From contig BPUI01000002.1 in the NCBI GenBank assembly GCA_019973575.1, positions 372,001-436,000 on the forward strand: DNA of 64,000 nt, given 5' to 3'. Every line of letters starts with the position of its first letter. Position 1 is the first letter of the stretch. Source of the DNA: Gemmatimonadetes bacterium T265. GTDB taxonomy: Bacteria; Gemmatimonadota; Gemmatimonadetes; Gemmatimonadales; Gemmatimonadaceae. Of this stretch, positions 1-64,000 are shown piece by piece. Under the pieces are notes generated by a model that saw only the letters and a program-made list of their open reading frames with translations, did not search any database and was not told the origin of the DNA. The position numbers were made by a program, and so were the translations under genes.

Positions 1-387
1 CTCGTCGACCTCGACCACTTCAAGCGCGTCAACGACACGTACGGCCACCTGGCCGGCGACGGCGTGCTGCGCACGGTGGCGGAGCTCTTGGGCGAGGAGG
101 CGCGGTCGAGCGACCTCGTCGGGCGCTACGGCGGCGAGGAGTTCATCGTCGTGCTCCCGGAGACGGACGACGCGGGGGCGGCCGTGCTCGCCGAGCGGAT
201 GCGCGAGCGGGTGGCGGGGCACGTCTTCCGCGCGTGGGAGGACGGGCGCACGCTGCGCGTCACGGCGAGCATCGGCGTGGCGACGTTCCCCGCGGCGCGG
301 ATCGAGAGCGTGGAGGACCTGTTCGCGCGGGCGGACGGCGCGTTGTACCGCGCGAAGGCCGAGGGGCGCGACCGGGTGCGGGCCTGA
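1..387 (+). CDS. GGDEF-domain diguanylate cyclase, C-terminal part
   Basis: The reading frame is open from the first base, so the N-terminus lies outside the window and only 128 residues are seen. They cover most of a GGDEF domain, which condenses two GTP into the second messenger cyclic di-GMP. The active-site motif is GGEEF, and an RSSD sequence sits exactly five residues before it. This matches the RxxD inhibitory I-site, so product feedback inhibition is likely. Any sensory domain upstream is unseen. The stop TGA (385-387) directly abuts the stop codon of the convergent gene at 388. Confidence 0.93.
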   Translation, partial: LVDLDHFKRVNDTYGHLAGDGVLRTVAELLGEEARSSDLVGRYGGEEFIVVLPETDDAGAAVLAERMRERVAGHVFRAWEDGRTLRVTASIGVATFPAARIESVEDLFARADGALYRAKAEGRDRVRA

Positions 388-861
388 CTACCGCCCGATC
401 GCCTGCATCTCGACCAACAGACACCGGTCCTGCACGACGTCGATTCCCTCGCGCGCGAGCTGCTCAGCCACCGGGTCGTTCCGGATCCCGAGTTGGAACC
501 ACACGGCCTTGGGCCGCGCGGCGAGGATGTCGTCCACGTGCGGCGGGATGTCGTGCGGGCGCCGGAACACGTTCACGAGGTCGATGGATCCTGGCACGTC
601 CGCGAGCCGCCGATAGACGGGGGCGCCGAGGACCTCGGTCACGTCGGGGTAGTAGACCGGAACGGGGATGACCTCGTAACCGGCGCGCTGCGCGTACGCC
701 GGGACGTAGTACGCGGGGGCGCCGGTCTCGGGCACCTTGATGCCCAGCACGGCAATGCGGTGGATCCGGCCGAGCAGGGTGCGGATCGCGGCGGGCGTGT
801 CGAGCAGGTGTGCGCGCCAGGCGTCAGGGGGCGCGGGGGCGTGGGACGGTGCGTGGGTCAT
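388..861 (-). CDS. CoA-binding domain protein (YccU-like)
   Basis: A protein of 157 residues with a Rossmann-type CoA-binding fold, seen in the segment IAVLGIKVPETG near residue 37 and the later ARPKAVWFQLG motif. Members of this family bind coenzyme A or a similar nucleotide; their physiological role is poorly defined. I chose the ATG at 861; an in-frame ATG at 885 would add eight residues. The gene is divergent from the dehydrogenase starting at 976, so 862-975 probably carries promoters for both. It meets the GGDEF gene tail to tail with no spacer. Confidence 0.85.
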   Translation of the reverse strand: MTHAPSHAPAPPDAWRAHLLDTPAAIRTLLGRIHRIAVLGIKVPETGAPAYYVPAYAQRAGYEVIPVPVYYPDVTEVLGAPVYRRLADVPGSIDLVNVFRRPHDIPPHVDDILAARPKAVWFQLGIRNDPVAEQLAREGIDVVQDRCLLVEMQAIGR

Positions 862-975
862 GCCGATTGCTGGTGCGAGGATCATGCGCGGCCGACCGCG
901 CGGGCGGCTACCTTGCCGGCCGAGGGGCGCCGGGGAATCGGCCGGGGCCGGTACACGTACTTCCAAATCTGCTTT

Positions 976-2220
976 ATGCGCATGCTCGTCCTCGGGGCGG
1001 GGCTGCAGGGGTCCGCCTGCGCCTACGACCTGCTGCAGAGTGCCGACGTGACCGAGGTGCGGCTTGCCGACGTGCGCGTCGCGCAGCTGCCCCCGTTTCT
1101 GGCCCCGTACACCGACCCCGCCCGGGTCGGCGCGGGGCGGCCGCGACTCATTCCGACGCCCTTCGACGCGCGCGACGGCGAGGCCGTGCGCGCCCTCATG
1201 CGCGGGGTCGACGCGGCGATGAGCGCGCTCCCGTACTACTTCAACTTCGAGATGGCGCGCGCCGCCGCCGACGTCGGCGTGCACTTCTGCGACCTCGGCG
1301 GCAACACCGAGATCGTCGAGCAGCAGCGCGGGCTCGCGCCGCAGATGGTCGCGTCGGGCAAGTCGATCGTCCCGGACTGCGGGCTCGCGCCCGGCATGGT
1401 GAACATCCTCGCGCAGTACGGGATCGACCTCATCGAGCGGGACGGGGCGCGGGTGACGTCGGTGCGGATCTTTGTCGGCGGATTACCGGAGCGCCCGGAG
1501 CCGCCGCTCAACTACCAGATCGTCTACTCGCTCGAGGGCGTGCTCGACTATTACACGACGCGCTCGTGGGTCGTGCGCGACGGGCGGCGTGCGCAGGTGG
1601 ACGCGCTCTCCGAGGTCGAGCGCGTGGACATTCCTGGGGTCGGCGAGCTGGAAGCGTTCCACACCGCGGGCGGCCTGTCGACGATGGCCGAGCGGTACGA
1701 GGGGCGGATCCCGACGATGGAGTACAAGACGCTGCGGTACCCCGGGCACGCGCGGATCATGGAGGCGGTGCGCGCGCTCGGCTTCCTCGAACTCGACGCG
1801 GTCGACGTCAAGGGGCAGCGCATCGTGCCGCGCGACGTCGCGGTGGCAGTGATGGGGCCGCGGCTGCGCAAGCCGGCGTCGCCCGACCTCGTCGCGGTGC
1901 GCGTGGTGGTTGAGGGGGAGGACGACGCGGGCTCCGTCTCGCGCGCGTGGGAGCTCGTCGACCGGTACGACGCCGAGCGCGGGATCTCGGCGATGATGCG
2001 CGCGACGGGCTACTCGCTCTCGATCACGGCGCAGCTGCAGGCCCGCGGCGAGATCCGCCCCGGCGTGTGGACGCCCGACGAGTGCATCCCGCCGGAGCTT
2101 TACGTCGCGGAGCTCGCGCGGCGCGGCGTCGTGATCCACGCGACGAGCGCGGACCGGCGCGTCGCGGCGCCCGACCGGCGCGCGCACGACGACCGGCGCG
2201 CCTCCGCGGCTACCTCGTGA
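976..2220 (+). CDS. Saccharopine dehydrogenase family oxidoreductase
   Basis: A 414-residue protein that begins with a classic dinucleotide-binding loop (VLGAGLQGS, residues 5-13) and continues through the catalytic and dimerisation region of the saccharopine dehydrogenase family. Relatives act on lysine, saccharopine or carboxynorspermidine with NAD(P); the substrate cannot be read from the sequence. ATG codons at 976 and 982 are both possible starts. The last 12 residues or so are rich in Asp, Arg and Ala and look like a non-conserved tail. The final 11 bp overlap the convergent carboxypeptidase gene. Confidence 0.85.
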   Translation: MRMLVLGAGLQGSACAYDLLQSADVTEVRLADVRVAQLPPFLAPYTDPARVGAGRPRLIPTPFDARDGEAVRALMRGVDAAMSALPYYFNFEMARAAADVGVHFCDLGGNTEIVEQQRGLAPQMVASGKSIVPDCGLAPGMVNILAQYGIDLIERDGARVTSVRIFVGGLPERPEPPLNYQIVYSLEGVLDYYTTRSWVVRDGRRAQVDALSEVERVDIPGVGELEAFHTAGGLSTMAERYEGRIPTMEYKTLRYPGHARIMEAVRALGFLELDAVDVKGQRIVPRDVAVAVMGPRLRKPASPDLVAVRVVVEGEDDAGSVSRAWELVDRYDAERGISAMMRATGYSLSITAQLQARGEIRPGVWTPDECIPPELYVAELARRGVVIHATSADRRVAAPDRRAHDDRRASAATS

Positions 2221-3835
2221 ACCCGGCCATCGTCGCGCCCATCGCGTCGATCGTCGCCCGCGCGTTCCAGCGGTCGCGCCCGTTGAAGATGAAGGAGAAC
2301 GCGAGCACCTCGCCGTCGGCGGCGGTGACGTAGCCGCCTAACGCTATCACGTCGTCGGTCGTGCCGGTCTTCGCGTGCAGGTTGCCGACGGCCGGCGTGC
2401 CGACCATGCGGTAGCGCATCAGCTCGCTCTCGCCGGCGACGGGGAGCGAGGCGTGGAAGGCGGGGCCGAACGGCGCGCGGTGCGCGAAGCCGAGGAGCTG
2501 CACCATCGCGCGGGCCGTGACGCGGTCGAGGACCGAGAGCCCGCTGCCGTCGGTCACCGCGACCGCACCCGGTCGCGCGCCGACGCTGTCGGCGAGGAAG
2601 CGGCCGAGGAGCGCGTTGCCCGCGGCCGCGGAGCCTAACGAATCGCGCCGCGGGCCGCGCGCGGCGTTGCGGAAGATGAGCTCCGCGAAGTGGTTGATGC
2701 TCTCGCGGTTCATCACCGCGACGAGCTCGGCGAGCGGGGGCGACTCGAGCCGCGCGACCGGCTCCGCCCCGGCCGGCGCGGGGCCGGTGCGGAGCGGGCC
2801 GTCGACCGTGACGCCCTCGGCCTCGAGCGCGCGCTGCACCGCGCCGGCCGTGAACGCGGTCGGGTCGGCCACGGTGACGAGCCGCGTGAACGGGCGGACC
2901 GACCGGCCGACCGCTCCGCGCGCGATGATGTGCCCGTCGGCCGCCCGGTAGATGCTCACCGCCGCGCCGCTCCCGCGCGTGACGCGCACGGCGTTCTCGA
3001 CGCGGATCGCCGACGTCGGCGGGTCGAGTTGGACGCGGCCGTCGGGGAAGAGGTCGACGACGACGACGTTCTCGTTCATCGACAGGGCCCCGAACGGCGC
3101 GGCGTACGCGGCGCCGGCGTAGCGCGAGAGCCAGCCGTCGGGCACGGTGCGCGCCTCGAACGCGGACGCGTCGCCGACGACGCCGCCGACGACGTGTTTG
3201 ACGCCGGCCTGCGCCACGCGGCGGGCGAGGGCGCGCGCGGGGGCGTCGTAGCCGGTGCCGTACTCGCCGCCGCCCCAGAAGCGGCGCGAGAACGACGGGT
3301 CGCCGTCGCCGCGCACGACGAGGTCGCCGCGTACCGTGCCGTCGGCCTCGAGCGGCCCGGTTCGGAGCACTTCGGTCCGAAAGCGCCAGTCGGGGCCGAG
3401 CCGGTCGAGGGCGAGCACCGACGTGAACATCTTCATCGTCGACGCCGGCATGACGGGCGCGTCGGGCTCGCGGGCGAAGAGCGTGTCGCCGCGCGAGAGC
3501 GAGACGACCATCGCGCCCCACCGGCCGTCCTCGCGGCGCGAGAGGATGTTGGCGAGCGCCGCGTTGAGGTCGGCCGCGCTACGCGGGGCGGTGTAGGCGG
3601 GGCGGACGACCGGCGCGGGGCGCGCGGCGGTGCGACGGGCCCGCGCCGCGGCCCCCCGGCGCGCGACGCGGGAGCGGGCCTTCATGCCCGCCGCGTGCGC
3701 GCTGGCCTTGGTGCGGTGCTTGTGGCCGGGCTGGGTGGCCGCCCCGGTAACGGACGGTGCGGACACAAAAGCGGCGGCCGCGAGAAGCGCGGCCACCGCT
3801 CGGCGCGGCAAACGGGCAAAGACGGGCGACAACAT
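2210..3835 (-). CDS. dacB: D-alanyl-D-alanine carboxypeptidase/endopeptidase (PBP4 family)
   Basis: A 541-residue periplasmic serine peptidase of the S13/PBP4 family that trims or opens peptidoglycan cross-links. All three penicillin-binding motifs are visible: STMK (catalytic Ser about residue 132), SIN in RESINHFAE, and KTG in HAKTGTTDD near residue 489. The chosen ATG at 3835 gives a normal signal peptide (Arg-rich start, then an Ala-rich hydrophobic stretch). It is followed by a basic linker of about 50 residues rich in Arg, Ala and Lys, which may sit against the wall. The upstream extension of the frame has no signal features. Confidence 0.92.
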   Translation of the reverse strand: MLSPVFARLPRRAVAALLAAAAFVSAPSVTGAATQPGHKHRTKASAHAAGMKARSRVARRGAAARARRTAARPAPVVRPAYTAPRSAADLNAALANILSRREDGRWGAMVVSLSRGDTLFAREPDAPVMPASTMKMFTSVLALDRLGPDWRFRTEVLRTGPLEADGTVRGDLVVRGDGDPSFSRRFWGGGEYGTGYDAPARALARRVAQAGVKHVVGGVVGDASAFEARTVPDGWLSRYAGAAYAAPFGALSMNENVVVVDLFPDGRVQLDPPTSAIRVENAVRVTRGSGAAVSIYRAADGHIIARGAVGRSVRPFTRLVTVADPTAFTAGAVQRALEAEGVTVDGPLRTGPAPAGAEPVARLESPPLAELVAVMNRESINHFAELIFRNAARGPRRDSLGSAAAGNALLGRFLADSVGARPGAVAVTDGSGLSVLDRVTARAMVQLLGFAHRAPFGPAFHASLPVAGESELMRYRMVGTPAVGNLHAKTGTTDDVIALGGYVTAADGEVLAFSFIFNGRDRWNARATIDAMGATMAGFTR

Positions 3836-4036
3836 CGCGGGGTACGGCGACGACGAAGACAGCGGGCCGGGCAAGTCTATCCAGTGCAGAGCGGATTGTG
3901 ACTCGAAGGGCGTACGGTCGTGCCGTTCGCGGTCGGACCGACCCCAGCCGTTCGCGGACGCGCGGGACGGCCCACCCCGGGGTGCAGCCCCACCGCCAGC
4001 GGCACTACCGTCTACCACCCTACGGCAAACAGCCCA

Positions 4037-5323
4037 TCACACCCGAAACACAATCTTCTTCTTCCAGCACCACGCCAGCACGACATACCAAAACCCGACG
4101 AACAACAACGCGAACACCAACGACGCATCCCGCGGCGCGAGCCACGGCAGGAGCGCCGTCTGATAGAACGCCTCGACCAGATTCGTCCGCTCCCCGTGCA
4201 GCTGGACGTGGAAGATCGAGTAGAGACAGCGCGCCATGACCCCCGACCCCGCGAACGCGATCATCGGGTTCGTGCCGTAGATCGCGAACGGCCGCGTCCA
4301 CGCCGTCACCCGCTGCGCGTCGACGAGCCACATGCACGTCGCCAGCGCGACGCACGCCATCCCCGCGGTGAACAGCGCGTAGGAACTCGTCCAGAGCGAC
4401 TTGTTGATCGGGAACACCCAGTTCCACATCAGCCCGCCCATCATGCCGAGCGCGCCGGCCGCGTAGAGGCCGTTGATGCGCTCCGCGAGCGGGCGCGCGC
4501 GCTGCCCGATCCAGCGCCCCGCGAAGTTACCGAACATCGCCGTCCCGACCGCCGGGATCGTCGAGAGCAGCCCCTCCGGGTCGCGCACCCGGTTGCCGCC
4601 GACCCACAGGTGGTCGGGCGTGAGCAGCGTGCGGTCCACCCACGCGTCGAGCGTGAGTCCCGGGCGGCCTAACACGAACAGCCCCTGCACGCCCCCCGAC
4701 CCCGGCACCGGCAGCAGCGTCATCGCCCACCAGTAGCCGTAGAGCAGCGCCGCGAGGATCACGACCTGCTGCTTGAGCGACGTGCGCAGCGTGAGCAGCC
4801 CCGCCGCCGCGTACGCGAGCCCGATGCGCTGCAGCACGCCCATGACGCGGAGGTGCTCCAGGCGGTAGAGCACGCGCTGCAGCACGTTCGGGTCGGGGAC
4901 CCCCTTCAGCTCCCCCCACTGCAGGAACGGGAACCAGTTGAGCAGGAGGCCGAAGAGGAAGATTAGCGCGCCGCGGCGGAGGATCTGCCGCGTGATCGCC
5001 GCGTCGTCCGCCCCCGCGGCGCGGCGCGCGCCGAGCGAGAGCTGGGTCGTGATGCCGACGATGAAGAGGAAGAAGGGGAAGATCAGGTCCGTCGGCGTCC
5101 ACCCGTGCCACTCCGCGTGCTCGAGCGGCGGGTAGATGTGCTCCCACGACCCCGGGTCGTTGACGAGGAGCATGCCCGCAACGGTGAGTCCGCGGAAAAC
5201 GTCCAACGACAGAAGGCGCTCGCGCGGCGGCGCGGCGGCCGTCGGCGGTGGCGCCGGGGCGGCCGTCTCGCGAACGGCGGCCGCCGGTACAACAGGAGGG
5301 ACGAGGGTCGCGGACATCGGCAC
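4037..5323 (-). CDS. Membrane acyltransferase, NagX/HGSNAT-like (DUF5009)
   Basis: A polytopic membrane protein of 428 residues. After a proline/alanine-rich N-terminus it shows the family hallmark RLLSLDVFRGLTVAGMLLVN, then PPLEHAEWHGWTPTDLIFP and about ten membrane segments ending in a basic tail. The family includes bacterial NagX and human heparan-alpha-glucosaminide N-acetyltransferase, which move acetyl groups across the membrane onto amino sugars. A role in acetylating or importing cell-wall amino sugars is inferred, and the neighbouring dacB fits a wall context. The second in-frame Met is two codons downstream of the start used here. Confidence 0.85.
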   Translation of the reverse strand: MPMSATLVPPVVPAAAVRETAAPAPPPTAAAPPRERLLSLDVFRGLTVAGMLLVNDPGSWEHIYPPLEHAEWHGWTPTDLIFPFFLFIVGITTQLSLGARRAAGADDAAITRQILRRGALIFLFGLLLNWFPFLQWGELKGVPDPNVLQRVLYRLEHLRVMGVLQRIGLAYAAAGLLTLRTSLKQQVVILAALLYGYWWAMTLLPVPGSGGVQGLFVLGRPGLTLDAWVDRTLLTPDHLWVGGNRVRDPEGLLSTIPAVGTAMFGNFAGRWIGQRARPLAERINGLYAAGALGMMGGLMWNWVFPINKSLWTSSYALFTAGMACVALATCMWLVDAQRVTAWTRPFAIYGTNPMIAFAGSGVMARCLYSIFHVQLHGERTNLVEAFYQTALLPWLAPRDASLVFALLFVGFWYVVLAWCWKKKIVFRV

Positions 5324-5497
5324 CGGCCACGGAGAGAAGCGTCCGCGGCGGCGCGGAACGGAGATTGAAGTCGTACGTTACACGTAATACGGCCGGCCGG
5401 TACTGTCCCGTTTACGTCCCGGCGCTAGGTTGGCGCAGGTGTGCGCCCGCGGCGGTCGCCGCGGGCGCGCGAACGATTACCCGGGGGGAGTCGGCGT

Positions 5498-6058
5498 ATG
5501 GCGATCGAAAACCGGACGTTGCGCGAAGGGATCGTCGGAGGCCTGCTGGCGGCGGCGTCCGTGGCCATCTGGTTCCTCATCATCGACACCGTGGGCGGCC
5601 ACCCGTTCGGCACCCCGCTCCGACTCGGCGAGAGCGTGGCCTCGTTCTTCGGCGGCACGGGGGGCGGCTCCGGGGTCGCGTACGTGCTCGGCTACACCGT
5701 CTTCCACGTCATCGCCTTCACGATCTCGGGGATCATCGTGTCGGCCGTCGTGAACCGGGCGGAGACGGAGCCGTCGCTGCTCTTCGGGCTCCTCATCCTC
5801 TTCATCGCTTTCGAGCTCGGCTGGTACGGGCTCACGGCCATCCTCTCGGGCCCGCAGGCGTACGGGTCGATCGCCTGGTACCAGGTGATGGTCGCCAACC
5901 TGATCGCGGCGACGACGATGGGCTACTACCTGTACCGCCGCCACCCCGCGCTCCTGGCCCGGGCGTCGCACGCGGTGTCCGGCGGGTACGACGGCGATCG
6001 CCGCATGGCTCAGGCGGCCCGCACGGGCGAGGAGCGCCGGCGCGCCGCCCAGGTGTAG
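5498..6058 (+). CDS. Hypothetical four-helix membrane protein
   Basis: A 186-residue protein with about four hydrophobic segments (near residues 12-28, 58-82, 90-112 and 125-145) and a charged C-terminal tail. I do not recognise the family. The start is well supported: a G-rich ribosome-binding stretch (5483-5490) lies seven bases before the ATG. The last 49 bp overlap the 3' end of the convergent permease gene, an unusually long overlap, so the charged tail may be non-essential. Confidence 0.7.
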   Translation: MAIENRTLREGIVGGLLAAASVAIWFLIIDTVGGHPFGTPLRLGESVASFFGGTGGGSGVAYVLGYTVFHVIAFTISGIIVSAVVNRAETEPSLLFGLLILFIAFELGWYGLTAILSGPQAYGSIAWYQVMVANLIAATTMGYYLYRRHPALLARASHAVSGGYDGDRRMAQAARTGEERRRAAQV

Positions 6059-7410
6059 ACGACGGGCCCGAGCGCGACCGCGGCGAACGAGCCGAGCACC
6101 GCGGTCGCGCCGATCTCCCCGCCCGCGATCGAGTAGCCGGTCGCGGCGACGAAGACGAACGCGGGCAGCAGCGCGAGCGCGGCCACCCCGGCCGTGCCTA
6201 ACGGGATCCGGAACGGGCCGCGTAGCCCGGGCTCGCGGCGCCGGAGCCGAACCAGCGCGCCGAACTCGAGGAACATCGCGAGCGCGTAGAGCAGCGCGTC
6301 CGCGACGACGAGCTGCGCGAACGGCAGCACGGTGAACAGCGAGTAGAGCGCGGCCGCGACGAGCACCGCGGTCCGCGGCGTCCCGCGCGCGTCGACCCGC
6401 GCGAGCGCCTCGGGGAGCAACCCGTCGCCGGCGAGCACGAGCGGGACGCGGCTGAAGGCGAGCAGCAGCGCGTTGTAGAGCGCGAGCGCGCTCACCATCC
6501 CCGCGACCGCGACCGCCGCGGCGAGCGCCGGGCCGGCCGCGCCTCCCGTGGCGCGCGCGATCGCGGGCCACGCGCCCTCCTTCCACGTCGTCCAGTCCGA
6601 CGCCGCGAGCGTGGGGAGCAGCGGCACGAAGTAGCCCGCCGCGACGAGCGGCACCGCGACCGCGAGCGCGCGCGGGTAGGCGCGCCCCGCGTCCTCGACC
6701 TCGCCGAGGACGGTGCTCGCGTTGTCCCACCCGAAATAGTTCCACATCGCGACCGAAAGGCCGACGCCGAGCCCGGCGAGTGGCGCGGTCCCACCCTTGG
6801 CGAACGGCGCCCACGGCGCGTGCAGCGTCCCGCGCGCGTGCCCGGTCGCGAACGCCGCGACGCCGATCGCGCCGAACGTGGCGATCACGAAGTACCCCGC
6901 CCAGGTGCTCACCCGCCCGACGCGGAGCGCGCCGCGCAGGTTGATCGCCGTCGCGCCCCAGATCACGGCCAGGCGCACCGCCCACACGGCCCACGACGGC
7001 AGCCCCGGCGCGAACCACGCGAGGTACTGCGTGAACAGCACCGGGTAGATCGCCATGTCGACGAGCGAGTACAGCCACGTGCACCACCCGTTCTGGAACG
7101 CCCAGAACGGTCCGAACGCGCGCCGCACCCACTGGTAGTAGCCGCCCTCCTCGGGCAGCATGCTCGCGAGTTCGCCGATCAGGAGCGCCTCGGGCACGCT
7201 CCACAGCACGGGCACGACGGCGAGCAGCAGGAGCGCGAGCCCCGGCCCGACGTCGGCGACGAGCGCCTCGGTGGTGAACGCGCCCCCCGAGACGGTGAAG
7301 AAGAGCAGGAAGACGACGGCGCGCGTCGTGAGCGTGCGGCGGAGCCGGACGGGAGCGGTCAATAGAGGCGGGGTGAGAGGAAAGGGCGCGGAATCTACAC
7401 CGGCGCGCAA
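6010..7410 (-). CDS. APC-superfamily amino acid permease
   Basis: A 466-residue transporter with about 12 membrane helices. The N-terminal helix carries SGGAFTTEALVADVGPG, the unwound substrate-binding region typical of the amino acid-polyamine-organocation superfamily, followed by SMLPEEGGYYQWV. It probably imports an amino acid or amine by proton symport; the substrate is unknown. The start used is a TTG at 7410; a slightly later start would leave the first helix intact. The 3' end overlaps the opposite-strand membrane protein by 49 bp. Confidence 0.87.
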   Translation of the reverse strand: MRAGVDSAPFPLTPPLLTAPVRLRRTLTTRAVVFLLFFTVSGGAFTTEALVADVGPGLALLLLAVVPVLWSVPEALLIGELASMLPEEGGYYQWVRRAFGPFWAFQNGWCTWLYSLVDMAIYPVLFTQYLAWFAPGLPSWAVWAVRLAVIWGATAINLRGALRVGRVSTWAGYFVIATFGAIGVAAFATGHARGTLHAPWAPFAKGGTAPLAGLGVGLSVAMWNYFGWDNASTVLGEVEDAGRAYPRALAVAVPLVAAGYFVPLLPTLAASDWTTWKEGAWPAIARATGGAAGPALAAAVAVAGMVSALALYNALLLAFSRVPLVLAGDGLLPEALARVDARGTPRTAVLVAAALYSLFTVLPFAQLVVADALLYALAMFLEFGALVRLRRREPGLRGPFRIPLGTAGVAALALLPAFVFVAATGYSIAGGEIGATAVLGSFAAVALGPVVYTWAARRRSSPVRAA

Positions 7411-7440
7411 CGGCCTCCGCGACCGGGCGGAAGACGAGGC

Positions 7441-7570
7441 GTGTCATCCTGAGCGCGGCGAAGGATCTCGCCCGAACGCCGAGGAGGCCGGTTCGGCGGG
7501 ACGCCCCGTCCCGACTCGGCCGGCCTCCTCGTGCCGCACGCAAGATCCTTCGCTGCGCTCAGGATGACAC
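7441..7570. repeat. REP/MITE-like inverted-repeat element, copy 1
   Basis: Two 28-bp arms (7441-7468 and 7543-7570) are inverted copies of each other with one visible mismatch and share the core CATCCTGAGCGCAGCGAAGG. A second inverted pair lies inside (7481-7491 with 7520-7530, 11 of 11 matching). The element lies between leuS and the permease, both on the minus strand. It has no coding content and no obvious target-site duplication. A long hairpin could form in the leuS transcript. Confidence 0.85.
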
Positions 7571-7597
7571 AGCTCCTACCCGCGGTCGCCTAACGCC

Positions 7598-10081
7598 TCA
7601 CACCACGAGGTTGAGCAACCGCCCCGCGACGAAGATCACCTTCCGCGGCTCCCGGCCTGCGGCCGTCACGAACTTCGCGATCCCGGCCTCCGCCATCGCC
7701 GCCGCGACCGCCTGCTCCTGTGTCGCGTCCTTGGGCAGCTGCACCGTCCCCCGCGTCTTGCCGTTCACCTGCACGGCCACCGTCGCCGCGTCCTCCGCCG
7801 CGAGCGCGGGGTCGTACAGCGGCCAGCCGCTGTCGAACACGCTCGGCCCGTCCGCGCCGCCGAGCGGCCCGCCCGCGTGCGCGCGCGCCCACAACTCCTC
7901 CGCGAGGTGCGGCGCGAACGGCGCGACGAGCTGGACTAACGGGAGCACCTCGTCGCGGTGCGGCACGCGCTCGCCCTGCCGCAGCACGTTCGTGTAGCTC
8001 ATCATCGCCGCGATCGCCGTGTTGTACGACAGCCGGGCGACGTCGTCTCCCACCTTCTTGATCGTCTGGTGCAGCTTGCGCAGCACCTCGCGGTCGGGCG
8101 CGCCCTCGGCGGTCATCTCGCGCGCGCTGTTGTAGAGCCGGTCGAGGAAGCGCCGCACGCCCGAGATGCCGCCCGTGCGGTAGTCGCCGCCCTCCTCGTA
8201 GGGCCCGAGGAACATCAGGTACGTGCGGAAGGCGTCGGCCCCGTACTGCGCGATGATCTCGTCGGGGTTGATCACATTCCCCTTCGACTTCGACATCTTG
8301 GCGCCGTCGCGCACGATCAGCCCGTGGGCGCGGAACTTCCGGAACGGCTCGTCGAAGTCGACGTGCCCCGCGTCCTTCAACGCCATGGTCACGAAGCGCG
8401 CGTAGAGCAGGTGCAGCACCGCGTGCTCGTTGCCGCCGATGTAGCTGTCGACCGGGAGCCACGTCCGCGTGCGCTCGCGGTCGAACGGCACCGTCGCGCA
8501 GTCCGCGCTCGGGTAGCGCAGGAAGTACCACGCGCTGTCGAGGAACGTGTCGCTCACGTCCGTCTCGCGCCGCGCGTCGCCGCCGCAGGTCGGGCACGCG
8601 ACGTGGTACCACGTCGCGTCGCGCGCGAGCGGGCTCACGCCCGAGTCGTCGGGCTTGAAGTCCTCGAGGTAGGGCAGCACCACCGGCAGCTGCGACTCGG
8701 GCACCGGCACCGTGCCGCAGTGCGCGCAGTAGACGATCGGGATCGGCGGCCCCCAGTAGCGCTGCCGCGAGATGCACCAGTCGTGCAGCCGGTAGTTCGT
8801 GGTCGCGCGTGCCGCGCCGCGTTCGGCCAGCCACGCGACGATCGCCCGCTTCCCCTCCTCGACCGTGAGGCCGTCGAACGGCGCCGACCGGACGAGGCGC
8901 GCGTCGGCGCCCACGTCCTCGACCACCTGCACGACCGGGAGCGCGAACTTCTCCGCGAACTCGAGGTCCCGGGCGTCGTGCGCGGGCACGGCCATGATCG
9001 CGCCCGTGCCGTACTCCATCAGCACGTAGTCGGCGATCCACACCGGGATCGGCGCGCCCGTGGCCGGGTTGGTCGCGTACGCGCCGGTGAAGACGCCCGA
9101 CTTCTCCTTGTCGATCTTGCGGCTGACGACGTCCTGGAGCCGCGTCGCGACGCGGTAGCGGTCGACCGCCTCGCGCTGCGCGTCGGTCGTCACCGCCTCG
9201 ACGAGCGGGTGCTCGGGGGCGAGCACGAGGTACGTCGCGCCGAAGATCGTGTCGACGCGCGTCGTGAACACCGTCGTCACCTTGTCGCCGTCCGGCGTCC
9301 CGATCGCGAAGTCGACCTGCGCGCCGGCCGAGCGCCCGATCCAGTTCCGCTGCGCGGTCTTGGTGGTCTCGCTCCAGTCCAGCCAGTCGAGGTCGTCGAG
9401 CAACTTGCCCGCGTAGTCCGAGATCCGGAAGAACCACTGCTCGAGGAGGCGCTGCTCCACGGGCGTGCCGCACCGCTCGCAGCGGCCGTCGATCACCTGC
9501 TCGTTGGCGAGCACGGTCTTGTCGAACGGGCACCAGTTGACCGCCGCCTTCTTCTTGTACGCGAGTCCCTGCTTGTGGAGCTGCAGGAAGACCCACTGCG
9601 TCCACTTGTAATAGTCGGGCTGCGACGTGTCGACCGAGTAGCGCCAGTCGACCATCAGCCCCGCGCGCTCGAGCTGCCGCCGGAAGTTGGCGACGTTGCG
9701 CGGGGTCATCGTCATCGGGTGCGCGCCGACCTTGAGCGCGTAGTTCTCCGAGTGGATGCCGAACGCGTCGAAGCCTAACGGCTCGAAGACGGTCCGCCCC
9801 TGCTGCCGCAGGAAGCGCCCCTGGATGTCGGCGCCCGTGAACGCGAACAGGTTCCCCACGTGCAGCCCCTCGGCCGACGGGTAGGGGAACATCATCAGCT
9901 GGTAAAAGGGCGGCCGCGCGGGGTCGGACGCGGCGAGGTCGGTGTGGTTGGTGCCGCGCTCCTGCCAGCGGCGCTGCCACGTGGCCTCGATCGCGGCGGG
10001 GTCGTAGCGGTCGGGCTCGGACGCGCCGGCGGCGGGCGCGGGGGGCTCCGGGGCGGAAGCGGGGGCGGTCGGGACAGTCAT
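7598..10081 (-). CDS. leuS: Leucyl-tRNA synthetase
   Basis: An 827-residue class I aminoacyl-tRNA synthetase that charges tRNA-Leu. The HIGH signature appears as LHVGN (residues 73-77) and the KMSKS loop as AKMSKSKGN near residue 592. Between them are Cys pairs of a zinc ribbon (CERCG, CPTCG) and the CP1 editing region that hydrolyses mischarged tRNA. The last 90 residues form the C-terminal domain ending in GRLLNLVV. I chose the ATG at 10081; the upstream extension of the frame has no conserved sequence. The first 25 residues are Pro/Ala-rich and unlikely to be structured. Confidence 0.97.
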   Translation of the reverse strand: MTVPTAPASAPEPPAPAAGASEPDRYDPAAIEATWQRRWQERGTNHTDLAASDPARPPFYQLMMFPYPSAEGLHVGNLFAFTGADIQGRFLRQQGRTVFEPLGFDAFGIHSENYALKVGAHPMTMTPRNVANFRRQLERAGLMVDWRYSVDTSQPDYYKWTQWVFLQLHKQGLAYKKKAAVNWCPFDKTVLANEQVIDGRCERCGTPVEQRLLEQWFFRISDYAGKLLDDLDWLDWSETTKTAQRNWIGRSAGAQVDFAIGTPDGDKVTTVFTTRVDTIFGATYLVLAPEHPLVEAVTTDAQREAVDRYRVATRLQDVVSRKIDKEKSGVFTGAYATNPATGAPIPVWIADYVLMEYGTGAIMAVPAHDARDLEFAEKFALPVVQVVEDVGADARLVRSAPFDGLTVEEGKRAIVAWLAERGAARATTNYRLHDWCISRQRYWGPPIPIVYCAHCGTVPVPESQLPVVLPYLEDFKPDDSGVSPLARDATWYHVACPTCGGDARRETDVSDTFLDSAWYFLRYPSADCATVPFDRERTRTWLPVDSYIGGNEHAVLHLLYARFVTMALKDAGHVDFDEPFRKFRAHGLIVRDGAKMSKSKGNVINPDEIIAQYGADAFRTYLMFLGPYEEGGDYRTGGISGVRRFLDRLYNSAREMTAEGAPDREVLRKLHQTIKKVGDDVARLSYNTAIAAMMSYTNVLRQGERVPHRDEVLPLVQLVAPFAPHLAEELWARAHAGGPLGGADGPSVFDSGWPLYDPALAAEDAATVAVQVNGKTRGTVQLPKDATQEQAVAAAMAEAGIAKFVTAAGREPRKVIFVAGRLLNLVV

Positions 10082-10227
10082 GCTGGCAGGCAGATCGGGT
10101 GATTCGTCACAATCTAGCCCAACTCGGCGACCGGCCCTGACGCACCCGGCGGACCGTGGCGCGAATCTCGCCTGCTTGGTTGAGTATGCGTCAGTACTCC
10201 GCCGCCTGCCAGCACCGAGGCCGACCC

Positions 10228-11259
10228 ATGCCGAACCGTCACCCGTCATCCCCCATCACCGCCGCGTCGACTGCCCTCCTTTTCGGCCTCGCCGCGCTCG
10301 GCGCCACCGCGTGCGACGCGGACCGGACCGCCGCCGACGCCCGCCGCGCACTCGGCACGCAGCTCGGCAGCGCGCCCTCGGCCACGCACGCACCGCTCGA
10401 CCGGCAGACCGCCTCGGCCGACGACCTGACGACGGCCCGCCGCTACCTCGAAGCCACGCTCCGCCTCGATCCCGCCAACGCGGGCGCCCGCGCCGCCCTG
10501 GCCGGACTCGGCGGGCCCACGTCCGACGACGTCGACCTCGCCGCGGTCGACGTGGTGCACATGCCCGGACCCGTTGCGGCCCGGGCGACCGGCGGCCGGC
10601 GTGCCGCGTCGTTCACCCAGACCGCGTTCGGCGAGGTCGGGGCGTTCGGCGCGGATGTGGCCGCGGCGGTCAGTCCGTGGGCGACCGTCCCGACAATGCA
10701 TCTGCCGATCACGCGGTCGTCGCCGGACTCCGTCCGGCCGATCACGGAGATCGTCGCGGCGTCGCAAGCGACGGACTCGGCCGCACGCGACAGCGTCGCC
10801 CGCGTCGCACGCCGTTCGCGTGCGCGCCTCGCGGCCGCACGCCGGCGGTCCGCGCGCGACGCCCGGGTCACCGTAGCCGCGCGCGACGACAGCGGCACGG
10901 TGAGCGACGCCGACAGCGTCCGCACGGTCGCGGCCGTTGCGGCGCCCAAGCACAAGCGCACCTGGCCCTGGACGCGCGCCCAGCGGTGGCTCGTCGCGAA
11001 GGGGATCGGCGGCGGCGCGGGCGCAGGCGTCGTCGTCGGCGCGCTCATCGGCAACGTGCCGGGCGCGCTGCTCGCGGGGTCGCTCACCGGCGGCGCCGTC
11101 GGCTTCAAGAAGGCCACCAAGGTCGGCCCCGCCGCGCCCTACCCGAGCAAGAGCGACAGCGCCGCCTTCGACGCGGACAAGCGGGCCCGCGAGGCCGCCG
11201 AGCACGAGCCGAAGCTGCGGGCCGACACGACGGCCCGGGTCGCCCTCGGCCGCCCCTGA
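10228..11259 (+). CDS. Putative lipoprotein with glycine-zipper segment
   Basis: A 343-residue protein that begins with a short signal peptide ending in a plausible lipobox (LGATAC, Cys about residue 29), so it is probably lipid-anchored in the envelope. A short TPR-like helix pair (ARRYLEATLRLDPANAGARA) follows. Near the C-terminus is a Gly/Ala-rich hydrophobic stretch (GGGAGAGVVVGALIGNVPGA) typical of glycine-zipper domains that insert in or span membranes. The middle is Ser/Arg/Ala-rich and probably disordered. No function can be assigned. It is divergent from leuS. Confidence 0.65.
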   Translation: MPNRHPSSPITAASTALLFGLAALGATACDADRTAADARRALGTQLGSAPSATHAPLDRQTASADDLTTARRYLEATLRLDPANAGARAALAGLGGPTSDDVDLAAVDVVHMPGPVAARATGGRRAASFTQTAFGEVGAFGADVAAAVSPWATVPTMHLPITRSSPDSVRPITEIVAASQATDSAARDSVARVARRSRARLAAARRRSARDARVTVAARDDSGTVSDADSVRTVAAVAAPKHKRTWPWTRAQRWLVAKGIGGGAGAGVVVGALIGNVPGALLAGSLTGGAVGFKKATKVGPAAPYPSKSDSAAFDADKRAREAAEHEPKLRADTTARVALGRP

Positions 11260-11290
11260 GCGCGGGCGCCCGGTAGGTCCCGCGGGCCGC

Positions 11291-12574
11291 TCAGTGCCCC
11301 GCGGCGGCGCTCCCGGACGTCGTCGCGCCGGCGGTCGCGTGCGGTTCCACGACGCGTTCGACAGCGGTCGCCGGGACGTACCCCATCATCGGCGCGCCGC
11401 CGGCGTCGGGCACTTCGACGCGAAGCCACCCGCCGCCCGCGGCCCCGTCCACCGCGAGCGCGGTCCTCGGCGCGACGAGGGCGAGCGTCGACGTTGCCGC
11501 GCCCGGCCCGGCGCGCAGCGGGATCGCCCCGCGCGCCGCGCTCCGCACCGTGCGGCCGACAAGCGCCGTGTCGCGCCCCGGCGCGCTCGCGATGCGGCGC
11601 CGGTCGTCGAGGTACGGCATCGGGTCGACGGCGCCGTCGCCGGTGTAGATGCCGAAGTGCAGGTGCGTCGGGCCGCCGCTGGCATTTCCCGTGTTCCCGA
11701 CGAAACCCACGGTATCGCCCGTGCGGACCGCCTGCCCGTCGCGCACGGCCTGCCGGTCGAGGTGGGCGTAGTAGAGCGAGTGCCCGCGCTCCGGCGCGTC
11801 GACCGAGACGACGCGCCCGCCGAGCCGGTCGTCGCCGACGTAGCGCACGACGCCGTCCTCGGCGGCGAGGGCCGGCGTGCCGCGCGGCGCCATGATGTCC
11901 ACCCCCTCGTGCGAACGCGCGCCCCCGTCGCGCTCCGCGCCGAACCCGCTCGCGACGGCGCGCACGTCCTTTCCCTGGACCGGGAAGGCGAGCGACGGTC
12001 CGACGCCGAACGCGACCGCCCAGCGCACGTTCCGTCGCAGCTCGGGCTGCACGCGCACGACGTAGGCGGCCCCCGCGTCGTCGGCGAGGACGTTGTACGC
12101 CGCGTGCAGGCCGTCGCCGCTCGCGACGAGGCGGCGCGCGCCCGGGTCGCTGCCCTGCTCGCGCCACAGCTCGGTGAAGAGCCGCGCGCCCGAGTCGGCG
12201 GCCGCGTCCACGCGGACGGTGACGCGCTCGCCGCGGCGGGGGCGCACACGCCATGCGAGCGCGGCGGCGGCGGCGCCGGAGAAGGCGCCCTGCTCGCGCA
12301 GGGGGAGCGGGGCCGCGGCCGGCGCGCCTAACGCGCGGTCCCCGGCCGCGTCCCACGCGCGGGCGAGCGCCGCGCCCGCGTCGCCCTGCCCGCGCAGTTC
12401 GTCGGCGTAGCGCTCGCGCGCCGGGGCGTTCCGCAGGCGGTCGCCGACCTCCCGGATCTGCCGGCCGATCTCGTCGCGGATGCGGCCGGCGCCGCAGGCG
12501 GCCGCGAGGCCCGCCGCGGCGAGGGCGAGCGCCAGGCGAGGCGGCGAGAGCGTGCGAAACACCGGGCGGGGCAT
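11291..12574 (-). CDS. M23-family peptidoglycan metallopeptidase lipoprotein
   Basis: A 427-residue protein with a lipoprotein signal (AAGLAAAC, Cys about residue 27), a helical and beta-rich middle region, a LytM/M23 domain and a C-terminal SH3-like domain. The zinc-ligand motifs are present: SHEGVD (HxxxD) and THLHFG (HxH). M23 enzymes cut peptide cross-bridges in peptidoglycan; those with degenerate sites act as activators, but here the ligands look complete. The SH3-like tail (about residues 345-405) would bind cell-wall peptides. Confidence 0.9.
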   Translation of the reverse strand: MPRPVFRTLSPPRLALALAAAGLAAACGAGRIRDEIGRQIREVGDRLRNAPARERYADELRGQGDAGAALARAWDAAGDRALGAPAAAPLPLREQGAFSGAAAAALAWRVRPRRGERVTVRVDAAADSGARLFTELWREQGSDPGARRLVASGDGLHAAYNVLADDAGAAYVVRVQPELRRNVRWAVAFGVGPSLAFPVQGKDVRAVASGFGAERDGGARSHEGVDIMAPRGTPALAAEDGVVRYVGDDRLGGRVVSVDAPERGHSLYYAHLDRQAVRDGQAVRTGDTVGFVGNTGNASGGPTHLHFGIYTGDGAVDPMPYLDDRRRIASAPGRDTALVGRTVRSAARGAIPLRAGPGAATSTLALVAPRTALAVDGAAGGGWLRVEVPDAGGAPMMGYVPATAVERVVEPHATAGATTSGSAAAGH

Positions 12575-12629
12575 CGACCTGCATACCCCGCCGCCCGCAC
12601 GAGGTGCTACACCGTACGCTGCGGGCCGC

Positions 12630-13802
12630 TCAACTGCGCCGCGGCATCGACCCCGTCATCGGCCGCCCGCGGGGCCGCTCGTCGCGCTTGAACAGGTATG
12701 CGCAGTCGGCCAGACGCGCGCCCGCGGCGTCGGCGACGGCGTAGCGGGTGCCCTCGTACGCGCACGCGCCCGCCACGCGCCCGTCCTTGTGCAGCGCGTA
12801 GAAGGTGAGGTCGAAGTAAGGCCGTCCGCGTTCGTCGAGCAGGCGCGGCTCGGTCATCGCGATCACGCGTTCCATCACCTGCATGAGCGCCTGCTCCGGG
12901 CTCTTGCCCTGGCGCATGAACTCGACGGCGAGGAACGCGCCGCACACCTTGATGTTGGCCTCGCCGCGCCCCGTCGAGCCGGCCGCGCCGACGGTGTTGT
13001 CGCAGTACTGGCCCGCGCCGTGGATCGGCGAGTCGCCGACGCGCCCCGGGATCTTCCACGCGAGCCCGCTCGTCGTCGTCACGCTCGCGACGTCCCCGGC
13101 CGCGGTCACCGCGTTCATGTTGATCGTCCCGGTCGTGTACGCGAGGGCGCCCTCGTCGGCGTACTCGTGCTCGTGTTGAAAGAACGCGCCGGTGCGCGCG
13201 GCGCCCGGCCGCGTGTCGATCCAGTTGTTGTAGCCGCCGGGGTTTTCCTTCCAGCGCAGCCACATCTCGCGGCTCTTCTCGGTCAGCAGGTTCTGCTCGG
13301 CGAAGCCCATGCGCCGCGCGAACTGCAGCGCGTCCTGCCCGACGATGAGCACGTGGTCGGTGTGGTCCATCACCGCCTTCGCGACGAGCGACGGCGTCGC
13401 GATCCCCTCGAGGCAGGCGACCGCCCCCGCGCGCTTCGTCGGCCCGTGCATGCAGCTCGCGTCGAGCTGCACCACGCCGTTCTCGTTAGGCAATCCGCCG
13501 AGCCCGACGCTCTGGTCGTCGGGGTTGAGCTCGACGACGTTCACCCCGGCGACGACCGCGTCGAGCGGGTCCGCGCCGGCCGCGAGGCGGTCGTAGGCGA
13601 CCTGGATGCCGCGCTTCCCCGAGGCGTCGGCCGTCATCCCGTTCGCCGCGGAGACGACGACGGGGCGCGACGCGGGCGGCGGCGCGGGCGGCGTCCGCTC
13701 CGCGACGGTGATCCACGGGAGCGCGCCCGCGGGGCGGGCGACCGTTAGGCCGGCGGCCGCCGTCGTGGCGGCGCCGAGAAAGTCGCGGCGGGAGAGAGGC
13801 AC
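12630..13802 (-). CDS. N4-(beta-N-acetylglucosaminyl)-L-asparaginase (Ntn hydrolase)
   Basis: A 390-residue glycosylasparaginase-family protein with a twin-arginine signal (SRRDFLGAA, residues 4-12), so it should be exported folded. The family cuts the amide bond between GlcNAc and Asn in N-glycan remnants after self-cleavage before a catalytic Thr. The conserved downstream block WKIPGRVGDSPIHGAG is intact. At the self-cleavage site, where characterised enzymes have HDT(I), this protein has TGTI: the nucleophile Thr is kept but the preceding His-Asp is replaced. The start is a GTG at 13802. Confidence 0.85.
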   Translation of the reverse strand: MPLSRRDFLGAATTAAAGLTVARPAGALPWITVAERTPPAPPPASRPVVVSAANGMTADASGKRGIQVAYDRLAAGADPLDAVVAGVNVVELNPDDQSVGLGGLPNENGVVQLDASCMHGPTKRAGAVACLEGIATPSLVAKAVMDHTDHVLIVGQDALQFARRMGFAEQNLLTEKSREMWLRWKENPGGYNNWIDTRPGAARTGAFFQHEHEYADEGALAYTTGTINMNAVTAAGDVASVTTTSGLAWKIPGRVGDSPIHGAGQYCDNTVGAAGSTGRGEANIKVCGAFLAVEFMRQGKSPEQALMQVMERVIAMTEPRLLDERGRPYFDLTFYALHKDGRVAGACAYEGTRYAVADAAGARLADCAYLFKRDERPRGRPMTGSMPRRS

Positions 13803-13847
13803 GGGAGGAGGTGAGAGGGGGACGCGGCGAACCGCCGACGCCGTCGA

Positions 13848-14507
13848 TTACGCCGTCGGAGGGCCGAACGTTGCGGGCGGGACGTCCGGGTCGATCAGGT
13901 CGGGCGGCGGCGGGGGGATGTCGGTGTCCGCGTAGACATCGCCGAGGGTGAGGACGGCGTCCACGCACGGGGGGGCGAACTCGGTCACGCCGGTCGCGTC
14001 ACTCGCCTCGAAATGCGTCCACGCCGCGTCGTCCTGCCGGACGTAACATTCCATGCGCCGCACGGCCTGCTCGACGATGACGTACGCGCGGAGCGATGGG
14101 ATCGTCTGGTACTGCCCGAGCTTCTCTTCGCGGTCGACCACCCGGGTCGACGGCGACGTGACTTCGACGATGATGCAGGGGCTGCGGGCGTACCGGTCAC
14201 TCTGCGCGAACGGCCCGCAGCGGACCACGACGTCGGGGTAGTACGAGCGGCCCGATGGCGTACGTACGCCGACGTCCGTGAAGTGCGAGCGGCATCCGGC
14301 GGCGCGGGCCGGGCCACGCAGCCGCGCGTGCACGTTGTCGACGATCGCGTTGTGGCGCAGCGTGCCCCCCGTCATCGCGCGCACGAACCCGTCGACGAAC
14401 TCGTAGCGGCGGTCCTGCGCTTCTTCCCACGCGAGGAACTGCTCGAGCGTCATCTGGACCATGCCGCTCGCGGGGTCGGGCGGCTGCGGGCGAACCGGGG
14501 CGGCCAT
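13848..14507 (-). CDS. Uma2-family (DUF820) putative restriction-endonuclease-fold protein
   Basis: A 219-residue member of the Uma2/DUF820 family. It starts with the usual MTLEQFLAWEEAQDRRYEFVDG block and carries the PD-(D/E)xK-like core: YYPDVVV and then IIVEVTSPST. These proteins have a restriction-endonuclease fold and are expanded in some phyla, but their biological role is unresolved. The last 25 residues are Pro/Asp-rich and variable. This is one of three members in the window; the other two are adjacent at 54.5-55.7 kb. Confidence 0.88.
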   Translation of the reverse strand: MAAPVRPQPPDPASGMVQMTLEQFLAWEEAQDRRYEFVDGFVRAMTGGTLRHNAIVDNVHARLRGPARAAGCRSHFTDVGVRTPSGRSYYPDVVVRCGPFAQSDRYARSPCIIVEVTSPSTRVVDREEKLGQYQTIPSLRAYVIVEQAVRRMECYVRQDDAAWTHFEASDATGVTEFAPPCVDAVLTLGDVYADTDIPPPPPDLIDPDVPPATFGPPTA

Positions 14508-14643
14508 GCGCGAGAGTATACGCGCGCAAATCCCGGCGCGACAGGACGCCCGCCGGCCGGCGACGCAACCGCGTTGCTACCCCGTTGCTAGGTCGTCGTT
14601 CGGGCGCTCGCCACCTCCTGGTCCCGCCCCTACGTTGGTCGAC

Positions 14644-16542
14644 ATGACGGCTTCCACCCTGCTACCTCCGCCCGCGCCGACCGCACCGGCCGCGCTCGCT
14701 GAACGTCTCCGCGCCACGAGCTTCCTCGTCGGCCTCCCCGACGCGTACTTCTGGCGCCTCTCGCGCGCCTTCACCGTCCGGACGTTCGGCGAGGACGCGA
14801 CGCTCTTCGAAGAGGGCGCGCCGCGGCAGTTCGTCGCGGTGCTGCTCGCGGGCAGCGTCGCGGTCGAGAAGGCGGCCGAGGGGCGCGCCGTGCGCCTCAC
14901 GACGATCGGCGCGGGCGAGGCGTTAGGCGAAGGCCTCCTCCTCGGCGACACGGACGCGCACGGCACGACGGCGCGCGCGCTCGCCCCGGTCAGCGCCGCC
15001 GTCATGACGCGCGCCGGGATGGACGAGCTCCTGAAGGAGAACCCGCCCATCTTCGCCGCCCTCGTCGCCCGCTCGGCCCGCGCGATCGCGCGCCGCCTGC
15101 GCGCCGCCGACGCGACGCTCCTCGGCGCGGGCCGCGCGACCGGCTTCACCGGCGGCGGGACGCGCCGCGAGCGCGACCTGCTCGGCGACCGCGACGTGCC
15201 CGCCGACGCGCTCTACGGCGTGCAGACCCTCCGCGCGCTCGAGAACTTCCCGATCACGAAGGTGCCGCTCCGCGAGTTCCCGGCGCTCGTCGCCGCGCTC
15301 GCCGCGGTCAAGGCCGCCGCCGCGCGCGCCAACGCCGAGCTCGGCCTGCTCGCCCCCGACGTCGCCGACGCCGTCGAGCGCGCGGCCGACGAGGTGCGCG
15401 CCGGCCGCCACCACGAGCACTTCCTCGTCGACATGATCCAGGGCGGCGCCGGCACGTCGACGAACATGAACGCGAACGAGGTCATCGCCAACCGCGCCCT
15501 CGAGCTGCTCGGCCTGCCGCGCGGCACGTACGACGCGGTCCACCCCACCTCGCACGTCAACCTCAGCCAGAGCACGAACGACGTCTACCCGACCGCGCTG
15601 AAGCTCGCCCTCCACGCGAGCATCGACGCGCTCCGCGGCGCGATGCGCACGCTCGCCGAGGCGTTCCTCGACAAGGGGCGCGAGTTCGCGCCGTTCGTCA
15701 AGATGGGCCGCACGCAGCTCCAGGACGCCGTGCCGATGACGTTAGGCCAGGAGTTCACCGCCTTCGGCCACACGATCCTCGAAGACGTCGACCGGCTCGG
15801 CGAGGTGCAGGGCCTGCTGCGCGAGATCAACATGGGCGCGACCGCGATCGGCACCGGGATCACCGCGCCCGCGGGTTACGCGGAGGCCGTGCGGCGCCAC
15901 CTCGCCGCGATCACCAACCTCGACCTCGTCACCGCCCCCGACCTCGTCGAGGCCACGGCCGACACGGGCGTCTTCGTGCAGCTCTCCGGCGTACTCAAGC
16001 GCTGCGCGGTGAAGCTGTCGAAGATCTGCAACGACCTCCGGCTGCTCGCCTCCGGCCCGCGCGCGGGCCTCGGCGAGATCAACCTGCCGGCCATGCAGCC
16101 CGGCTCGTCGGTCATGCCGGGCAAGGTCAACCCGGTCATCCCGGAGGTCGTCAACCAGGTGTGCTTCGACATCGTCGGCGGCGACGTCACGGTGACGATG
16201 GCGGCCGAGGCCGGCCAGCTCCAACTCAACGTGTTCGAACCGGTGATCGCCTACCGACTGTTAGGCGGTCTCACGACGCTCCGCAACGCCTGCGACGTGC
16301 TCCGCGAGCGCTGCGTCGTCGGGGTCACCGCGAACCCGGACCGGATGCGGTACTTCGTCGAGCACTCGATCGGCGTCGTCACGGCGCTCGTCCCGGTGAT
16401 CGGCTACGACAAGGCGACGGAGGTCGCGCGCGCGGCGCTCGCGAGCGGGCGGGGCGTGTACGACATCGTGACCGAGCGCGGGCTGATGACGCGCGCGGAA
16501 CTGGAGCGCGTGCTCGACCCGGCGAGCATGGTCGGCGTCTGA
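14644..16542 (+). CDS. aspA: Aspartate ammonia-lyase with N-terminal cyclic-nucleotide-binding-like domain
   Basis: A 632-residue fusion. Residues about 20-150 resemble a Crp-type cyclic-nucleotide-binding domain, including a phosphate-cassette-like LGEGLLLGDTDAHGTT, but the Arg that normally grips the phosphate is His here. Residues about 175-632 are a full fumarase/aspartase-superfamily enzyme. The lyase signature GSSVMPGKVNPVIPEVVNQ (about residues 488-506) and the LSGVLKRCAVKLSKICND segment favour aspartase (aspartate to fumarate plus ammonia) over fumarase, which has NPTQCE after the signature. Ordinary aspartases are about 470 residues, so the extra domain is the oddity. A start near residue 170 would be ordinary length, but the N-terminal domain is clearly coding. 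Confidence 0.87.
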   Translation: MTASTLLPPPAPTAPAALAERLRATSFLVGLPDAYFWRLSRAFTVRTFGEDATLFEEGAPRQFVAVLLAGSVAVEKAAEGRAVRLTTIGAGEALGEGLLLGDTDAHGTTARALAPVSAAVMTRAGMDELLKENPPIFAALVARSARAIARRLRAADATLLGAGRATGFTGGGTRRERDLLGDRDVPADALYGVQTLRALENFPITKVPLREFPALVAALAAVKAAAARANAELGLLAPDVADAVERAADEVRAGRHHEHFLVDMIQGGAGTSTNMNANEVIANRALELLGLPRGTYDAVHPTSHVNLSQSTNDVYPTALKLALHASIDALRGAMRTLAEAFLDKGREFAPFVKMGRTQLQDAVPMTLGQEFTAFGHTILEDVDRLGEVQGLLREINMGATAIGTGITAPAGYAEAVRRHLAAITNLDLVTAPDLVEATADTGVFVQLSGVLKRCAVKLSKICNDLRLLASGPRAGLGEINLPAMQPGSSVMPGKVNPVIPEVVNQVCFDIVGGDVTVTMAAEAGQLQLNVFEPVIAYRLLGGLTTLRNACDVLRERCVVGVTANPDRMRYFVEHSIGVVTALVPVIGYDKATEVARAALASGRGVYDIVTERGLMTRAELERVLDPASMVGV

Positions 16543-17717
16543 CCCGGGCGGCCGGTCCGGTCCCCGCCGGGCCGGGCCCGGCGGGGTCGGTCCTGCTCCT
16601 CATCGACACGCTGCAGGTCGGCGGCCCGGCGCGCCTCGTCGTCGCGCTCGCGACCGCGCTCCGGTCGCGCGGGGCGGACGCGCGCGTCGCCCACCTCGGG
16701 ACCGGCGACGTGCGGCGGTCGCTCGACGCGTTAGGCGACGCGGGCGTCCCGGTGCTCGACCTCGCCGTCCGCAGCCTGTTCGACCCGCGCCCGGTGCTCC
16801 GCCTCGCCGCCTACCTGCGGCGCGAGGCGGTCGAGGTGCTGCACACGCACAACCGGTACGCGCACCTCGTCGGGCGCCCCGCGGCGGCCCTCGCCGGTCG
16901 CCCCGTGGTCTCGACCGACCACTGGATCGTCGAGACCGACGCCGGCCTGCGCGGCGCCGTCCGCTGCCGCCTCGACGACCTGAGCGCGCGCGTGTTCCGC
17001 GGCGACATGGTCATGGTCTCCCGCGCGCAGCGCCGGGCGCACGAGGCCATGGGGCGCCTGCGGGGCGCGCGCGTGACGGTGATCCCGAACGGGATCGACA
17101 CCGCGGCGTTCCGCCCCGACCCGGAGGTTCGGCGACGCGTGCGCTCGCGGCTCGGGATCCCGGACGACGCGCCGGTGCTGATCGCCGTCGCGATGCTCCG
17201 GCCCGGCAAGGGACACGACCACCTCCTCGCCGCGGTCGCCCGGCTGCGCGGCGCGGTGCCCGGCCTGCGGCTGCTCGTCGTCGGCGACGGGGGCGAACGG
17301 GCGGCGCTCGAGTGCCGATCGGCGGCGCTCGGGCTCTCGGACGCGGTCACCTTCTTGGGCACGCGGGGGGACGTCGGCGCGCTACTCGCCGCGGCCGACG
17401 TGTACGCGCACCCGTCCCTCTTCGAGAGTCTGCCGACGAGCATCCTCGAGGCGATGGCCGCGGGCCTCCCCGTGGTGGCGTGCGCCGTCGGCGGCGTCCC
17501 CGAGCTCGTCACCGACGGCGCCACGGGCTTCCTCGTGCCGGCGGCGGATCCGGGCGCGCTCGCGGCGGCCCTGGCCCGCGCGCTCCAACCCGGGGCGGCC
17601 GCGCGCCTCGGGGGCGCCGGCCGCGCGTGGGTCGAAATGCACGGCGCGATCGGGCCGTGGGTCGACCGCCACGCGGCGCTGTACGAGGCCGCGCGCCGGC
17701 GCGCCCGAGGTGCCTAA
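16539..17717 (+). CDS. Glycosyltransferase family 4 (non-standard start)
   Basis: About 392 residues of a GT-B glycosyltransferase, GT4 family, which transfers a sugar from a nucleotide donor to a glycan or lipid acceptor. Visible are the N-terminal LLLIDTLQVGGPARLV, the donor-site block VIPNGIDTAAF, and the E-x7-E motif in FESLPTSILEAMAAG. No ATG, GTG or TTG lies in frame before the first beta strand. I place the start at the CTG (16539) that overlaps the aspA stop as CTGA. A later CTG at 16593 is possible, and a GTG at 16710 would remove part of the fold. The stop overlaps the convergent radical SAM gene's stop. Confidence 0.78.
   Translation: MTRAAGPVPAGPGPAGSVLLLIDTLQVGGPARLVVALATALRSRGADARVAHLGTGDVRRSLDALGDAGVPVLDLAVRSLFDPRPVLRLAAYLRREAVEVLHTHNRYAHLVGRPAAALAGRPVVSTDHWIVETDAGLRGAVRCRLDDLSARVFRGDMVMVSRAQRRAHEAMGRLRGARVTVIPNGIDTAAFRPDPEVRRRVRSRLGIPDDAPVLIAVAMLRPGKGHDHLLAAVARLRGAVPGLRLLVVGDGGERAALECRSAALGLSDAVTFLGTRGDVGALLAAADVYAHPSLFESLPTSILEAMAAGLPVVACAVGGVPELVTDGATGFLVPAADPGALAAALARALQPGAAARLGGAGRAWVEMHGAIGPWVDRHAALYEAARRRARGA
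16562..16586. terminator. Perfect GC-rich hairpin just after the aspA stop
   Basis: Bases 16562-16573 and 16575-16586 are perfect inverted copies around one central base (12 bp each arm). The hairpin begins 20 bp after the aspA stop codon, inside the extreme 5' end of the glycosyltransferase frame. It lacks a clear T-run, so it could be a weak terminator, an attenuator between the two genes, or just GC-rich coding for PAGPGPAG. Confidence 0.4.
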
Positions 17718-18811
17718 CTGTATTTCGCGAGCGAGGGCGCGTGCTTCGCGATGCGCGTGTCCAGCTCGCAGTGGCAGTTGGGACAGTTGAGCTGGAACGC
17801 GTCGCGCGACGCCCGTCGGTGCGTCTCGGTGAAGACCATCTCCGACAGCCGCTGCTCGTGCAGGTTGCCGAGCCGGAACGTGACGTAGCAGAGCTTCACG
17901 GTGCCGTCCGCGCCGACCCAGATCATCTGGTAGTTGTCGCAGGGCACCTTCATGTCCGGCCCCTTGAGCAGCCAGTTGGGCATCGACCGCATCCCCGCGA
18001 CCGCCTGGGTGAAGCGCGCGGGGTTCGCGAGCCGGCGCTCCAGCAGCGCGTCGACCACGGTGCGGAGCGCCGGCTCGTCCTCGGGGCCGAACTGCAGGCA
18101 GCGGTCCGGCCCTTCGTCGAAGTACGGCAGCGAGTAGTGGATGAGGTCGACGCGCACGAGCAGGTCGTATTTGTCGGCGAACGCGAGCATCTCGTCGAGC
18201 GCCTCGACCGAGCACGTCGGCTTCATGAGGAGCCAGTTGACGCGGAGCCGGACGTCGTTCCCGTAGCGCTCGCGGACCCGGGCGATGCTCGCCTCGACGC
18301 GCGCGAACCGGCCGGCGCGTTGGGCGTACCGGTCGTACGACTCGCCGATGCCGTACAGCCCGACCGTCACGCTGCGGAGCCCGGCGTCGTACAGCTCGTC
18401 GATCTGGCCGCCGAGCCGCACGGCGTTGGTCGTCACGTAGCACTGCATGCCGAGCTTGACCGTGTGCTCGACCATCTTGGGCAGGTCGGGGTGGAGGAGC
18501 GGTTCGCCGCCGTAGAGGCGGACGTCCCACATCCCGATCGCGCGGGCGTCGTCGAGGAGGTCCCGCACGACGGGCCACGGCAGCTGACTGCCGGGCATGA
18601 AGTCGCGCCCGTACCGGCATCCGATACACCGCTGGTTGCAGTGCGCGGTGATCGCGACGTGGAGGCGGCGCGGGTCCGGGCGGATCACGACCGGCAGCAC
18701 GCGCCCGACCGAGTGCCGCGTGCGCTCGATGGACGCGTCGACGGCGCGGGCCGCGCGCCGGATCTGCGGGAAGTCGTCGAGCGCGGAGCGGAGTTGCGAA
18801 CGTACCGTCAT
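17714..18811 (-). CDS. Radical SAM protein with SPASM-like C-terminus
   Basis: A 365-residue radical S-adenosylmethionine enzyme. The cluster motif is CNQRCIGC (CxxxCxxC, about residues 58-65), followed by the SAM-binding glycine block RLYGGEPLL. The C-terminus has Cys-rich segments (VPCDN, VKLCYV, CPNCHCE) of a SPASM-type domain holding extra iron-sulfur clusters. Such proteins modify peptides, sugars or cofactors; the substrate is not evident and no precursor peptide gene is adjacent. The ATG at 18811 is the start. The gene converges on a glycosyltransferase with stops overlapping by 4 bp. Confidence 0.88.
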   Translation of the reverse strand: MTVRSQLRSALDDFPQIRRAARAVDASIERTRHSVGRVLPVVIRPDPRRLHVAITAHCNQRCIGCRYGRDFMPGSQLPWPVVRDLLDDARAIGMWDVRLYGGEPLLHPDLPKMVEHTVKLGMQCYVTTNAVRLGGQIDELYDAGLRSVTVGLYGIGESYDRYAQRAGRFARVEASIARVRERYGNDVRLRVNWLLMKPTCSVEALDEMLAFADKYDLLVRVDLIHYSLPYFDEGPDRCLQFGPEDEPALRTVVDALLERRLANPARFTQAVAGMRSMPNWLLKGPDMKVPCDNYQMIWVGADGTVKLCYVTFRLGNLHEQRLSEMVFTETHRRASRDAFQLNCPNCHCELDTRIAKHAPSLAKYS

Positions 18812-18927
18812 GGGCGGCGTGACTCCGGCGGCGGGTGCGTGGCGGCGGGAGGTGCTGCGGGGCGCGCCAATGTGGGTGCGAGGCTCGGTGGACGCAAGCG
18901 CGCCACAGACCGCGCCCCGCCCGGTCG

Positions 18928-20709
18928 TCAGGTCCGGAAGCCCGCGATCAGCGCGCGTACCCCCGCCGCCCCGGCCGCGAGCTGTTCGGCCGTCGCGGAC
19001 ACCTCCTCGACACTCGCGGCGGTCTCTTCCGTCGCCGCGGCGACTTCTTCCGCGGCCGTCGCGTGACGCCCCGCCGCCTCGCGCGCCCGGGCGAGCGCGT
19101 CGTCGGCGGCCGCGACCGCCTGACGGCTCTCGCGCACCGCGCCCGCCACGCGCGCCGCCGACGCCGCGACGCGCTCGACCGCGGCGTCCACCCGGCCTAA
19201 CGCGCCCGAGGCGCCGCCCGCGACGAGCTCCGCGTCGCGGAGCCGCGCCGCGCCCGCGTCCGCCGCGGCCACCGCGCCGGCGACCTGCGCCCGCATCCGG
19301 CGCACCTGCCCGGCGACCTCGTCGGCCGCCGACGCGCTCTGCTCGGCGAGCGCGCGGACCTCGTCGGCCACGACGGCGAACCCGCGCCCGGCCGGCCCCG
19401 CGCGCGCCGCCTCGAGCGCGGCGTTGAGCGCGAGGAGGTGCGTCTGCGCCGCGACCTCGCCGATCACCGCGGCGAAGTTGTCGGCGACGCCGGCCGCCTC
19501 GCGCAGCGCGCCGAGCTCGCGCGCGGAGGCGTCGGCGACCTCGCGCGCGCCTAACAGCAGCGCCACCGCGCGCCCGATCTCCGCGCGGGCCGCGGCGGCG
19601 GTGCGCCGGATCTCGCGCCCCGCCCGCTCGGCCTCGACCGCCGCGCGCCGGATCGCGAGGCCGCGCTCGGCCAATTCGCGCACCGCGCCGCCCGCCTCCT
19701 CCAGCGCGCCGAGCTGCGTGGCCGCGCCCGCCGAGATCTCCTGGACCGCGCCCGTCACGTGCTGCGTCGCCGCAGCCGTGCCGGTCGCGTTCCCGGCCAG
19801 CTCCGCCGAGGCGGCCGAGACCTGGTCGGCCTCGTCCTGCACGCGGGCGAGGAGCGCCCGCAGCCGCTCGCGCGCCTGGTCGAGCGTGCGGCCGAGCCGC
19901 GCGTACTCGGCCGAGGCGTCGCGGTCGCCGGGGGCGCCGGCGTGCTCGCCGGTGTCGCCGCGCGCGTCGCGCAGGTCGCCCTCGCCCATCGCGCCGAGCT
20001 CCGTGCCTAACGCGACGAGCGGACGGGTCACGGCGTCGGAGGTGCGCATCGCCGCGTACGCGCCGACGACGACCGCGGCGAGGAGCAGGCCGACGAGCCC
20101 CGCCTCGCGCTCGCGGAGCAGCCCGGCGGCTTCGGCCTCGCGCTGGGCGGCGCGCACCGAGGCGGCCGCGCGCAGGCGGCCGAGCTCCTGCTCCACCTGG
20201 TCGACGTCGGCCGCGGCGCGGGCGACCGCGGCGGCCGCGTCGGCGCGCCGGCCGAGGGCGGCGTAGGCGTGGACCATCGCGAGACGCGCCTCGATCGCCG
20301 CCTGCGTGCGCCCCACCGCCTCGAGCCGCTCGCGCTCGACGTCGCCGAGGCCAGGCAGGGCGACCGCGTCGCGACGCAGCCCGTCGGCCTCGTCCATCGC
20401 GCGCTGGTAGCGGCGTGCGGCGTCGTAGTCGCCCCCGTCGGCGTAGCGCGTGCCGGCGACGATCTCGCGTAACAGGGCGGGACTTACCTGCCCGACGGTC
20501 TCGTAGTGGGCATGAAGTGATGCGACGATGTCGGCATGACGCGCCGACGCCGCATGGAGAGTGGCGAGCCCGAGGGCGCCCGCGGCGCCGAGTAGCGCGA
20601 GCGTGCTGCCGAAGCCGAGGCGCAGGCGGCCGGTGATCGTCCAGCGCGCCGGCGTGCGCGGCAGCGCGCCCGAGATCGCGCGCGCGGGCGACGGGAGGGC
20701 GAGGCTCAC
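18928..20709 (-). CDS. Methyl-accepting chemotaxis protein
   Basis: A 593-residue chemoreceptor. After a cytoplasmic N-terminus there is a membrane helix (about residues 33-52), a helical extracytoplasmic region of about 140 residues, a second membrane helix, a HAMP-type linker beginning TRPLVALG, and a long Ala-rich coiled-coil signalling domain. The hairpin tip is nearly canonical: [20 protein letters not shown] then [16 protein letters not shown]. It would control CheA/CheW arrays. The start is a GTG (20709) that overlaps the upstream binding-protein stop as GTGA, so the two are translationally coupled. Confidence 0.92.
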
Positions 20710-21977
20710 GGAGCGCTCGGACGGACGGCCGCCGAACGGTCGACGGGCACCGTCGCGACCACCACGCCGCGTCCGACGACGCCATGCCCCGCGTCGAAGG
20801 CGATCGGACCGGCCACACCGGGCACCGCGGGCGTGGCGCCGCCGAGCGTGGCGAGCCAGTCGCGCACGCGGCGGCGGCGGTCGGGGGCATCGAGGTCGAC
20901 CGCGAGCGCGGCGCGACCGAGCAGGAGGGCGGCCTCGTAGGCCATCGCGGCGCGCGCGTTGGGGCGTTCGCCGTAGCGGGCCACGTAGCGCGCGACGAAC
21001 GCGCGCGCGGCGGCAGGGGCGCCGGGGCGCGCGGCGGTCGCTGCCGCGAACGGTACGGCGTAGCGCATGCCCGCGAACTCGGCCGAATCGGCGAGCGGAG
21101 CGACCGCGTCCCCGCCGACGAACGGCGTGCGGTCGCCCGCTGCGCGCAGGGCGCGGAGCAGCTGCCCCGCGTCGTCGGCGGATCCGGGGAAGAGGACAAC
21201 CTCGGGGTGGCGGGACGCGAGGTAGCGCGCGTAGACCGGCCATTCGGTGACGCCGGCGAGGTACGGGTCGCGCGCGACGAGGGCGCCGCCGCGGCGCGCG
21301 AAGGCGTGCGCGAAGGCGGCGGCCCAGTCGCGGCCGGACGCGTCGTTGCGGTAGACCACGGCCGCGCGGCGCGCGCCGAGCGAATCGGCGACGTACGCGG
21401 CGACCGCACGGCTCGCCGTCTCGTCATCGGGCGAAAGGCGGAAGAGCCAGGGCGAGCGCCCGACGAGGGCGGCGTTCGTCGCGGTTGGGGCCACCGTGGC
21501 GAGCGCGTGCGCGTCGCCGTGCGCGGCGTCGTCGATCGTGGGCCGTGTGCCGGGCGAGCGGCCGTTCCCGGAACGGCCGCTCTCGGAGCGGCCGCTCTCG
21601 GGGTCGCCGACGACGCCGATCACGGCGGGGTCGTCGCGGAGGCGTTCGGTGGCCGCGACCGCGGTGCTGGCATCGGGCCGCGCGCCGCGGACGGTGAAGC
21701 GGACGCGGCGTGCGCGGGCGGCGGGGTCGTCGGCGAGCGTCTGCGTGGCGAGCGTCACGCCGCGTTCGAGCGCGAGCATGCCCCCCCGGTCCGTGTCGAG
21801 CGCGAGGCCGATCGCGACGTCCCGCGGGGCGGCATCCTGCGGGGATGCGCGGTCCGCACCGGCCGCGGCCGCCTGCGAACAGGCCTGGGCACAACTCGCC
21901 AGGATCAGCGCGTTGAGCGGGCACCTGATTGCGGGCGTGCGATGCGTCGGGCGACCCGGCACACGGAGTGCTGGCAT
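20706..21977 (-). CDS. Periplasmic binding protein of the branched-chain amino acid (LivJ-like) type
   Basis: A 423-residue type I periplasmic binding protein with a signal-like N-terminus ([13 protein letters not shown], possible lipobox), then [21 protein letters not shown] and the usual two-lobe pattern, including [20 protein letters not shown] and [19 protein letters not shown]. These proteins bind amino acids, amides or similar small ligands. No ABC permease genes are adjacent. Instead the stop overlaps the start of a chemoreceptor gene, so it may deliver ligand to that receptor. A 15-bp tandem repeat (21558-21602) inserts a Gly-Arg-Ser-rich loop. Confidence 0.82.
21558..21602. repeat. 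15-bp tandem repeat, three units, in binding-protein gene
   Basis: Three consecutive 15-bp units (21558-21572, 21573-21587, 21588-21602) differ by a few bases. On the coding strand they add a Gly-Arg-Ser-rich loop in frame, a likely slippage product. Confidence 0.75.
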
Positions 21978-22260
21978 CAGCGGCAGGACGGGCGTGTGGC
22001 GGAGGCGGCGGAGGGCGGTGCGCCGGAACGACGATCGGCGCGCGGCCGGCGAAACCGCTGCGCGACTCGGCAGAACGCTCTGTCGCGCGCCGTACCGATG
22101 CAGTGCGTCTCACGCATGAGCTGGCCGTGTGCTCGCTTGCTACTCCGGAAACGCGACGGTTACCTTGCCCACGTTGCCGCACGACCGCAGGTCACGTTTT
22201 GCTGGCGCCCGCCGTTCGGACGACGAGCGGGCGACCACACGCCGCCTCACATCGACTGGC
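21978..22260. other. Divergent intergenic region before the oxidase operon
   Basis: 283 bp between the binding-protein gene (minus) and ctaC (plus). It must carry the promoter of the cytochrome oxidase operon. It is less GC-rich near 22130-22200, where a weak TTGCTA with TTACCT 17 bp later is the best promoter-like pair on the plus strand. I see no strong operator palindrome. Confidence 0.4.
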
Positions 22261-23820
22261 ATGACACGCACTTTCCGCCCGCGGCCACGCGGCATGGCCG
22301 CGGCTGCTCGCGCGGCTGCTCGCGCGGCTGCTCGCGCGGTCTCGGCATGCGCGCTGCCGCTCGCGGCCGTCGCGCTCCTGGCGATGACGGCCTGCGAAGG
22401 CCCGGGCACGCCCGATTCGGTCCTCACGACCCACAGCGAGACGAACGTCGCGGTCCTCGGGTTGTGGAAGTACCTGTTCTTCTTCGGCACGCTCGTCTTC
22501 ATCATCGTCGAGGTGCTGCTGCTGTACGTGATCTTCAAGTTCCGCCGGAAGCCGGGGCAGGCGGAGCCGCGGCACGTGCACGGCAACACGACGCTCGAGG
22601 TGCTCTGGACGGCGATCCCGGCGGTGATCCTCGTGTTCATCGCCGTGCCGACGGTGCGGACGATCTTCCGCACGCAGGCGAAGGCGAAGGCGGGCGCGCT
22701 GCAGGTCGAGGTGATCGGGCACCAGTGGTGGTGGGAGTTCCGATACCCCGAGTACAACATCACGACGGCCAACGAGCTGTACCTGCCGACGGGGCGCACG
22801 GTGAACTTCGCGCTGAAGACCGCCGACGTGCTGCACTCGTTCTGGATCCCGGCGCTCTCGGGCAAGCGCGACCTGATCGCGAACCACACGAATTACCTGT
22901 GGTTCACGCCGGACTCGGCGCTCGGCGCCGCGGCGTGGAACGGGCACTGCGCCGAGTACTGTGGGGCGAGCCACGCGAACATGAGGTTCCGCGTGTATAC
23001 GGTCAAGCCGGCGCAGTTCGAGAGCTGGGCGAAGGGTCAGCAGCAGATCGCGGCGTACGGCGCGGTCGCGCCGGCCGGTGGCGCGCCGGGCACCGGCGCG
23101 GCGCAGGGCAGCATGCCGGTGTCGGCGGGCGACTCGGCGGCTGCCAAGGCCACCGCGCGGCAGCAGCAGCAGATCTCGACGGGCGGCCCCAAGTCACAGA
23201 CCGGCCAGCCCGCCGTGAGTGGTGACGTGGCCGCGCGCAACAACCCGGCCCCGACCGTGAACGCGTCGGGCGCGGGCACGCCGCAGGCGGGCGTCGCGGG
23301 TGCGCGCCCGGGCACGGTCACGGCGCAGGCTCCGGTCACCCCGCAGACGGCGCAGCAGCAGGCGCAGTACGCGGCGGTGCCGGCGGGCTACACGTTCCCG
23401 GCGGCCTCGCTCAACGCGGAGCGGCGGGGCATCATGCCTGAGACGCCGATTCCCGACGGGCTCCGCATCAACACGGCCCTCGCCGGCGACGCGGCCCGCG
23501 GGCTCAAGACCTACTCGGTCAAGGCCTGTATCGGCTGCCACTACATCAACGGCAATCCCGCGTCGATGGGCAAGGTCGGGCCGAACCTGACGCACATCGG
23601 GTCGCGCAACACGATCGCCGGCGGGCTCTTCCCGAACGACACGCGGCACCTGACGGCGTGGGTCAAGAACTCGCGCGCCATGAAGCCCGGCGTGACGATG
23701 CCCACCCTCGGGCTGAACGAGTATGATCCGACGACCAAGGCCAAGGTCACGGCGGGCCTCGGCGGCCTCACGGATCAGGAAATCGCCGACATCGTGGCGT
23801 ACCTGCACGCGTTGAAGTAA
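22261..23820 (+). CDS. ctaC: Cytochrome c oxidase subunit II with fused cytochrome c (caa3 type)
   Basis: A 519-residue protein: a signal with lipobox-like AMTAC, two membrane helices, the periplasmic CuA cupredoxin domain and a C-terminal c-type cytochrome. The CuA ligands are in HCAEYCGASHANM, preceded by the aromatic WWWEFRYPEYN; the heme site is CIGCH with a distal Met likely in GVTMPTLG. A low-complexity Gln/Ala/Gly/Pro linker of about 110 residues separates the two domains. It receives electrons into CuA via its own heme and passes them to subunit I. ATG codons at 22261 and 22294 are both possible starts. Confidence 0.95.
   Translation: MTRTFRPRPRGMAAAARAAARAAARAVSACALPLAAVALLAMTACEGPGTPDSVLTTHSETNVAVLGLWKYLFFFGTLVFIIVEVLLLYVIFKFRRKPGQAEPRHVHGNTTLEVLWTAIPAVILVFIAVPTVRTIFRTQAKAKAGALQVEVIGHQWWWEFRYPEYNITTANELYLPTGRTVNFALKTADVLHSFWIPALSGKRDLIANHTNYLWFTPDSALGAAAWNGHCAEYCGASHANMRFRVYTVKPAQFESWAKGQQQIAAYGAVAPAGGAPGTGAAQGSMPVSAGDSAAAKATARQQQQISTGGPKSQTGQPAVSGDVAARNNPAPTVNASGAGTPQAGVAGARPGTVTAQAPVTPQTAQQQAQYAAVPAGYTFPAASLNAERRGIMPETPIPDGLRINTALAGDAARGLKTYSVKACIGCHYINGNPASMGKVGPNLTHIGSRNTIAGGLFPNDTRHLTAWVKNSRAMKPGVTMPTLGLNEYDPTTKAKVTAGLGGLTDQEIADIVAYLHALK
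22300..22335. repeat. 12-bp tandem repeat, three exact units, in ctaC signal region
   Basis: Three exact copies of GCGGCTGCTCGC in a row encode Ala-Ala-Ala-Arg units in the N-region of the ctaC signal peptide. Copy number changes would stay in frame. Confidence 0.85.
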
Positions 23821-23841
23821 CCCCGACGACACGAACCCCTC

Positions 23842-25917
23842 ATGGCCACCACGATTGCACCGCCAGCCTTCGCGCCCGCGGACACGCGCGTCTCGGAGGA
23901 GCACACCGGCCTCTGGGGCTGGCTCACCACGGTCGACCACAAGAAGATCGGGACGCTCTACCTCGTCACGTCGCTCGCCTTCTTCATCTGGGGCGGGCTC
24001 GAGGCGGGGCTGATCCGCGCCCAGCTCGCGCAGCCGAACGAGCACCTCGTCTCGGCCGAGACGTACAACCAGCTGTTCACGATGCACGGCACGACGATGG
24101 TGTTCCTCGCCATCATGCCCCTGTCGGCGGCGTTCTTCAACCTGCTGATCCCGCTCCAGATCGGCGCGCGCGACGTCGCCTTCCCGCGGCTCAACGCGTT
24201 CTCGTACTGGATCTACCTGTTCGGCGGCATCTTCATCACGCTCCCCGTCCTCTTCCACGCCGCGCCGGACGGCGGGTGGTTCGGGTACGCGCCGCTGACG
24301 ACGAGGGCGTACTCACCCGGGATCAACATCGACTTCTGGGTGATCGGGCTCCAGATCCTCGGCATCAGCACGCTGGCGGCGTCGTTCAACTTCATCACGA
24401 CCGTCATCAACATGCGGGCGCCCGGGATGAACATGATGCGCATGCCCATGTTCACCTGGAACGCGTTCATCGTGCAGTTCCTCGTGCTGCTGGCCTTCCC
24501 GGTCATCACGATCGCGCTGCAGTTCCTGATCTTCGACCGCTTCTTCGGGACCAATTTCTATACCATCGCCGCGGGCGCCGACCCGCTGCTCTGGCAGCAC
24601 CTGTTCTGGATCTTCGGCCACCCCGAGGTCTACATCCTCGTCCTGCCCGCGTTCGGGCTGGTGAGCGAGGTGATCCCGGCGTTCAGCCGTAAGCCGATCT
24701 TCGGCTACCCGGTGATGGTCTACGCCACGACGCTGATCGGCTTCCTCGGCTTCGGCGTGTGGGCGCACCACATGTTCGCGGTGGGCATGGGCCCGGTCGC
24801 GGACTCGCTGTTCTCGCTGACGACGATGCTCATCGCGATCCCGACGGGCGTGAAGATCTTCAACTGGATCTCCACGATGTGGGGCGGCGCGCTGAACTTC
24901 ACGACGGCGATGAAGTACGCGACCGCGCTCGTCGGCCTATTCACGATCGGTGGCATCTCGGGCGTGATGCACTCGTCCCCCCCGGCCGACCTGCAGCAGA
25001 CGGACACGTACTTCGTCGTCGCGCACTTCCACTACGTGCTGTTCGGCGGCTCGATGATGGGGCTGTTCGCGGGCATCTACTACTACTTCCCGAAGTTCAC
25101 CGGGCGCCTGCTGAACGAGCGGCGCGGGAGCTGGAGCTTCTGGACCATGCTCGTCGGGATGAACCTGACGTTCTTCCCGATGCACTTCTCGGGGCTGCTC
25201 GGCATGCCGCGCCGCGTCTACACGTACGACGCGGACCAGGGCTACGCGGGCTTCAACCTCGCGTCGTCGATCGGCACGGCGATCCTCATCGTCGGCGTCT
25301 GGTTCACGATCTACAACCTGATCAAGAGCTGGAACGGCGGCGAGAAGGCGGGCAACGACCCGTGGGGCGCGGGGACGCTCGAGTGGACGATCCCGTCGCC
25401 GCCGCCCGACTACAACTTCGCCGAGCTGCCGCGCGTGACCTCGCGGTACCCCCTGTGGGACGTGAAGGCGCCCGAGCTCACGGCCGAGGTGCCGCACACG
25501 GAGCGCGGCGACACGCGGCTCGGGATCGGGGTGCCGGGCGCGGGGACGGGGGCGAACGGCGCCGAGGCGACGCACACGCACGTGAACCCGACGGGCGGCG
25601 AGGCGCCGCTAGGCGGGGCGCCGGTGATGGTGAACGCGAACGTGCCGGCCGGCAGCCGGACGCCGGGCGACCGGCCGTCGAGCGGCGAGATGGCGCGCAC
25701 CGGCGTCATCCCGACCGCGAAGGAGCTCGGCATCCCGATGCCCTACCCGACGATCATGCCGCTCGTCTGTGCGCTCGGCGTGGTGGTGATGTTCTCGGGG
25801 CTGATGTTCCTCGAAAAGAACCTCCTGCTCGGCGTCGGCGTGATGGCGTTCGGCGCGCTCTGGTGGACCTCGTCGCTCTTCAACTGGCTCACGAACCCGC
25901 TCGAGGACGCGCACTAA
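23842..25917 (+). CDS. ctaD: Cytochrome c oxidase subunit I with C-terminal extension
   Basis: A 691-residue heme-copper oxidase subunit, the proton-pumping core that reduces oxygen to water. Type A hallmarks are visible: HPEVYILVLPAFG (CuB His and cross-linked Tyr), WAHHMFAVG (two CuB His) and HFHYVLFGG (heme a and a3 His). The C-terminus runs beyond the usual 540-residue core with a hydrophilic linker (about residues 540-620) and two further membrane helices, resembling a subunit III/IV-type fusion known in some caa3 oxidases. It lies 21 bp after ctaC and 1 bp before ctaE. Confidence 0.96.
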   Translation: MATTIAPPAFAPADTRVSEEHTGLWGWLTTVDHKKIGTLYLVTSLAFFIWGGLEAGLIRAQLAQPNEHLVSAETYNQLFTMHGTTMVFLAIMPLSAAFFNLLIPLQIGARDVAFPRLNAFSYWIYLFGGIFITLPVLFHAAPDGGWFGYAPLTTRAYSPGINIDFWVIGLQILGISTLAASFNFITTVINMRAPGMNMMRMPMFTWNAFIVQFLVLLAFPVITIALQFLIFDRFFGTNFYTIAAGADPLLWQHLFWIFGHPEVYILVLPAFGLVSEVIPAFSRKPIFGYPVMVYATTLIGFLGFGVWAHHMFAVGMGPVADSLFSLTTMLIAIPTGVKIFNWISTMWGGALNFTTAMKYATALVGLFTIGGISGVMHSSPPADLQQTDTYFVVAHFHYVLFGGSMMGLFAGIYYYFPKFTGRLLNERRGSWSFWTMLVGMNLTFFPMHFSGLLGMPRRVYTYDADQGYAGFNLASSIGTAILIVGVWFTIYNLIKSWNGGEKAGNDPWGAGTLEWTIPSPPPDYNFAELPRVTSRYPLWDVKAPELTAEVPHTERGDTRLGIGVPGAGTGANGAEATHTHVNPTGGEAPLGGAPVMVNANVPAGSRTPGDRPSSGEMARTGVIPTAKELGIPMPYPTIMPLVCALGVVVMFSGLMFLEKNLLLGVGVMAFGALWWTSSLFNWLTNPLEDAH

Positions 25918-25918
25918 G

Positions 25919-26644
25919 ATGGGAGCGACCGTCACCACGATGACGTCCGCCAACCAGGCGGATACGCACACCGCGGGGCACTACACGACCACGGGGCTCG
26001 ACAGCCGGAAGATCGCCATCTGGGCGTTCATCGGGTCGGAGTGCATGCTCTTCACGTCGCTCATCTCGACGTACCTGATCTACAAGGGCCGGTCGCTCGT
26101 GGGGCCGTTCCCGCACGAGTACTACTGCCCGTCGACCAACGCGACGGCCGGCGCGGAGAACGCGGCCGCGTTCCTGCGACAGTGCCCGGGGGCGCTGAAG
26201 CCGATCCTCAACATCCCGGTCACGTCGGCGTCGACGTTCGTGCTGCTGATGTCGTCGCTCTGCATGGTGCTCGCGCACAACGCGGTCGTGAACGCGGACA
26301 ACCCGCAGCGCGCGCGCTGGAACAGCTCGAAGCTGTGGCTCGCGATGACGGCGGTCCTCGGCGCGACGTTCCTCGGCTTCCAGGCGTACGAGTTCACCTC
26401 GTTCGTGCACGAGGGGCTGACGATCCGCACGAACCTGTTCGGCTCGAGCTTCTTCACACTCACCGGCTTCCACGGCGGCCACGTCACGGCCGGCGTGATC
26501 TGGCTGCTCGCGCTCCTCGCGATCGACGTGAAGCGGGGGCTCCGGCCGGGCGACGCGCTCGCCGTCGACCTCGCCGCGCTCTACTGGCACTTCGTCGACG
26601 TCGTCTGGATCGTGATCTTCACGCTCGTCTACCTCATCCAGTAG
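25919..26644 (+). CDS. ctaE: Cytochrome c oxidase subunit III
   Basis: A 241-residue membrane protein of the oxidase subunit III family, seen in KIAIWAFIGSECMLFTSLIS, FTLTGFHGGHVTAGVIWL and the C-terminal LYWHFVDVVWIVIFTLVYL. It stabilises subunit I and the oxygen channel. The ATG lies one base after the ctaD stop, so translation is probably coupled. A hydrophilic insert with two Cys (YYCPSTN to RQCPG, about residues 69-90) lies between the second and third helices and could form a disulfide outside the membrane. Confidence 0.95.
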   Translation: MGATVTTMTSANQADTHTAGHYTTTGLDSRKIAIWAFIGSECMLFTSLISTYLIYKGRSLVGPFPHEYYCPSTNATAGAENAAAFLRQCPGALKPILNIPVTSASTFVLLMSSLCMVLAHNAVVNADNPQRARWNSSKLWLAMTAVLGATFLGFQAYEFTSFVHEGLTIRTNLFGSSFFTLTGFHGGHVTAGVIWLLALLAIDVKRGLRPGDALAVDLAALYWHFVDVVWIVIFTLVYLIQ

Positions 26645-26653
26645 GAGCGCGCG

Positions 26654-27028
26654 ATGGCAACCGCCCCGTCCGCCAACCCCGTCGCGGCCCAGGCCGCGCA
26701 CGACACGCACCAGGCCGCGCACGGCGACCACCCGACCGCGCTCACCTACGTCAAGGTCGGCTTCATCCTCACGGCGATCACCGTCGCCGAGGTGTGGGCC
26801 TACTACATCCCGAGCCTGGTGGCGATGAAGGGCGTGTTCGTCACGCTCCTCCTCACGCTCTCGGCGATCAAGTTCTTCACGGTCGTACTGTTCTACATGC
26901 ACCTCAAGTACGACAACAAGCTGTTCCGCTTCCTGTTCACGGGGCCCCTCCTCGTCGCGGCGATGACGATGATGATCCTGATGTTCCTGTTCGGGAAGCT
27001 GGCGGTCCGGCTCGGCCTCCTGACCTGA
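26654..27028 (+). CDS. ctaF: Cytochrome c oxidase subunit IV
   Basis: A 124-residue protein with a His/Ala-rich hydrophilic N-terminus (about 28 residues) and three membrane helices; the segment FFTVVLFYMHLKYDNKLFR is typical of the prokaryotic subunit IV (CtaF/CyoD) family. It helps assemble the oxidase. It follows ctaE by 9 bp and closes the operon. Confidence 0.92.
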   Translation: MATAPSANPVAAQAAHDTHQAAHGDHPTALTYVKVGFILTAITVAEVWAYYIPSLVAMKGVFVTLLLTLSAIKFFTVVLFYMHLKYDNKLFRFLFTGPLLVAAMTMMILMFLFGKLAVRLGLLT

Positions 27029-27121
27029 TCGCGCCTAACACGGACGGCGGGGCGGCCGGGCGCGGGTCACCGCCCGGCCGCTTCGCGCGTTGCGGGGTAC
27101 GAGGGGCGTGCCCGTGCGGCC

Positions 27122-27246
27122 TGTGTCATCCTGAGCGCAGCGAAGGATCGCTGTCCTTAGAGACCGCCTCGTCGACGCTCGCGGTACGGGTTCGTCAGCC
27201 GGGATAGCGATCCTTCCCCTTCGCTTCGCTGCGGGTCAGGATGACA
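27122..27246. repeat. REP/MITE-like inverted-repeat element, copy 2
   Basis: Left arm about 27122-27152 and right arm about 27206-27246, sharing the CATCCTGAGCGCAGCGAAGG core. The right arm carries several extra bases, so this copy is more diverged than copies 1 and 3. It lies between ctaF and ctaG and could separate their transcripts. Confidence 0.8.
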
Positions 27247-27274
27247 GCATCAGTTCCTCGAAGGTCGTGATTTC

Positions 27275-28123
27275 ATGTTGATGCTCCTCCACCCCGTCGC
27301 GCAGGTCGGCGCGGGACTCTCGATCCACGCGAGCACGGTCGTCGGCTCGCTCGCGCTCGGCGCGCTCTACGAGTGGCGCGCGCGGCAGGCGTCGGTCTCG
27401 ACCGTGGACGGCGCGCACCCGGGCTCGCCGACGACGGCGCAGCGCGCGATGTTCTTCGGCGCGCTCGCCGTCCTGCTCGCGACGCTCAACGGCCCGCTGC
27501 ACGACCTCAGCGACACGTACCTCTTCTCGGCGCACATGGTGCAGCACCTCGTGCTCGAGCTGGTCGTACCGCCGCTGCTCGTCGCCGGAACCCCCGGGTG
27601 GATGTTGCGGCCGCTGCTCCGGCCGCGGCGCGTGCGCCGGCTCGCGGAGGTCGCGCTCACGCCGGTCAGCTGCTTCGCCATCTTCAACGTCGTGCTCGCG
27701 GCGTGGCACCTGCCGCCGCTCTACAACCTGGCGCTCGCACAACATCCGGTCCACATCTTCCAGCACCTGATGTTCCTGAGCGCGAGCGTGGTGATGTGGT
27801 GGCCGCTCCTCAGCCCGCTGCCCGAACTGCCGCGGCTGAGCTACCCGGGGCAGATGCTGTACTGCTTCCTCATGACGCTGCCGATGTCGGTCGTCGCAGT
27901 CTACATCACGATGGCGGACCGGGTGCTCTACCCGCTGTATGCGATCGCGCCGAGGGTGGTCGGGATCTCGCCGCTCGAAGACCAGCGGTACGGGGGGCTG
28001 GTCATGTGGATCCCCGGGGGGATGTTCTTTTATCTCGTGATGACGGCGGTGTTCTGGAAGTGGTCGCGGACGGGGGATGAACCGGAGGCGGCGCAGGTGG
28101 CGGTACGAGTTAGGACGGCGTGA
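27275..28123 (+). CDS. ctaG: Cytochrome c oxidase assembly protein CtaG (caa3 type)
   Basis: A 282-residue membrane protein with about seven helices, matching the caa3_CtaG family of oxidase assembly factors: DTYLFSAHMVQHLVLELVVP, VLAAWHLPPLYN and HPVHIFQHLMFLSASVVMWW. The conserved His residues may bind copper for delivery to the oxidase. A second in-frame ATG at 27281 is possible. It sits downstream of ctaCDEF, separated by a repeat element, so it may have its own promoter. Confidence 0.93.
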   Translation: MLMLLHPVAQVGAGLSIHASTVVGSLALGALYEWRARQASVSTVDGAHPGSPTTAQRAMFFGALAVLLATLNGPLHDLSDTYLFSAHMVQHLVLELVVPPLLVAGTPGWMLRPLLRPRRVRRLAEVALTPVSCFAIFNVVLAAWHLPPLYNLALAQHPVHIFQHLMFLSASVVMWWPLLSPLPELPRLSYPGQMLYCFLMTLPMSVVAVYITMADRVLYPLYAIAPRVVGISPLEDQRYGGLVMWIPGGMFFYLVMTAVFWKWSRTGDEPEAAQVAVRVRTA

Positions 28124-28433
28124 GCTGGGGCTGGTGTCGTTAGGCGGGGCGGGCTGGCGGGGCGGGTGGAGCGACGGGTGGGGCACAGCAACCGGGGCGG
28201 AGCTACGGGACGGGAACGGCGGCTGACTAACGACAGGGCTGGGGCAGGCCACCCCCGGCCGTGCCCGACCCGGCCGCCGCTGCCGCCCCGCAGCACGGGC
28301 GCCGCGGGTCGTGTCCCGCCTTTCCTGCCCCGCCCCAACGACCTGCCCGCGTGCGCCCACCTGGCACGCTCCCCCACCCACGCCCCACCCGTCGCCCTCC
28401 CCGCTCACGGTCTACCCGCGGCGCCTCAGAGCT
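28124..28433. other. Non-coding gap between convergent genes
   Basis: About 310 bp between ctaG and the convergent M14 peptidase gene. It is G-rich on the first half and C-rich on the second and contains one GTTAGGC (28139-28145) and one near match (GACTAAC). I see no gene and no clean terminator hairpin. Confidence 0.5.
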
Positions 28434-31367
28434 TCAGAAGCTCGGGCCGAGCAGCACCGCGTTGAGCACCAGGCGGTCCATACTGCGCACCCAGCCGCGG
28501 AACGTCGGGTCGTTCTGGAAGAGCACGACGTGCCCCCGGCCTAACGGCTCCTCGACGACCAGCGCGGTGTTCCGGAGCAGCCGCTCCGTGTTCCCGGGCC
28601 AGGTGAAGCCCGCGCGGGTGACCGGCCCCGTGCGCGGGAAGACCGCGACGTTGGTGCCCTCGCGCGAGAGGCGGAGGAAGGTCCCGCCCTCGACGAGGGC
28701 CGTCACGCGCGGCTGGTCGTAGCCGAAGGTCAGCCAGTGCGTGCGGTCGAGCACCGCGTCGAACATCGCGCCCGGGACCGGGGCGGGGGTGTTGGGAGCG
28801 GCGCCCGGGCTCGTGACGGCGAGCAGGTCGTCGCGCGGCGGCGCGGTGGTGTCCGCGGTCGCGGGGCGGGCGGCGTTCGAGGTTGTGTCGCCGCCGACGC
28901 GCCGGGCGCTCGTGAGGTCGACGTCCGGGCGGGCGGCCCACTCGGTCGCGCCGCCCATCGTGACGAGCGTGCCCCCCGCGCGCGCCCAGCTCTTCAGCCG
29001 CGCGAGCGCCTCGCCGCCGACGGCCCGGCCGATCGCACCGGGCGAGCCGTCGGGTACGACGATCACGTCGAAGCGCGACAGGTCGCCGTTCGCGAGCGCC
29101 GCCCAGTTGAGGTGCACGAAGTCGACCGACCAGCGGCGGTCCATCGTCCACCAGAGCGCGCCGAACGCGGTCTGCGAGACGCCCTCGTCGCCGACGACCG
29201 CGACGCGCGGGCGCTTGAGCGCGGTGAGCGCCGAGGAGCCGATGCCGAACTGCGCGCGCTCGGTGTAGGCGGAGGCGACCGGCGTGACCGGGACGCCGCG
29301 TTCGCGCGCGAGGCGGTCGAGCGTCGCGCGCAGCGACGGGTCGTTGCGCGACGCGACGAGGACGAACGTGCCGCGTGGCCACAGGCGCCCGCCGGCCTCG
29401 ACCGAGTCCGTCGCGACGTCGACGCGGTACCCGGAGGCGAGGAGGCGGAAGGCGAGCGGGGCCGCGCCGCTCGGCGCCGCCGTGAAGAGGTACGCGGTGG
29501 GCGAGGCGACCCCGCCCGTGACGCCGCCGCCTAACGGTGTGGCGAGCGGCTCCGTCGCCAGCGGCTCGGCGCCGGCACCGCCGTAGGGCGCGGCCGCGGG
29601 GCCGGCGAGTGCGACCGGGCGCGCGGCGTAGGGCGCCGCCGCGTCGGCCGCGGCGAGAGGCGGGCCGGGGAGCCCGGCCGAGGGCGGCTGGAGCAGGGCG
29701 CCGCCCCCGCCGGCCGCGTCCTCGGTCCAGTACGCCTCGACGCCGAACGCGAGGGGGAGCGACCAGGCGGTGATGTCGTAGAACTCCGCGTCCTCGCCGC
29801 TCGCCCCGGCGCGGCGCAGGTTGCGGCGGAAGCGTTCGACCTGGCGGCGCGCGAAGGTCGAATCGAGTACGGGCGCGGGCTCGAGCACCGCGCGCGCGAG
29901 TCGGCCCTGCGGCTGCGCGAGGTCGACGACGTACGCGCCGCCCGCGAAGCGCCGCGCCGCGCCGCGCGCGTTAGGCGCCTCGATCGCGGAGCCCGCGCCG
30001 TACGCGTGGGCGCGGGCGCTCGCGAAGCCGACGTTCGTCTGCCGGACCTCCACGCCCGCGCGCACGAGCGCGGCGGCGAGCTCCGCGGCGCGCTGCGGGT
30101 CCGCGCCGGGCACGAGCACGACCTGCCGCATCCGCCCCGTCCGCCCCTGCTCGACCGCGTGCCGCCGGAACGCCGCGTAGTCGACGAGCCGCTCCGACGC
30201 GCGCGCCGCGGTCGCCTCGATCGTCGCCATCGCCGCCGTCCAGTGCTTCGCGATGCCGTCGCGGAAGGAGAGCAGCGAGCCGTCCTCGCGGCGCCACGCG
30301 ATCCCCTTCCAGCCGCCGCCGTCGGTCTCGTAGGTCATCCCGGTCGCGCCGTTGAGCGACGGCCAGGTGTCCCAGTAGCCCGGGTAGTAGAGGTCGAACT
30401 CGTTGCGGACGAAGTACTGCCAGCCCTGCGCGTCGAACGCCGCGGCGTTGGCGCGGCCGATGATCGCGAGCCACTTCTCGCCTTCCGGGCCGATGTTCGC
30501 GTTGACCGGGCGCGCGGCGGGCGGGAAGAAGTACGTCGGCACCTGGCCGTGCTGGTCGACGGCGACCTGCGGGTGCCAGCGGAGCATCCCGCCCATGATC
30601 GCCTGCACCTCGGGCTGGGTGCTCGCGATCACGTCGCGGTTCATGTCGAACCGGTAGTGGTTGAAGCGGCCCTGGATGCTCCACGGCTCGCGGTGCTCGT
30701 AGGCGTCGTTGGCCGGGTCGCTGCGCGCGACCGAGTTGTACCACACCGCGAAGCGCTCGTGGCCGTCGGGGTTGGAGCTCGGGTTGATGACGACGACCGC
30801 GCGGCGGAGCGCGGCGAGCGTCGCGGGCTCGGTGCTCGCGGCGAACTGGTAGAGGAGCTGCATCCCGCTCTCGAAGCCGGGCGACTCGTTGCCGTGCACG
30901 CTCTCCGAGATCCACACGACGGCGGGCGTGCGCGCGGCGATCACCGCGGCCTCGGCGGCGCCCGTGACGCGCGGGTCGGCGAGCCGCCCGAGGTCGGCGC
31001 GGATCGCGTCGAGGCGGGCGATGTTTTCGGGCGCGCTGACGACGAAAACCCGCATCCGGCGCCCCTCGTGCGAGGCGCCGATCTCCTCGACGCGCACGCG
31101 GTCGCGCGCGGCGTCGGCGACCGCGAGGAGGACGCGCTCCTGCTCGCCGTACTGCGTGTTGCGCGCGCCTAACGGGTAGCCGAGCAGCGCCTCGGGGCGG
31201 GGGACCTCGGGGCGGTACGGGCCGCGGGCGGCGAAGTCGAAGCGGCGGTCGTCGCGCGCGGCGGTGTCGCGGGCGGCGGGGAGGAGGGGCTGGGCGGCCG
31301 TAACGCGGGGCGCCGCGGCGAGGAGGGCCGGCAGTGAGAGAGCGGCGAAGCGGCGGGAGGAGCGCAC
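28434..31367 (-). CDS. Secreted M14-family zinc carboxypeptidase, large form
   Basis: A 977-residue protein with a signal peptide (ending about residue 25) and an N-terminal M14 domain. Zinc ligands appear in SVHGNESPG (HxxE) and VDQHG; NPSSNPDGHERFAVW and DMNRD are further conserved blocks. The M14 domain would release C-terminal residues from peptides. The C-terminal half contains a glutamine-amidotransferase-like fold (PRVAVVGDEGVSQTAFGALW to SRFDVIVVPDGSPGAIG), common in large bacterial M14 proteins, probably non-catalytic. The start is a GTG at 31367. Confidence 0.9.
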   Translation of the reverse strand: MRSSRRFAALSLPALLAAAPRVTAAQPLLPAARDTAARDDRRFDFAARGPYRPEVPRPEALLGYPLGARNTQYGEQERVLLAVADAARDRVRVEEIGASHEGRRMRVFVVSAPENIARLDAIRADLGRLADPRVTGAAEAAVIAARTPAVVWISESVHGNESPGFESGMQLLYQFAASTEPATLAALRRAVVVINPSSNPDGHERFAVWYNSVARSDPANDAYEHREPWSIQGRFNHYRFDMNRDVIASTQPEVQAIMGGMLRWHPQVAVDQHGQVPTYFFPPAARPVNANIGPEGEKWLAIIGRANAAAFDAQGWQYFVRNEFDLYYPGYWDTWPSLNGATGMTYETDGGGWKGIAWRREDGSLLSFRDGIAKHWTAAMATIEATAARASERLVDYAAFRRHAVEQGRTGRMRQVVLVPGADPQRAAELAAALVRAGVEVRQTNVGFASARAHAYGAGSAIEAPNARGAARRFAGGAYVVDLAQPQGRLARAVLEPAPVLDSTFARRQVERFRRNLRRAGASGEDAEFYDITAWSLPLAFGVEAYWTEDAAGGGGALLQPPSAGLPGPPLAAADAAAPYAARPVALAGPAAAPYGGAGAEPLATEPLATPLGGGVTGGVASPTAYLFTAAPSGAAPLAFRLLASGYRVDVATDSVEAGGRLWPRGTFVLVASRNDPSLRATLDRLARERGVPVTPVASAYTERAQFGIGSSALTALKRPRVAVVGDEGVSQTAFGALWWTMDRRWSVDFVHLNWAALANGDLSRFDVIVVPDGSPGAIGRAVGGEALARLKSWARAGGTLVTMGGATEWAARPDVDLTSARRVGGDTTSNAARPATADTTAPPRDDLLAVTSPGAAPNTPAPVPGAMFDAVLDRTHWLTFGYDQPRVTALVEGGTFLRLSREGTNVAVFPRTGPVTRAGFTWPGNTERLLRNTALVVEEPLGRGHVVLFQNDPTFRGWVRSMDRLVLNAVLLGPSF

Positions 31368-31440
31368 GGACGGCGAAGGGGAGAGAGGGCGCGTGACGGC
31401 GGGAACGTTAGACGATGGTGCGGCACGCGACGCGCGACGA

Positions 31441-31563
31441 TGTCATCCTGAGCGCAGCGAAGGATCTTGCGTGCGGAACTTGAAGCAACGCGGGGACGAC
31501 CCGACTTCACGGGCGGCGCTCCTCACGGCGCAGAGAAGATCCTTCGCTGCGCTCAGGATGACA
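31441..31563. repeat. REP/MITE-like inverted-repeat element, copy 3
   Basis: Arms at 31441-31468 and 31536-31563 are perfect inverted copies with the CATCCTGAGCGCAGCGAAGG core. Conservation with copy 1 extends about ten bases inward past one arm, supporting common ancestry. It lies between kup and the M14 gene, both on the minus strand. Confidence 0.85.
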
Positions 31564-31637
31564 ACTCTCGGGACGCGACGGCGCCGTGTGCCGGTCCGTC
31601 CGCGCCCTCCCGGCCCGCGCGGCGACGGCGCGCCCCC

Positions 31638-33530
31638 TCAAAACTCGATCTGCGTCCCCAACTCGACCACGCGGTTGGGCGGGATGTTGAAGAACTCCGT
31701 CGCCGAGCGCGCGTTGCGCGACATGAACACGAACAGCTGCTTGCGCCACCGCTGCATCGGGCTGTCGCCGGTCGGCAGCAGCCGCTCGCGGCCGAGGTAG
31801 TAGCTCGTCTCCATCGGCCGCGCGCGCACGCCGTGCGCGGCGAGGAGCGTCATCACCTGCGGCACGTTCGGCGTCTCCATGAAGCCGTAGCTCACGACGA
31901 CGCGGAAGAAGCCGTGGCCGAGCGGCTCGACGGTGAGCGTCTCGGGGCGGTCGACCTCGGGGACGTCGGCGGTGTGGACGGAGAGGAGGACGACCTGCTC
32001 GTGCAGCACCTTGTTGTGCTTGAGGTGGTGGAGCAGGACGACGGGCGCGCCGCCGGACGACGAGGTCATGAACACCGCGGTGCCGGGCACGCGCGGCGGC
32101 CGGCGGCGGCCGACGTCGGCGAGGAACGTCTCGAGCGGGAGCGACGCGTCGCGGAGCTGGCGCGAGAGCAGTGCGCGCCCGCGCTTCCAGGTCGCCATCA
32201 ACACGTAGAGCAGCGCCGCGATCGAGAGCGGCACCCAGCCGCCCTGGGCGATCTTGAGCACGTTGGCGCCGAAGAACGCGAGGTCCACGGCGAGGAAGAG
32301 GCCGGCGAGGGCCAGCGCCCGCGGGCGCGGCCACTGCCACCGCTGCCGCGCGACGACGTAGAAGAGCAGCGACGTGATTGCCATCGTTCCCGTGACGGCG
32401 ATGCCGTACGCGGCCGCGAGCGCGCTCGAGGTGCGGAAGCCGACGACGATCGCGACGCACCCGGCGGCGAGCGCGGCGTTGATCTCCGGGATGTAGATCT
32501 GCCCCGCCTCCTGGACCGACGTGTGCCGGATGTCGACGCGCGGCGCGAAGCCGAGTTGGACGGCCTGCTGCGTGAGCGAGAACGCGCCGGAGATCAGCGC
32601 CTGCGAGGCGACGATCGCGGCGAAGGTCGCGATCACGAGGAGCGGGATCTGCAGCCCGGGGGGCGCGAGCAGGTAGAACGGGTTCGCCGCGGCCGCGGGG
32701 TCGGCGAGGAGGAGCGCGCCCTGCCCGAAGTAGTTGAGCAGCAGGCAGGGGAAGACGAGCGCGAGCCAGGCGAGCCGGATCGGCCGCCGCCCGAAGTGGC
32801 CCATGTCGGCGTAGAGCGCCTCGGCCCCGGTCACCGCGAGCACGACCGAGCCGAGGATGACGAAGCCGTGCCAGCCGTGCGCGGCGAAGAAGCGGACGCC
32901 GTACCCGGGCCAGAGCGCGCGGAGCACGCCGGGGTGGTGCCGGAAGCCGGAGATGCCTAACGCGGCGATCGTCGCGAACCAGACGAGCATCACCGGCCCG
33001 AACAGCCGCCCCACGCGGTCGGTGCCGAAGCGCTGCCCCGCGAAGAGGACGACGAGGATCGCGATCGCGAGGATCCACACCCAGCGCTCGAGCGCGGGGG
33101 CGATCACGTTGAGCCCCTCGACCGCGCCGAGCACGGAGACGGGCGGGGTGATGACGCCGTCGCCGTAGAGGAGCGCCGCGCCGAAGAGGCCGAGGACGAC
33201 GAGCACGCGCCGCGCGCCGCGGTCGCTCGGGCGCCGGTTCTGCTGCATGATGAGCGCGAGCAGGGCGAGGATGCCGCCCTCGCCCTTGTTGTCGGCGCGC
33301 AGGATGAAGGTGACGTACTTGACCGTCACCACGAGCGTGAGCGCCCAGACGACGAGCGACAGCACGCCGTAGACGTTGTCGGGCGTGGCGCTCACGCCGT
33401 GCGGCGCCGTGAAGCACTCCTTGAGGGCGTAGAGCGGGCTCGTGCCGATGTCGCCGAAGACGACGCCGAGCGCGGTGAGGGTGAGCAGCGCGAGGCGGCG
33501 GCCCCCGGGCTCGTGGTGCGAAGCGGTCAC
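31638..33530 (-). CDS. kup: Kup-family potassium transporter
   Basis: A 630-residue potassium uptake protein. The N-terminal family signature LGVVFGDIGTSPLYALKECF is followed by about 12 membrane helices (ADNKGEGGILALLAL, YGDGVITPPVSVLGA, VTGAEALYADMGHFG) and a cytosolic C-terminal domain ending in FFNIPPNRVVELG. It imports potassium with protons. The start is a GTG at 33530; the length equals that of E. coli Kup (about 622). The reading frame continues upstream but without family sequence. Confidence 0.95.
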   Translation of the reverse strand: MTASHHEPGGRRLALLTLTALGVVFGDIGTSPLYALKECFTAPHGVSATPDNVYGVLSLVVWALTLVVTVKYVTFILRADNKGEGGILALLALIMQQNRRPSDRGARRVLVVLGLFGAALLYGDGVITPPVSVLGAVEGLNVIAPALERWVWILAIAILVVLFAGQRFGTDRVGRLFGPVMLVWFATIAALGISGFRHHPGVLRALWPGYGVRFFAAHGWHGFVILGSVVLAVTGAEALYADMGHFGRRPIRLAWLALVFPCLLLNYFGQGALLLADPAAAANPFYLLAPPGLQIPLLVIATFAAIVASQALISGAFSLTQQAVQLGFAPRVDIRHTSVQEAGQIYIPEINAALAAGCVAIVVGFRTSSALAAAYGIAVTGTMAITSLLFYVVARQRWQWPRPRALALAGLFLAVDLAFFGANVLKIAQGGWVPLSIAALLYVLMATWKRGRALLSRQLRDASLPLETFLADVGRRRPPRVPGTAVFMTSSSGGAPVVLLHHLKHNKVLHEQVVLLSVHTADVPEVDRPETLTVEPLGHGFFRVVVSYGFMETPNVPQVMTLLAAHGVRARPMETSYYLGRERLLPTGDSPMQRWRKQLFVFMSRNARSATEFFNIPPNRVVELGTQIEF

Positions 33531-33546
33531 GCGCGGAAGTAAACGG

Positions 33547-34011
33547 TCACCGACGGTGCGCGCGTTCCTCGCGCTCCTGTCGTTCGAGCCGCGCGACGTA
33601 CGCGTCGTAGCGCTCCTGTTGGGCGGGCGTGAGGCGCTGGCGGATGTCGCGGCGACCGGCGGCGCGGATCGCGTCGAGCTGCGGCCGCACCGGCGCGATG
33701 AGCGCGTCGATCGCCTGGCGGCGCGCGTCCATGATGGAATCGATGGCGCTCCGCTGCGGCGGCGTGAGGTCGAGTTCGGCGGCGAAGGCGTCGAGGCCGC
33801 GCGGCGCCTCGACCGGGCCGCGCGCGAGCACCAGCCGGTCGGCGGCGACGCCGATCGCGCCGCCGGCGAGCACGGCCGCGACGACGACGGCCGCGGCAAG
33901 CCGGCGCGAACGTGCCTCGCGCCCGGACACCCCGGCGGCGCCGGCGCGGGCCTCGCCGGGCGCGTCTGCGCGCCGGCCCGCGTCGGCGGGCGGCGCCGGC
34001 ACGGCGCTCAC
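33547..34011 (-). CDS. Spy/CpxP-like membrane-anchored protein
   Basis: A 154-residue protein with an N-terminal Ala/Gly-rich region, one membrane anchor (about residues 37-56) and an all-helical domain with two LTPxQ-type motifs (LTPPQRSAIDSIM and LTPAQQERYDAYV). These motifs mark the Spy/CpxP/CnrX group of periplasmic stress and metal sensors or chaperones. It is the third gene of a sigma-factor operon and starts with a GTG that overlaps the previous stop as GTGA, so it probably reports envelope state to that module. Confidence 0.8.
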   Translation of the reverse strand: MSAVPAPPADAGRRADAPGEARAGAAGVSGREARSRRLAAAVVVAAVLAGGAIGVAADRLVLARGPVEAPRGLDAFAAELDLTPPQRSAIDSIMDARRQAIDALIAPVRPQLDAIRAAGRRDIRQRLTPAQQERYDAYVARLERQEREERAHRR

Positions 34012-34754
34012 CGCCGGGGCAGCAGCTCGCGGAACGTCGCGTCGCGCCGCTGCCGGTCCGCGGTCGGGTCCGACGCCGCCTCGGTCGTCGGCCCGCGCTC
34101 CGGCTCCGTCACTCGTTCGGCAGCCCGCTCGATTGCCGACGGGTGGCGCCGCGCGACGCCCCCACTCAGCAATTCATCGACGAGCCGGGCGCGCCGCGCC
34201 TGCGCCTGTTCGGCGGTGTCGTCGCTGGCCGCGTCGTCGCCCGCGCGCGCGAGCCCGGCGTCGAACACCGACCCGCCCGCCGGCGATGTGTCGGTGCGCG
34301 CGGTGCCGGCGGACTCCACGAGCGGCGCGTCGAGCACGTCGCGGAACGCCGAGTGGGCGCGCGACGCCGCGACCGTGGCCCGCGCCTCGACGAACACCGC
34401 GGTCGCGATCACGAGCGCGACGCCCGCGGCGGCGAGCCCCGGCTCGGCCCACCGCGCGAGCGCGTGCCACCACTCGACGGCCACCGCCGGCACCGCGCGG
34501 AACGCCCCCGTCGTGGTCGCCGTCGCGCGCGCCGCGCCGTCGCGCACCGCGGCGAGAATGCGTGCCTCGAACGCGTCCCAGTAGCGCGGCTCCTCGGGCG
34601 CGGCGTACTCGGCGCGCAGCTCGCCCGTGAGGCGGTCCCCTGCGACACGGTCGCCCGTCGACCGGTCGCCCGTCGACCGGTCGCCCGCGTCGGACGGGCG
34701 GCGACGGCGCGACGGGCCGAAGGGCGGCCGCAGCGGCCGCTCGGGGGCGCTCAC
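34008..34754 (-). CDS. Single-pass membrane protein, possible anti-sigma factor
   Basis: A 248-residue protein with one central membrane helix (about residues 103-121) between a cytoplasmic half containing RAEYAAPEEPRYWDAFEARI and a charged extracytoplasmic half. I see no ZAS zinc motif. Its place directly after an ECF sigma gene (10 bp gap) and before a Spy-like gene strongly suggests an anti-sigma role; this is inference from context. A tandem repeat (34648-34690) gives the N-terminal run of DRSTG units. The start is a GTG at 34754. Confidence 0.65.
   Translation of the reverse strand: MSAPERPLRPPFGPSRRRRPSDAGDRSTGDRSTGDRVAGDRLTGELRAEYAAPEEPRYWDAFEARILAAVRDGAARATATTTGAFRAVPAVAVEWWHALARWAEPGLAAAGVALVIATAVFVEARATVAASRAHSAFRDVLDAPLVESAGTARTDTSPAGGSVFDAGLARAGDDAASDDTAEQAQARRARLVDELLSGGVARRHPSAIERAAERVTEPERGPTTEAASDPTADRQRRDATFRELLPRR
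34648..34690. repeat. 15-bp tandem repeat in the putative anti-sigma gene
   Basis: Two exact 15-bp units (CGGTCGCCCGTCGAC) plus a partial third encode repeated Asp-Arg-Ser-Thr-Gly units in the cytoplasmic N-terminus. Copy number can change in frame. Confidence 0.75.
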
Positions 34755-34764
34755 GGGGCGGATC

Positions 34765-35415
34765 TCACAGCCCGCTCCGCACCCCGCCGAGCCAGCCGCG
34801 GAGGGCCGCGCGGGCGTGGTGCAGGTCGGAGCGCGCCGTGCCCTCGGGGATGCCTAACATCGCGCCGATCTCGGCGTGCTTGAAGCCCTCGACGTCGTGC
34901 AGCACGATCACCGCGCGCTGCCGCTCGGCCAGGCGCGCGAGCCCCTCGCGCAGGCGGTCGCGCAACTCGTCGCGCTCCGCGGGGTCGCGGTGCGGGCGCG
35001 GCGAGGCGACGCTCTCGGGGAGTTCGTCCGCGTCGCGCACCTTGCGGCGGCGCGCGATGTCGAGCGCCGCGTTGGCGACGATCCGGTGCAGCCACGCGCC
35101 GAACGCTTGCTCGGGGCGGAACCGGTCGAGCGCCTTGTAGGCGTGCAGGAATCCTTCCTGCACCGCGTCCTCGGCGTCCTCGTGCGTGAGCACGATCGCC
35201 CGCGCGACGACGTATGCGCGTCGCTGGTGCAGGCGGACGAGACCGGCAAACGCACCCGCGTCCCCGGCCTGCGCGCCGAGGACATAGCCGCGCTCGGCGG
35301 CCGCACGCTCGGCCGCCTCGTCGGTCGCGGCGAGGGGCCGCGGCCGCTCCGCGCGCGGGGCGCGGTCGGCGATCGCGAAGGGCAGCGGAAAGGGAAGCGC
35401 GTGGCCGTAAGACAT
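34765..35415 (-). CDS. ECF sigma factor (sigma-70 family)
   Basis: A 216-residue extracytoplasmic-function sigma factor. Region 2 is seen in DAEDAVQEGFLHAYKALDRF and FGAWLHRIVANAALDIARR; region 4 in ERQRAVIVLHDVEGFKHAEI and MLGIPEGTARSDLHHARAAL (helix-turn-helix). It heads a three-gene unit with a putative membrane anti-sigma factor and a Spy-like sensor, so it likely answers envelope stress. The ATG at 35415 is the start; an upstream extension lacks family sequence. Confidence 0.92.
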   Translation of the reverse strand: MSYGHALPFPLPFAIADRAPRAERPRPLAATDEAAERAAAERGYVLGAQAGDAGAFAGLVRLHQRRAYVVARAIVLTHEDAEDAVQEGFLHAYKALDRFRPEQAFGAWLHRIVANAALDIARRRKVRDADELPESVASPRPHRDPAERDELRDRLREGLARLAERQRAVIVLHDVEGFKHAEIGAMLGIPEGTARSDLHHARAALRGWLGGVRSGL

Positions 35416-35424
35416 CCGGCCAAG

Positions 35425-35452
35425 ATAACGCGGACCGGGCCGGCCTCGTTGG
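35425..35452 (-). promoter_or_regulatory. Possible ECF-type promoter of the sigma operon
   Basis: On the minus strand the sequence reads AAC (35448-35450), a 17-bp spacer, then CGTTAT (35425-35430), nine bases before the ATG at 35415. This resembles the AAC/CGT layout of ECF promoters and would fit autoregulation with a nearly leaderless transcript. The match is short and may be chance. Confidence 0.3.
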
Positions 35453-35464
35453 CGGACCGGGTGC

Positions 35465-37938
<2,474 letters not shown>

Positions 37939-37942
<4 letters not shown>

Positions 37943-38517
37943 GGCGCGCGCAGCTCCCGCGCGAGCCAGGCGCGCGCGCCGCGCCATTCGCGCTCGACCG
38001 TGGACAGCGACACGCCTAACGCCAGCGCCGTCTCGTCGGCCGTGAGGCCGGCGAAGAACCGGCACTCGACCACGCGCAGCTGCCGCGCGTCGAGCGCGCC
38101 GAGGCGCCGGAGCGCCTCGTCGAGCGCGAGCACCTCGTCCGGGCGCACCGCCTGCGCGGCGTCGTCGCCGAGCGTGACCAGGGCCGCGCCGCCCCCGCGC
38201 TTCTCCGCCGCGCGCCGGCGCGCGGCGTCGACGAGCACGTCGCGCATCGCCCGCGCGGCCACGGCGAAGAAATGCGCGCGTTCCGCGTCCGCCCCGGCGT
38301 CCGGCGGCGCGACGCGGGACGGCTGCAGCCGGACGTACGCTTCGTGGACGAGCGCGGTGGTGGACAGCGTCGCCCCGGCACGTCCGGCGCGCACGCGGTG
38401 GGCGAGCCGGTGCAGCTCGTCGTACGCGCGGGCGTACCAGTCGGCGAACGCGGCGGGGCCGCCGGGCCCGGTCGCCCCGAACCGCCGGGCGACGTCGTCG
38501 TCGCGACGGGGCTGCAC
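37939..38517 (-). CDS. ECF sigma factor of the kinase-linked (Sigma70_ECF) type
   Basis: A 192-residue sigma factor of the PF07638 type. Landmarks: ELHRLAHRVRAGRAGATLST, TALVHEAYVRL, HFFAVAARAMRDVLVDAARR (region 2) and RVVECRFFAGLTADETALAL then GVSLSTVEREWRGARAWL (region 4). Members usually sit next to serine/threonine kinases and may be activated by phosphorylation rather than by an anti-sigma factor. The downstream kinase overlaps by 4 bp. GTG start at 38517. Confidence 0.93.
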
Positions 38518-38679
38518 GTGAAGGGTTTTGAGGCCGTTTTGCGGAAAACGAAGTGGGGAGGCTTCGCGTGAAGCCCTCCGCCGATCGCGCGGCTCTCAGT
38601 AATGCGACGCCGCGCGGACGGCGGCAAGACCTCCTCGCGCCCGGAACCCGCGCGCACCCCTCTCGAACCCCCTCCGACC
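38518..38679. promoter_or_regulatory. Divergent intergenic region with two small hairpins
   Basis: 162 bp between a sigma gene (minus) and a lipoprotein gene (plus). A 6-bp stem CGTTTT/AAAACG (38535-38550) and a 5-bp stem GCTTC/GAAGC (38561-38574) lie in an AT-richer patch that is the likely promoter area. I cannot assign binding proteins. Confidence 0.4.
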
Positions 38680-39105
38680 ATGTCCCGACACCTTCCGGTC
38701 CCCCCGGCGACGTTCGCAATCCACGGCCTGTGCGCGGCCGCCCTCGCCGCGGCCCTCGCGGGCTGCAGCAGCGACTCGACGGCGCCCCCCACGACCTCCC
38801 TCGTGGGGAACTACGCGCTGACGACCGTCAACGGCTCGGCGCTGCCCTACACGGACGGGAGCGGCGACAAGATCGTCGGCGGTAGCCTCCAGGTAAACGG
38901 CAACAGCACGTACACGGCCGTCCAGCAGTCCGTCCCAGCCGGCGGCGGCACCGAGGTTGATAGCGCGACCTCCAACTGGTCGGGCAACAGCCGCGCGGCG
39001 CAGTTCTCCAACGGCATCAACAGCGTGAACTACCAGGGATCGCTGAACGGGTCGGTGCTCACCCTCGCCGGCGGTGGCCTCACCTGGGCGTACCAGAAGC
39101 AGTAG
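38680..39105 (+). CDS. Small lipoprotein, function unknown
   Basis: A 141-residue protein with a clear lipobox (ALAGC, Cys about residue 28), then a compact domain rich in Gly, Ser, Asn and Thr with the pattern LVGNYALTTVNGSALPYTDG. This beta-rich pattern is common in small surface lipoproteins of these phyla. No catalytic motifs are visible. It stands alone, divergent from the kinase-linked sigma gene and convergent with the HD gene. Confidence 0.75.
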   Translation: MSRHLPVPPATFAIHGLCAAALAAALAGCSSDSTAPPTTSLVGNYALTTVNGSALPYTDGSGDKIVGGSLQVNGNSTYTAVQQSVPAGGGTEVDSATSNWSGNSRAAQFSNGINSVNYQGSLNGSVLTLAGGGLTWAYQKQ

Positions 39106-39159
39106 CGGGGTGGGCGGCGCGGTCCGGCCAGCCGTGGCCGCGATCACGCCTCCACACCG

Positions 39160-39759
39160 TCAGAGTCCCAGTGCGCCCGCCTCCGCCTGCATCGCCGCGA
39201 GCACGCGCCCGACGTGTTCGTCGAGGTCGACCCCGAGTTCGGCCGCGCCGTTGATCACGTCGTCGCGGCTGACCCCGCGCGCGAATCCCTTGTCTTTCAT
39301 CTTCCGTCGCACGCCCGCCACATCGACGTCGGCCACACGCCGCGACGGCTTGACGAGCGCGGCCGCGGTGATCAGGCCGGTCAGTTCGTCGACCGCGAAC
39401 AGGGCGCGCGCCATCGGCGTCGTGCGCGGCGTGCCCGTATAGTCGGCGTGCGCCAGGACCGCATCGAGCACGTCCTCGGGGTAGCCGAGCGCGCGCAGGT
39501 GGAGCACGCCCGCGGCCGGGTGCTGTTCGGTGGCGGCGCGCTCGGCGTTCGGGTAACGCTCGTAGTCGAAGTCGTGTACGAGCCCGGCGAGCCCCCAGCG
39601 CGCCTCGTCCGCGCCGAAGTGCCGCGCGTAGGCGCGCATCGCGGCTTCGACGGCGAGCATGTGCTTGCGCAGCGACTCACCCGCCGTCCACTCGTGCACG
39701 AGGGCGAGCACGTCGGCGCGCGCGGGGAGGGGCGCCGCGCCGGGCGCCACGTCGGACAC
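39160..39759 (-). CDS. HD-domain phosphohydrolase-like protein
   Basis: A 199-residue HD-superfamily protein. The metal-binding pattern is seen as KHMLAVEAAMRAYA, LAGLVHDFDYERYP (His-Asp) and EQHPAAGVLHL. It resembles small HDIG-type proteins that hydrolyse nucleotides or phosphate esters; the substrate is unknown. It lies 7 bp after the HlyD gene on the same strand, so it may be the last gene of the TetR-TolC-HlyD operon although nothing functional links it. GTG start at 39759. Confidence 0.82.
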   Translation of the reverse strand: MSDVAPGAAPLPARADVLALVHEWTAGESLRKHMLAVEAAMRAYARHFGADEARWGLAGLVHDFDYERYPNAERAATEQHPAAGVLHLRALGYPEDVLDAVLAHADYTGTPRTTPMARALFAVDELTGLITAAALVKPSRRVADVDVAGVRRKMKDKGFARGVSRDDVINGAAELGVDLDEHVGRVLAAMQAEAGALGL

Positions 39760-39766
39760 GGCCGGG

Positions 39767-40957
39767 TCAGCGCGCGCCGCCGTTCGCCGCGGGCGCGGCG
39801 CCCGGCGCGGCCGCCGCGTTAGGCGCCGCGCCTTCCTTCGTCGCGACGCGGGCGTACACGCTCATCCCCGGGCGGAGCGGGCGGTTGGCGCCGAGCCCCT
39901 GCGTGATGCGGACGCGCACCGGCACGCGCTGCACGACCTTCGTGAAGTTGCCCGTCGCGTTGTCCGGCGGGAGGAGCGCGAACTTGGCGCCGCTCGCCGC
40001 CGAGATGCTCTCGACCACGCCCTTCGCGGTGGCGCCGTCGTAGGCGTCGACGTCGAGGTCGACCGGCTGGCCGATGCGGATGTCGTCGAGCTGCGTCTCC
40101 TTGAAGTTGGCCGTCACCCAGGTGCCCGTGTCGGCGACGACGCTCATGAGGGTCTGGCCGGGCTGCACGAGCTGGCCGACCTCGACCGTCTTCTTGGAGA
40201 CCACGCCGCTCACCGGGGCGGTGATGTGCGTGTAGGAGAGCTGCAGCTTGGCGTTGTCGAGCGCGGCGCGCGAACTGGCGAGGCGCGCGTCGGCGAGGCG
40301 GACGCCGGCCTGCGCGTTGCCGATCCCCGACCCGGCCGCCGCGGCCTGGCGCTGCGCGGCGGTCACCTGCGCCGCGGCCACGTCGACCGCGGCGCGCGCG
40401 CCGTCGAGCTGCTGTTGCGAGATGATCTGCTCCGCGGCGAGCTGCTGGTAGCGCGTGAAGTCGGCCTGCGCCTTGGCGAGCGTGGCGCGCGCGGCGGCGA
40501 CGTTCGCCTGGCCGGCGGCGGTCTGGCTCTCCGCCGTCTGCACGAGCGCCTCCGACGAGCCGCGGCCGCCGACCCCGGCCTGCGACGCCTGCAGGTCGGC
40601 CTGCGCCTGCGTCACGCGCACGGCGTAGTCGGCGCTGTCGATCTGCACGAGCAGCTGGTCTTCCTTGACCGGCTGGTTCTCATCCACGGTCACGCGCTGG
40701 ACGTAGCCGCCGACCTTGGCGAGCACCGGGACGATGTGGCCGTCGACCTGCGCGTTGTCGGTGGTCTCGTGGGCGCGCGCGTAATTCCAGGTCTTGAACC
40801 CCCAGCCGCCGCCGAGGAGCAGGAGCACGGCGATGATCGGCAGGACGATGCGCCGGCGGTTGCCGGCCGGCGCGGGCGCGGCGGGAGGCGGGGCCGGCGC
40901 GGGAGCGGGGGCGGCCGGCGGGGCGGGGGCGGGCTCGGGTCGGGTCGCGGTGGACAT
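39767..40957 (-). CDS. HlyD/EmrA-type membrane fusion protein
   Basis: A 396-residue efflux adaptor: a Pro/Ala-rich cytoplasmic N-terminus (about 33 residues), one membrane helix, a split biotinyl-lipoyl domain (GYVQRVTVDENQPVKEDQLL), a long coiled coil and a beta-barrel (ITAPVSGVVSKKTVEVGQLV, WVTANFKETQLDDIRIGQ). It links an inner-membrane pump to a TolC channel. The TolC gene is directly upstream, but the usual MFS pump (EmrB) is not in the cluster. The last 20 residues are low-complexity Ala/Pro. Confidence 0.93.
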   Translation of the reverse strand: MSTATRPEPAPAPPAAPAPAPAPPPAAPAPAGNRRRIVLPIIAVLLLLGGGWGFKTWNYARAHETTDNAQVDGHIVPVLAKVGGYVQRVTVDENQPVKEDQLLVQIDSADYAVRVTQAQADLQASQAGVGGRGSSEALVQTAESQTAAGQANVAAARATLAKAQADFTRYQQLAAEQIISQQQLDGARAAVDVAAAQVTAAQRQAAAAGSGIGNAQAGVRLADARLASSRAALDNAKLQLSYTHITAPVSGVVSKKTVEVGQLVQPGQTLMSVVADTGTWVTANFKETQLDDIRIGQPVDLDVDAYDGATAKGVVESISAASGAKFALLPPDNATGNFTKVVQRVPVRVRITQGLGANRPLRPGMSVYARVATKEGAAPNAAAAPGAAPAANGGAR

Positions 40958-40989
40958 GGTTCGGTCCGATGGTGGCGATGTGAGACGAA

Positions 40990-42660
40990 CTACGGCAGGT
41001 CGACGACGGTACCCTGCGCGCGGGCGAGCGAGACGCGGGCGTTCTGGTACGCGGCGAGCGCGTCGACGTAGCCCGTGCGCGCGGTCGTGAGCGTCTGCGA
41101 CGCGGTGATCACGTCGGCGTTGCCCGAGACGCCCGCGCGGAAGCGGTCGCGGGCCTGCGCGACTTCCTGCTCCGCGAGGCCGAGCCGCTCGCGCGCGGCG
41201 GAGACCTGTTCGCGCGCGGAGCGCAGGTCGAGGAGCGAGCTGCGCACGTCGACCGAGGTCTGCGTCTGCAGGTCGCGGGCGCGCACGTCCAGCTCCGCCG
41301 CGGCGGCGCGCTGCTCCTGCTCGCGCCCCTGGCGCAGCCCGCCGGTGTAGATCGGCCACGAGACCTGCACGCCGTACGTGTACGTGTTCAGGAGCCGGCT
41401 GCGGGTGAAGCCCAGCCCCGTGTTGCCGTCGTCGACGAAGGCCTGGAGCGCCGGGTAGCGCTCGGCCTGGATCGCGCGCGCGGTCTGCTGCGCGGCCTGG
41501 GCCTGCTCGGCCGCGACGCGGAGGTCGGCCCGGCGCGTCGCGGCGACGCGTTCGGCCGCGCCCTCGTCGGGCAGCAGCCCGCTGGTGTCGACCGGCAGCG
41601 CCGTGAGGCGGTCGGTGAGTGTGAGCGTCTGGTCGAGGGAAACGCCGACCGCACGGTTGAGGTCCAGGCGCGCGCGGTCGCGCGTGTTGCGGGCCGCGAT
41701 GAGGGACGCGCGCGTGGCCGCGAGCTGCGACTGGGCGCGCGTCACGTCGAGCGCGACGCCGGTGCCGGCGATGAGTTGCTGGCGCGCGATGGTGAGCAGC
41801 TCGGAGGCGAGCACCGAATCGGCGAGGCGGTTGTCGAGCTGCGCCTCGGCCTGCTGCACGCGGAGGTACGTCACGGCCGCGCTCGCGGCCGCGAGCTGCC
41901 CCTGGTTCTCGGCGTCGGCCGTGCCCGCGCGCACGAGCGTGCGCGAGGCCCGCACGCGCGCGCGCGCGCTGAGGTCGAGGAGCGTCGCCGCGAGGCGGGC
42001 GCGGAAGTCGTAGATGTTGACGGGCCCAGCGATCTGCCCGTTCGGGTCGAAGAGCGGCGGCTGCCCCGGCACGCTCGGGAAGGTGATGCCGAACGAGGCC
42101 GTGTTGAACGTGCGCTGGTTCTGGCTCCCGAGCGCCGACAGCGAGGGGAGGAGCGACGACTGGCTCTGCCGCAGGCGGCCCCGCGCCTGGTCGATGCGGT
42201 AGCGCGCCTCCTCGGAGTTGGCGCTCTGCACGGCGGCGAGACGCGCCGCGCCGCCGAGTGACAGCGGACCGACGGGGGCGGCGCTGAGCGACGCCGCGCC
42301 GGCCTGGCCCGCGTCGCCCGGGGTGCGCGGCGCGCCGGGGTTCCCGGGCGTCACGGGCGCGCCGGTCGTCGTCCCGTTGCCGGGGACGTTGGGCGACGTG
42401 GGCGACGTGGTGGGCGCGGCTGGCGCCCCGGGGTTCGGGAGCGTCGACCCCGGGGTCGACGGCGACGTCGGACTCGACGGCGTCGAGCTCGGCGACCCGG
42501 GGCTCGGCGGGGCCGGGCTCGGGGAGCTCGGCACGGGCACCTGTGCGAGCGCCGCCGAGCTCAGGGCGGCGCTCGCGAGCGTGGCCGCGACCGCCGCAAC
42601 GGCGAGGACGGGGGCGGCGCTCGGGCGGCGCCGCCGGGTCAAAGGCCTGCGGTCGTTCAT
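40990..42660 (-). CDS. TolC-family outer-membrane efflux protein
   Basis: A 556-residue outer-membrane channel protein with a signal peptide (cleavage after SAALAQ, about residue 40), a Pro/Ser/Thr-rich segment of about 75 residues, and two TolC-type helical repeats. Family blocks include VSWPIYTGGLRQGREQEQRA and YVDALAAYQNARVSLARAQG at the end. The Pro-rich insert is unusual for TolC and may be an extended periplasmic tether. Its ATG overlaps the tetR-like stop as ATGA. Expression is probably controlled by that repressor. Confidence 0.92.
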   Translation of the reverse strand: MNDRRPLTRRRRPSAAPVLAVAAVAATLASAALSSAALAQVPVPSSPSPAPPSPGSPSSTPSSPTSPSTPGSTLPNPGAPAAPTTSPTSPNVPGNGTTTGAPVTPGNPGAPRTPGDAGQAGAASLSAAPVGPLSLGGAARLAAVQSANSEEARYRIDQARGRLRQSQSSLLPSLSALGSQNQRTFNTASFGITFPSVPGQPPLFDPNGQIAGPVNIYDFRARLAATLLDLSARARVRASRTLVRAGTADAENQGQLAAASAAVTYLRVQQAEAQLDNRLADSVLASELLTIARQQLIAGTGVALDVTRAQSQLAATRASLIAARNTRDRARLDLNRAVGVSLDQTLTLTDRLTALPVDTSGLLPDEGAAERVAATRRADLRVAAEQAQAAQQTARAIQAERYPALQAFVDDGNTGLGFTRSRLLNTYTYGVQVSWPIYTGGLRQGREQEQRAAAAELDVRARDLQTQTSVDVRSSLLDLRSAREQVSAARERLGLAEQEVAQARDRFRAGVSGNADVITASQTLTTARTGYVDALAAYQNARVSLARAQGTVVDLP

Positions 42661-43310
42661 GCGTTCGATTCGGGAGTAGGGCGGAGAGCGTGAAACGCGA
42701 AGTCCCGCAGCTGCGCGAACACCTGGTCGGGGGAGAGGGCCTGCAACGTCGGCATGAACGCCTGGTTGGGACCCATCCAGAGCGAGTGAGTGATGAACAT
42801 GGCCGAGAGCATACGAGCTGCCGCGTAGGGCTCGACGGCCCGAAACTCCCGCCGCTCGACCCCGCGCGCGATCACGCCGCCGATGAGTCTGTTGGCGCGC
42901 GTGAGCACCTCGGCCGCATAGAACTCGACGAGGTCGGGGAAGCGGTGCAGCTCGCTCACGATCAACCGATAAACCGTGCGGTAGGGCTCGGCGCGCAGGT
43001 AGTTCCACCACTGCGCCATACAGGCATCGAGCTGGCTCGCGGCGCTCGCGTCGGGGGCGGCTTCGATGGCGCGAGAGAGGCGGTCGAGCCGGTCGACGAC
43101 GGTCTGGCGGACGACCTCGCGGAACAGGGCTTCCTTGTTCGGGAAGTAGAGGTAGATGGTGCCCTTGGCGATCCCGGCCCGGCGCGCAATATCCTCGAGC
43201 CGCGCGCCCACAAGTCCGAATTCGCCGAAGATTTCGAGGGCGGCTTCGAGGATTTGTTGCGGGCGTTCGTCGGGCGCGCGGCGCCGGGTAGAATCACAAG
43301 CGAGAGACAT
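42657..43310 (-). CDS. TetR/AcrR-family transcriptional repressor
   Basis: A 217-residue regulator. The N-terminal DNA-binding domain is typical: QQILEAALEIFGEFGLVGAR then LEDIARRAGIAKGTIYLYFP and NKEALFREVV; the rest is a helical ligand-binding domain. It is the first gene of an operon with tolC-like and hlyD-like genes and probably represses them until an efflux substrate binds. An inverted repeat nine bases before its ATG is the likely operator. Confidence 0.93.
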   Translation of the reverse strand: MSLACDSTRRRAPDERPQQILEAALEIFGEFGLVGARLEDIARRAGIAKGTIYLYFPNKEALFREVVRQTVVDRLDRLSRAIEAAPDASAASQLDACMAQWWNYLRAEPYRTVYRLIVSELHRFPDLVEFYAAEVLTRANRLIGGVIARGVERREFRAVEPYAAARMLSAMFITHSLWMGPNQAFMPTLQALSPDQVFAQLRDFAFHALRPTPESNA

Positions 43311-43318
43311 CTGATTAC

Positions 43319-43332
43319 TGACTGGTCAGTCA
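43319..43332. promoter_or_regulatory. Palindromic operator of the TetR-type repressor
   Basis: TGACTG-GT-CAGTCA, a 6-2-6 inverted repeat just upstream of the repressor ATG at 43310. TetR-family autoregulatory sites often have this TGAC...GTCA form, so repressor binding here would block transcription of the whole efflux operon. Confidence 0.7.
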
Positions 43333-43347
43333 TTACAATCTGCAAGA

Positions 43348-43371
43348 AACGGGGCGCTTGCGCGCCCCGTT
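43348..43371 (-). terminator. Intrinsic terminator after the small membrane protein gene
   Basis: A perfect 10-bp stem (43348-43357 with 43362-43371) with a four-base loop. On the minus strand it is followed by TTCTT. It lies 22 bp beyond the stop of the gene at 43394 and separates that transcript from the repressor operon. Confidence 0.7.
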
Positions 43372-43393
43372 CCCGTTTCGCCGTCCGCGGTCG

Positions 43394-43597
43394 TTACTTC
43401 GTCGATTCGGCCGCGGGCGCGCCCGCCTTTTCGGCGTTGAGGTGGTGGTTGGTCCACCGGACCATGCCGAAGAGGAAGCTGCCGAGCAGGACTGCACCGG
43501 CGATGAAGCCGACGAACGCGGCGCCCTTGTCGTCGCTGACGTCGTGGTGGGCGGCGTGGCCGTGCGCGCCGTCCGCGTGACTGCCGTCGTGTGCCAT
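43394..43597 (-). CDS. Small His-rich single-span membrane protein
   Basis: A 67-residue protein with a His/Asp/Ala-rich N-terminus (seven His in about 22 residues), one membrane helix (about residues 27-45) and an Ala/Glu tail. The His cluster could bind metal, but this is a guess. It lies 10 bp after the cyclophilin gene on the same strand and is followed by a good terminator, so the two form a short operon. I do not recognise the family. Confidence 0.65.
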   Translation of the reverse strand: MAHDGSHADGAHGHAAHHDVSDDKGAAFVGFIAGAVLLGSFLFGMVRWTNHHLNAEKAGAPAAESTK

Positions 43598-43607
43598 GCG
43601 CGCTCCC

Positions 43608-44069
43608 TCAGCTCACGCGGACCGTGTTCATCACGTCGCTGCCCGAGATCTGGCGCACGACGTCCATCCCCTCGACCACCTTGCCGAACACGGTGTGCAC
43701 CCCGTTGAGGTGGCGCGTGTTGGGCGTGCTGAGGACGATGAAGAACTGACTCCCGCCGGTGTTGGCGCCCGCGTGCGCCATCGACAGCGCGCCCTCTTCG
43801 TGCTTGCGCGGGTTGCCCTTGAGCTCGTCGGGAATCGTGTACCCCGGGCCCCCGGTGCCGATGCGGCGGTCGCCGGCCGGCAGGTCGCGCGAGAGCGGGT
43901 CGCCGCCTTGGACGACGAAATCCGGGATCACGCGGTGGAATTTGACGCCGTCGTAGAAGTGCTCGTTGGCGAGCTTCTCGAAGTTGGCGACGGTCTTCGG
44001 GGCATCCGCGTCGTAGAGCTCGGCGACGATGGTGCCCTTGTTGGTCTCGAAGGTGGCGCGCTTGGACAT
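43608..44069 (-). CDS. Cyclophilin-type peptidyl-prolyl cis-trans isomerase
   Basis: A 153-residue cytoplasmic cyclophilin with no signal peptide. Catalytic landmarks are present: [20 protein letters not shown] (active-site Arg and Phe), [16 protein letters not shown] and [18 protein letters not shown]. It speeds proline isomerisation during folding. The size and order match bacterial PpiB. Confidence 0.95.
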
Positions 44070-44134
44070 GGGAGGTAGAGAGGAGACACGCCCAAGCTAA
44101 GGGAGTCGGGGCGAAACGTGGACCCTACCATCGC

Positions 44135-45454
44135 CTAATCTTCGAGGAGCGCCGCCCGGAGCCGTGGCCCCACCGTCGCGGCGCCGTAGCGCGCGCGGAC
44201 TGCGGCCGCCGCGCGCGCGCGGCGCCGGTCGGCCTCGGCGTCGCTCAGCCCCCACACGGCCGCGAGCGCGTCGGCGAGCGCGTCGGAGTCGAACGCGTCC
44301 ACCGTCCACCCGAGCGCGCCGCCGTCGAGGATCTCTGCGGGGCCGCCGTGGTCGGGGCCGATCAGGAGAAGTCCGCGGAATGCCGCCTCGGGGAAGACCA
44401 TCCCGAACGGCTCGTCGAGCGGCAGCAGCGCGAACGCGTCACAGCGCGCGTAGACCGCGGCGAGCGCGGCCTCGTCCAGGTACCCGTGCCAGCGGACGGC
44501 GTCTCCGAGCCCGAGCGCGTCGCCTCGGGCGCGCAACCGGTCGAGCCACGCGCCCGTGCCGACGACGTGCAGCACGTGGGCCCCCGGTACGCGGGCGCGG
44601 AACCGCGCGAAGCCCTGCAGGACGCCGTCGACGTTCTTCATGGGTTCGAGACGCGCGTGCGCGAGCACGTGCAGTCCGCCGCCCGCGCGGTCGATTCCGG
44701 CGCGGCGCGGGCGCGCCCGCGGCTCGGGAATTACCGGCGGCACCACCGCGTCCACGGCGCGCCCGTACACGAGCCGCACGCTATCCGCGGAATATTCGCT
44801 TAGTGTGATGATTCGGTCCAGTCGGCGCACGCGCTCGACGTCGAGCGTGCGGTCGAGCGCGAAGCGCCAGCGCTCCGCGAGCCGGCGGCGGTAGGTCTCG
44901 AACTTCTGCGCGGCCCAGGCGACGTCGGGGAGGAAGGGCGCCGGTGCGTGCGGCGCCGTTTCGTCGGCGTACGGGCCCGCGCCGGCGCGCGCGACGGCGG
45001 TGCGCGCGGCCTCCGCGAAGTGCAGCTCGCGCGAGGGTTCGTTGCAGTGCCAGACCGCGCGCGCGCCGGGCGGCCGGCGCGTGGCGAGGATGGCGGGCGC
45101 GGGGGCGTTGTACGCGACCACGCCGGCGGCCCCCGCGAAGTACGGCGCGAGTCGCCGGGCCGAACCGAGAAGCCAGCGCCGGGGACTGCGGTAGAGCTTC
45201 CGCTCCAACCAGTCGCGGGGGACGCAGTCGACGCGGACGCCGTGCTCGGCCGCCCACGGCTGCCACGTGCCGGCGTCGTACTCGCGCGTGACCAGCCGCA
45301 CGTCGCACCCCAGCTCGCGGAGCAGCATGGCGTGGCGCAGGACGAGCACCTCCGCGCCCCCGACGGGGCCGAACGCCGGATGGAAGAGGGTCACGCGCGG
45401 CCGCGCCCGAGGGGCGGCGCGGACGGCGGGCCCGCGAGCGGGGAACGCGGTCAT
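44135..45454 (-). CDS. Glycosyltransferase family 4
   Basis: A 439-residue GT-B glycosyltransferase of the GT4 family. Visible: VTLFHPAFGPVGGAEVLVLR at the N-terminus, IITLSEYSADSV, ARLEPMKNVDGVLQGF, and the E-x7-E motif in EPFGMVFPEA. It probably adds a sugar (mannose-type donors are common) to a lipid-linked or surface glycan. The ATG at 45454 is chosen; a TTG precedes it. The gene is divergent from the first GT9 gene and belongs to the glycan-assembly block at 44-50 kb. Confidence 0.9.
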   Translation of the reverse strand: MTAFPARGPAVRAAPRARPRVTLFHPAFGPVGGAEVLVLRHAMLLRELGCDVRLVTREYDAGTWQPWAAEHGVRVDCVPRDWLERKLYRSPRRWLLGSARRLAPYFAGAAGVVAYNAPAPAILATRRPPGARAVWHCNEPSRELHFAEAARTAVARAGAGPYADETAPHAPAPFLPDVAWAAQKFETYRRRLAERWRFALDRTLDVERVRRLDRIITLSEYSADSVRLVYGRAVDAVVPPVIPEPRARPRRAGIDRAGGGLHVLAHARLEPMKNVDGVLQGFARFRARVPGAHVLHVVGTGAWLDRLRARGDALGLGDAVRWHGYLDEAALAAVYARCDAFALLPLDEPFGMVFPEAAFRGLLLIGPDHGGPAEILDGGALGWTVDAFDSDALADALAAVWGLSDAEADRRRARAAAAVRARYGAATVGPRLRAALLED

Positions 45455-45619
45455 CAAAGGGCGAGCATCAACAGCACGTCGGGGAGGACCGGTACGCTAA
45501 GCGAGCCGGGCGGGCAGGGCACGTGAAGCACCTCACGAACACCTGATCGCGAGTCGACCCCGAGTGAACGCGACGGCGGGAGATGTGAGTTCGCCGGGGA
45601 GTCTACATTCCCGGCCCGG

Positions 45620-46585
45620 ATGCGAATTCTCGTCAGCCGGACCGACCGCCTCGGTGACGTCGCCCTCACCCTTCCTCTCTGCGGGCTTCTCCAGGCGCGG
45701 CTCGGCGCGACGACCGTCTTCCTGGGCCGCGGCTACACGCGCCCGCTGCTCGACGCGAGCGGAGCGGTCGACGAGGTGCTCGACTGGGACGCCGTCGCCG
45801 GCAACACGTTCGCGCGTCGCCGCGACTTCCTCCGGGCGGCGCGGGCGGACGCGGTGCTGCACGTCTTCCCACGTGCGGCGATCGCCTGGGGCACACTCGC
45901 GGCGCGGGTCCCGCGCCGGGTGGGAACGACGCACCGCTGGTATCACTGGCCGACGTGCAATGTTCTCGAGCCGTTGGAGCGGCGGGCCTCGCCGCTGCAC
46001 GAGGCGCAGCTCGACGTGCGGCTGGCGCGGTCGCTGCTGCCCGACGCCGATCTCACGCTCACGCCGGCCGAGCTGGCACCGTTCGCGCGTCTGGCGCCTC
46101 GCGTGCCGGTGGCGCCGGCGTTGGCGCCCCTCCTGGCCCCCGACCGCTTCGTCCTGGTCGTGCACCCCCGGTCGTCGGGGAGCGCGGGAGAATGGCCGCC
46201 GGACCGGTGGCGCGCGCTGGTCACCGCGCTCGACCCCGCACGGTTCCGCGTGCTCGTCACGGGGTCGGCGGCGGAGGGCGCGGCGATGCGGGGGTGGCTG
46301 GAGGTGCTGCCACCGCACGCGCACGACCTCACGGGCCGGCTCGCGCTTGCGGAGCTGATCGCGGTGCTCGGGGCCGCGGACGGCGTGGTGGCCGCGAGCA
46401 CGGGGCCGCTGCACATCGCCGCGCTGCTCGGGCGGCACGTGTTAGGACTCTACGCCGCGGTACGGCCGGTGCACGCGGGCCGGTGGGGGCCGATCGGTCC
46501 GCACGCGGAGGTGATCGAAGCGGGAACGGTCGAGGAGATCGCGGTCGCGCGGGTGCTGGACCGGGTCGGGCGGTGGGTGGGGTAA
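45620..46585 (+). CDS. Glycosyltransferase family 9 (heptosyltransferase-like), member 1
   Basis: A 321-residue GT9 protein beginning RILVSRTDRLGDVALTLPLC, the family start, and ending with the donor-site block VVAASTGPLHIAALLG. GT9 enzymes add heptose or related sugars to lipopolysaccharide cores. It is the only one of the four GT9 genes on the plus strand and the shortest. Confidence 0.9.
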   Translation: MRILVSRTDRLGDVALTLPLCGLLQARLGATTVFLGRGYTRPLLDASGAVDEVLDWDAVAGNTFARRRDFLRAARADAVLHVFPRAAIAWGTLAARVPRRVGTTHRWYHWPTCNVLEPLERRASPLHEAQLDVRLARSLLPDADLTLTPAELAPFARLAPRVPVAPALAPLLAPDRFVLVVHPRSSGSAGEWPPDRWRALVTALDPARFRVLVTGSAAEGAAMRGWLEVLPPHAHDLTGRLALAELIAVLGAADGVVAASTGPLHIAALLGRHVLGLYAAVRPVHAGRWGPIGPHAEVIEAGTVEEIAVARVLDRVGRWVG

Positions 46586-46586
46586 A

Positions 46587-46637
46587 GGAGGGTGAAGCCG
46601 GACGGGCGCGCTGAATCCAGGCCCGTCCGTACCCTCC
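46587..46637. terminator. Bidirectional terminator between convergent GT9 genes
   Basis: Two nested stems, GGAGGGT/ACCCTCC (46587-46593, 46631-46637) and GGACGGGC/GCCCGTCC (46600-46607, 46621-46628), lie exactly between the stops at 46585 and 46652. The structure can form on either strand. No T-run is obvious. Confidence 0.55.
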
Positions 46638-46651
46638 GCTGTACCCGCGGC

Positions 46652-47842
46652 TTACGCGCCTCGTCTGCCGCCGACCTCGGCCCACAGCGCCTCGAATCCC
46701 GCGATCACGGCGTCGACCGGGATCTCCCGAATCGGCCGCCGGTCGTCGGCGTAGACCACGCGACGCGGCCCGCCCCATGCGCCCCACAGGGCGACCGCCG
46801 TATACGCCGAGTACACCGCGACGTACGGCGTGCCGACCGCGGCGGCAATGTGCATGTTGGCCGTGTCGGGGCTGACGACCGCCGCGGCGTGGCGGATCAG
46901 CGCGACGAGGTCCCGCAGGTCTGCCGACGCGGGCGCGACGACCACACGCGACTCGGTCACACGCGACTCGGTCGCCCCGGCGTCGCGCGCTCCCGCGAGG
47001 CGCGCCCGTGCCGCCTGCGCGATCGCCTCGGCCTCGCCGACCGCCGCCGGCGCCGGGGTGATCGCGACGACCAGCTCGGGATGCCGGGCGGCGATCCCGG
47101 CGACGATCTCCGCCGCGACCTCGACGCCGAAGCAGCGCTTGGGGTCGCTCCCCCACGCGGTGAACGCGACGACCGGGCGTCCGCCGCCCGCGTCGTACAC
47201 GAACCGCGCGGCGCGCGCGTCCGCCGCGGCGTCGGCGGGGAGAGCGGCCGGCGGCACGGGAAGCGGCGCCCCGCCGGGCGCCTCCGCGGGATCGCCTAAC
47301 GCGGTGCGTGCCGCGTAGAGCAGCCGGTCGACGACGTGGGCGTGGCGGGGCGGGACGCGGATCGGACACGTGAAGAACCCTGCGTACCGACGCGGGCGCC
47401 AGGCGGACGCGCGGACCGCGCCGCGCGGCGCCACGAGGGCCGCGAACAATCCCTCGCTCAGGTGGCTGAGGACCTTCGTGCTCAGGACCAGGTCGTACCG
47501 GTGCCGGCGCAGGGCGAGCGCCGCGCGCCACCACCCCGCCCGCGTCGGCTCGCGGCGCACGACCGCACGCAGGCGCGGGTCGCCCGCGAGCAGCGACGCG
47601 TTCGCGGCGGACGCGGCGACGTCGATCGCCGCGTCCGGCAGCCGCGCGCGCAGGTAGCTGAGCGTGGGGCCGAGCACGACGAGGTCGCCCACGCGGTGCG
47701 AGGCGACGACGAGCACGCGGCGGATCGCGGCGGGGCGCGGGCCGGCGGGGAAGAGCGCGCGCTCCGCGCGGAACATCCACCGGTAGAGCCGGCGGTCGAC
47801 CCGCCGCCGCCAGCGGCCCAGCGGCGGGCGTCCGTTCGGCAC
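46652..47842 (-). CDS. Glycosyltransferase family 9, member 2
   Basis: A 396-residue GT9 protein. The N-terminal RVLVVASHRVGDLVVLGPTL and C-terminal VVSPDTANMHIAAAVGTPYV blocks are both present, with an extra 40-residue N-terminal lead (WRRRVDRRLYRWMFRAE) shared by members 3 and 4. This suggests the three tandem genes arose by duplication. The start is a GTG at 47842, two bases after the stop of member 3, so the genes are likely translated together. Confidence 0.9.
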   Translation of the reverse strand: MPNGRPPLGRWRRRVDRRLYRWMFRAERALFPAGPRPAAIRRVLVVASHRVGDLVVLGPTLSYLRARLPDAAIDVAASAANASLLAGDPRLRAVVRREPTRAGWWRAALALRRHRYDLVLSTKVLSHLSEGLFAALVAPRGAVRASAWRPRRYAGFFTCPIRVPPRHAHVVDRLLYAARTALGDPAEAPGGAPLPVPPAALPADAAADARAARFVYDAGGGRPVVAFTAWGSDPKRCFGVEVAAEIVAGIAARHPELVVAITPAPAAVGEAEAIAQAARARLAGARDAGATESRVTESRVVVAPASADLRDLVALIRHAAAVVSPDTANMHIAAAVGTPYVAVYSAYTAVALWGAWGGPRRVVYADDRRPIREIPVDAVIAGFEALWAEVGGRRGA

Positions 47843-47844
47843 GC

Positions 47845-49053
47845 TCAGCGCGCGGCGCCCCGGGCCCCCGCGGGCTGCGCCGCGCCGCGGGGGGTGGTGG
47901 GATCGTCCACCTCGGCCCACAGCGACGCGAACGCCTCCGTGACCATCGCCGGCGGGATCTCCCCCACGGGCCGCGTCGTCGGCAGCGCGACCACACGATG
48001 CGCGACCCCGAACGGGCGCCACGGGTTCGGCTTGCCGTCCGAGAGGGCGCGGTAGAGCGCGACGACCGGCGTCCCGACGGCGGAGGCCAGGTGGACGTTG
48101 GCCGTGTCGGGCGTGAGCACGATCGCCGCGCGCGCGACGAGCGCCGCGAGGTCGACCAGCCGCGGCGACGGCGGAAAGACGAAGAGCCGCGGGTCGGCGA
48201 ACCCCAGGCGCCGCGCCGCCGCGTGCGTCGTCCGCACGACGGCGTCGGCGTCGGCGCGCGGGTGCGGCGTCAGCACGAACGCGAGCTCGGGGTGCGCCGC
48301 CGCGAGGGCGGCGAGGATTTCGCCCGCCTGCCCGTCCTGCATCGAGCGGTTGGGGATCGTCGACCAGCAGTTCACGGCGACGAACGGCCCCGGCGGGAGC
48401 GTGCGCACGAACGCGTCCACCCGCGCCGCGGCGTCGGGCGGGACCGCGACCGACAGCGGGTAGCGGTCCGTCTCGGGGAACGCCGGGGGCGTACCGTCGT
48501 ACACCGCGTGCTGCACGACGTGCAGGAAGCGTTCGGGCATGGTGCGCCGGTCGTAGCCGGGGACGCGGCCGAGGTGGGTCCAGAAGCCGCGGTACTGGGG
48601 CGGGCGGTAGACCGTCGCACGCGCCGTGTGTCGCCGCGCCGCGAGCCCCGCGATCCACCCCTCCGGGATGTGTTTGCCGAACACGCAGACCACGATGAGG
48701 TCGTAGCGCTCGCGGCGGAGGACGGGGACGGCGGGGAGCATGCGCCAGCCGCGCGCCGCGAACGGCACGACCCGGTCCACCCGCGGGTCGCCTTCGAGCA
48801 GCGCGGCGTTGCGCCCGGTGGCGAGCACGTCGATGCGCGCCTGCGGCGCGACGGCGCGCAGGTACGAGAGCACCGGCGTGGTGACTAACAGGTCGCCGAG
48901 TGCCTCGTTGGGGTGGACGAGGATGCGGCGGAGCGACGCGGGGGGGAGTGGGCCGCGCGGGGCCGTGGTCGGGAGGACGAGGCGGTAGACGCGGAAGAGC
49001 ACGCGGTTGAAGCGGCGGCTCAGCCGGCGGCGGAAGCGCTCGCGGGCGGTCAT
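47845..49053 (-). CDS. Glycosyltransferase family 9, member 3
   Basis: A 402-residue GT9 protein with the lead RRLSRRFNRVLFRVYRL, the start block RILVHPNEALGDLLVTTPVL and the donor block VLTPDTANVHLASAVGTPVV. It also has NCWSTIPNRSMQDGQAGEIL in place of the usual acceptor-side motif, so its substrate probably differs from its neighbours. The ATG at 49053 follows member 4 by 13 bp. Confidence 0.9.
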   Translation of the reverse strand: MTARERFRRRLSRRFNRVLFRVYRLVLPTTAPRGPLPPASLRRILVHPNEALGDLLVTTPVLSYLRAVAPQARIDVLATGRNAALLEGDPRVDRVVPFAARGWRMLPAVPVLRRERYDLIVVCVFGKHIPEGWIAGLAARRHTARATVYRPPQYRGFWTHLGRVPGYDRRTMPERFLHVVQHAVYDGTPPAFPETDRYPLSVAVPPDAAARVDAFVRTLPPGPFVAVNCWSTIPNRSMQDGQAGEILAALAAAHPELAFVLTPHPRADADAVVRTTHAAARRLGFADPRLFVFPPSPRLVDLAALVARAAIVLTPDTANVHLASAVGTPVVALYRALSDGKPNPWRPFGVAHRVVALPTTRPVGEIPPAMVTEAFASLWAEVDDPTTPRGAAQPAGARGAAR

Positions 49054-49066
49054 CGGGGGCGGGGCC

Positions 49067-50257
49067 TTACGCGCCGGCGGCGGCGAGGGGCGCCGGACGG
49101 TCCGCCCCGGCCTCGCGCGCGGCATCGCCTAACAGCTCGTCGAGCGCGTCGGCCGCGCGCCGCGGGTCGAGGGCGGCGAGCGGGTGCGGCCCGTCGACCA
49201 CGACCGCGCGGAACGGGGTGCCCGACGGAATCCAGTGCGCGATCTTCTCCGTCGCGACCAGGGTGTACAGCGCCACCACGGGCCGCCCGACCGCGGCGGC
49301 GAGGTGGATGTTGGCGGTGTCGGGCGTGACGACGGCCCGCGCGCGCGCGAGCAGCGCGACGAGGTCGGCGAGCCGCGGCGACGGCGGGAGTACCGCGACG
49401 CGCGCGCCGCCGTCTGTTAGGCGCGCCGCGTCGGCCATCGCGCGCGCGTCGTCCGCGGCGGCCGGGGGCGGCGTGAACACGACCGCGAGGTCGGGGTGCC
49501 GCCGCGCGATCTCCGCGGCCAGCTCGGCCGCCTGGGCGACGGCGAGCGTGCGCACCGGGTCCGACGCCCACGCGTTGAGCGCGACGAACGCGCGCCCGCC
49601 CACCGCCTCGCGGAGGAAGGCGGCGGCGCGCGCGGCCGCGTCGGGGGCGACGGCCAGCCGCATCGGGTACGGCGCCGCGTCCGGGCCGCCCGGCAGCGCC
49701 CGCCCGAACGGCGCCTGCACCGCGTAGAGCAGCCGCTCCGCCATGTAGCGCCGCTCCAGCCCCGGGACGCGCGCCCGGTGCGTGAAGAACCCCCAGTAGC
49801 GCGTCGGCCGGAACGGTGTCACGCGCGCGCCCCGCCGCCCCGCGACGAGCGCCGAGATCAGCCCCTCGCGCGCGTGGTGCGGCAGCACGAAGTCGACGAC
49901 GAGGTCGTAGCGCTCGCGCCGCAGCCGGCGCACGACGGGGAGCCACGGCTCGCGGAGCGGCTCGTGCACGAGGACGCGGTCCACGCGCGGGTCGCCCTCC
50001 AGGAGCGACGCGTTGCGCGGCGAGACGAGCACGTCGAGCCGCGCGTGAGGCGCGGCCGCGCGGAGGAAGGCGAGCGCCGGCGTCGCGACGACGAGGTCGC
50101 CGACCTTGTAGTTGGGCAGCACGAGCACGCGCCGCAGCGCCCCCGCGTCGAGCCGCCCGGGGCCAACGTCGGTCGGGAACGCGAGGCGCTCGAGCGCGTA
50201 GAGCAGCCGGTACACGCGCCGGTCCACCCGCCGCCGCAGCCGCGCCGCGCCGGTCAT
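49067..50257 (-). CDS. Glycosyltransferase family 9, member 4
   Basis: A 396-residue GT9 protein with [20 protein letters not shown] and [20 protein letters not shown]. It heads the minus-strand GT9 trio. Its ATG overlaps the nth stop as ATGA, so this glycan operon is physically joined to a DNA-repair gene. The lead WRRRVDRR-like basic helix ([20 protein letters not shown]) may attach it to the inner membrane face. Confidence 0.9.
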
Positions 50258-50973
50258 CCGTCGGCCGGGGCGCCGTTTTCAGGCGCGGCCGACGGGCAGA
50301 ACGCCGCGAGCGTGCACGCGCCGCAGCGCGGCCGGCGGGCGTCGCACACGCGCCGCCCGTGGAAGATCAGTCGGTGCGAGAGCATCGCCCAGTCCTCGCG
50401 CGGGAAGAGCGGAATCAGCTCCTGCTCGATCGCGACCGGGTCGTCGCCGCACGCCAGGCCCAGCCGCCGGCTCAGCCGGTGTACGTGCGTGTCGACCGTG
50501 ACGCCGGCGTTGACGCCGTACGCGTTGCCGAGGATCACGTTCGCGGTCTTGCGCCCGACGCCCGGGAGTTCGACGAGCTCCTCCATGGTGCGCGGCACCT
50601 CGCCGCCGTGCCGCGCGACGAGCCCGCGCGCCATCCCCACCAGGCTGCGCGCCTTGTTGCGGTAGAAGCCGGTCGGCTGCACGAGGCGCTCGACGTCGGC
50701 GACGTCGGCCGCGGCGAGGGCGCGCGCGTCGGGGTAGGCGTCGAAGAGCGCGGGCGTCGTCAGGTTCACGCGCTTGTCGGTACACTGCGCGGAGAGGATC
50801 GTCGCGCAGAGCAGCTCGAACGCGTTGCGATGGGCGAGTTCGCAGTGCGCGTCCGGGTGCGCGGCGGCGAGCGCGTCCCACACGCGCGCGGCGTGCGCGG
50901 GGAGCTCGCGCTTGGGCGGGCGTTTCGGCGCCCGCTTCGCGGCGGGCTTCCGGGCCACCCGCCTAACCGGCAC
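50254..50973 (-). CDS. nth: Endonuclease III
   Basis: A 239-residue bifunctional DNA glycosylase/AP lyase that removes oxidised pyrimidines. The helix-hairpin-helix [13 protein letters not shown] holds the catalytic Lys and VDTHVHRL the catalytic Asp. The four-cysteine iron-sulfur loop has the standard C-x6-C-x2-C-x5-C spacing ([17 protein letters not shown]). A basic Lys/Arg/Pro tail of about 22 residues precedes the core. The start is a GTG at 50973 that lies inside the 3' end of polX (11-bp overlap). Confidence 0.95.
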
Positions 50974-52666
50974 GGCCCCCCTCGCGCTTCGCCCGCGCGA
51001 ACGCGAGCACGGCGTCGGCGTCGCGCGCGTTCAGCACGTCGGCGGGGCCGAGCCATCCCTTGCGCGCGGCGCCGACGCCGAACTCCACGTTGGCGAGCCC
51101 CGCGGGCGAGTGCGCGTCGGGGCCGATCTCGATCATCACGCCGCGGTCCCGGGCCCCCCGCAGCTCGCGCCAGTCGAGGTCGAGCCGGTGCGGGTCGGCG
51201 TTGAGCTCGACCGCCGCCCCGTGCTCGGCCGCCGCGGCGACGACCGCGCCCAGGTCGACGGCGTACGCGTCGCGCTGGAGGAGCAGCCGCCCGGTCGGGT
51301 GGCCTAACACGGTGAGGAACGGGTTCGCCACCGCGCGGCAGACGCGGTCGGTCATCTCGCGCCGCGCGAGGCCGAAGCGCGAGTGCACGGAGCCGATCAC
51401 GAACTCGAAGCGCGCGAGCGTGCGCTCGTCGTAGTCGAGCTCCCCGTCGGCGAGGATGTCGCACTCGATCCCTTTCAGCACGCGGAAGTCGACGCCCTGC
51501 AACGCGTACGCGTCGTTCACGCGGTCGATTTCGCCGTGCTGTCTGACGACCGCCGCCGGCGTGAGGCCGCCCGCGTACGCCGCGCTCTGCGAGTGGTCGG
51601 TGATGCCGACGTACGACCACCCGCGCGCCCGCGCCGCCTCGGCCATCTCCGCGACGCTCGCGCCGCCGTCGGAGTAGGTCGTGTGGCAGTGGAGCACGCC
51701 GCGCAGGTCGCCGGGCTCGACGAGCGCGGGGAGGTCGTCGGCCGCAGCCGCCTCGACCTCGCCGCGCCCCTCGCGCAGCTCCGGGACGACGAACGACATG
51801 CCGGCGAGTGCGTACAGCTCCGCTTCGTCGCCAACTGAAACGATCGCGCCCCTCGCGTCGCGCACGGCGTCGCCGTCGGGGTGGTCGCTCACGACGTTGT
51901 ACCCGCGCGCCGCGAGCCGCTCGGCCACCTGGGCGACGTGCGCGTCGTTGCCCGTCGCGCGCCAGAGGGCGACCGCGTAGCGCGCGGGCGCGGCGCGCGT
52001 GAGGCGGGCCGCGACGCCGTGCGCGGCCGGGAGCCGGACCGGGACGTCGTCGGGCGCGGCCGCGACCACGTCCACGGTGCCGACGACGTCGAGCCGGCGC
52101 CGCACCTCGCCCGCGGCCTGCGCGGCCGCGACGCCGGGCTGCGCGCGCACGGCCTCGACCAGGCGTGCGGCCTCGACCGCCGCCTCGGGGAAGCGGACGA
52201 GCCCCGCGTTCGCCCGCAGGAACGCGACACCCTGCGCGATCTTCTCGGCCGTCTTCGCCCCGAACCCCTTCACCCCGGCGAGCGTGCCGTCGCGCGCGGC
52301 GCGCTCCAGGGCGTCGAGCGAATCGACCCCGAGCGTGGTGTGGAGCTGGTGGATCTTGGAGGTGCCGAGTCCGGGGACGCGGAGCAGCTCGGCGAGCCCC
52401 GCGGGCGTCTCGGCGGCGAGCTGGTCGAGGAGGTTGCTGCGCCCGTTGGTCACGAGGTCGCGCACGACGGCAAGCGTGCCCGGGCCGAGGCCGGGCGTGG
52501 CGTCGAGTGTGCCGTCGGCGAGCAGCAGCGCGAGGTCGTCGGCGTCGAGGGCGGTCAGGGCGCGGGCGGCGTTGTGGTACGCGCGCGTCTTGAACGGGTT
52601 GTCGCCGCGCAGTTCGAGGAGTTGGCCGATCCGTTCGAGGGCGTCGGCGGCGGCGCGCGAGTCCAT
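50963..52666 (-). CDS. polX: PolX-like protein with PHP phosphoesterase domain; polymerase site degenerate
   Basis: A 567-residue PolX-family protein: helix-hairpin-helix 8-kDa and fingers regions ([24 protein letters not shown]), a palm region and a C-terminal PHP domain. The PHP metal motifs are intact ([41 protein letters not shown]), so 3'-5' exonuclease or AP-endonuclease activity is likely. The palm is not intact: where active PolX has GSxRR...GDxD, this protein has GEVRR...GTVD (residues 186-199), and the third catalytic Asp position is also lost. It is probably not a working polymerase. ATG start at 52666. Confidence 0.9.
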
Positions 52667-52760
52667 GCGGCCAAGCTAACCGCGACTCGACCGGACCTCA
52701 GCTTATTACCTCCGGGAGGCATTGGCTAACTTCCTGGTCTACTCTCCCGCGGAGTCTCCC

Positions 52761-52997
52761 ATGCTGCAGGTCCCCGTGCACGAAGCCAAGACGCACCTCT
52801 CCCGCTTGCTGGCCGCCGTCGAGCGGGGGGAAGAGGTGGTGATCATGCGCGACCGCACGCCGGTAGCGCGGCTGGTGGCGTTCGAGGAGAAGCGCCGGCA
52901 CCCGGTGTTCGGCGACATGCGCGGCCAGCTCGGGGACATGCCGCCCGAAGCCTTCGCCCCGATGACCGACGAAGAAGCAGAGGAGTGGGGGTTCTGA
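52761..52997 (+). CDS. Phd/YefM-type antitoxin
   Basis: A 78-residue antitoxin. The N-terminal MLQVPVHEAKTHLSRLLAAV and the following RGEEVVIMRDRTPVARLVAF are typical of the Phd/YefM DNA-binding dimer fold; the acidic C-terminus (TDEEAEEWGF) would neutralise the toxin. The ATG at 52761 has a GGAG seven bases upstream; a TTG at 52722 is an alternative. It likely represses its own operon together with the toxin. It is divergent from polX. Confidence 0.9.
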   Translation: MLQVPVHEAKTHLSRLLAAVERGEEVVIMRDRTPVARLVAFEEKRRHPVFGDMRGQLGDMPPEAFAPMTDEEAEEWGF

Positions 52998-53404
52998 GCG
53001 CCGCGCCCCCGCCGCGCCTCCGCATCCTGCTCGACACGCACGCGCTCGTCTGGAACCGCGCCGGGAGCACGAAGCTCTCGGCCGCCGCCCGGGCCGCACT
53101 CGACGACCCCGCGAACGAGAAGTTCGTGAGCGCGGCGACGGCCTGGGAGGTGTGCACCAAGTTCCACCTCGGCAAGTGGCCCGACGTCGCGGCGCTTGCC
53201 GAGGACTTCACGCGGCGGATCGTTGCCGGCGGGTACACGCCACTGTCGGTGACGACCGAGCACGCCCAGGAGGCCGGCGCGCTGCCCCAACACCACCGCG
53301 ACCCGTTCGACCGCATGCTCATCGCGCAGGCGCTCGCCGAGCGCATGCCGCTCGTCTCGAACGAGGCGCTGTTCGACCGGTACGGCGTGCGGCGGATCTG
53401 GTAG
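52985..53404 (+). CDS. PIN-domain ribonuclease toxin (VapC-like)
   Basis: A 139-residue PIN-domain toxin. Acidic metal-binding residues are seen in LLDTHALVW, TAWEV and RDPFDRMLIAQA. PIN toxins cleave tRNA or rRNA when the antitoxin is lost. The GTG start at 52985 overlaps the antitoxin gene by 13 bp, the normal layout for such pairs. A strong hairpin follows. Confidence 0.9.
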   Translation: MGVLSAAPPPRLRILLDTHALVWNRAGSTKLSAAARAALDDPANEKFVSAATAWEVCTKFHLGKWPDVAALAEDFTRRIVAGGYTPLSVTTEHAQEAGALPQHHRDPFDRMLIAQALAERMPLVSNEALFDRYGVRRIW

Positions 53405-53408
53405 TGCA

Positions 53409-53431
53409 GAGGGGCGCTTCGAGCGCCCCTC
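53409..53431. terminator. Hairpin after the toxin gene
   Basis: A perfect 10-bp stem GAGGGGCGCT/AGCGCCCCTC (53409-53418, 53422-53431) begins four bases after the toxin stop and precedes the convergent hydrolase gene. It can serve both strands. There is no strong T-run. Confidence 0.6.
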
Positions 53432-53456
53432 GCCTGCTCCCGCCCGCGGCGCCCCG

Positions 53457-54428
53457 CTACGCGCGAGCGCTCGTGACGTCGGCGAGGAACGGCAGCACCG
53501 CCGCGAACAGCGCCTCCGGCTGCTCGACGTAGGGCACGTGCCCGCACCGTTCCAGCACGGCGAGCCGCGCGCCCGGCACGGCGGCGACGAGCGCCTCGCT
53601 CGACGCGAGTGGGATCGGGTCCTCGCGTCCGTGCGCGACGAACACGGGGCAGGCGATCCGGCCGAGGTGCGGCAGGAGGTCGTAGTCGCCTAACGACTCC
53701 CAGACGCTCTGCTGCACGCGCCCGGTGACGCGGAAGGGCGTGAGGTCGCGCGCCTTGTCCGGGTCGAAGAAGTAGCCCGCCACGGACAGCTCGAACGCGC
53801 GCTGGCGGTAGGCGTCCGGGTCGCGCTCGCGGAGCCCGCCCGCGGCGAGCTCGGCGCGCATGGCGGCGATGCGCGGGTCCTGCGAGCGGCGGGCGAACTC
53901 GCCCTCGAACTGCTCGCGCAGCCGGCGCGTCACGGGCGCCGGGTCGACGAGGGTGAGCGACGCCGGCGCGACGCGGGCGTGTGCCGGCGGCCCGCCCACG
54001 GGCGCGCCTAACGCGGGCAGCACGACGCCCGCCGCGTCGAGCGCGTAGAGTAGCGCGAGCAGCCCGCCCCACGAGTACCCGACGAGGTGCAGCGGCCGGT
54101 CGCCGACCAGCTCCCCCGCGACGCGCGCGAGGTCGTCGACGTGCGTGCGCCAGGTGACGGGGCCGACGTCGTCGGCCGCCGCCTTCGAGTGCCCGCCGCC
54201 GCGCTGGTCGTAGAACACGCAGTCGTACGCGTCGGCGAGGCGGAGGAGTTGCGGCAAGAGGTACCGGTGGTCCGCCCCCGGACCGCCGTGCAGGACGAGG
54301 AGGCGGGGCACGTCGGACGCGGCCGAGTCGGGGCCCGCTGCTTCAGAACCCCAAGTGGCCCAGTAGAGCGGGCGCGTGGTCGTCGTCGTCTCGCCCGCGG
54401 CGCGCGGGGCGGGGATGGGGAGCGGCAT
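53457..54428 (-). CDS. Alpha/beta hydrolase, proline iminopeptidase-like (S33)
   Basis: A 323-residue S33-family hydrolase. The HGGPG oxyanion motif (VLHGGPGADHRYLLP), nucleophile elbow GYSWGG, acid GREDPIP and C-terminal CGHVPYVEQP are all in order, and the FYDQRGGGHS block is diagnostic of proline iminopeptidases and their relatives. It would remove N-terminal proline or a related residue. It is the first of a run of peptide-degrading enzymes. No signal peptide is visible. Confidence 0.9.
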   Translation of the reverse strand: MPLPIPAPRAAGETTTTTRPLYWATWGSEAAGPDSAASDVPRLLVLHGGPGADHRYLLPQLLRLADAYDCVFYDQRGGGHSKAAADDVGPVTWRTHVDDLARVAGELVGDRPLHLVGYSWGGLLALLYALDAAGVVLPALGAPVGGPPAHARVAPASLTLVDPAPVTRRLREQFEGEFARRSQDPRIAAMRAELAAGGLRERDPDAYRQRAFELSVAGYFFDPDKARDLTPFRVTGRVQQSVWESLGDYDLLPHLGRIACPVFVAHGREDPIPLASSEALVAAVPGARLAVLERCGHVPYVEQPEALFAAVLPFLADVTSARA

Positions 54429-54464
54429 GGGGCGAAGATAGTGCGCGCTCCGCCGCCCCCCGGC

Positions 54465-55085
54465 CTACCCCCGGCGCCGTAGCCCGGCGAACATGGCGCC
54501 CACTGGCATCTGAAACTCGGGCACGACACCCTCGCCGCGTGCCACGTCGTGCTCGCCGAGCCACCGGACCGGGCCGGACGGGTGGTAGACCGTCACGCTC
54601 CGGGCGCGCGGGTCGACGACCCAGACGAGTCGCGCCCCGGACTCGAGGTAGTCCCGAACTTTGCCCATGATTTCGCTTGCGGTGTTCGAAGGCGAGAGCA
54701 CCTCGACGGCCAGGTCTGGCGGGAACACCTCGTCGGGGCCGTCCTCGTCGGGTACCCCGTCGGGCTGGCGCGCCGCCTCGACGAACGAAACGTCGGGCGA
54801 GAGGAGGAGCGGCGGTTCGCGGCGCAGAAGGAACCCTGTCGACGAGTCGAATACCTCCCCCAGCCCTCGCGGGGTGACGTGGGCCGCGAGCGCGGCCAGG
54901 ATGCGGGCGGCGACGGAGCCGTGTGCGCGGCGGCCTGGTGACAGGTCGAGGTCCTCGTCCATGTAGCGCAGGACGCCGTCGACGAGCTCGACGCGCGCTT
55001 CATCCGGCAGCGCGAAGAATTCTTCGAGCGTCATGCGCGTCCCGTGGGGCGGGACGTTCTCGTGCGGCGGGGCGGTGACGGCCAT
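54465..55085 (-). CDS. Uma2-family protein, copy 2
   Basis: A 206-residue Uma2/DUF820 protein: MTLEEFFALPDEARVELVDG, LLLSPDVSFV and DLAVEVLSPSNTASEIMGKV with the PD-(D/E)xK-like core. It lies 12 bp downstream of copy 3 on the same strand, a tandem duplication. It is close to a toxin-antitoxin pair, which fits an accessory-gene context, but its function is unknown. Confidence 0.88.
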   Translation of the reverse strand: MAVTAPPHENVPPHGTRMTLEEFFALPDEARVELVDGVLRYMDEDLDLSPGRRAHGSVAARILAALAAHVTPRGLGEVFDSSTGFLLRREPPLLLSPDVSFVEAARQPDGVPDEDGPDEVFPPDLAVEVLSPSNTASEIMGKVRDYLESGARLVWVVDPRARSVTVYHPSGPVRWLGEHDVARGEGVVPEFQMPVGAMFAGLRRRG

Positions 55086-55097
55086 CGTCGGAACCCG

Positions 55098-55718
55098 TTA
55101 CGGGTTCGGGGCGGGCGTCGGGTCGAGGTCCGCGAACACCTCTGCGGTCACCACGCGCAAACCGGGGAGGACGTCGCCCCCGTCGAGCACGTCGTCGCCG
55201 CGCAGCACCTGCGGCAGCGCCCGGGGCCGGTGGACGGTGATCGTGCGCGCGTCGGTGTTCACCTCCCACACCACCGCCACGCCGTGCGTGAGGTAGTCGA
55301 CGACCTTGCGGGCGACGTTAGCCGGCCGGCTGGTCGGGGAGAGCACCTCGACGGCGAGGTCCGGCGGCCCCTCGAGCACGCCGCGCCCGATGGGGCCCGG
55401 GAGCCGCGCGTACGAGATGAACATCCCGTCCGGGCACCGCACCAGGTCCGGGTCGCGCCGCAGCCGCGTCGCGGTCTCGGCCGCAAACACCCGACCGAGC
55501 CGGTGCCGCTTGACGTGGTTGCGAAGCAGCGCGCCGAGCTCGAGCGCCACCACGCCGTGCGGCCCCCCCGCGCCGGTCACGACGCCGTCCGGGTACGTCG
55601 GTACGAACACGCCATCCACGATCTCGCCGGGGTCCTCGTCCGGCCACGCCAGCAGCTCCTCCGCCGTCGTGGGCGGGTTGATCCGGGCGGACACTTCGAG
55701 CTTCACAGCAGCCGTCAT
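55098..55718 (-). CDS. Uma2-family protein, copy 3
   Basis: A 206-residue Uma2/DUF820 protein: TTAEELLAWPDEDPGEIVDG, CPDGMFISYARL and DLAVEVLSPTSRPANVARKV. The first acidic core residue is in a C-P-D-G-M context rather than the usual P-D-V, so it is diverged from copy 2. Same length and orientation as copy 2. The ATG at 55718 was chosen over an upstream extension with no family sequence. Confidence 0.86.
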   Translation of the reverse strand: MTAAVKLEVSARINPPTTAEELLAWPDEDPGEIVDGVFVPTYPDGVVTGAGGPHGVVALELGALLRNHVKRHRLGRVFAAETATRLRRDPDLVRCPDGMFISYARLPGPIGRGVLEGPPDLAVEVLSPTSRPANVARKVVDYLTHGVAVVWEVNTDARTITVHRPRALPQVLRGDDVLDGGDVLPGLRVVTAEVFADLDPTPAPNP

Positions 55719-55796
55719 CCGTCCCTCCGTCGCGGGTCCCGCCCGAAGCATACGCTCGGCTCGGCGCGGCCCGCTACTCGGCCGCGGTCGACCACC

Positions 55797-56699
55797 TCAC
55801 GCGAACCGCGCGACCACGCCGACCGTGTTCACGTGCACCGCGACCGTGTCGCGCACGTCGCGCCCGTACCCCCCGGCGATCGTCGCGCACACCGGGATCC
55901 CCACCTCGCGGCACGCCTCGAGCACCATCCAGTCGCGCCGCACGAGCCCCTCGAACGTCAGCTTCAACCGCCCCAGCCGGTCCCCCTCGTGCGGGTCCGC
56001 CCCGGCGAGGTAGACGACGAGGTCGGGCGCCGCGTCGCGCAGCACGCGCGGCAGGTGCGCGCCTAACAGGGCGAGGTACTCCGCGTCGCCGGTGCCGTCG
56101 GCGAGCTCGACGTCCCGCGTGCCCGGCACCTTGTGGAAGGGGAAGTTCTTCGCGCCGTGCATCGAGAACGTGTACACGTCCGGGTCGCCCGCGAAGCAGG
56201 CGTGCGTGCCGTTCCCCTGGTGCACGTCGAGGTCGACGACGCACGCGCGCCTGACGTGCCCGCCGCGGCGCAGCCGGCGGAGCGCCACCGCGACGTCGTT
56301 GAACGTGCAGAACCCCTCGCCCCGGTCGGGGAACGCGTGGTGCGTGCCGCCGGCGAGGTTCATCGCCACGCCGTACTGCAGCGCGGCCTCCGCCGCCTCG
56401 CACGTGCCGCGCACGACGCGGTACGCGCGCTCGACGAACGCCTCCGACCACGGCAGGCCGATGCGGCGCTGCTCCGCCGCGGGCAGCGTGCCGTCGGTGA
56501 CCTGCCTAACGTAGTCCGGCGTGTGGACGAGCAGCAGGTCGGCGGGCGGCGCGCGCCCGGGGTCGTGCAGCCGCTCCGGCGGGACGAGCCCCGCCGCGAG
56601 CACGCCGTCGCGCAGCAGGGCGTACTTCGCCATCGGGAAGCGGTGCCCCTCCGGCAGCGGGATCGCGTAGGCGGCGGACGACCAGAGGTGGAGCGGCAC
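55797..56699 (-). CDS. Histone deacetylase/AcuC-family amidohydrolase
   Basis: A 300-residue class of zinc deacetylase. The active-site His pair is in GGTHHAFPDRGEGFC, and zinc ligands are in VVDLDVHQGNG and AGADPHEGDRLG. Bacterial members deacetylate acetyl-CoA synthetase, acetylpolyamines or similar; the substrate is not evident. GTG start at 56699. A GTTAGGC lies in the 45-bp gap before it. It sits among peptidase genes, all on the minus strand. Confidence 0.92.
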   Translation of the reverse strand: MPLHLWSSAAYAIPLPEGHRFPMAKYALLRDGVLAAGLVPPERLHDPGRAPPADLLLVHTPDYVRQVTDGTLPAAEQRRIGLPWSEAFVERAYRVVRGTCEAAEAALQYGVAMNLAGGTHHAFPDRGEGFCTFNDVAVALRRLRRGGHVRRACVVDLDVHQGNGTHACFAGDPDVYTFSMHGAKNFPFHKVPGTRDVELADGTGDAEYLALLGAHLPRVLRDAAPDLVVYLAGADPHEGDRLGRLKLTFEGLVRRDWMVLEACREVGIPVCATIAGGYGRDVRDTVAVHVNTVGVVARFA

Positions 56700-56744
56700 G
56701 CGCGGCCGGGGGAACCCGTTAGGCGCGCGCCGGCGGCCCGCGCG

Positions 56745-58319
56745 TCAGGCGTTCGGCCGCCCGCACGCGCCGCCGCCCGGCAGCGACGCCGGGTGCCGGG
56801 CGCGGGCGCGCATCGCCGCCTCGACCTCGTCGGCCTCGCGCGGCACGCCGGCCGAGAGCCACTCCACGCCGCCCGCCGTCATCGCGTAGTCGTCCTCGAT
56901 GCGCACGCCGACGTTCCGGTAGCGCGCCATGACGGGGCGGAGCCGCGCCACCATCGCCCGGTTGCGCGGCGTGTCGGCCAGCCCGTCGAGGACGGCCGGC
57001 TTCACGTACACCCCGGGCTCGACGGTGAACACGTCGCCCGGCTGCACGAGGCGGGCGCCGCGGTAGTACTGCGCCGGGTCGTGCACCTCGAGGCCGAGTC
57101 CGTGACCGCCGTAGCCGTGCCAGGCGTAGAGCGACACCTGCGGCACCTGGCGGTACGCCGCACGGCCGCCCGCGGTGTCCGCACCCGCGGTGCTCGCGCC
57201 GGGCGCGCCCGGGGGTGTGTTAGGCGCGTCGAACGTCGCGTCGGGCGCCTCGATCAGGCCGAGCCGGGCGAGGCCGGCCGCGACTACGGCGCGCCCGGAG
57301 TCGGACGCGGTCGCGATCGACGCGCCCGGCCGGAGCTGCCGCACGTACGCCGCCTGCGCGTCGCGCACGATCTGGTAGACCGCCCGCTGCTCCGGCGAGA
57401 AGCGGCCGTTCACCGGCAGCGTGCGCGTCACGTCCGCGGAGTAGTGCCCGAACGCGGTCGCGGCGTCGATGACGAGCAGGTCGCCGTCCTGCATCACCCG
57501 GTCGTCGGCGTCGTAGTGCAGCACCGTCGCGTTAGGCCCCGAGCCGACGATGCTGGCGTAGCCGGGCCGCTCGCCGCCCATCCGGCGGAAGGTGCCGTCG
57601 AGCAGTGCTTGGATCTCGCCCTCGTTGCAGCCCGGCGCGACGGCGCGCATCGCCTCGCGGTGCCCGGCCGCGCTGATCACCGCGGCGCGGCGGAGGAGCG
57701 CGACCTCCGCGGGGCTCTTCTGCGCCCGCAGCCGGAGCGCCACCGTGTCGAGCGACCGCACGTCCGCGGTCGGCCGCGCGGCACGCACCGCGGCGACGAA
57801 GCGCGCGCCGCGCGTGAGCGTGTCCGCGCGCGCGTAGTCGGCGGTTTGGACGTCCGAGACGACGAAGAGCGGCAGCCCGGTCGCGAGCAGCGAGTCGACC
57901 GTCGGCCGCAACTCGGCCAGCAGCCGCCCCGGCACCCCGGCGCGCGCCGGGACCTCGGCCGGCCCGGTGCGCGCGCCGACGAACAGCTCGAGACGCGGGT
58001 TCCGCGGCGGCACGAAGAGCGTGGACGTCCGCGCGCCGCCGCGCTTCACCAGCAGCAGCACGGCGTCGCCCTCGTGGAAGCCCGTGAGGTACTCGAACGA
58101 GGGGAGCTGCGAGAACGGCGGGTAGTGCACGACCGGCTCGACGCCGCCGAACGCGACGACCACGCCCGAGTCCACGCGCGCCAGCAGCGAGTCGCGCCGC
58201 TCCGCGTACTCGCGCGTCGGGACCTGCCCCGCGACGGCCGCGGGGCGGCCGGCGAGCGAGAGCGCGGCCGCGGCGAGCGCCGCGGCGGCGACCCGGCGAA
58301 CGACGATCGGGCGCGCCAT
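56745..58319 (-). CDS. Secreted Xaa-Pro aminopeptidase (M24B)
   Basis: A 524-residue M24-family metallopeptidase with a signal peptide (AALAAAALSLAGRPAAVAGQ). The five metal ligands are all visible: VIDAATAFGHYSADVTRT (two Asp), GGHGLGLEVHD (His), TVEPGVY and RIEDDYAMT (Glu). It would cut X-Pro bonds at peptide N-termini outside the cytoplasm. A low-complexity insert (about residues 365-385) lies in the catalytic domain. The ATG at 58319 is preferred to a GTG 15 bases upstream. It follows the amidohydrolase gene by 18 bp. Confidence 0.93.
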   Translation of the reverse strand: MARPIVVRRVAAAALAAAALSLAGRPAAVAGQVPTREYAERRDSLLARVDSGVVVAFGGVEPVVHYPPFSQLPSFEYLTGFHEGDAVLLLVKRGGARTSTLFVPPRNPRLELFVGARTGPAEVPARAGVPGRLLAELRPTVDSLLATGLPLFVVSDVQTADYARADTLTRGARFVAAVRAARPTADVRSLDTVALRLRAQKSPAEVALLRRAAVISAAGHREAMRAVAPGCNEGEIQALLDGTFRRMGGERPGYASIVGSGPNATVLHYDADDRVMQDGDLLVIDAATAFGHYSADVTRTLPVNGRFSPEQRAVYQIVRDAQAAYVRQLRPGASIATASDSGRAVVAAGLARLGLIEAPDATFDAPNTPPGAPGASTAGADTAGGRAAYRQVPQVSLYAWHGYGGHGLGLEVHDPAQYYRGARLVQPGDVFTVEPGVYVKPAVLDGLADTPRNRAMVARLRPVMARYRNVGVRIEDDYAMTAGGVEWLSAGVPREADEVEAAMRARARHPASLPGGGACGRPNA

Positions 58320-58337
58320 GAAGGTGCGCGCCACCGC

Positions 58338-59690
58338 TCAGCGCTCCGCGGTCTGCGCCGCCGCGCCGCCCTGCTTGTAGATGACGCCCCCCTTCATCAC
58401 GAAGCTCACCCGCTGCGTCGCCGTGATGTCCTGCAGCGGGTCGCCCGGCACCGCGACGACGTCGGCCAGCCGCCCCGCCGCGAGCGTCCCCACGCGGTCC
58501 TGCCAGCCGAGCAGCCGCGCCGCGGTCGACGTCCCGGCGACGATCGCCTGCATCGGCGTCAGCCCGGCGCGCACCATGAGCCCGAACTCCTCCGCGTTCT
58601 TGCCGTGCGGCCCGACGCCGGCGTCCGTGCCTAACGCGATCGGGACGCCGTACTGCAGCGCGAGCTGGATTTTCCGCGGGCCCGCCGCGTACGCCGCGAG
58701 CGCCTTCTGCGCCCGCAGGCCCTTGAGCGTTCCGTTATCCGCGGCGGCCTTCGACGCCTCGCCCGCCTGCAGCGTCGGCACGAGGAACGTGCCACGCGCC
58801 TTCATCATCCGCGCGCCCGCGTCGTCGAGGAAGGTGCCGTGCTCGATGCTCGTCACGCCGGCCTGCACCGCGAGCTTGATCCCCTCCGTCCCGTGCGCGT
58901 GCGCCGCGACGGGGCGCTCCAGCTTCTTCGCCTCGCCGACGATCGCCTGCATCTCCTCGAGCGTGTACTGCGTCGCGCCCACCGCGTCGCCCTCCGACAG
59001 CACGCCGCCCGTCGCGCAGATCTTGATCACGTCGGCGCCGTACTTCACCTGGTAGCGGACCGCCTTCCGCCCCTCGTCCGCCCCGTCCGCGACTCCCGTG
59101 CGGTAGTCGGCGTCGATGAGGCCGGGCTTGAAGCCGTTCTCGTCGCAGTGCCCGCCCGTGATCCCGAACGAGTGCCCCGCGTTCTCCATCCGCGGCCCGA
59201 CCGCGTGCCCCTCGTCGACCGCCTTGCGGAGCGCCATGTCGTCGAAGTCGGGCGAGCCCACGTTACGGATGCTCGTGAACCCCGCCATGAGCGTCTTGCG
59301 CGCGTTCTCGACGCCGAGGATCGCGTTGTAGCCCTGGTAGTCGCGCACCGGCGCGTCGTCGCCGCCCGGCTGGCCTAACGAGCGCCCGATGATGTGCGTG
59401 TGCGCGTCGATGAACCCGGGCAGGAGCGTCGCGTCGCCGAGGTCGACGACGCGCGCGCCGGCCGGCACCTGCACCGACGTGGCGGGACCGGCCGCGGTGA
59501 TCCGGTCGCCGACGACGACGACGGCCGCGTCGCGCACGGCGGGCGCGCCCGTGCCGTCGAGCAAGCGCGCCGCGCGAAGGACGACGGTCTGCCGGGCGAC
59601 GTCCGCCGTGGCGGCGGGGAATTGCGCGGCGGCCGGGCGAACGGCGCTCACGCCGAGGAGCGCGAGCGAGGCGAGGGAGAGGCGGCGCAT
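58338..59690 (-). CDS. Secreted amidohydrolase (imidazolonepropionase/prolidase-like)
   Basis: A 450-residue metal-dependent hydrolase with a signal peptide. Metal ligands: IDAHTHIIG (HxH), a Lys in DVIKICATGG, AHAHGTEG, SIEHGTFL and LGTDAGVGPHG. Close relatives include Xaa-Pro dipeptidases of the amidohydrolase superfamily, which fits its pairing with the adjacent Xaa-Pro aminopeptidase: together they could degrade proline-rich peptides. Substrate is inferred from context. Confidence 0.9.
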   Translation of the reverse strand: MRRLSLASLALLGVSAVRPAAAQFPAATADVARQTVVLRAARLLDGTGAPAVRDAAVVVVGDRITAAGPATSVQVPAGARVVDLGDATLLPGFIDAHTHIIGRSLGQPGGDDAPVRDYQGYNAILGVENARKTLMAGFTSIRNVGSPDFDDMALRKAVDEGHAVGPRMENAGHSFGITGGHCDENGFKPGLIDADYRTGVADGADEGRKAVRYQVKYGADVIKICATGGVLSEGDAVGATQYTLEEMQAIVGEAKKLERPVAAHAHGTEGIKLAVQAGVTSIEHGTFLDDAGARMMKARGTFLVPTLQAGEASKAAADNGTLKGLRAQKALAAYAAGPRKIQLALQYGVPIALGTDAGVGPHGKNAEEFGLMVRAGLTPMQAIVAGTSTAARLLGWQDRVGTLAAGRLADVVAVPGDPLQDITATQRVSFVMKGGVIYKQGGAAAQTAER

Positions 59691-59730
59691 GAGGGGGCAG
59701 GGAAGGAAGCAGGGTGGGGGACATCCGAAG

Positions 59731-60648
59731 TTACGCGGCGCGCGGCACCGCCTGCAGCGCGCCCGCTACGCGGCGCCGCGCGCGCCCGGCCTCCGCCACG
59801 CGCCGCAGCTCCCGCAGCGCGAACGCCGCGACGGCGACGCAGAGCACGACGCCGCCCACGGCCGGCCAGAACACCCGCGCGCTCTGGGCGTAGCGCGCCA
59901 GCATCGCCTCGTCCATCCGCGGGGCGATCGCGCCGAGCACGATGAGCGACGCGTTGTACGCACCGTGCAGCACGACGCTCGGCCAGATCGACCGCGTTGC
60001 CCACGCCGCGTACCCCGAGGCGAGCGCGAAGCCGAAGCGGAGCGGGAAGCCGAACAGCTGCGCGTGCACCGCGGCGAAAAAGAACGCCGTTGCGACAATC
60101 GCCTGCCACGCCGGGAGCCGCCGCTCGAGCCCGCGCTGCATCCAGCCGCGGAAGAGGAACTCTTCCATGAGCGGCGCGACGGCCGCGACGAGCACGAGCA
60201 GCGCGACCGCGCCGAGCGGCTGCCGCAGGTACGCCTCCGTGAACCCGTCGGCGCTCCGCGGAACGGGAAGCACGCGCGGCAGCACGACGAGCGCGCACTG
60301 CACCCCCGCGATCACCGCCGCGGCGGTCACGCCCACCCACGGCCACGCGCCCGCGGGCACCGGCCGCAGGCGGAACTGCGCGGCCCGCCACCACTCGCGC
60401 CGCCGCACCACGCGCACGGCGAACCACCAGACGAACGCCGCGGCGATCAACGCGTTGCCGACGATGCCGATGACAGGCGGAAAGAGGAAGCGGACCGGCC
60501 CGTCGAACGCGAGCGTGCGCGGGGCGAGGAAGGCGCCCTGCACCACCCCCCAGAGCAGGACCGCCCCCGCGCGCCGCAGCCAGAGCGCGGCGCCGCGCGG
60601 GCGCCCGGCCAGCCGCCCTTCCACGGCCAACGCCCCCGCCGCGCTCAC
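59731..60648 (-). CDS. CPBP-family intramembrane metalloprotease
   Basis: A 305-residue membrane protein with about eight helices. The CPBP (Abi/CAAX protease) motifs are present: PLMEEFLFRGWMQRG (EExxxR), FFAAVHAQLFG (FxxxH) and VVLHGAYNASL. The family includes CAAX prenyl proteases and bacteriocin-immunity proteins. Its GTG start overlaps the stop of the upstream M28 gene as GTGA, so the two are co-translated. A role in processing a membrane peptide or protein is inferred. Confidence 0.9.
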   Translation of the reverse strand: MSAAGALAVEGRLAGRPRGAALWLRRAGAVLLWGVVQGAFLAPRTLAFDGPVRFLFPPVIGIVGNALIAAAFVWWFAVRVVRRREWWRAAQFRLRPVPAGAWPWVGVTAAAVIAGVQCALVVLPRVLPVPRSADGFTEAYLRQPLGAVALLVLVAAVAPLMEEFLFRGWMQRGLERRLPAWQAIVATAFFFAAVHAQLFGFPLRFGFALASGYAAWATRSIWPSVVLHGAYNASLIVLGAIAPRMDEAMLARYAQSARVFWPAVGGVVLCVAVAAFALRELRRVAEAGRARRRVAGALQAVPRAA

Positions 60649-62090
60649 TCCCCGCGCTTGCCTAACGTGACGCTCGCGCGCACCCGCTCCCCGCCGCGCA
60701 CGACGACGACCGCGACCACGTCGCCCGGCGCGTGGCCGTAGAGCGCGTCGGTGTACGTGTACAGGTCGGTCACCGGCCGCCCCCCGAACTCGACGACGAC
60801 GTCCCCGGCCCTGAGCCCGCCCCGGTCGGCGGGGCTTCCGGGCGTCACGCCCTGCAGCCGCAGCCCCTTCACCTCGTCGGCTGCCATGTCGGGGATCGAC
60901 CCGAAGTAGGGGCGCGGCCCGGCCGCCGGGTCTCCGCCCGGCGCCGCCGCCGTCTGCCCCGCGCCCGGCGCGCGGCGGAACGTGAGCCGCGCCGGCCGGT
61001 CGCCGACGCGCCGCAGCACGCCCTCGGCGAGCGCGATCACGCGCGCCTCGCCGGGCGCGTTGATCTTCGCGGCCACGTCGGTCGCCGCGTGGTAGTCCGG
61101 GTGCTGGTCGGTGAAGAAGTGCAGCACCGGCACGCCCGCCGCGTAGAACGACGCGTGGTCGCTCGGCCCGAACCCGTCGCCTAACGCCTTGACGGCGAGG
61201 CGCGGGCCCGCGGCGTTGGCCGAATCGACGATCGCCGGCAGCTCGTCGGCGGTCGCGACGCCGTAGACGAGCAGCCGGTCGTTCGCGAGGCGGCCGACCA
61301 TGTCGAAGTTGAGCATCGCCGCCGCGCTGTCGAGCGGCAGCGGGCTGTGCTCGACGAAGTACCGCGAGCCGAGCACGCCGAGTTCCTCGCCGCTGAAGGC
61401 GACGAAGAGCACCGACCGCCGCAGCGGGCGCGCGGCGACGCGCCGGGCGAGCTCCAGCACCGCGGCGACGCCCGACGCGTTGTCGTCCGCGCCGGGGTGC
61501 ACGACCGCGCCGGCCTGCGGGTCGGTCGCGAACATCGTCTCGCGCCCGAGGTGGTCGTAGTGCGCGCCGACGACGACGAGCTCGCCCCGGAGCGCCGGGT
61601 CCGTGCCCTCGACGAGCCCGACGACGTTCTCGGCCGCGAGCGCGAACGGCTTCCCCGCATGCGCGAGCGCCGCGGCGCGGGCCTCGAAGCGCTGGTAATA
61701 ACCCGCGCAGGGGACGCTATCGCCGCCGGCGGCCGGCCCGTGCACGGCCGGCGCCAGCGACACCCGCGTCGCGCAGCGCGACGCGTCCTCGGCGTCGACG
61801 ACGACCGGCTTGAGCCCGAGCGCGCCGAAGCGGCGCGCCACGTACGCCGCCGCCGTGTCCGCGCCGGGCGAACCGGTGAACCGGCCTTCGAGGCGCGGCG
61901 CGGCGAGGAACGCGACGTCCGCCTGCACGCGTGCCGCGACGGCCGCCGCCGACGTGTCGACGCCGCCCCCCCGGGCGTGGTCGGGGCGGGGCGCCTCGTA
62001 CCGGCCGTGCCCCGGGTGCTGCGCGGCGAGCGCCGCCGGGAACGCCGCGAGCAGCGCCGCCGCGCGGCCGAGTCGGCTTAGGTGCAACAT
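60645..62090 (-). CDS. Secreted M28-family aminopeptidase with PDZ domain
   Basis: A 481-residue exported zinc aminopeptidase. Metal and catalytic residues are in VVVGAHYDHLG, HPGADDNASG, AFSGEELGVL, NFDMVGRL and FGPSDHASF. A C-terminal PDZ domain (about residues 390-475, VKGLRLQGVTPGSPADRGGL) may recognise C-termini of substrates. A His/Arg/Pro-rich segment follows the signal peptide. ATG start at 62090. Confidence 0.93.
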   Translation of the reverse strand: MLHLSRLGRAAALLAAFPAALAAQHPGHGRYEAPRPDHARGGGVDTSAAAVAARVQADVAFLAAPRLEGRFTGSPGADTAAAYVARRFGALGLKPVVVDAEDASRCATRVSLAPAVHGPAAGGDSVPCAGYYQRFEARAAALAHAGKPFALAAENVVGLVEGTDPALRGELVVVGAHYDHLGRETMFATDPQAGAVVHPGADDNASGVAAVLELARRVAARPLRRSVLFVAFSGEELGVLGSRYFVEHSPLPLDSAAAMLNFDMVGRLANDRLLVYGVATADELPAIVDSANAAGPRLAVKALGDGFGPSDHASFYAAGVPVLHFFTDQHPDYHAATDVAAKINAPGEARVIALAEGVLRRVGDRPARLTFRRAPGAGQTAAAPGGDPAAGPRPYFGSIPDMAADEVKGLRLQGVTPGSPADRGGLRAGDVVVEFGGRPVTDLYTYTDALYGHAPGDVVAVVVVRGGERVRASVTLGKRGE

Positions 62091-62114
62091 GAGCAGTTTA
62101 CCGCCTCGGCCGCG

Positions 62115-63182
62115 TCAGCGGTCCGTGAAGTCCGTCCGCGCCGTCACCGCGCGGCACGCCTCGGCGATCACCTCCGCGGCGCGGTCGAGGTCGTCGAGCG
62201 CGACCATCTCGTTCGGCGAGTGCATGTAGCGGTTGGGGATCGAGACGAGCGCCGTCGCCACGCCCGCGGCCGCGTTGTGGATCGCGTCCGCGTCGGTGAA
62301 GCTCTCGCGCCCCGCCGCGTGCAGCTGGTACGGCACGCCCAGCCGGTCGGCCGCGTCGCGCACGAGCCGGAACGCCACCGGCGAGACCACCGACCCGCGC
62401 GTGAACACCGGCCCCCCGCCGAGCGGCGCCTCGCCGAGCTCCTTCTTCTCGACGCCCGGGTGGTCGGTCGCGAACGTGACGTCGACGACGACCGCCATCG
62501 CCGGCCGCACGCGCACCGTGCTCGGCAGCGCCCCGCCGCCGCGCCACGCGATCTCTTCCTGCGTCGTCGCCACCGCCACGACGCGCGCCGCGCCGGGCCG
62601 CTCCGCGTAGCGCCGCAGGGCCTCGAGCACGACGAACGCCCCGACGCGGTTGTCGATCGAGCGCGAGACGATCCGCCCGTTAGGCAGCTCCAGCAGCGGC
62701 GTGTCGAGCACCCCCGCGTCGCCGACCTCGACGCGCGCGAGCGCCTCGGCCCGGCTCGCCGCGCCCACGTCGACCCACAGCTCGGTGATCTTCGTGGCCT
62801 TGTCGCGCTCCTCGGGCTTGATCAGGTGGATCGGCTTCTTGCCGACGACGCCGAGTACCGGGCCGTCGCGCCCGAGAAAGCGCACGCGCTGGCCGACGAG
62901 CACCTGCGGGTCCCAGCCGCCGATCGGGCTCACGTACACGTACCCCTGGTCGTCGACGTGCGTGACGATGAGTCCGATCTCGTCGACGTGGCCGGCGAGC
63001 AGGATCGTCGGGCCGTCCGCCGGGCCGGCGGCCGCGTAGCTGTTGCCGAGCACGTCCGAGGACACCTCAGCGAAGGCGCCGGCGTGGTCCCGCCAGACGC
63101 GGGCGGGGGCCCGCTCGTAGCCGGACGGGCCGGGGGTGTCGAGCAGGCGCTTGAGAAACGTGGTCGAGAGGTCGCTGAGCAT
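62115..63182 (-). CDS. M42-family aminopeptidase
   Basis: A 355-residue M42 (glutamyl aminopeptidase/endoglucanase-like) metalloenzyme. Ligand blocks: LAGHVDEIGLIVTHV, VSRSIDNRVGAFV, ATTQEEIAWRGG, VVVDVTFATD and NRYMHSPNEMVAL. Such enzymes form large tetrahedral assemblies that finish peptide breakdown in the cytoplasm, consistent with no signal peptide. The ATG at 63182 is chosen; a GTG nine bases upstream is also possible. Confidence 0.93.
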   Translation of the reverse strand: MLSDLSTTFLKRLLDTPGPSGYERAPARVWRDHAGAFAEVSSDVLGNSYAAAGPADGPTILLAGHVDEIGLIVTHVDDQGYVYVSPIGGWDPQVLVGQRVRFLGRDGPVLGVVGKKPIHLIKPEERDKATKITELWVDVGAASRAEALARVEVGDAGVLDTPLLELPNGRIVSRSIDNRVGAFVVLEALRRYAERPGAARVVAVATTQEEIAWRGGGALPSTVRVRPAMAVVVDVTFATDHPGVEKKELGEAPLGGGPVFTRGSVVSPVAFRLVRDAADRLGVPYQLHAAGRESFTDADAIHNAAAGVATALVSIPNRYMHSPNEMVALDDLDRAAEVIAEACRAVTARTDFTDR

Positions 63183-63274
63183 GGGGCGCACGAACGCCCT
63201 AAGCCGCCGGCCTTGTCAACCCCGACCCGGCGCGGAGGCCTTGTAAACCGCGGCCCGGTGCGGAAGGTTGCCAC

Positions 63275-63640
63275 ATGCTTCTCATTTTCTTGGCGATCGG
63301 ATTCGCCGCCGGCGTCCTCTCGGGGCTGTTCGGCATCGGCGGCGGCATCGTGATCGTGCCGGCGCTCCTCTACTTCGCCCGCATGCAGCCCGCGCGGGCC
63401 ACCGGCACGTCGCTCGGCGCGCTCCTCCTCCCCGTCGGCGTACTCGGCGCCTGGGAGTACTACAAGAACGGCGACCTCGACGTGCGCGCGTCGCTCCTCG
63501 TCGCGGCGGGGCTCACCGTCGGGGCGTACTTCGGCGCGCGGCTCAACCACCTGCTGTCGCCGGTGCAGGCGAAGCGCGCGTTTGCGGTGTTCCTCGCCGC
63601 CGTCGCGGTGCGGCTGTGGGTCACGGCCAGGGGCTCATAG
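63275..63640 (+). CDS. Half-size TauE/SafE (TSUP) membrane protein
   Basis: A 121-residue membrane protein with about four helices: GFAAGVLSGLFGIGGGIVIV and LPVGVLGAWEYYKNGDLDVR mark the TSUP (sulfite/organosulfonate exporter) family. Full members are about 250 residues with two such repeats, so this is a single-repeat form. Such halves may pair as dimers. It is intact in frame with an ATG and a stop, so not obviously truncated. Confidence 0.86.
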   Translation: MLLIFLAIGFAAGVLSGLFGIGGGIVIVPALLYFARMQPARATGTSLGALLLPVGVLGAWEYYKNGDLDVRASLLVAAGLTVGAYFGARLNHLLSPVQAKRAFAVFLAAVAVRLWVTARGS

Positions 63641-63691
63641 GGCGGGAGAGGCGTGCCGCCACCGCGGCCCGGCCGTGCCGTACGCCGATGG

Positions 63692-64000
63692 TCATGTCAC
63701 GCCTACCGCGCCGGACCCGCGCGACCGTCCGACCCCGGCCGCGTCGCCATCCGCCCCCCCGCGCACGAGCGCCGCGACGAGCGCCGCGGCGTGCTCGACC
63801 GGCACGCGCCCGGTGTTGAACTCGACGTCGTAGAGCAGCGGGTCGCGCCAGTCGCGCCGGTGGTAGCGCTGGACGTAGCGGCCGCGCTCGTCGTCCATGC
63901 GCCGCGCCTCCGCGGCGGCCCGAGCCGCGTCGCAGCCGAGTCGGGGAGCGATGCGGCGAACGCGCTCCTCGACCGGCGCGACGAGCCGCACGTGTAGCGT
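63692..64000 (-). CDS. Cytidylate kinase-like protein, C-terminal part
   Basis: The frame runs off the window end, so the nucleotide-binding P-loop is unseen. The 103 residues present (HVRLVAPVEERVRRI, RRMDDERGRYVQRYHRRDWR, DPLLYDVEFNTGRV) match the C-terminal half of the cytidylate kinase-like family (PF13189). The family transfers phosphate to a nucleoside monophosphate or an unknown substrate. It converges on the TSUP gene with a 51-bp spacer. The last 20 residues are Gly/Ala-rich and variable. Confidence 0.78.
   Translation of the reverse strand, partial: TLHVRLVAPVEERVRRIAPRLGCDAARAAAEARRMDDERGRYVQRYHRRDWRDPLLYDVEFNTGRVPVEHAAALVAALVRGGADGDAAGVGRSRGSGAVGVT

Follow-up and report, generated by a model that had tools for sequence, protein, structure and literature searches.

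A LivJ-type binding protein gene overlapping a chemoreceptor gene in Gemmatimonadetes bacterium T265, a candidate importer-free sensing pair

In the genome of Gemmatimonadetes bacterium T265 (5.63 Mb, 97.56% complete), the gene for a LivJ-type binding protein (SBP) runs into the gene for a chemoreceptor (MCP), a pairing that recurs across the family and beyond. The first-pass annotation of the window, by which we mean the whole stretch of 64,000 nucleotides analysed (G000:C2:372001-436000), had suggested that the two form a self-contained ligand-sensing unit. The conserved pairing and the failure to find an importer support this as the best reading, and we consider it quite probable that the pair is a dedicated, importer-free chemosensor in which the SBP docks on the MCP, an interaction that we infer. 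The host also carries a related SBP whose gene overlaps that of a GGDEF-EAL protein bearing a homologous sensor domain.

The gene pair and its products

The GTGA overlap between the LivJ-like gene and the MCP gene was confirmed, its four positions being common to both open reading frames (Table 1), in the coding-strand context GCTCCGTGAGCC. By itself this proves nothing, since 4-bp overlaps are ordinary in the host genome (24 of the 114 cases in which neighbouring genes share a strand, counted over ten stretches with a simple gene caller). Neither a sigma-70-like promoter nor a terminator was found in 18700-22400. A radical SAM/SPASM gene lies downstream of the MCP gene, and a cytochrome oxidase operon (genes named by eye) is divergent from the pair.

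Table 1. Features of the gene pair and of the two other Peripla_BP_6 loci of the host genome; positions refer to the window unless a contig (C1, C6) is named
Feature	Position	Strand	Basis and description
SBP (LivJ-type binding protein) gene	20706..21977	minus	ORF, 423 aa, Peripla_BP_6, probable lipoprotein
MCP (chemoreceptor) gene	18928..20709	minus	ORF, 593 aa, GTG start, MCPsignal
GTGA overlap, SBP stop and MCP start	20706..20709	minus	shared by both ORFs
MCPsignal match with conserved tip, residues 389-529	19123..19545	minus	Pfam
MCP periplasmic sensor domain, approximately residues 53-200, four helices	20110..20553	minus	AlphaFold2 pLDDT approximately 82-93; membrane segments by eye
15-bp tandem repeat, 3.6 copies, inside SBP gene	21556..21609	minus	10-residue insertion
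Peripla_BP_6 SBP and GGDEF-EAL protein	SBP C1:1983508-1984647		4-bp overlap
Peripla_BP_6 SBP and DUF7005 protein	SBP C6:13937-15043		4-bp overlap

The window SBP matches Peripla_BP_6 over residues 70-410 (E 6.6e-27), with a weaker match to ANF_receptor, and its model (25 sequences, mean pLDDT 85) shows the two-lobed LivJ-type fold; family match and fold together place it among the LivJ-type Peripla_BP_6 proteins. The earlier label "LivJ-like" was borne out, as the closest solved relatives in sequence and fold are LivJ/LivK-type proteins, with LivJ 4gnr a solved relative. Named relatives belong to Gemmatimonadota, e.g. Roseisolibacter and Gemmatimonas, and none was found on viral contigs. The signal peptide is short and is accompanied by a lipobox, LILASC (Cys29), recognised by eye and by a loose pattern that also occurs in 55 of 65 family SBPs, start codons being uncertain. 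At the positions of S79, T102, Y202 and E226, which we take to be the amino-acid contacts of LivJ, the window SBP has S, T, S and D, as counted on the alignment. The 10-residue insertion made by the tandem repeat adjoins the Ser79 position, beside the ligand cleft, and is missing in seven aligned relatives. This repeat is a candidate for strain-to-strain length variation.

For the window MCP the sole Pfam match is MCPsignal (E 5.3e-24). Neither 4HB_MCP_1 nor TarH was matched by Pfam in this protein, and nor was HAMP, in contrast to 39 of 44 full-length family partners. The tip is conserved except for an exchange of Asn for His. The same position, the Asn of QTNLLALN, is also His in L038, L180 and L181. 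Among solved structures, the Thermotoga MCP 2ch7 is a relative. The MCP model (24 sequences, pLDDT 73, pTM 0.35) can be read at local scale only. MCP models and cytoplasmic parts head the list of its fold matches, and the four-helix sensor domains 3va9, 4k0d, 5xua and 5xsj match weakly (E 0.18-1.2, TM 0.60-0.75 by target length).

Conservation of the pairing

SBP homologues were detected in 47 of 59 family genomes (SBP search, E 1e-10): 46 of the 54 that encode an MCP have them, versus one of the five that do not (Fisher p 0.005, uncorrected for relatedness). The first sample (n = 67) was made up of 65 regions, the window and the L005 locus; three loci (L009, L088, L091) run off their contigs, so that 64 were assessable. 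Where two SBP genes stand in tandem (L054, L077), the first did not receive a count of its own. An MCP directly follows the SBP in 48 of these 64 loci, in 42 genomes, including four partners cut by contig ends (L041, L057, L060, L065) and classed by N-terminal similarity. The spacing is -4 in 44 of the 48 pairs, -1 in two, -11 in one and +7 in one, and this conservation of the overlap with the same two partners is beyond chance. The remaining 16 loci carry kinase-type (n = 9), GGDEF (n = 2) or DUF7005 (n = 3) partners, or are without a following partner (n = 2; L090, L096). Pfam recognised MCPsignal in all 44 full-length MCP partners, HAMP in 39, 4HB_MCP_1 in ten and TarH in one; ten non-MCP partners comprised five HisKA/HATPase/receiver hybrids, three DUF7005 and two GGDEF proteins, and the other four kinase-type partners were assigned by sequence motif.

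A second sample of 29 loci, drawn from a named genome collection, showed a receptor next after the SBP in 27 of 27 assessable loci (L106 and L107 were unassessable), spaced at -4 (n = 17), -1 (n = 8), +2 (n = 1) or +5 (n = 1). Four of the 29 (L106, L113, L130, L131) repeat first-sample records, three of them among the 27; furthermore, L117 and L132 are truncated, whereas L134 is without the motif as written but aligns with MCPs. By title all belong to Gemmatimonadota except one "bacterium" and one Candidatus Kuenenia, perhaps a mislabelled bin. At phylum level the SBP profile matched in 203 of 298 genomes (E 1e-20), a number that may include other SBPs of the same fold. Twenty loci from other families of the class were picked by hand among the matches listed, and in 15 of these the MCP follows the SBP (families f2, f3, f6, f9), the SBP standing alone in five (f4, f6). 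Conservation in related genomes, by which the first-pass annotation had proposed to judge the pair, was thus found in the family, in the second sample and in most outside loci, but it is not exclusive: separated or re-partnered forms occur among more distant homologues.

A natural SBP-MCP fusion was considered for Roseisolibacter sp. H3M3-2 (L009 = L106), where the SBP and the start of the MCP lie in a single frame, and rejected: the end of its SBP part is not SBP-like, little of the contig is left beyond this point, and placing an SBP ahead of TM1 misfits the topology. The single frame was taken as a probable frameshift and was left out of the counts.

Distances between SBPs (44 pairs) follow those of the sensor domain (r 0.91) and of the signalling domain (r 0.94). 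The partial correlation of SBP and sensor domain given the signalling domain is 0.36 (2000 shuffles: mean 0, sd 0.07), and that of SBP and signalling domain given the sensor domain is 0.61. As the signalling domain tracks the SBP no less closely than the sensor domain does, the co-divergence points to joint inheritance and not to a specific interface.

Of the 42 genomes with the pair, 27 have a PF04371 (aguA-type, agmatine-deiminase-family) gene no more than 15 kb away from it, the match in G035 being a fragment. Across 47 loci with short flanks, the genes near the pair include queC (n = 21), aguA (n = 16), queE (n = 13) and aguB (n = 10), with aguA assigned by PF04371 and the others named by eye. 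A block of aguB-aguA-SBP-MCP-queC-queE is seen in many relatives, e.g. L050, L064, L067, L083 and L086. The relatives thus offer agmatine metabolism as a lead to the ligand, but agmatine itself was tried as the ligand and rejected: a queC-like gene is equally near, PF04371 is near-universal (58 of 59 family genomes regardless of the pair, and on another contig in the window genome), and simple synteny may account for the arrangement. In the window, L009, L038, L039 and L042-L045, a cytochrome c oxidase subunit gene (named by eye) points away from the pair; energy taxis, suggested by this neighbour, was likewise set aside, the arrangement being taken as local synteny.

Chemotaxis, importer search and a second output in the host genome

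One cluster of the host genome encodes CheA, CheC, a CheY-like receiver, CheW and CheR, and a second encodes flagellin, FliD and another CheW. With both che and flagellar genes present, flagellar chemotaxis is likely in the host, judging by gene content, and the window MCP is the only full-length receptor found for it in this genome. MCPsignal scored above the cut-off in the window MCP and in a 241-aa protein, with a third match below the cut-off. The 241-aa protein (L006:6184-6909, G000:C1) is without an evident membrane helix.

The first-pass annotation had seen no ABC permease near the pair and had named a permease operon elsewhere that uses this SBP as evidence against a dedicated unit. 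Its observation holds as far as seen, with the PF02653 matches listed (five of seven) all outside the window. The host genome has seven PF02653 matches, and four fetched loci hold seven such permeases, equal to the total. In NCBIfam, below its cut-offs, these came nearest to sugar-type (RbsC/AraH/Lsr) or B6-type families, and we class them as sugar-type or B6/nucleoside-like; five of the seven share a locus with an SBP of another family, whereas inspection of the fourth locus (L104) showed no gene for an SBP. None of the seven is of the Liv type that might use the window SBP. The PF02653 search of this 97.56% complete genome found no LivH/LivM-type permease, and no LivH/LivM/LivF/LivG-type neighbours of the pair were found. 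Peripla_BP_6 genes number only three in the host genome, each running 4 bp into a following non-permease gene (Table 1).

One of these three is followed by a DUF7005 gene. Such SBP-DUF7005 neighbours occur in three genomes (L100:3281-5628 on G000:C6, L093, L098), with a 4-bp overlap in two and a 4-bp gap in one, and in L100 they adjoin an ABC exporter-like gene. A partnership of SBP and DUF7005 protein is possible.

The other is an SBP paralogue, 45% identical to the window SBP, beside a GGDEF-EAL gene (L005:12491-15987, G000:C1) near the flagellar cluster. An MCP sensor-domain profile built from 24 sequences, the window MCP included, matches residues 42-244 of the GGDEF-EAL protein over the whole profile length (E 2.6e-35), and a wider profile (44 sequences) matches the same protein at E 1.5e-32. 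Both were run against 163 entries, mostly unrelated genes, with the window MCP and the GGDEF-EAL protein as controls. The only other match at E < 0.1 was kinase L089 (2.4e-5) for the 24-sequence profile; the 44-sequence profile also matched kinases L077 (1.5e-7), L089 (1.6e-5) and L097 (0.0014) and an unrelated helical protein (0.032). Direct blastp of SBP against SBP and of sensor against sensor domain gave no alignment, both similarities being shown by genome and profile searches. The occurrence of a paralogous SBP together with a homologous sensor domain on a GGDEF-EAL protein shows the two parts moving as a unit between different outputs. The family loci examined contained no further window-type SBP partnered by a GGDEF-EAL protein, the GGDEF partner in L087 is without the MCP-type sensor domain, and four GGDEF-EAL loci of two related genomes yielded neither a window-type SBP nor the sensor domain (phmmer/hmmsearch, 1e-3).

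At three loci of two related genomes (L191:2260-4921, L193:475-3050, L194:1866-4639) the GGDEF-EAL gene is preceded by one for a short exported protein of 152-183 aa. By eye these proteins look like the one-domain phosphate-binding type, perhaps another pairing of an SBP with c-di-GMP turnover.

Proposed mechanism and comparison with known systems

In the mechanism that we propose, the SBP would be exported and lipid-anchored, and would bind a small ligand, probably an amino acid, amine or related compound, in its LivJ-type cleft. The loaded SBP would then dock on the four-helix periplasmic domain of the MCP encoded by the next gene, and the signal would pass through TM2 and a diverged HAMP region to CheA/CheW and on to the flagella.

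Alternatively, the four-helix domain of the MCP may sense a small ligand directly, with the SBP a scavenger or buffer kept by operon inertia. The four-helix sensor domains of receptors such as MCP2201 (5xua, one of the weak fold matches of the MCP model) do bind ligands directly. Direct sensing would also fit the joint inheritance of SBP and MCP without a sensor-domain-specific signal, and adjacency need not mean function (PMC11113362). However, the pairing is kept over several families, no importer was found for the SBP, and inertia does not explain an SBP and a homologous sensor domain joined to another output in the same genome, and we consider direct sensing rather improbable. It would be more surprising still if the SBP served an ABC importer encoded elsewhere, the receptor borrowing it as in the maltose system. 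The Peripla_BP_6 family consists mostly of importer SBPs, and an importer could be missed in a genome that is 97.56% complete, but all seven PF02653 permeases resemble sugar-type or B6/nucleoside-like proteins, none being Liv-like, and five are encoded in loci that hold SBPs of other families. We see equally little chance that the pair is decaying in the host genome. The repeat insertion near the SBP cleft, the His for Asn in the MCP tip and the lack of a Pfam HAMP match in the window MCP, as against 39 of 44 partners with one, would agree with decay, whereas both frames are open across 1,016 codons, the SBP has kept its conserved motifs and the MCP most of its conserved tip, and the tip His is shared with L038, L180 and L181.

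Beyond the dedicated chemosensor itself, we tentatively raise a broader scenario, which we regard as possible and not as the likelier outcome. LivJ-type SBPs of this lineage may have given up transport and may now serve signalling receptors as an exchangeable ligand-reading half, with units of lipoprotein and four-helix domain driving swimming through the MCP and c-di-GMP through the GGDEF-EAL protein. The pair would then be the only transmembrane chemotaxis input of the host, and the ancestral ligand may belong to arginine/agmatine/putrescine metabolism, because of the agmatine-deiminase-family gene close to the pair in 27 of 42 pair genomes. With a family-wide, genetically coupled set that lacks a cognate importer, many natural SBP-receptor pairs become available for docking and specificity work. 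The set also opens a way to ligands in a phylum on whose chemotaxis little was found in the literature; no paper on an SBP-MCP pair in Gemmatimonadota was found by title or abstract in the open literature. The GGDEF-EAL version in the host genome constitutes a natural domain-swap test of whether SBP and sensor domain are the unit.

The pair represents a known kind of system that is retained unusually widely here, and its conservation, the missing importer and the output swap lift it above the routine. Tar of E. coli, which has a four-helix periplasmic domain, senses via maltose-binding protein, itself part of an importer operon, and also binds aspartate directly. The principle of SBP-mediated sensing (PMC9602780) and a receptor with a four-helix periplasmic domain would, on the proposed reading, be common to Tar and the present pair. 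In the present pair the two genes overlap, and the search turned up no importer, unlike the maltose system. SBPs can activate chemoreceptors, kinases, c-di-GMP enzymes and Ser/Thr kinases, as stated in the same article (PMC9602780). According to PMC11113362, 11 chemoreceptor-SBP couples have been studied, adjacent in only three. For SBP-activated sensor kinases the SBP gene is beside the receptor gene in 10 of 11 characterised cases; two kinases adjoining SBP genes were not activated by those SBPs. With XylFII-LytS the resemblance lies in the LytS sensor domain of the XylFII complex (5xsj), which the MCP model matches weakly by fold (E 0.87, TM 0.60 by target length). The output of that system is a kinase, and nine of the 64 SBP homologues here pair with kinase-type proteins, five of them Pfam-confirmed. 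LivJ and LivK of the branched-chain amino acid ABC importers share fold and family with the window SBP. The latter differs in that neither neighbours of the LivH/LivM/LivF/LivG type nor a Liv-type permease elsewhere in the genome turned up. SBPs of the BasB/CosB type are reportedly lipoproteins encoded beside their transducers. BasB, CosB and two further putative SBPs copurify with transducers of Halobacterium salinarum (PMC3579733). BasB-BasT and CosB-CosT likewise combine an SBP with a two-TM transducer; they are archaeal, whereas the present pair is bacterial, occurs across the family and beyond, and has a related unit with a GGDEF-EAL output.
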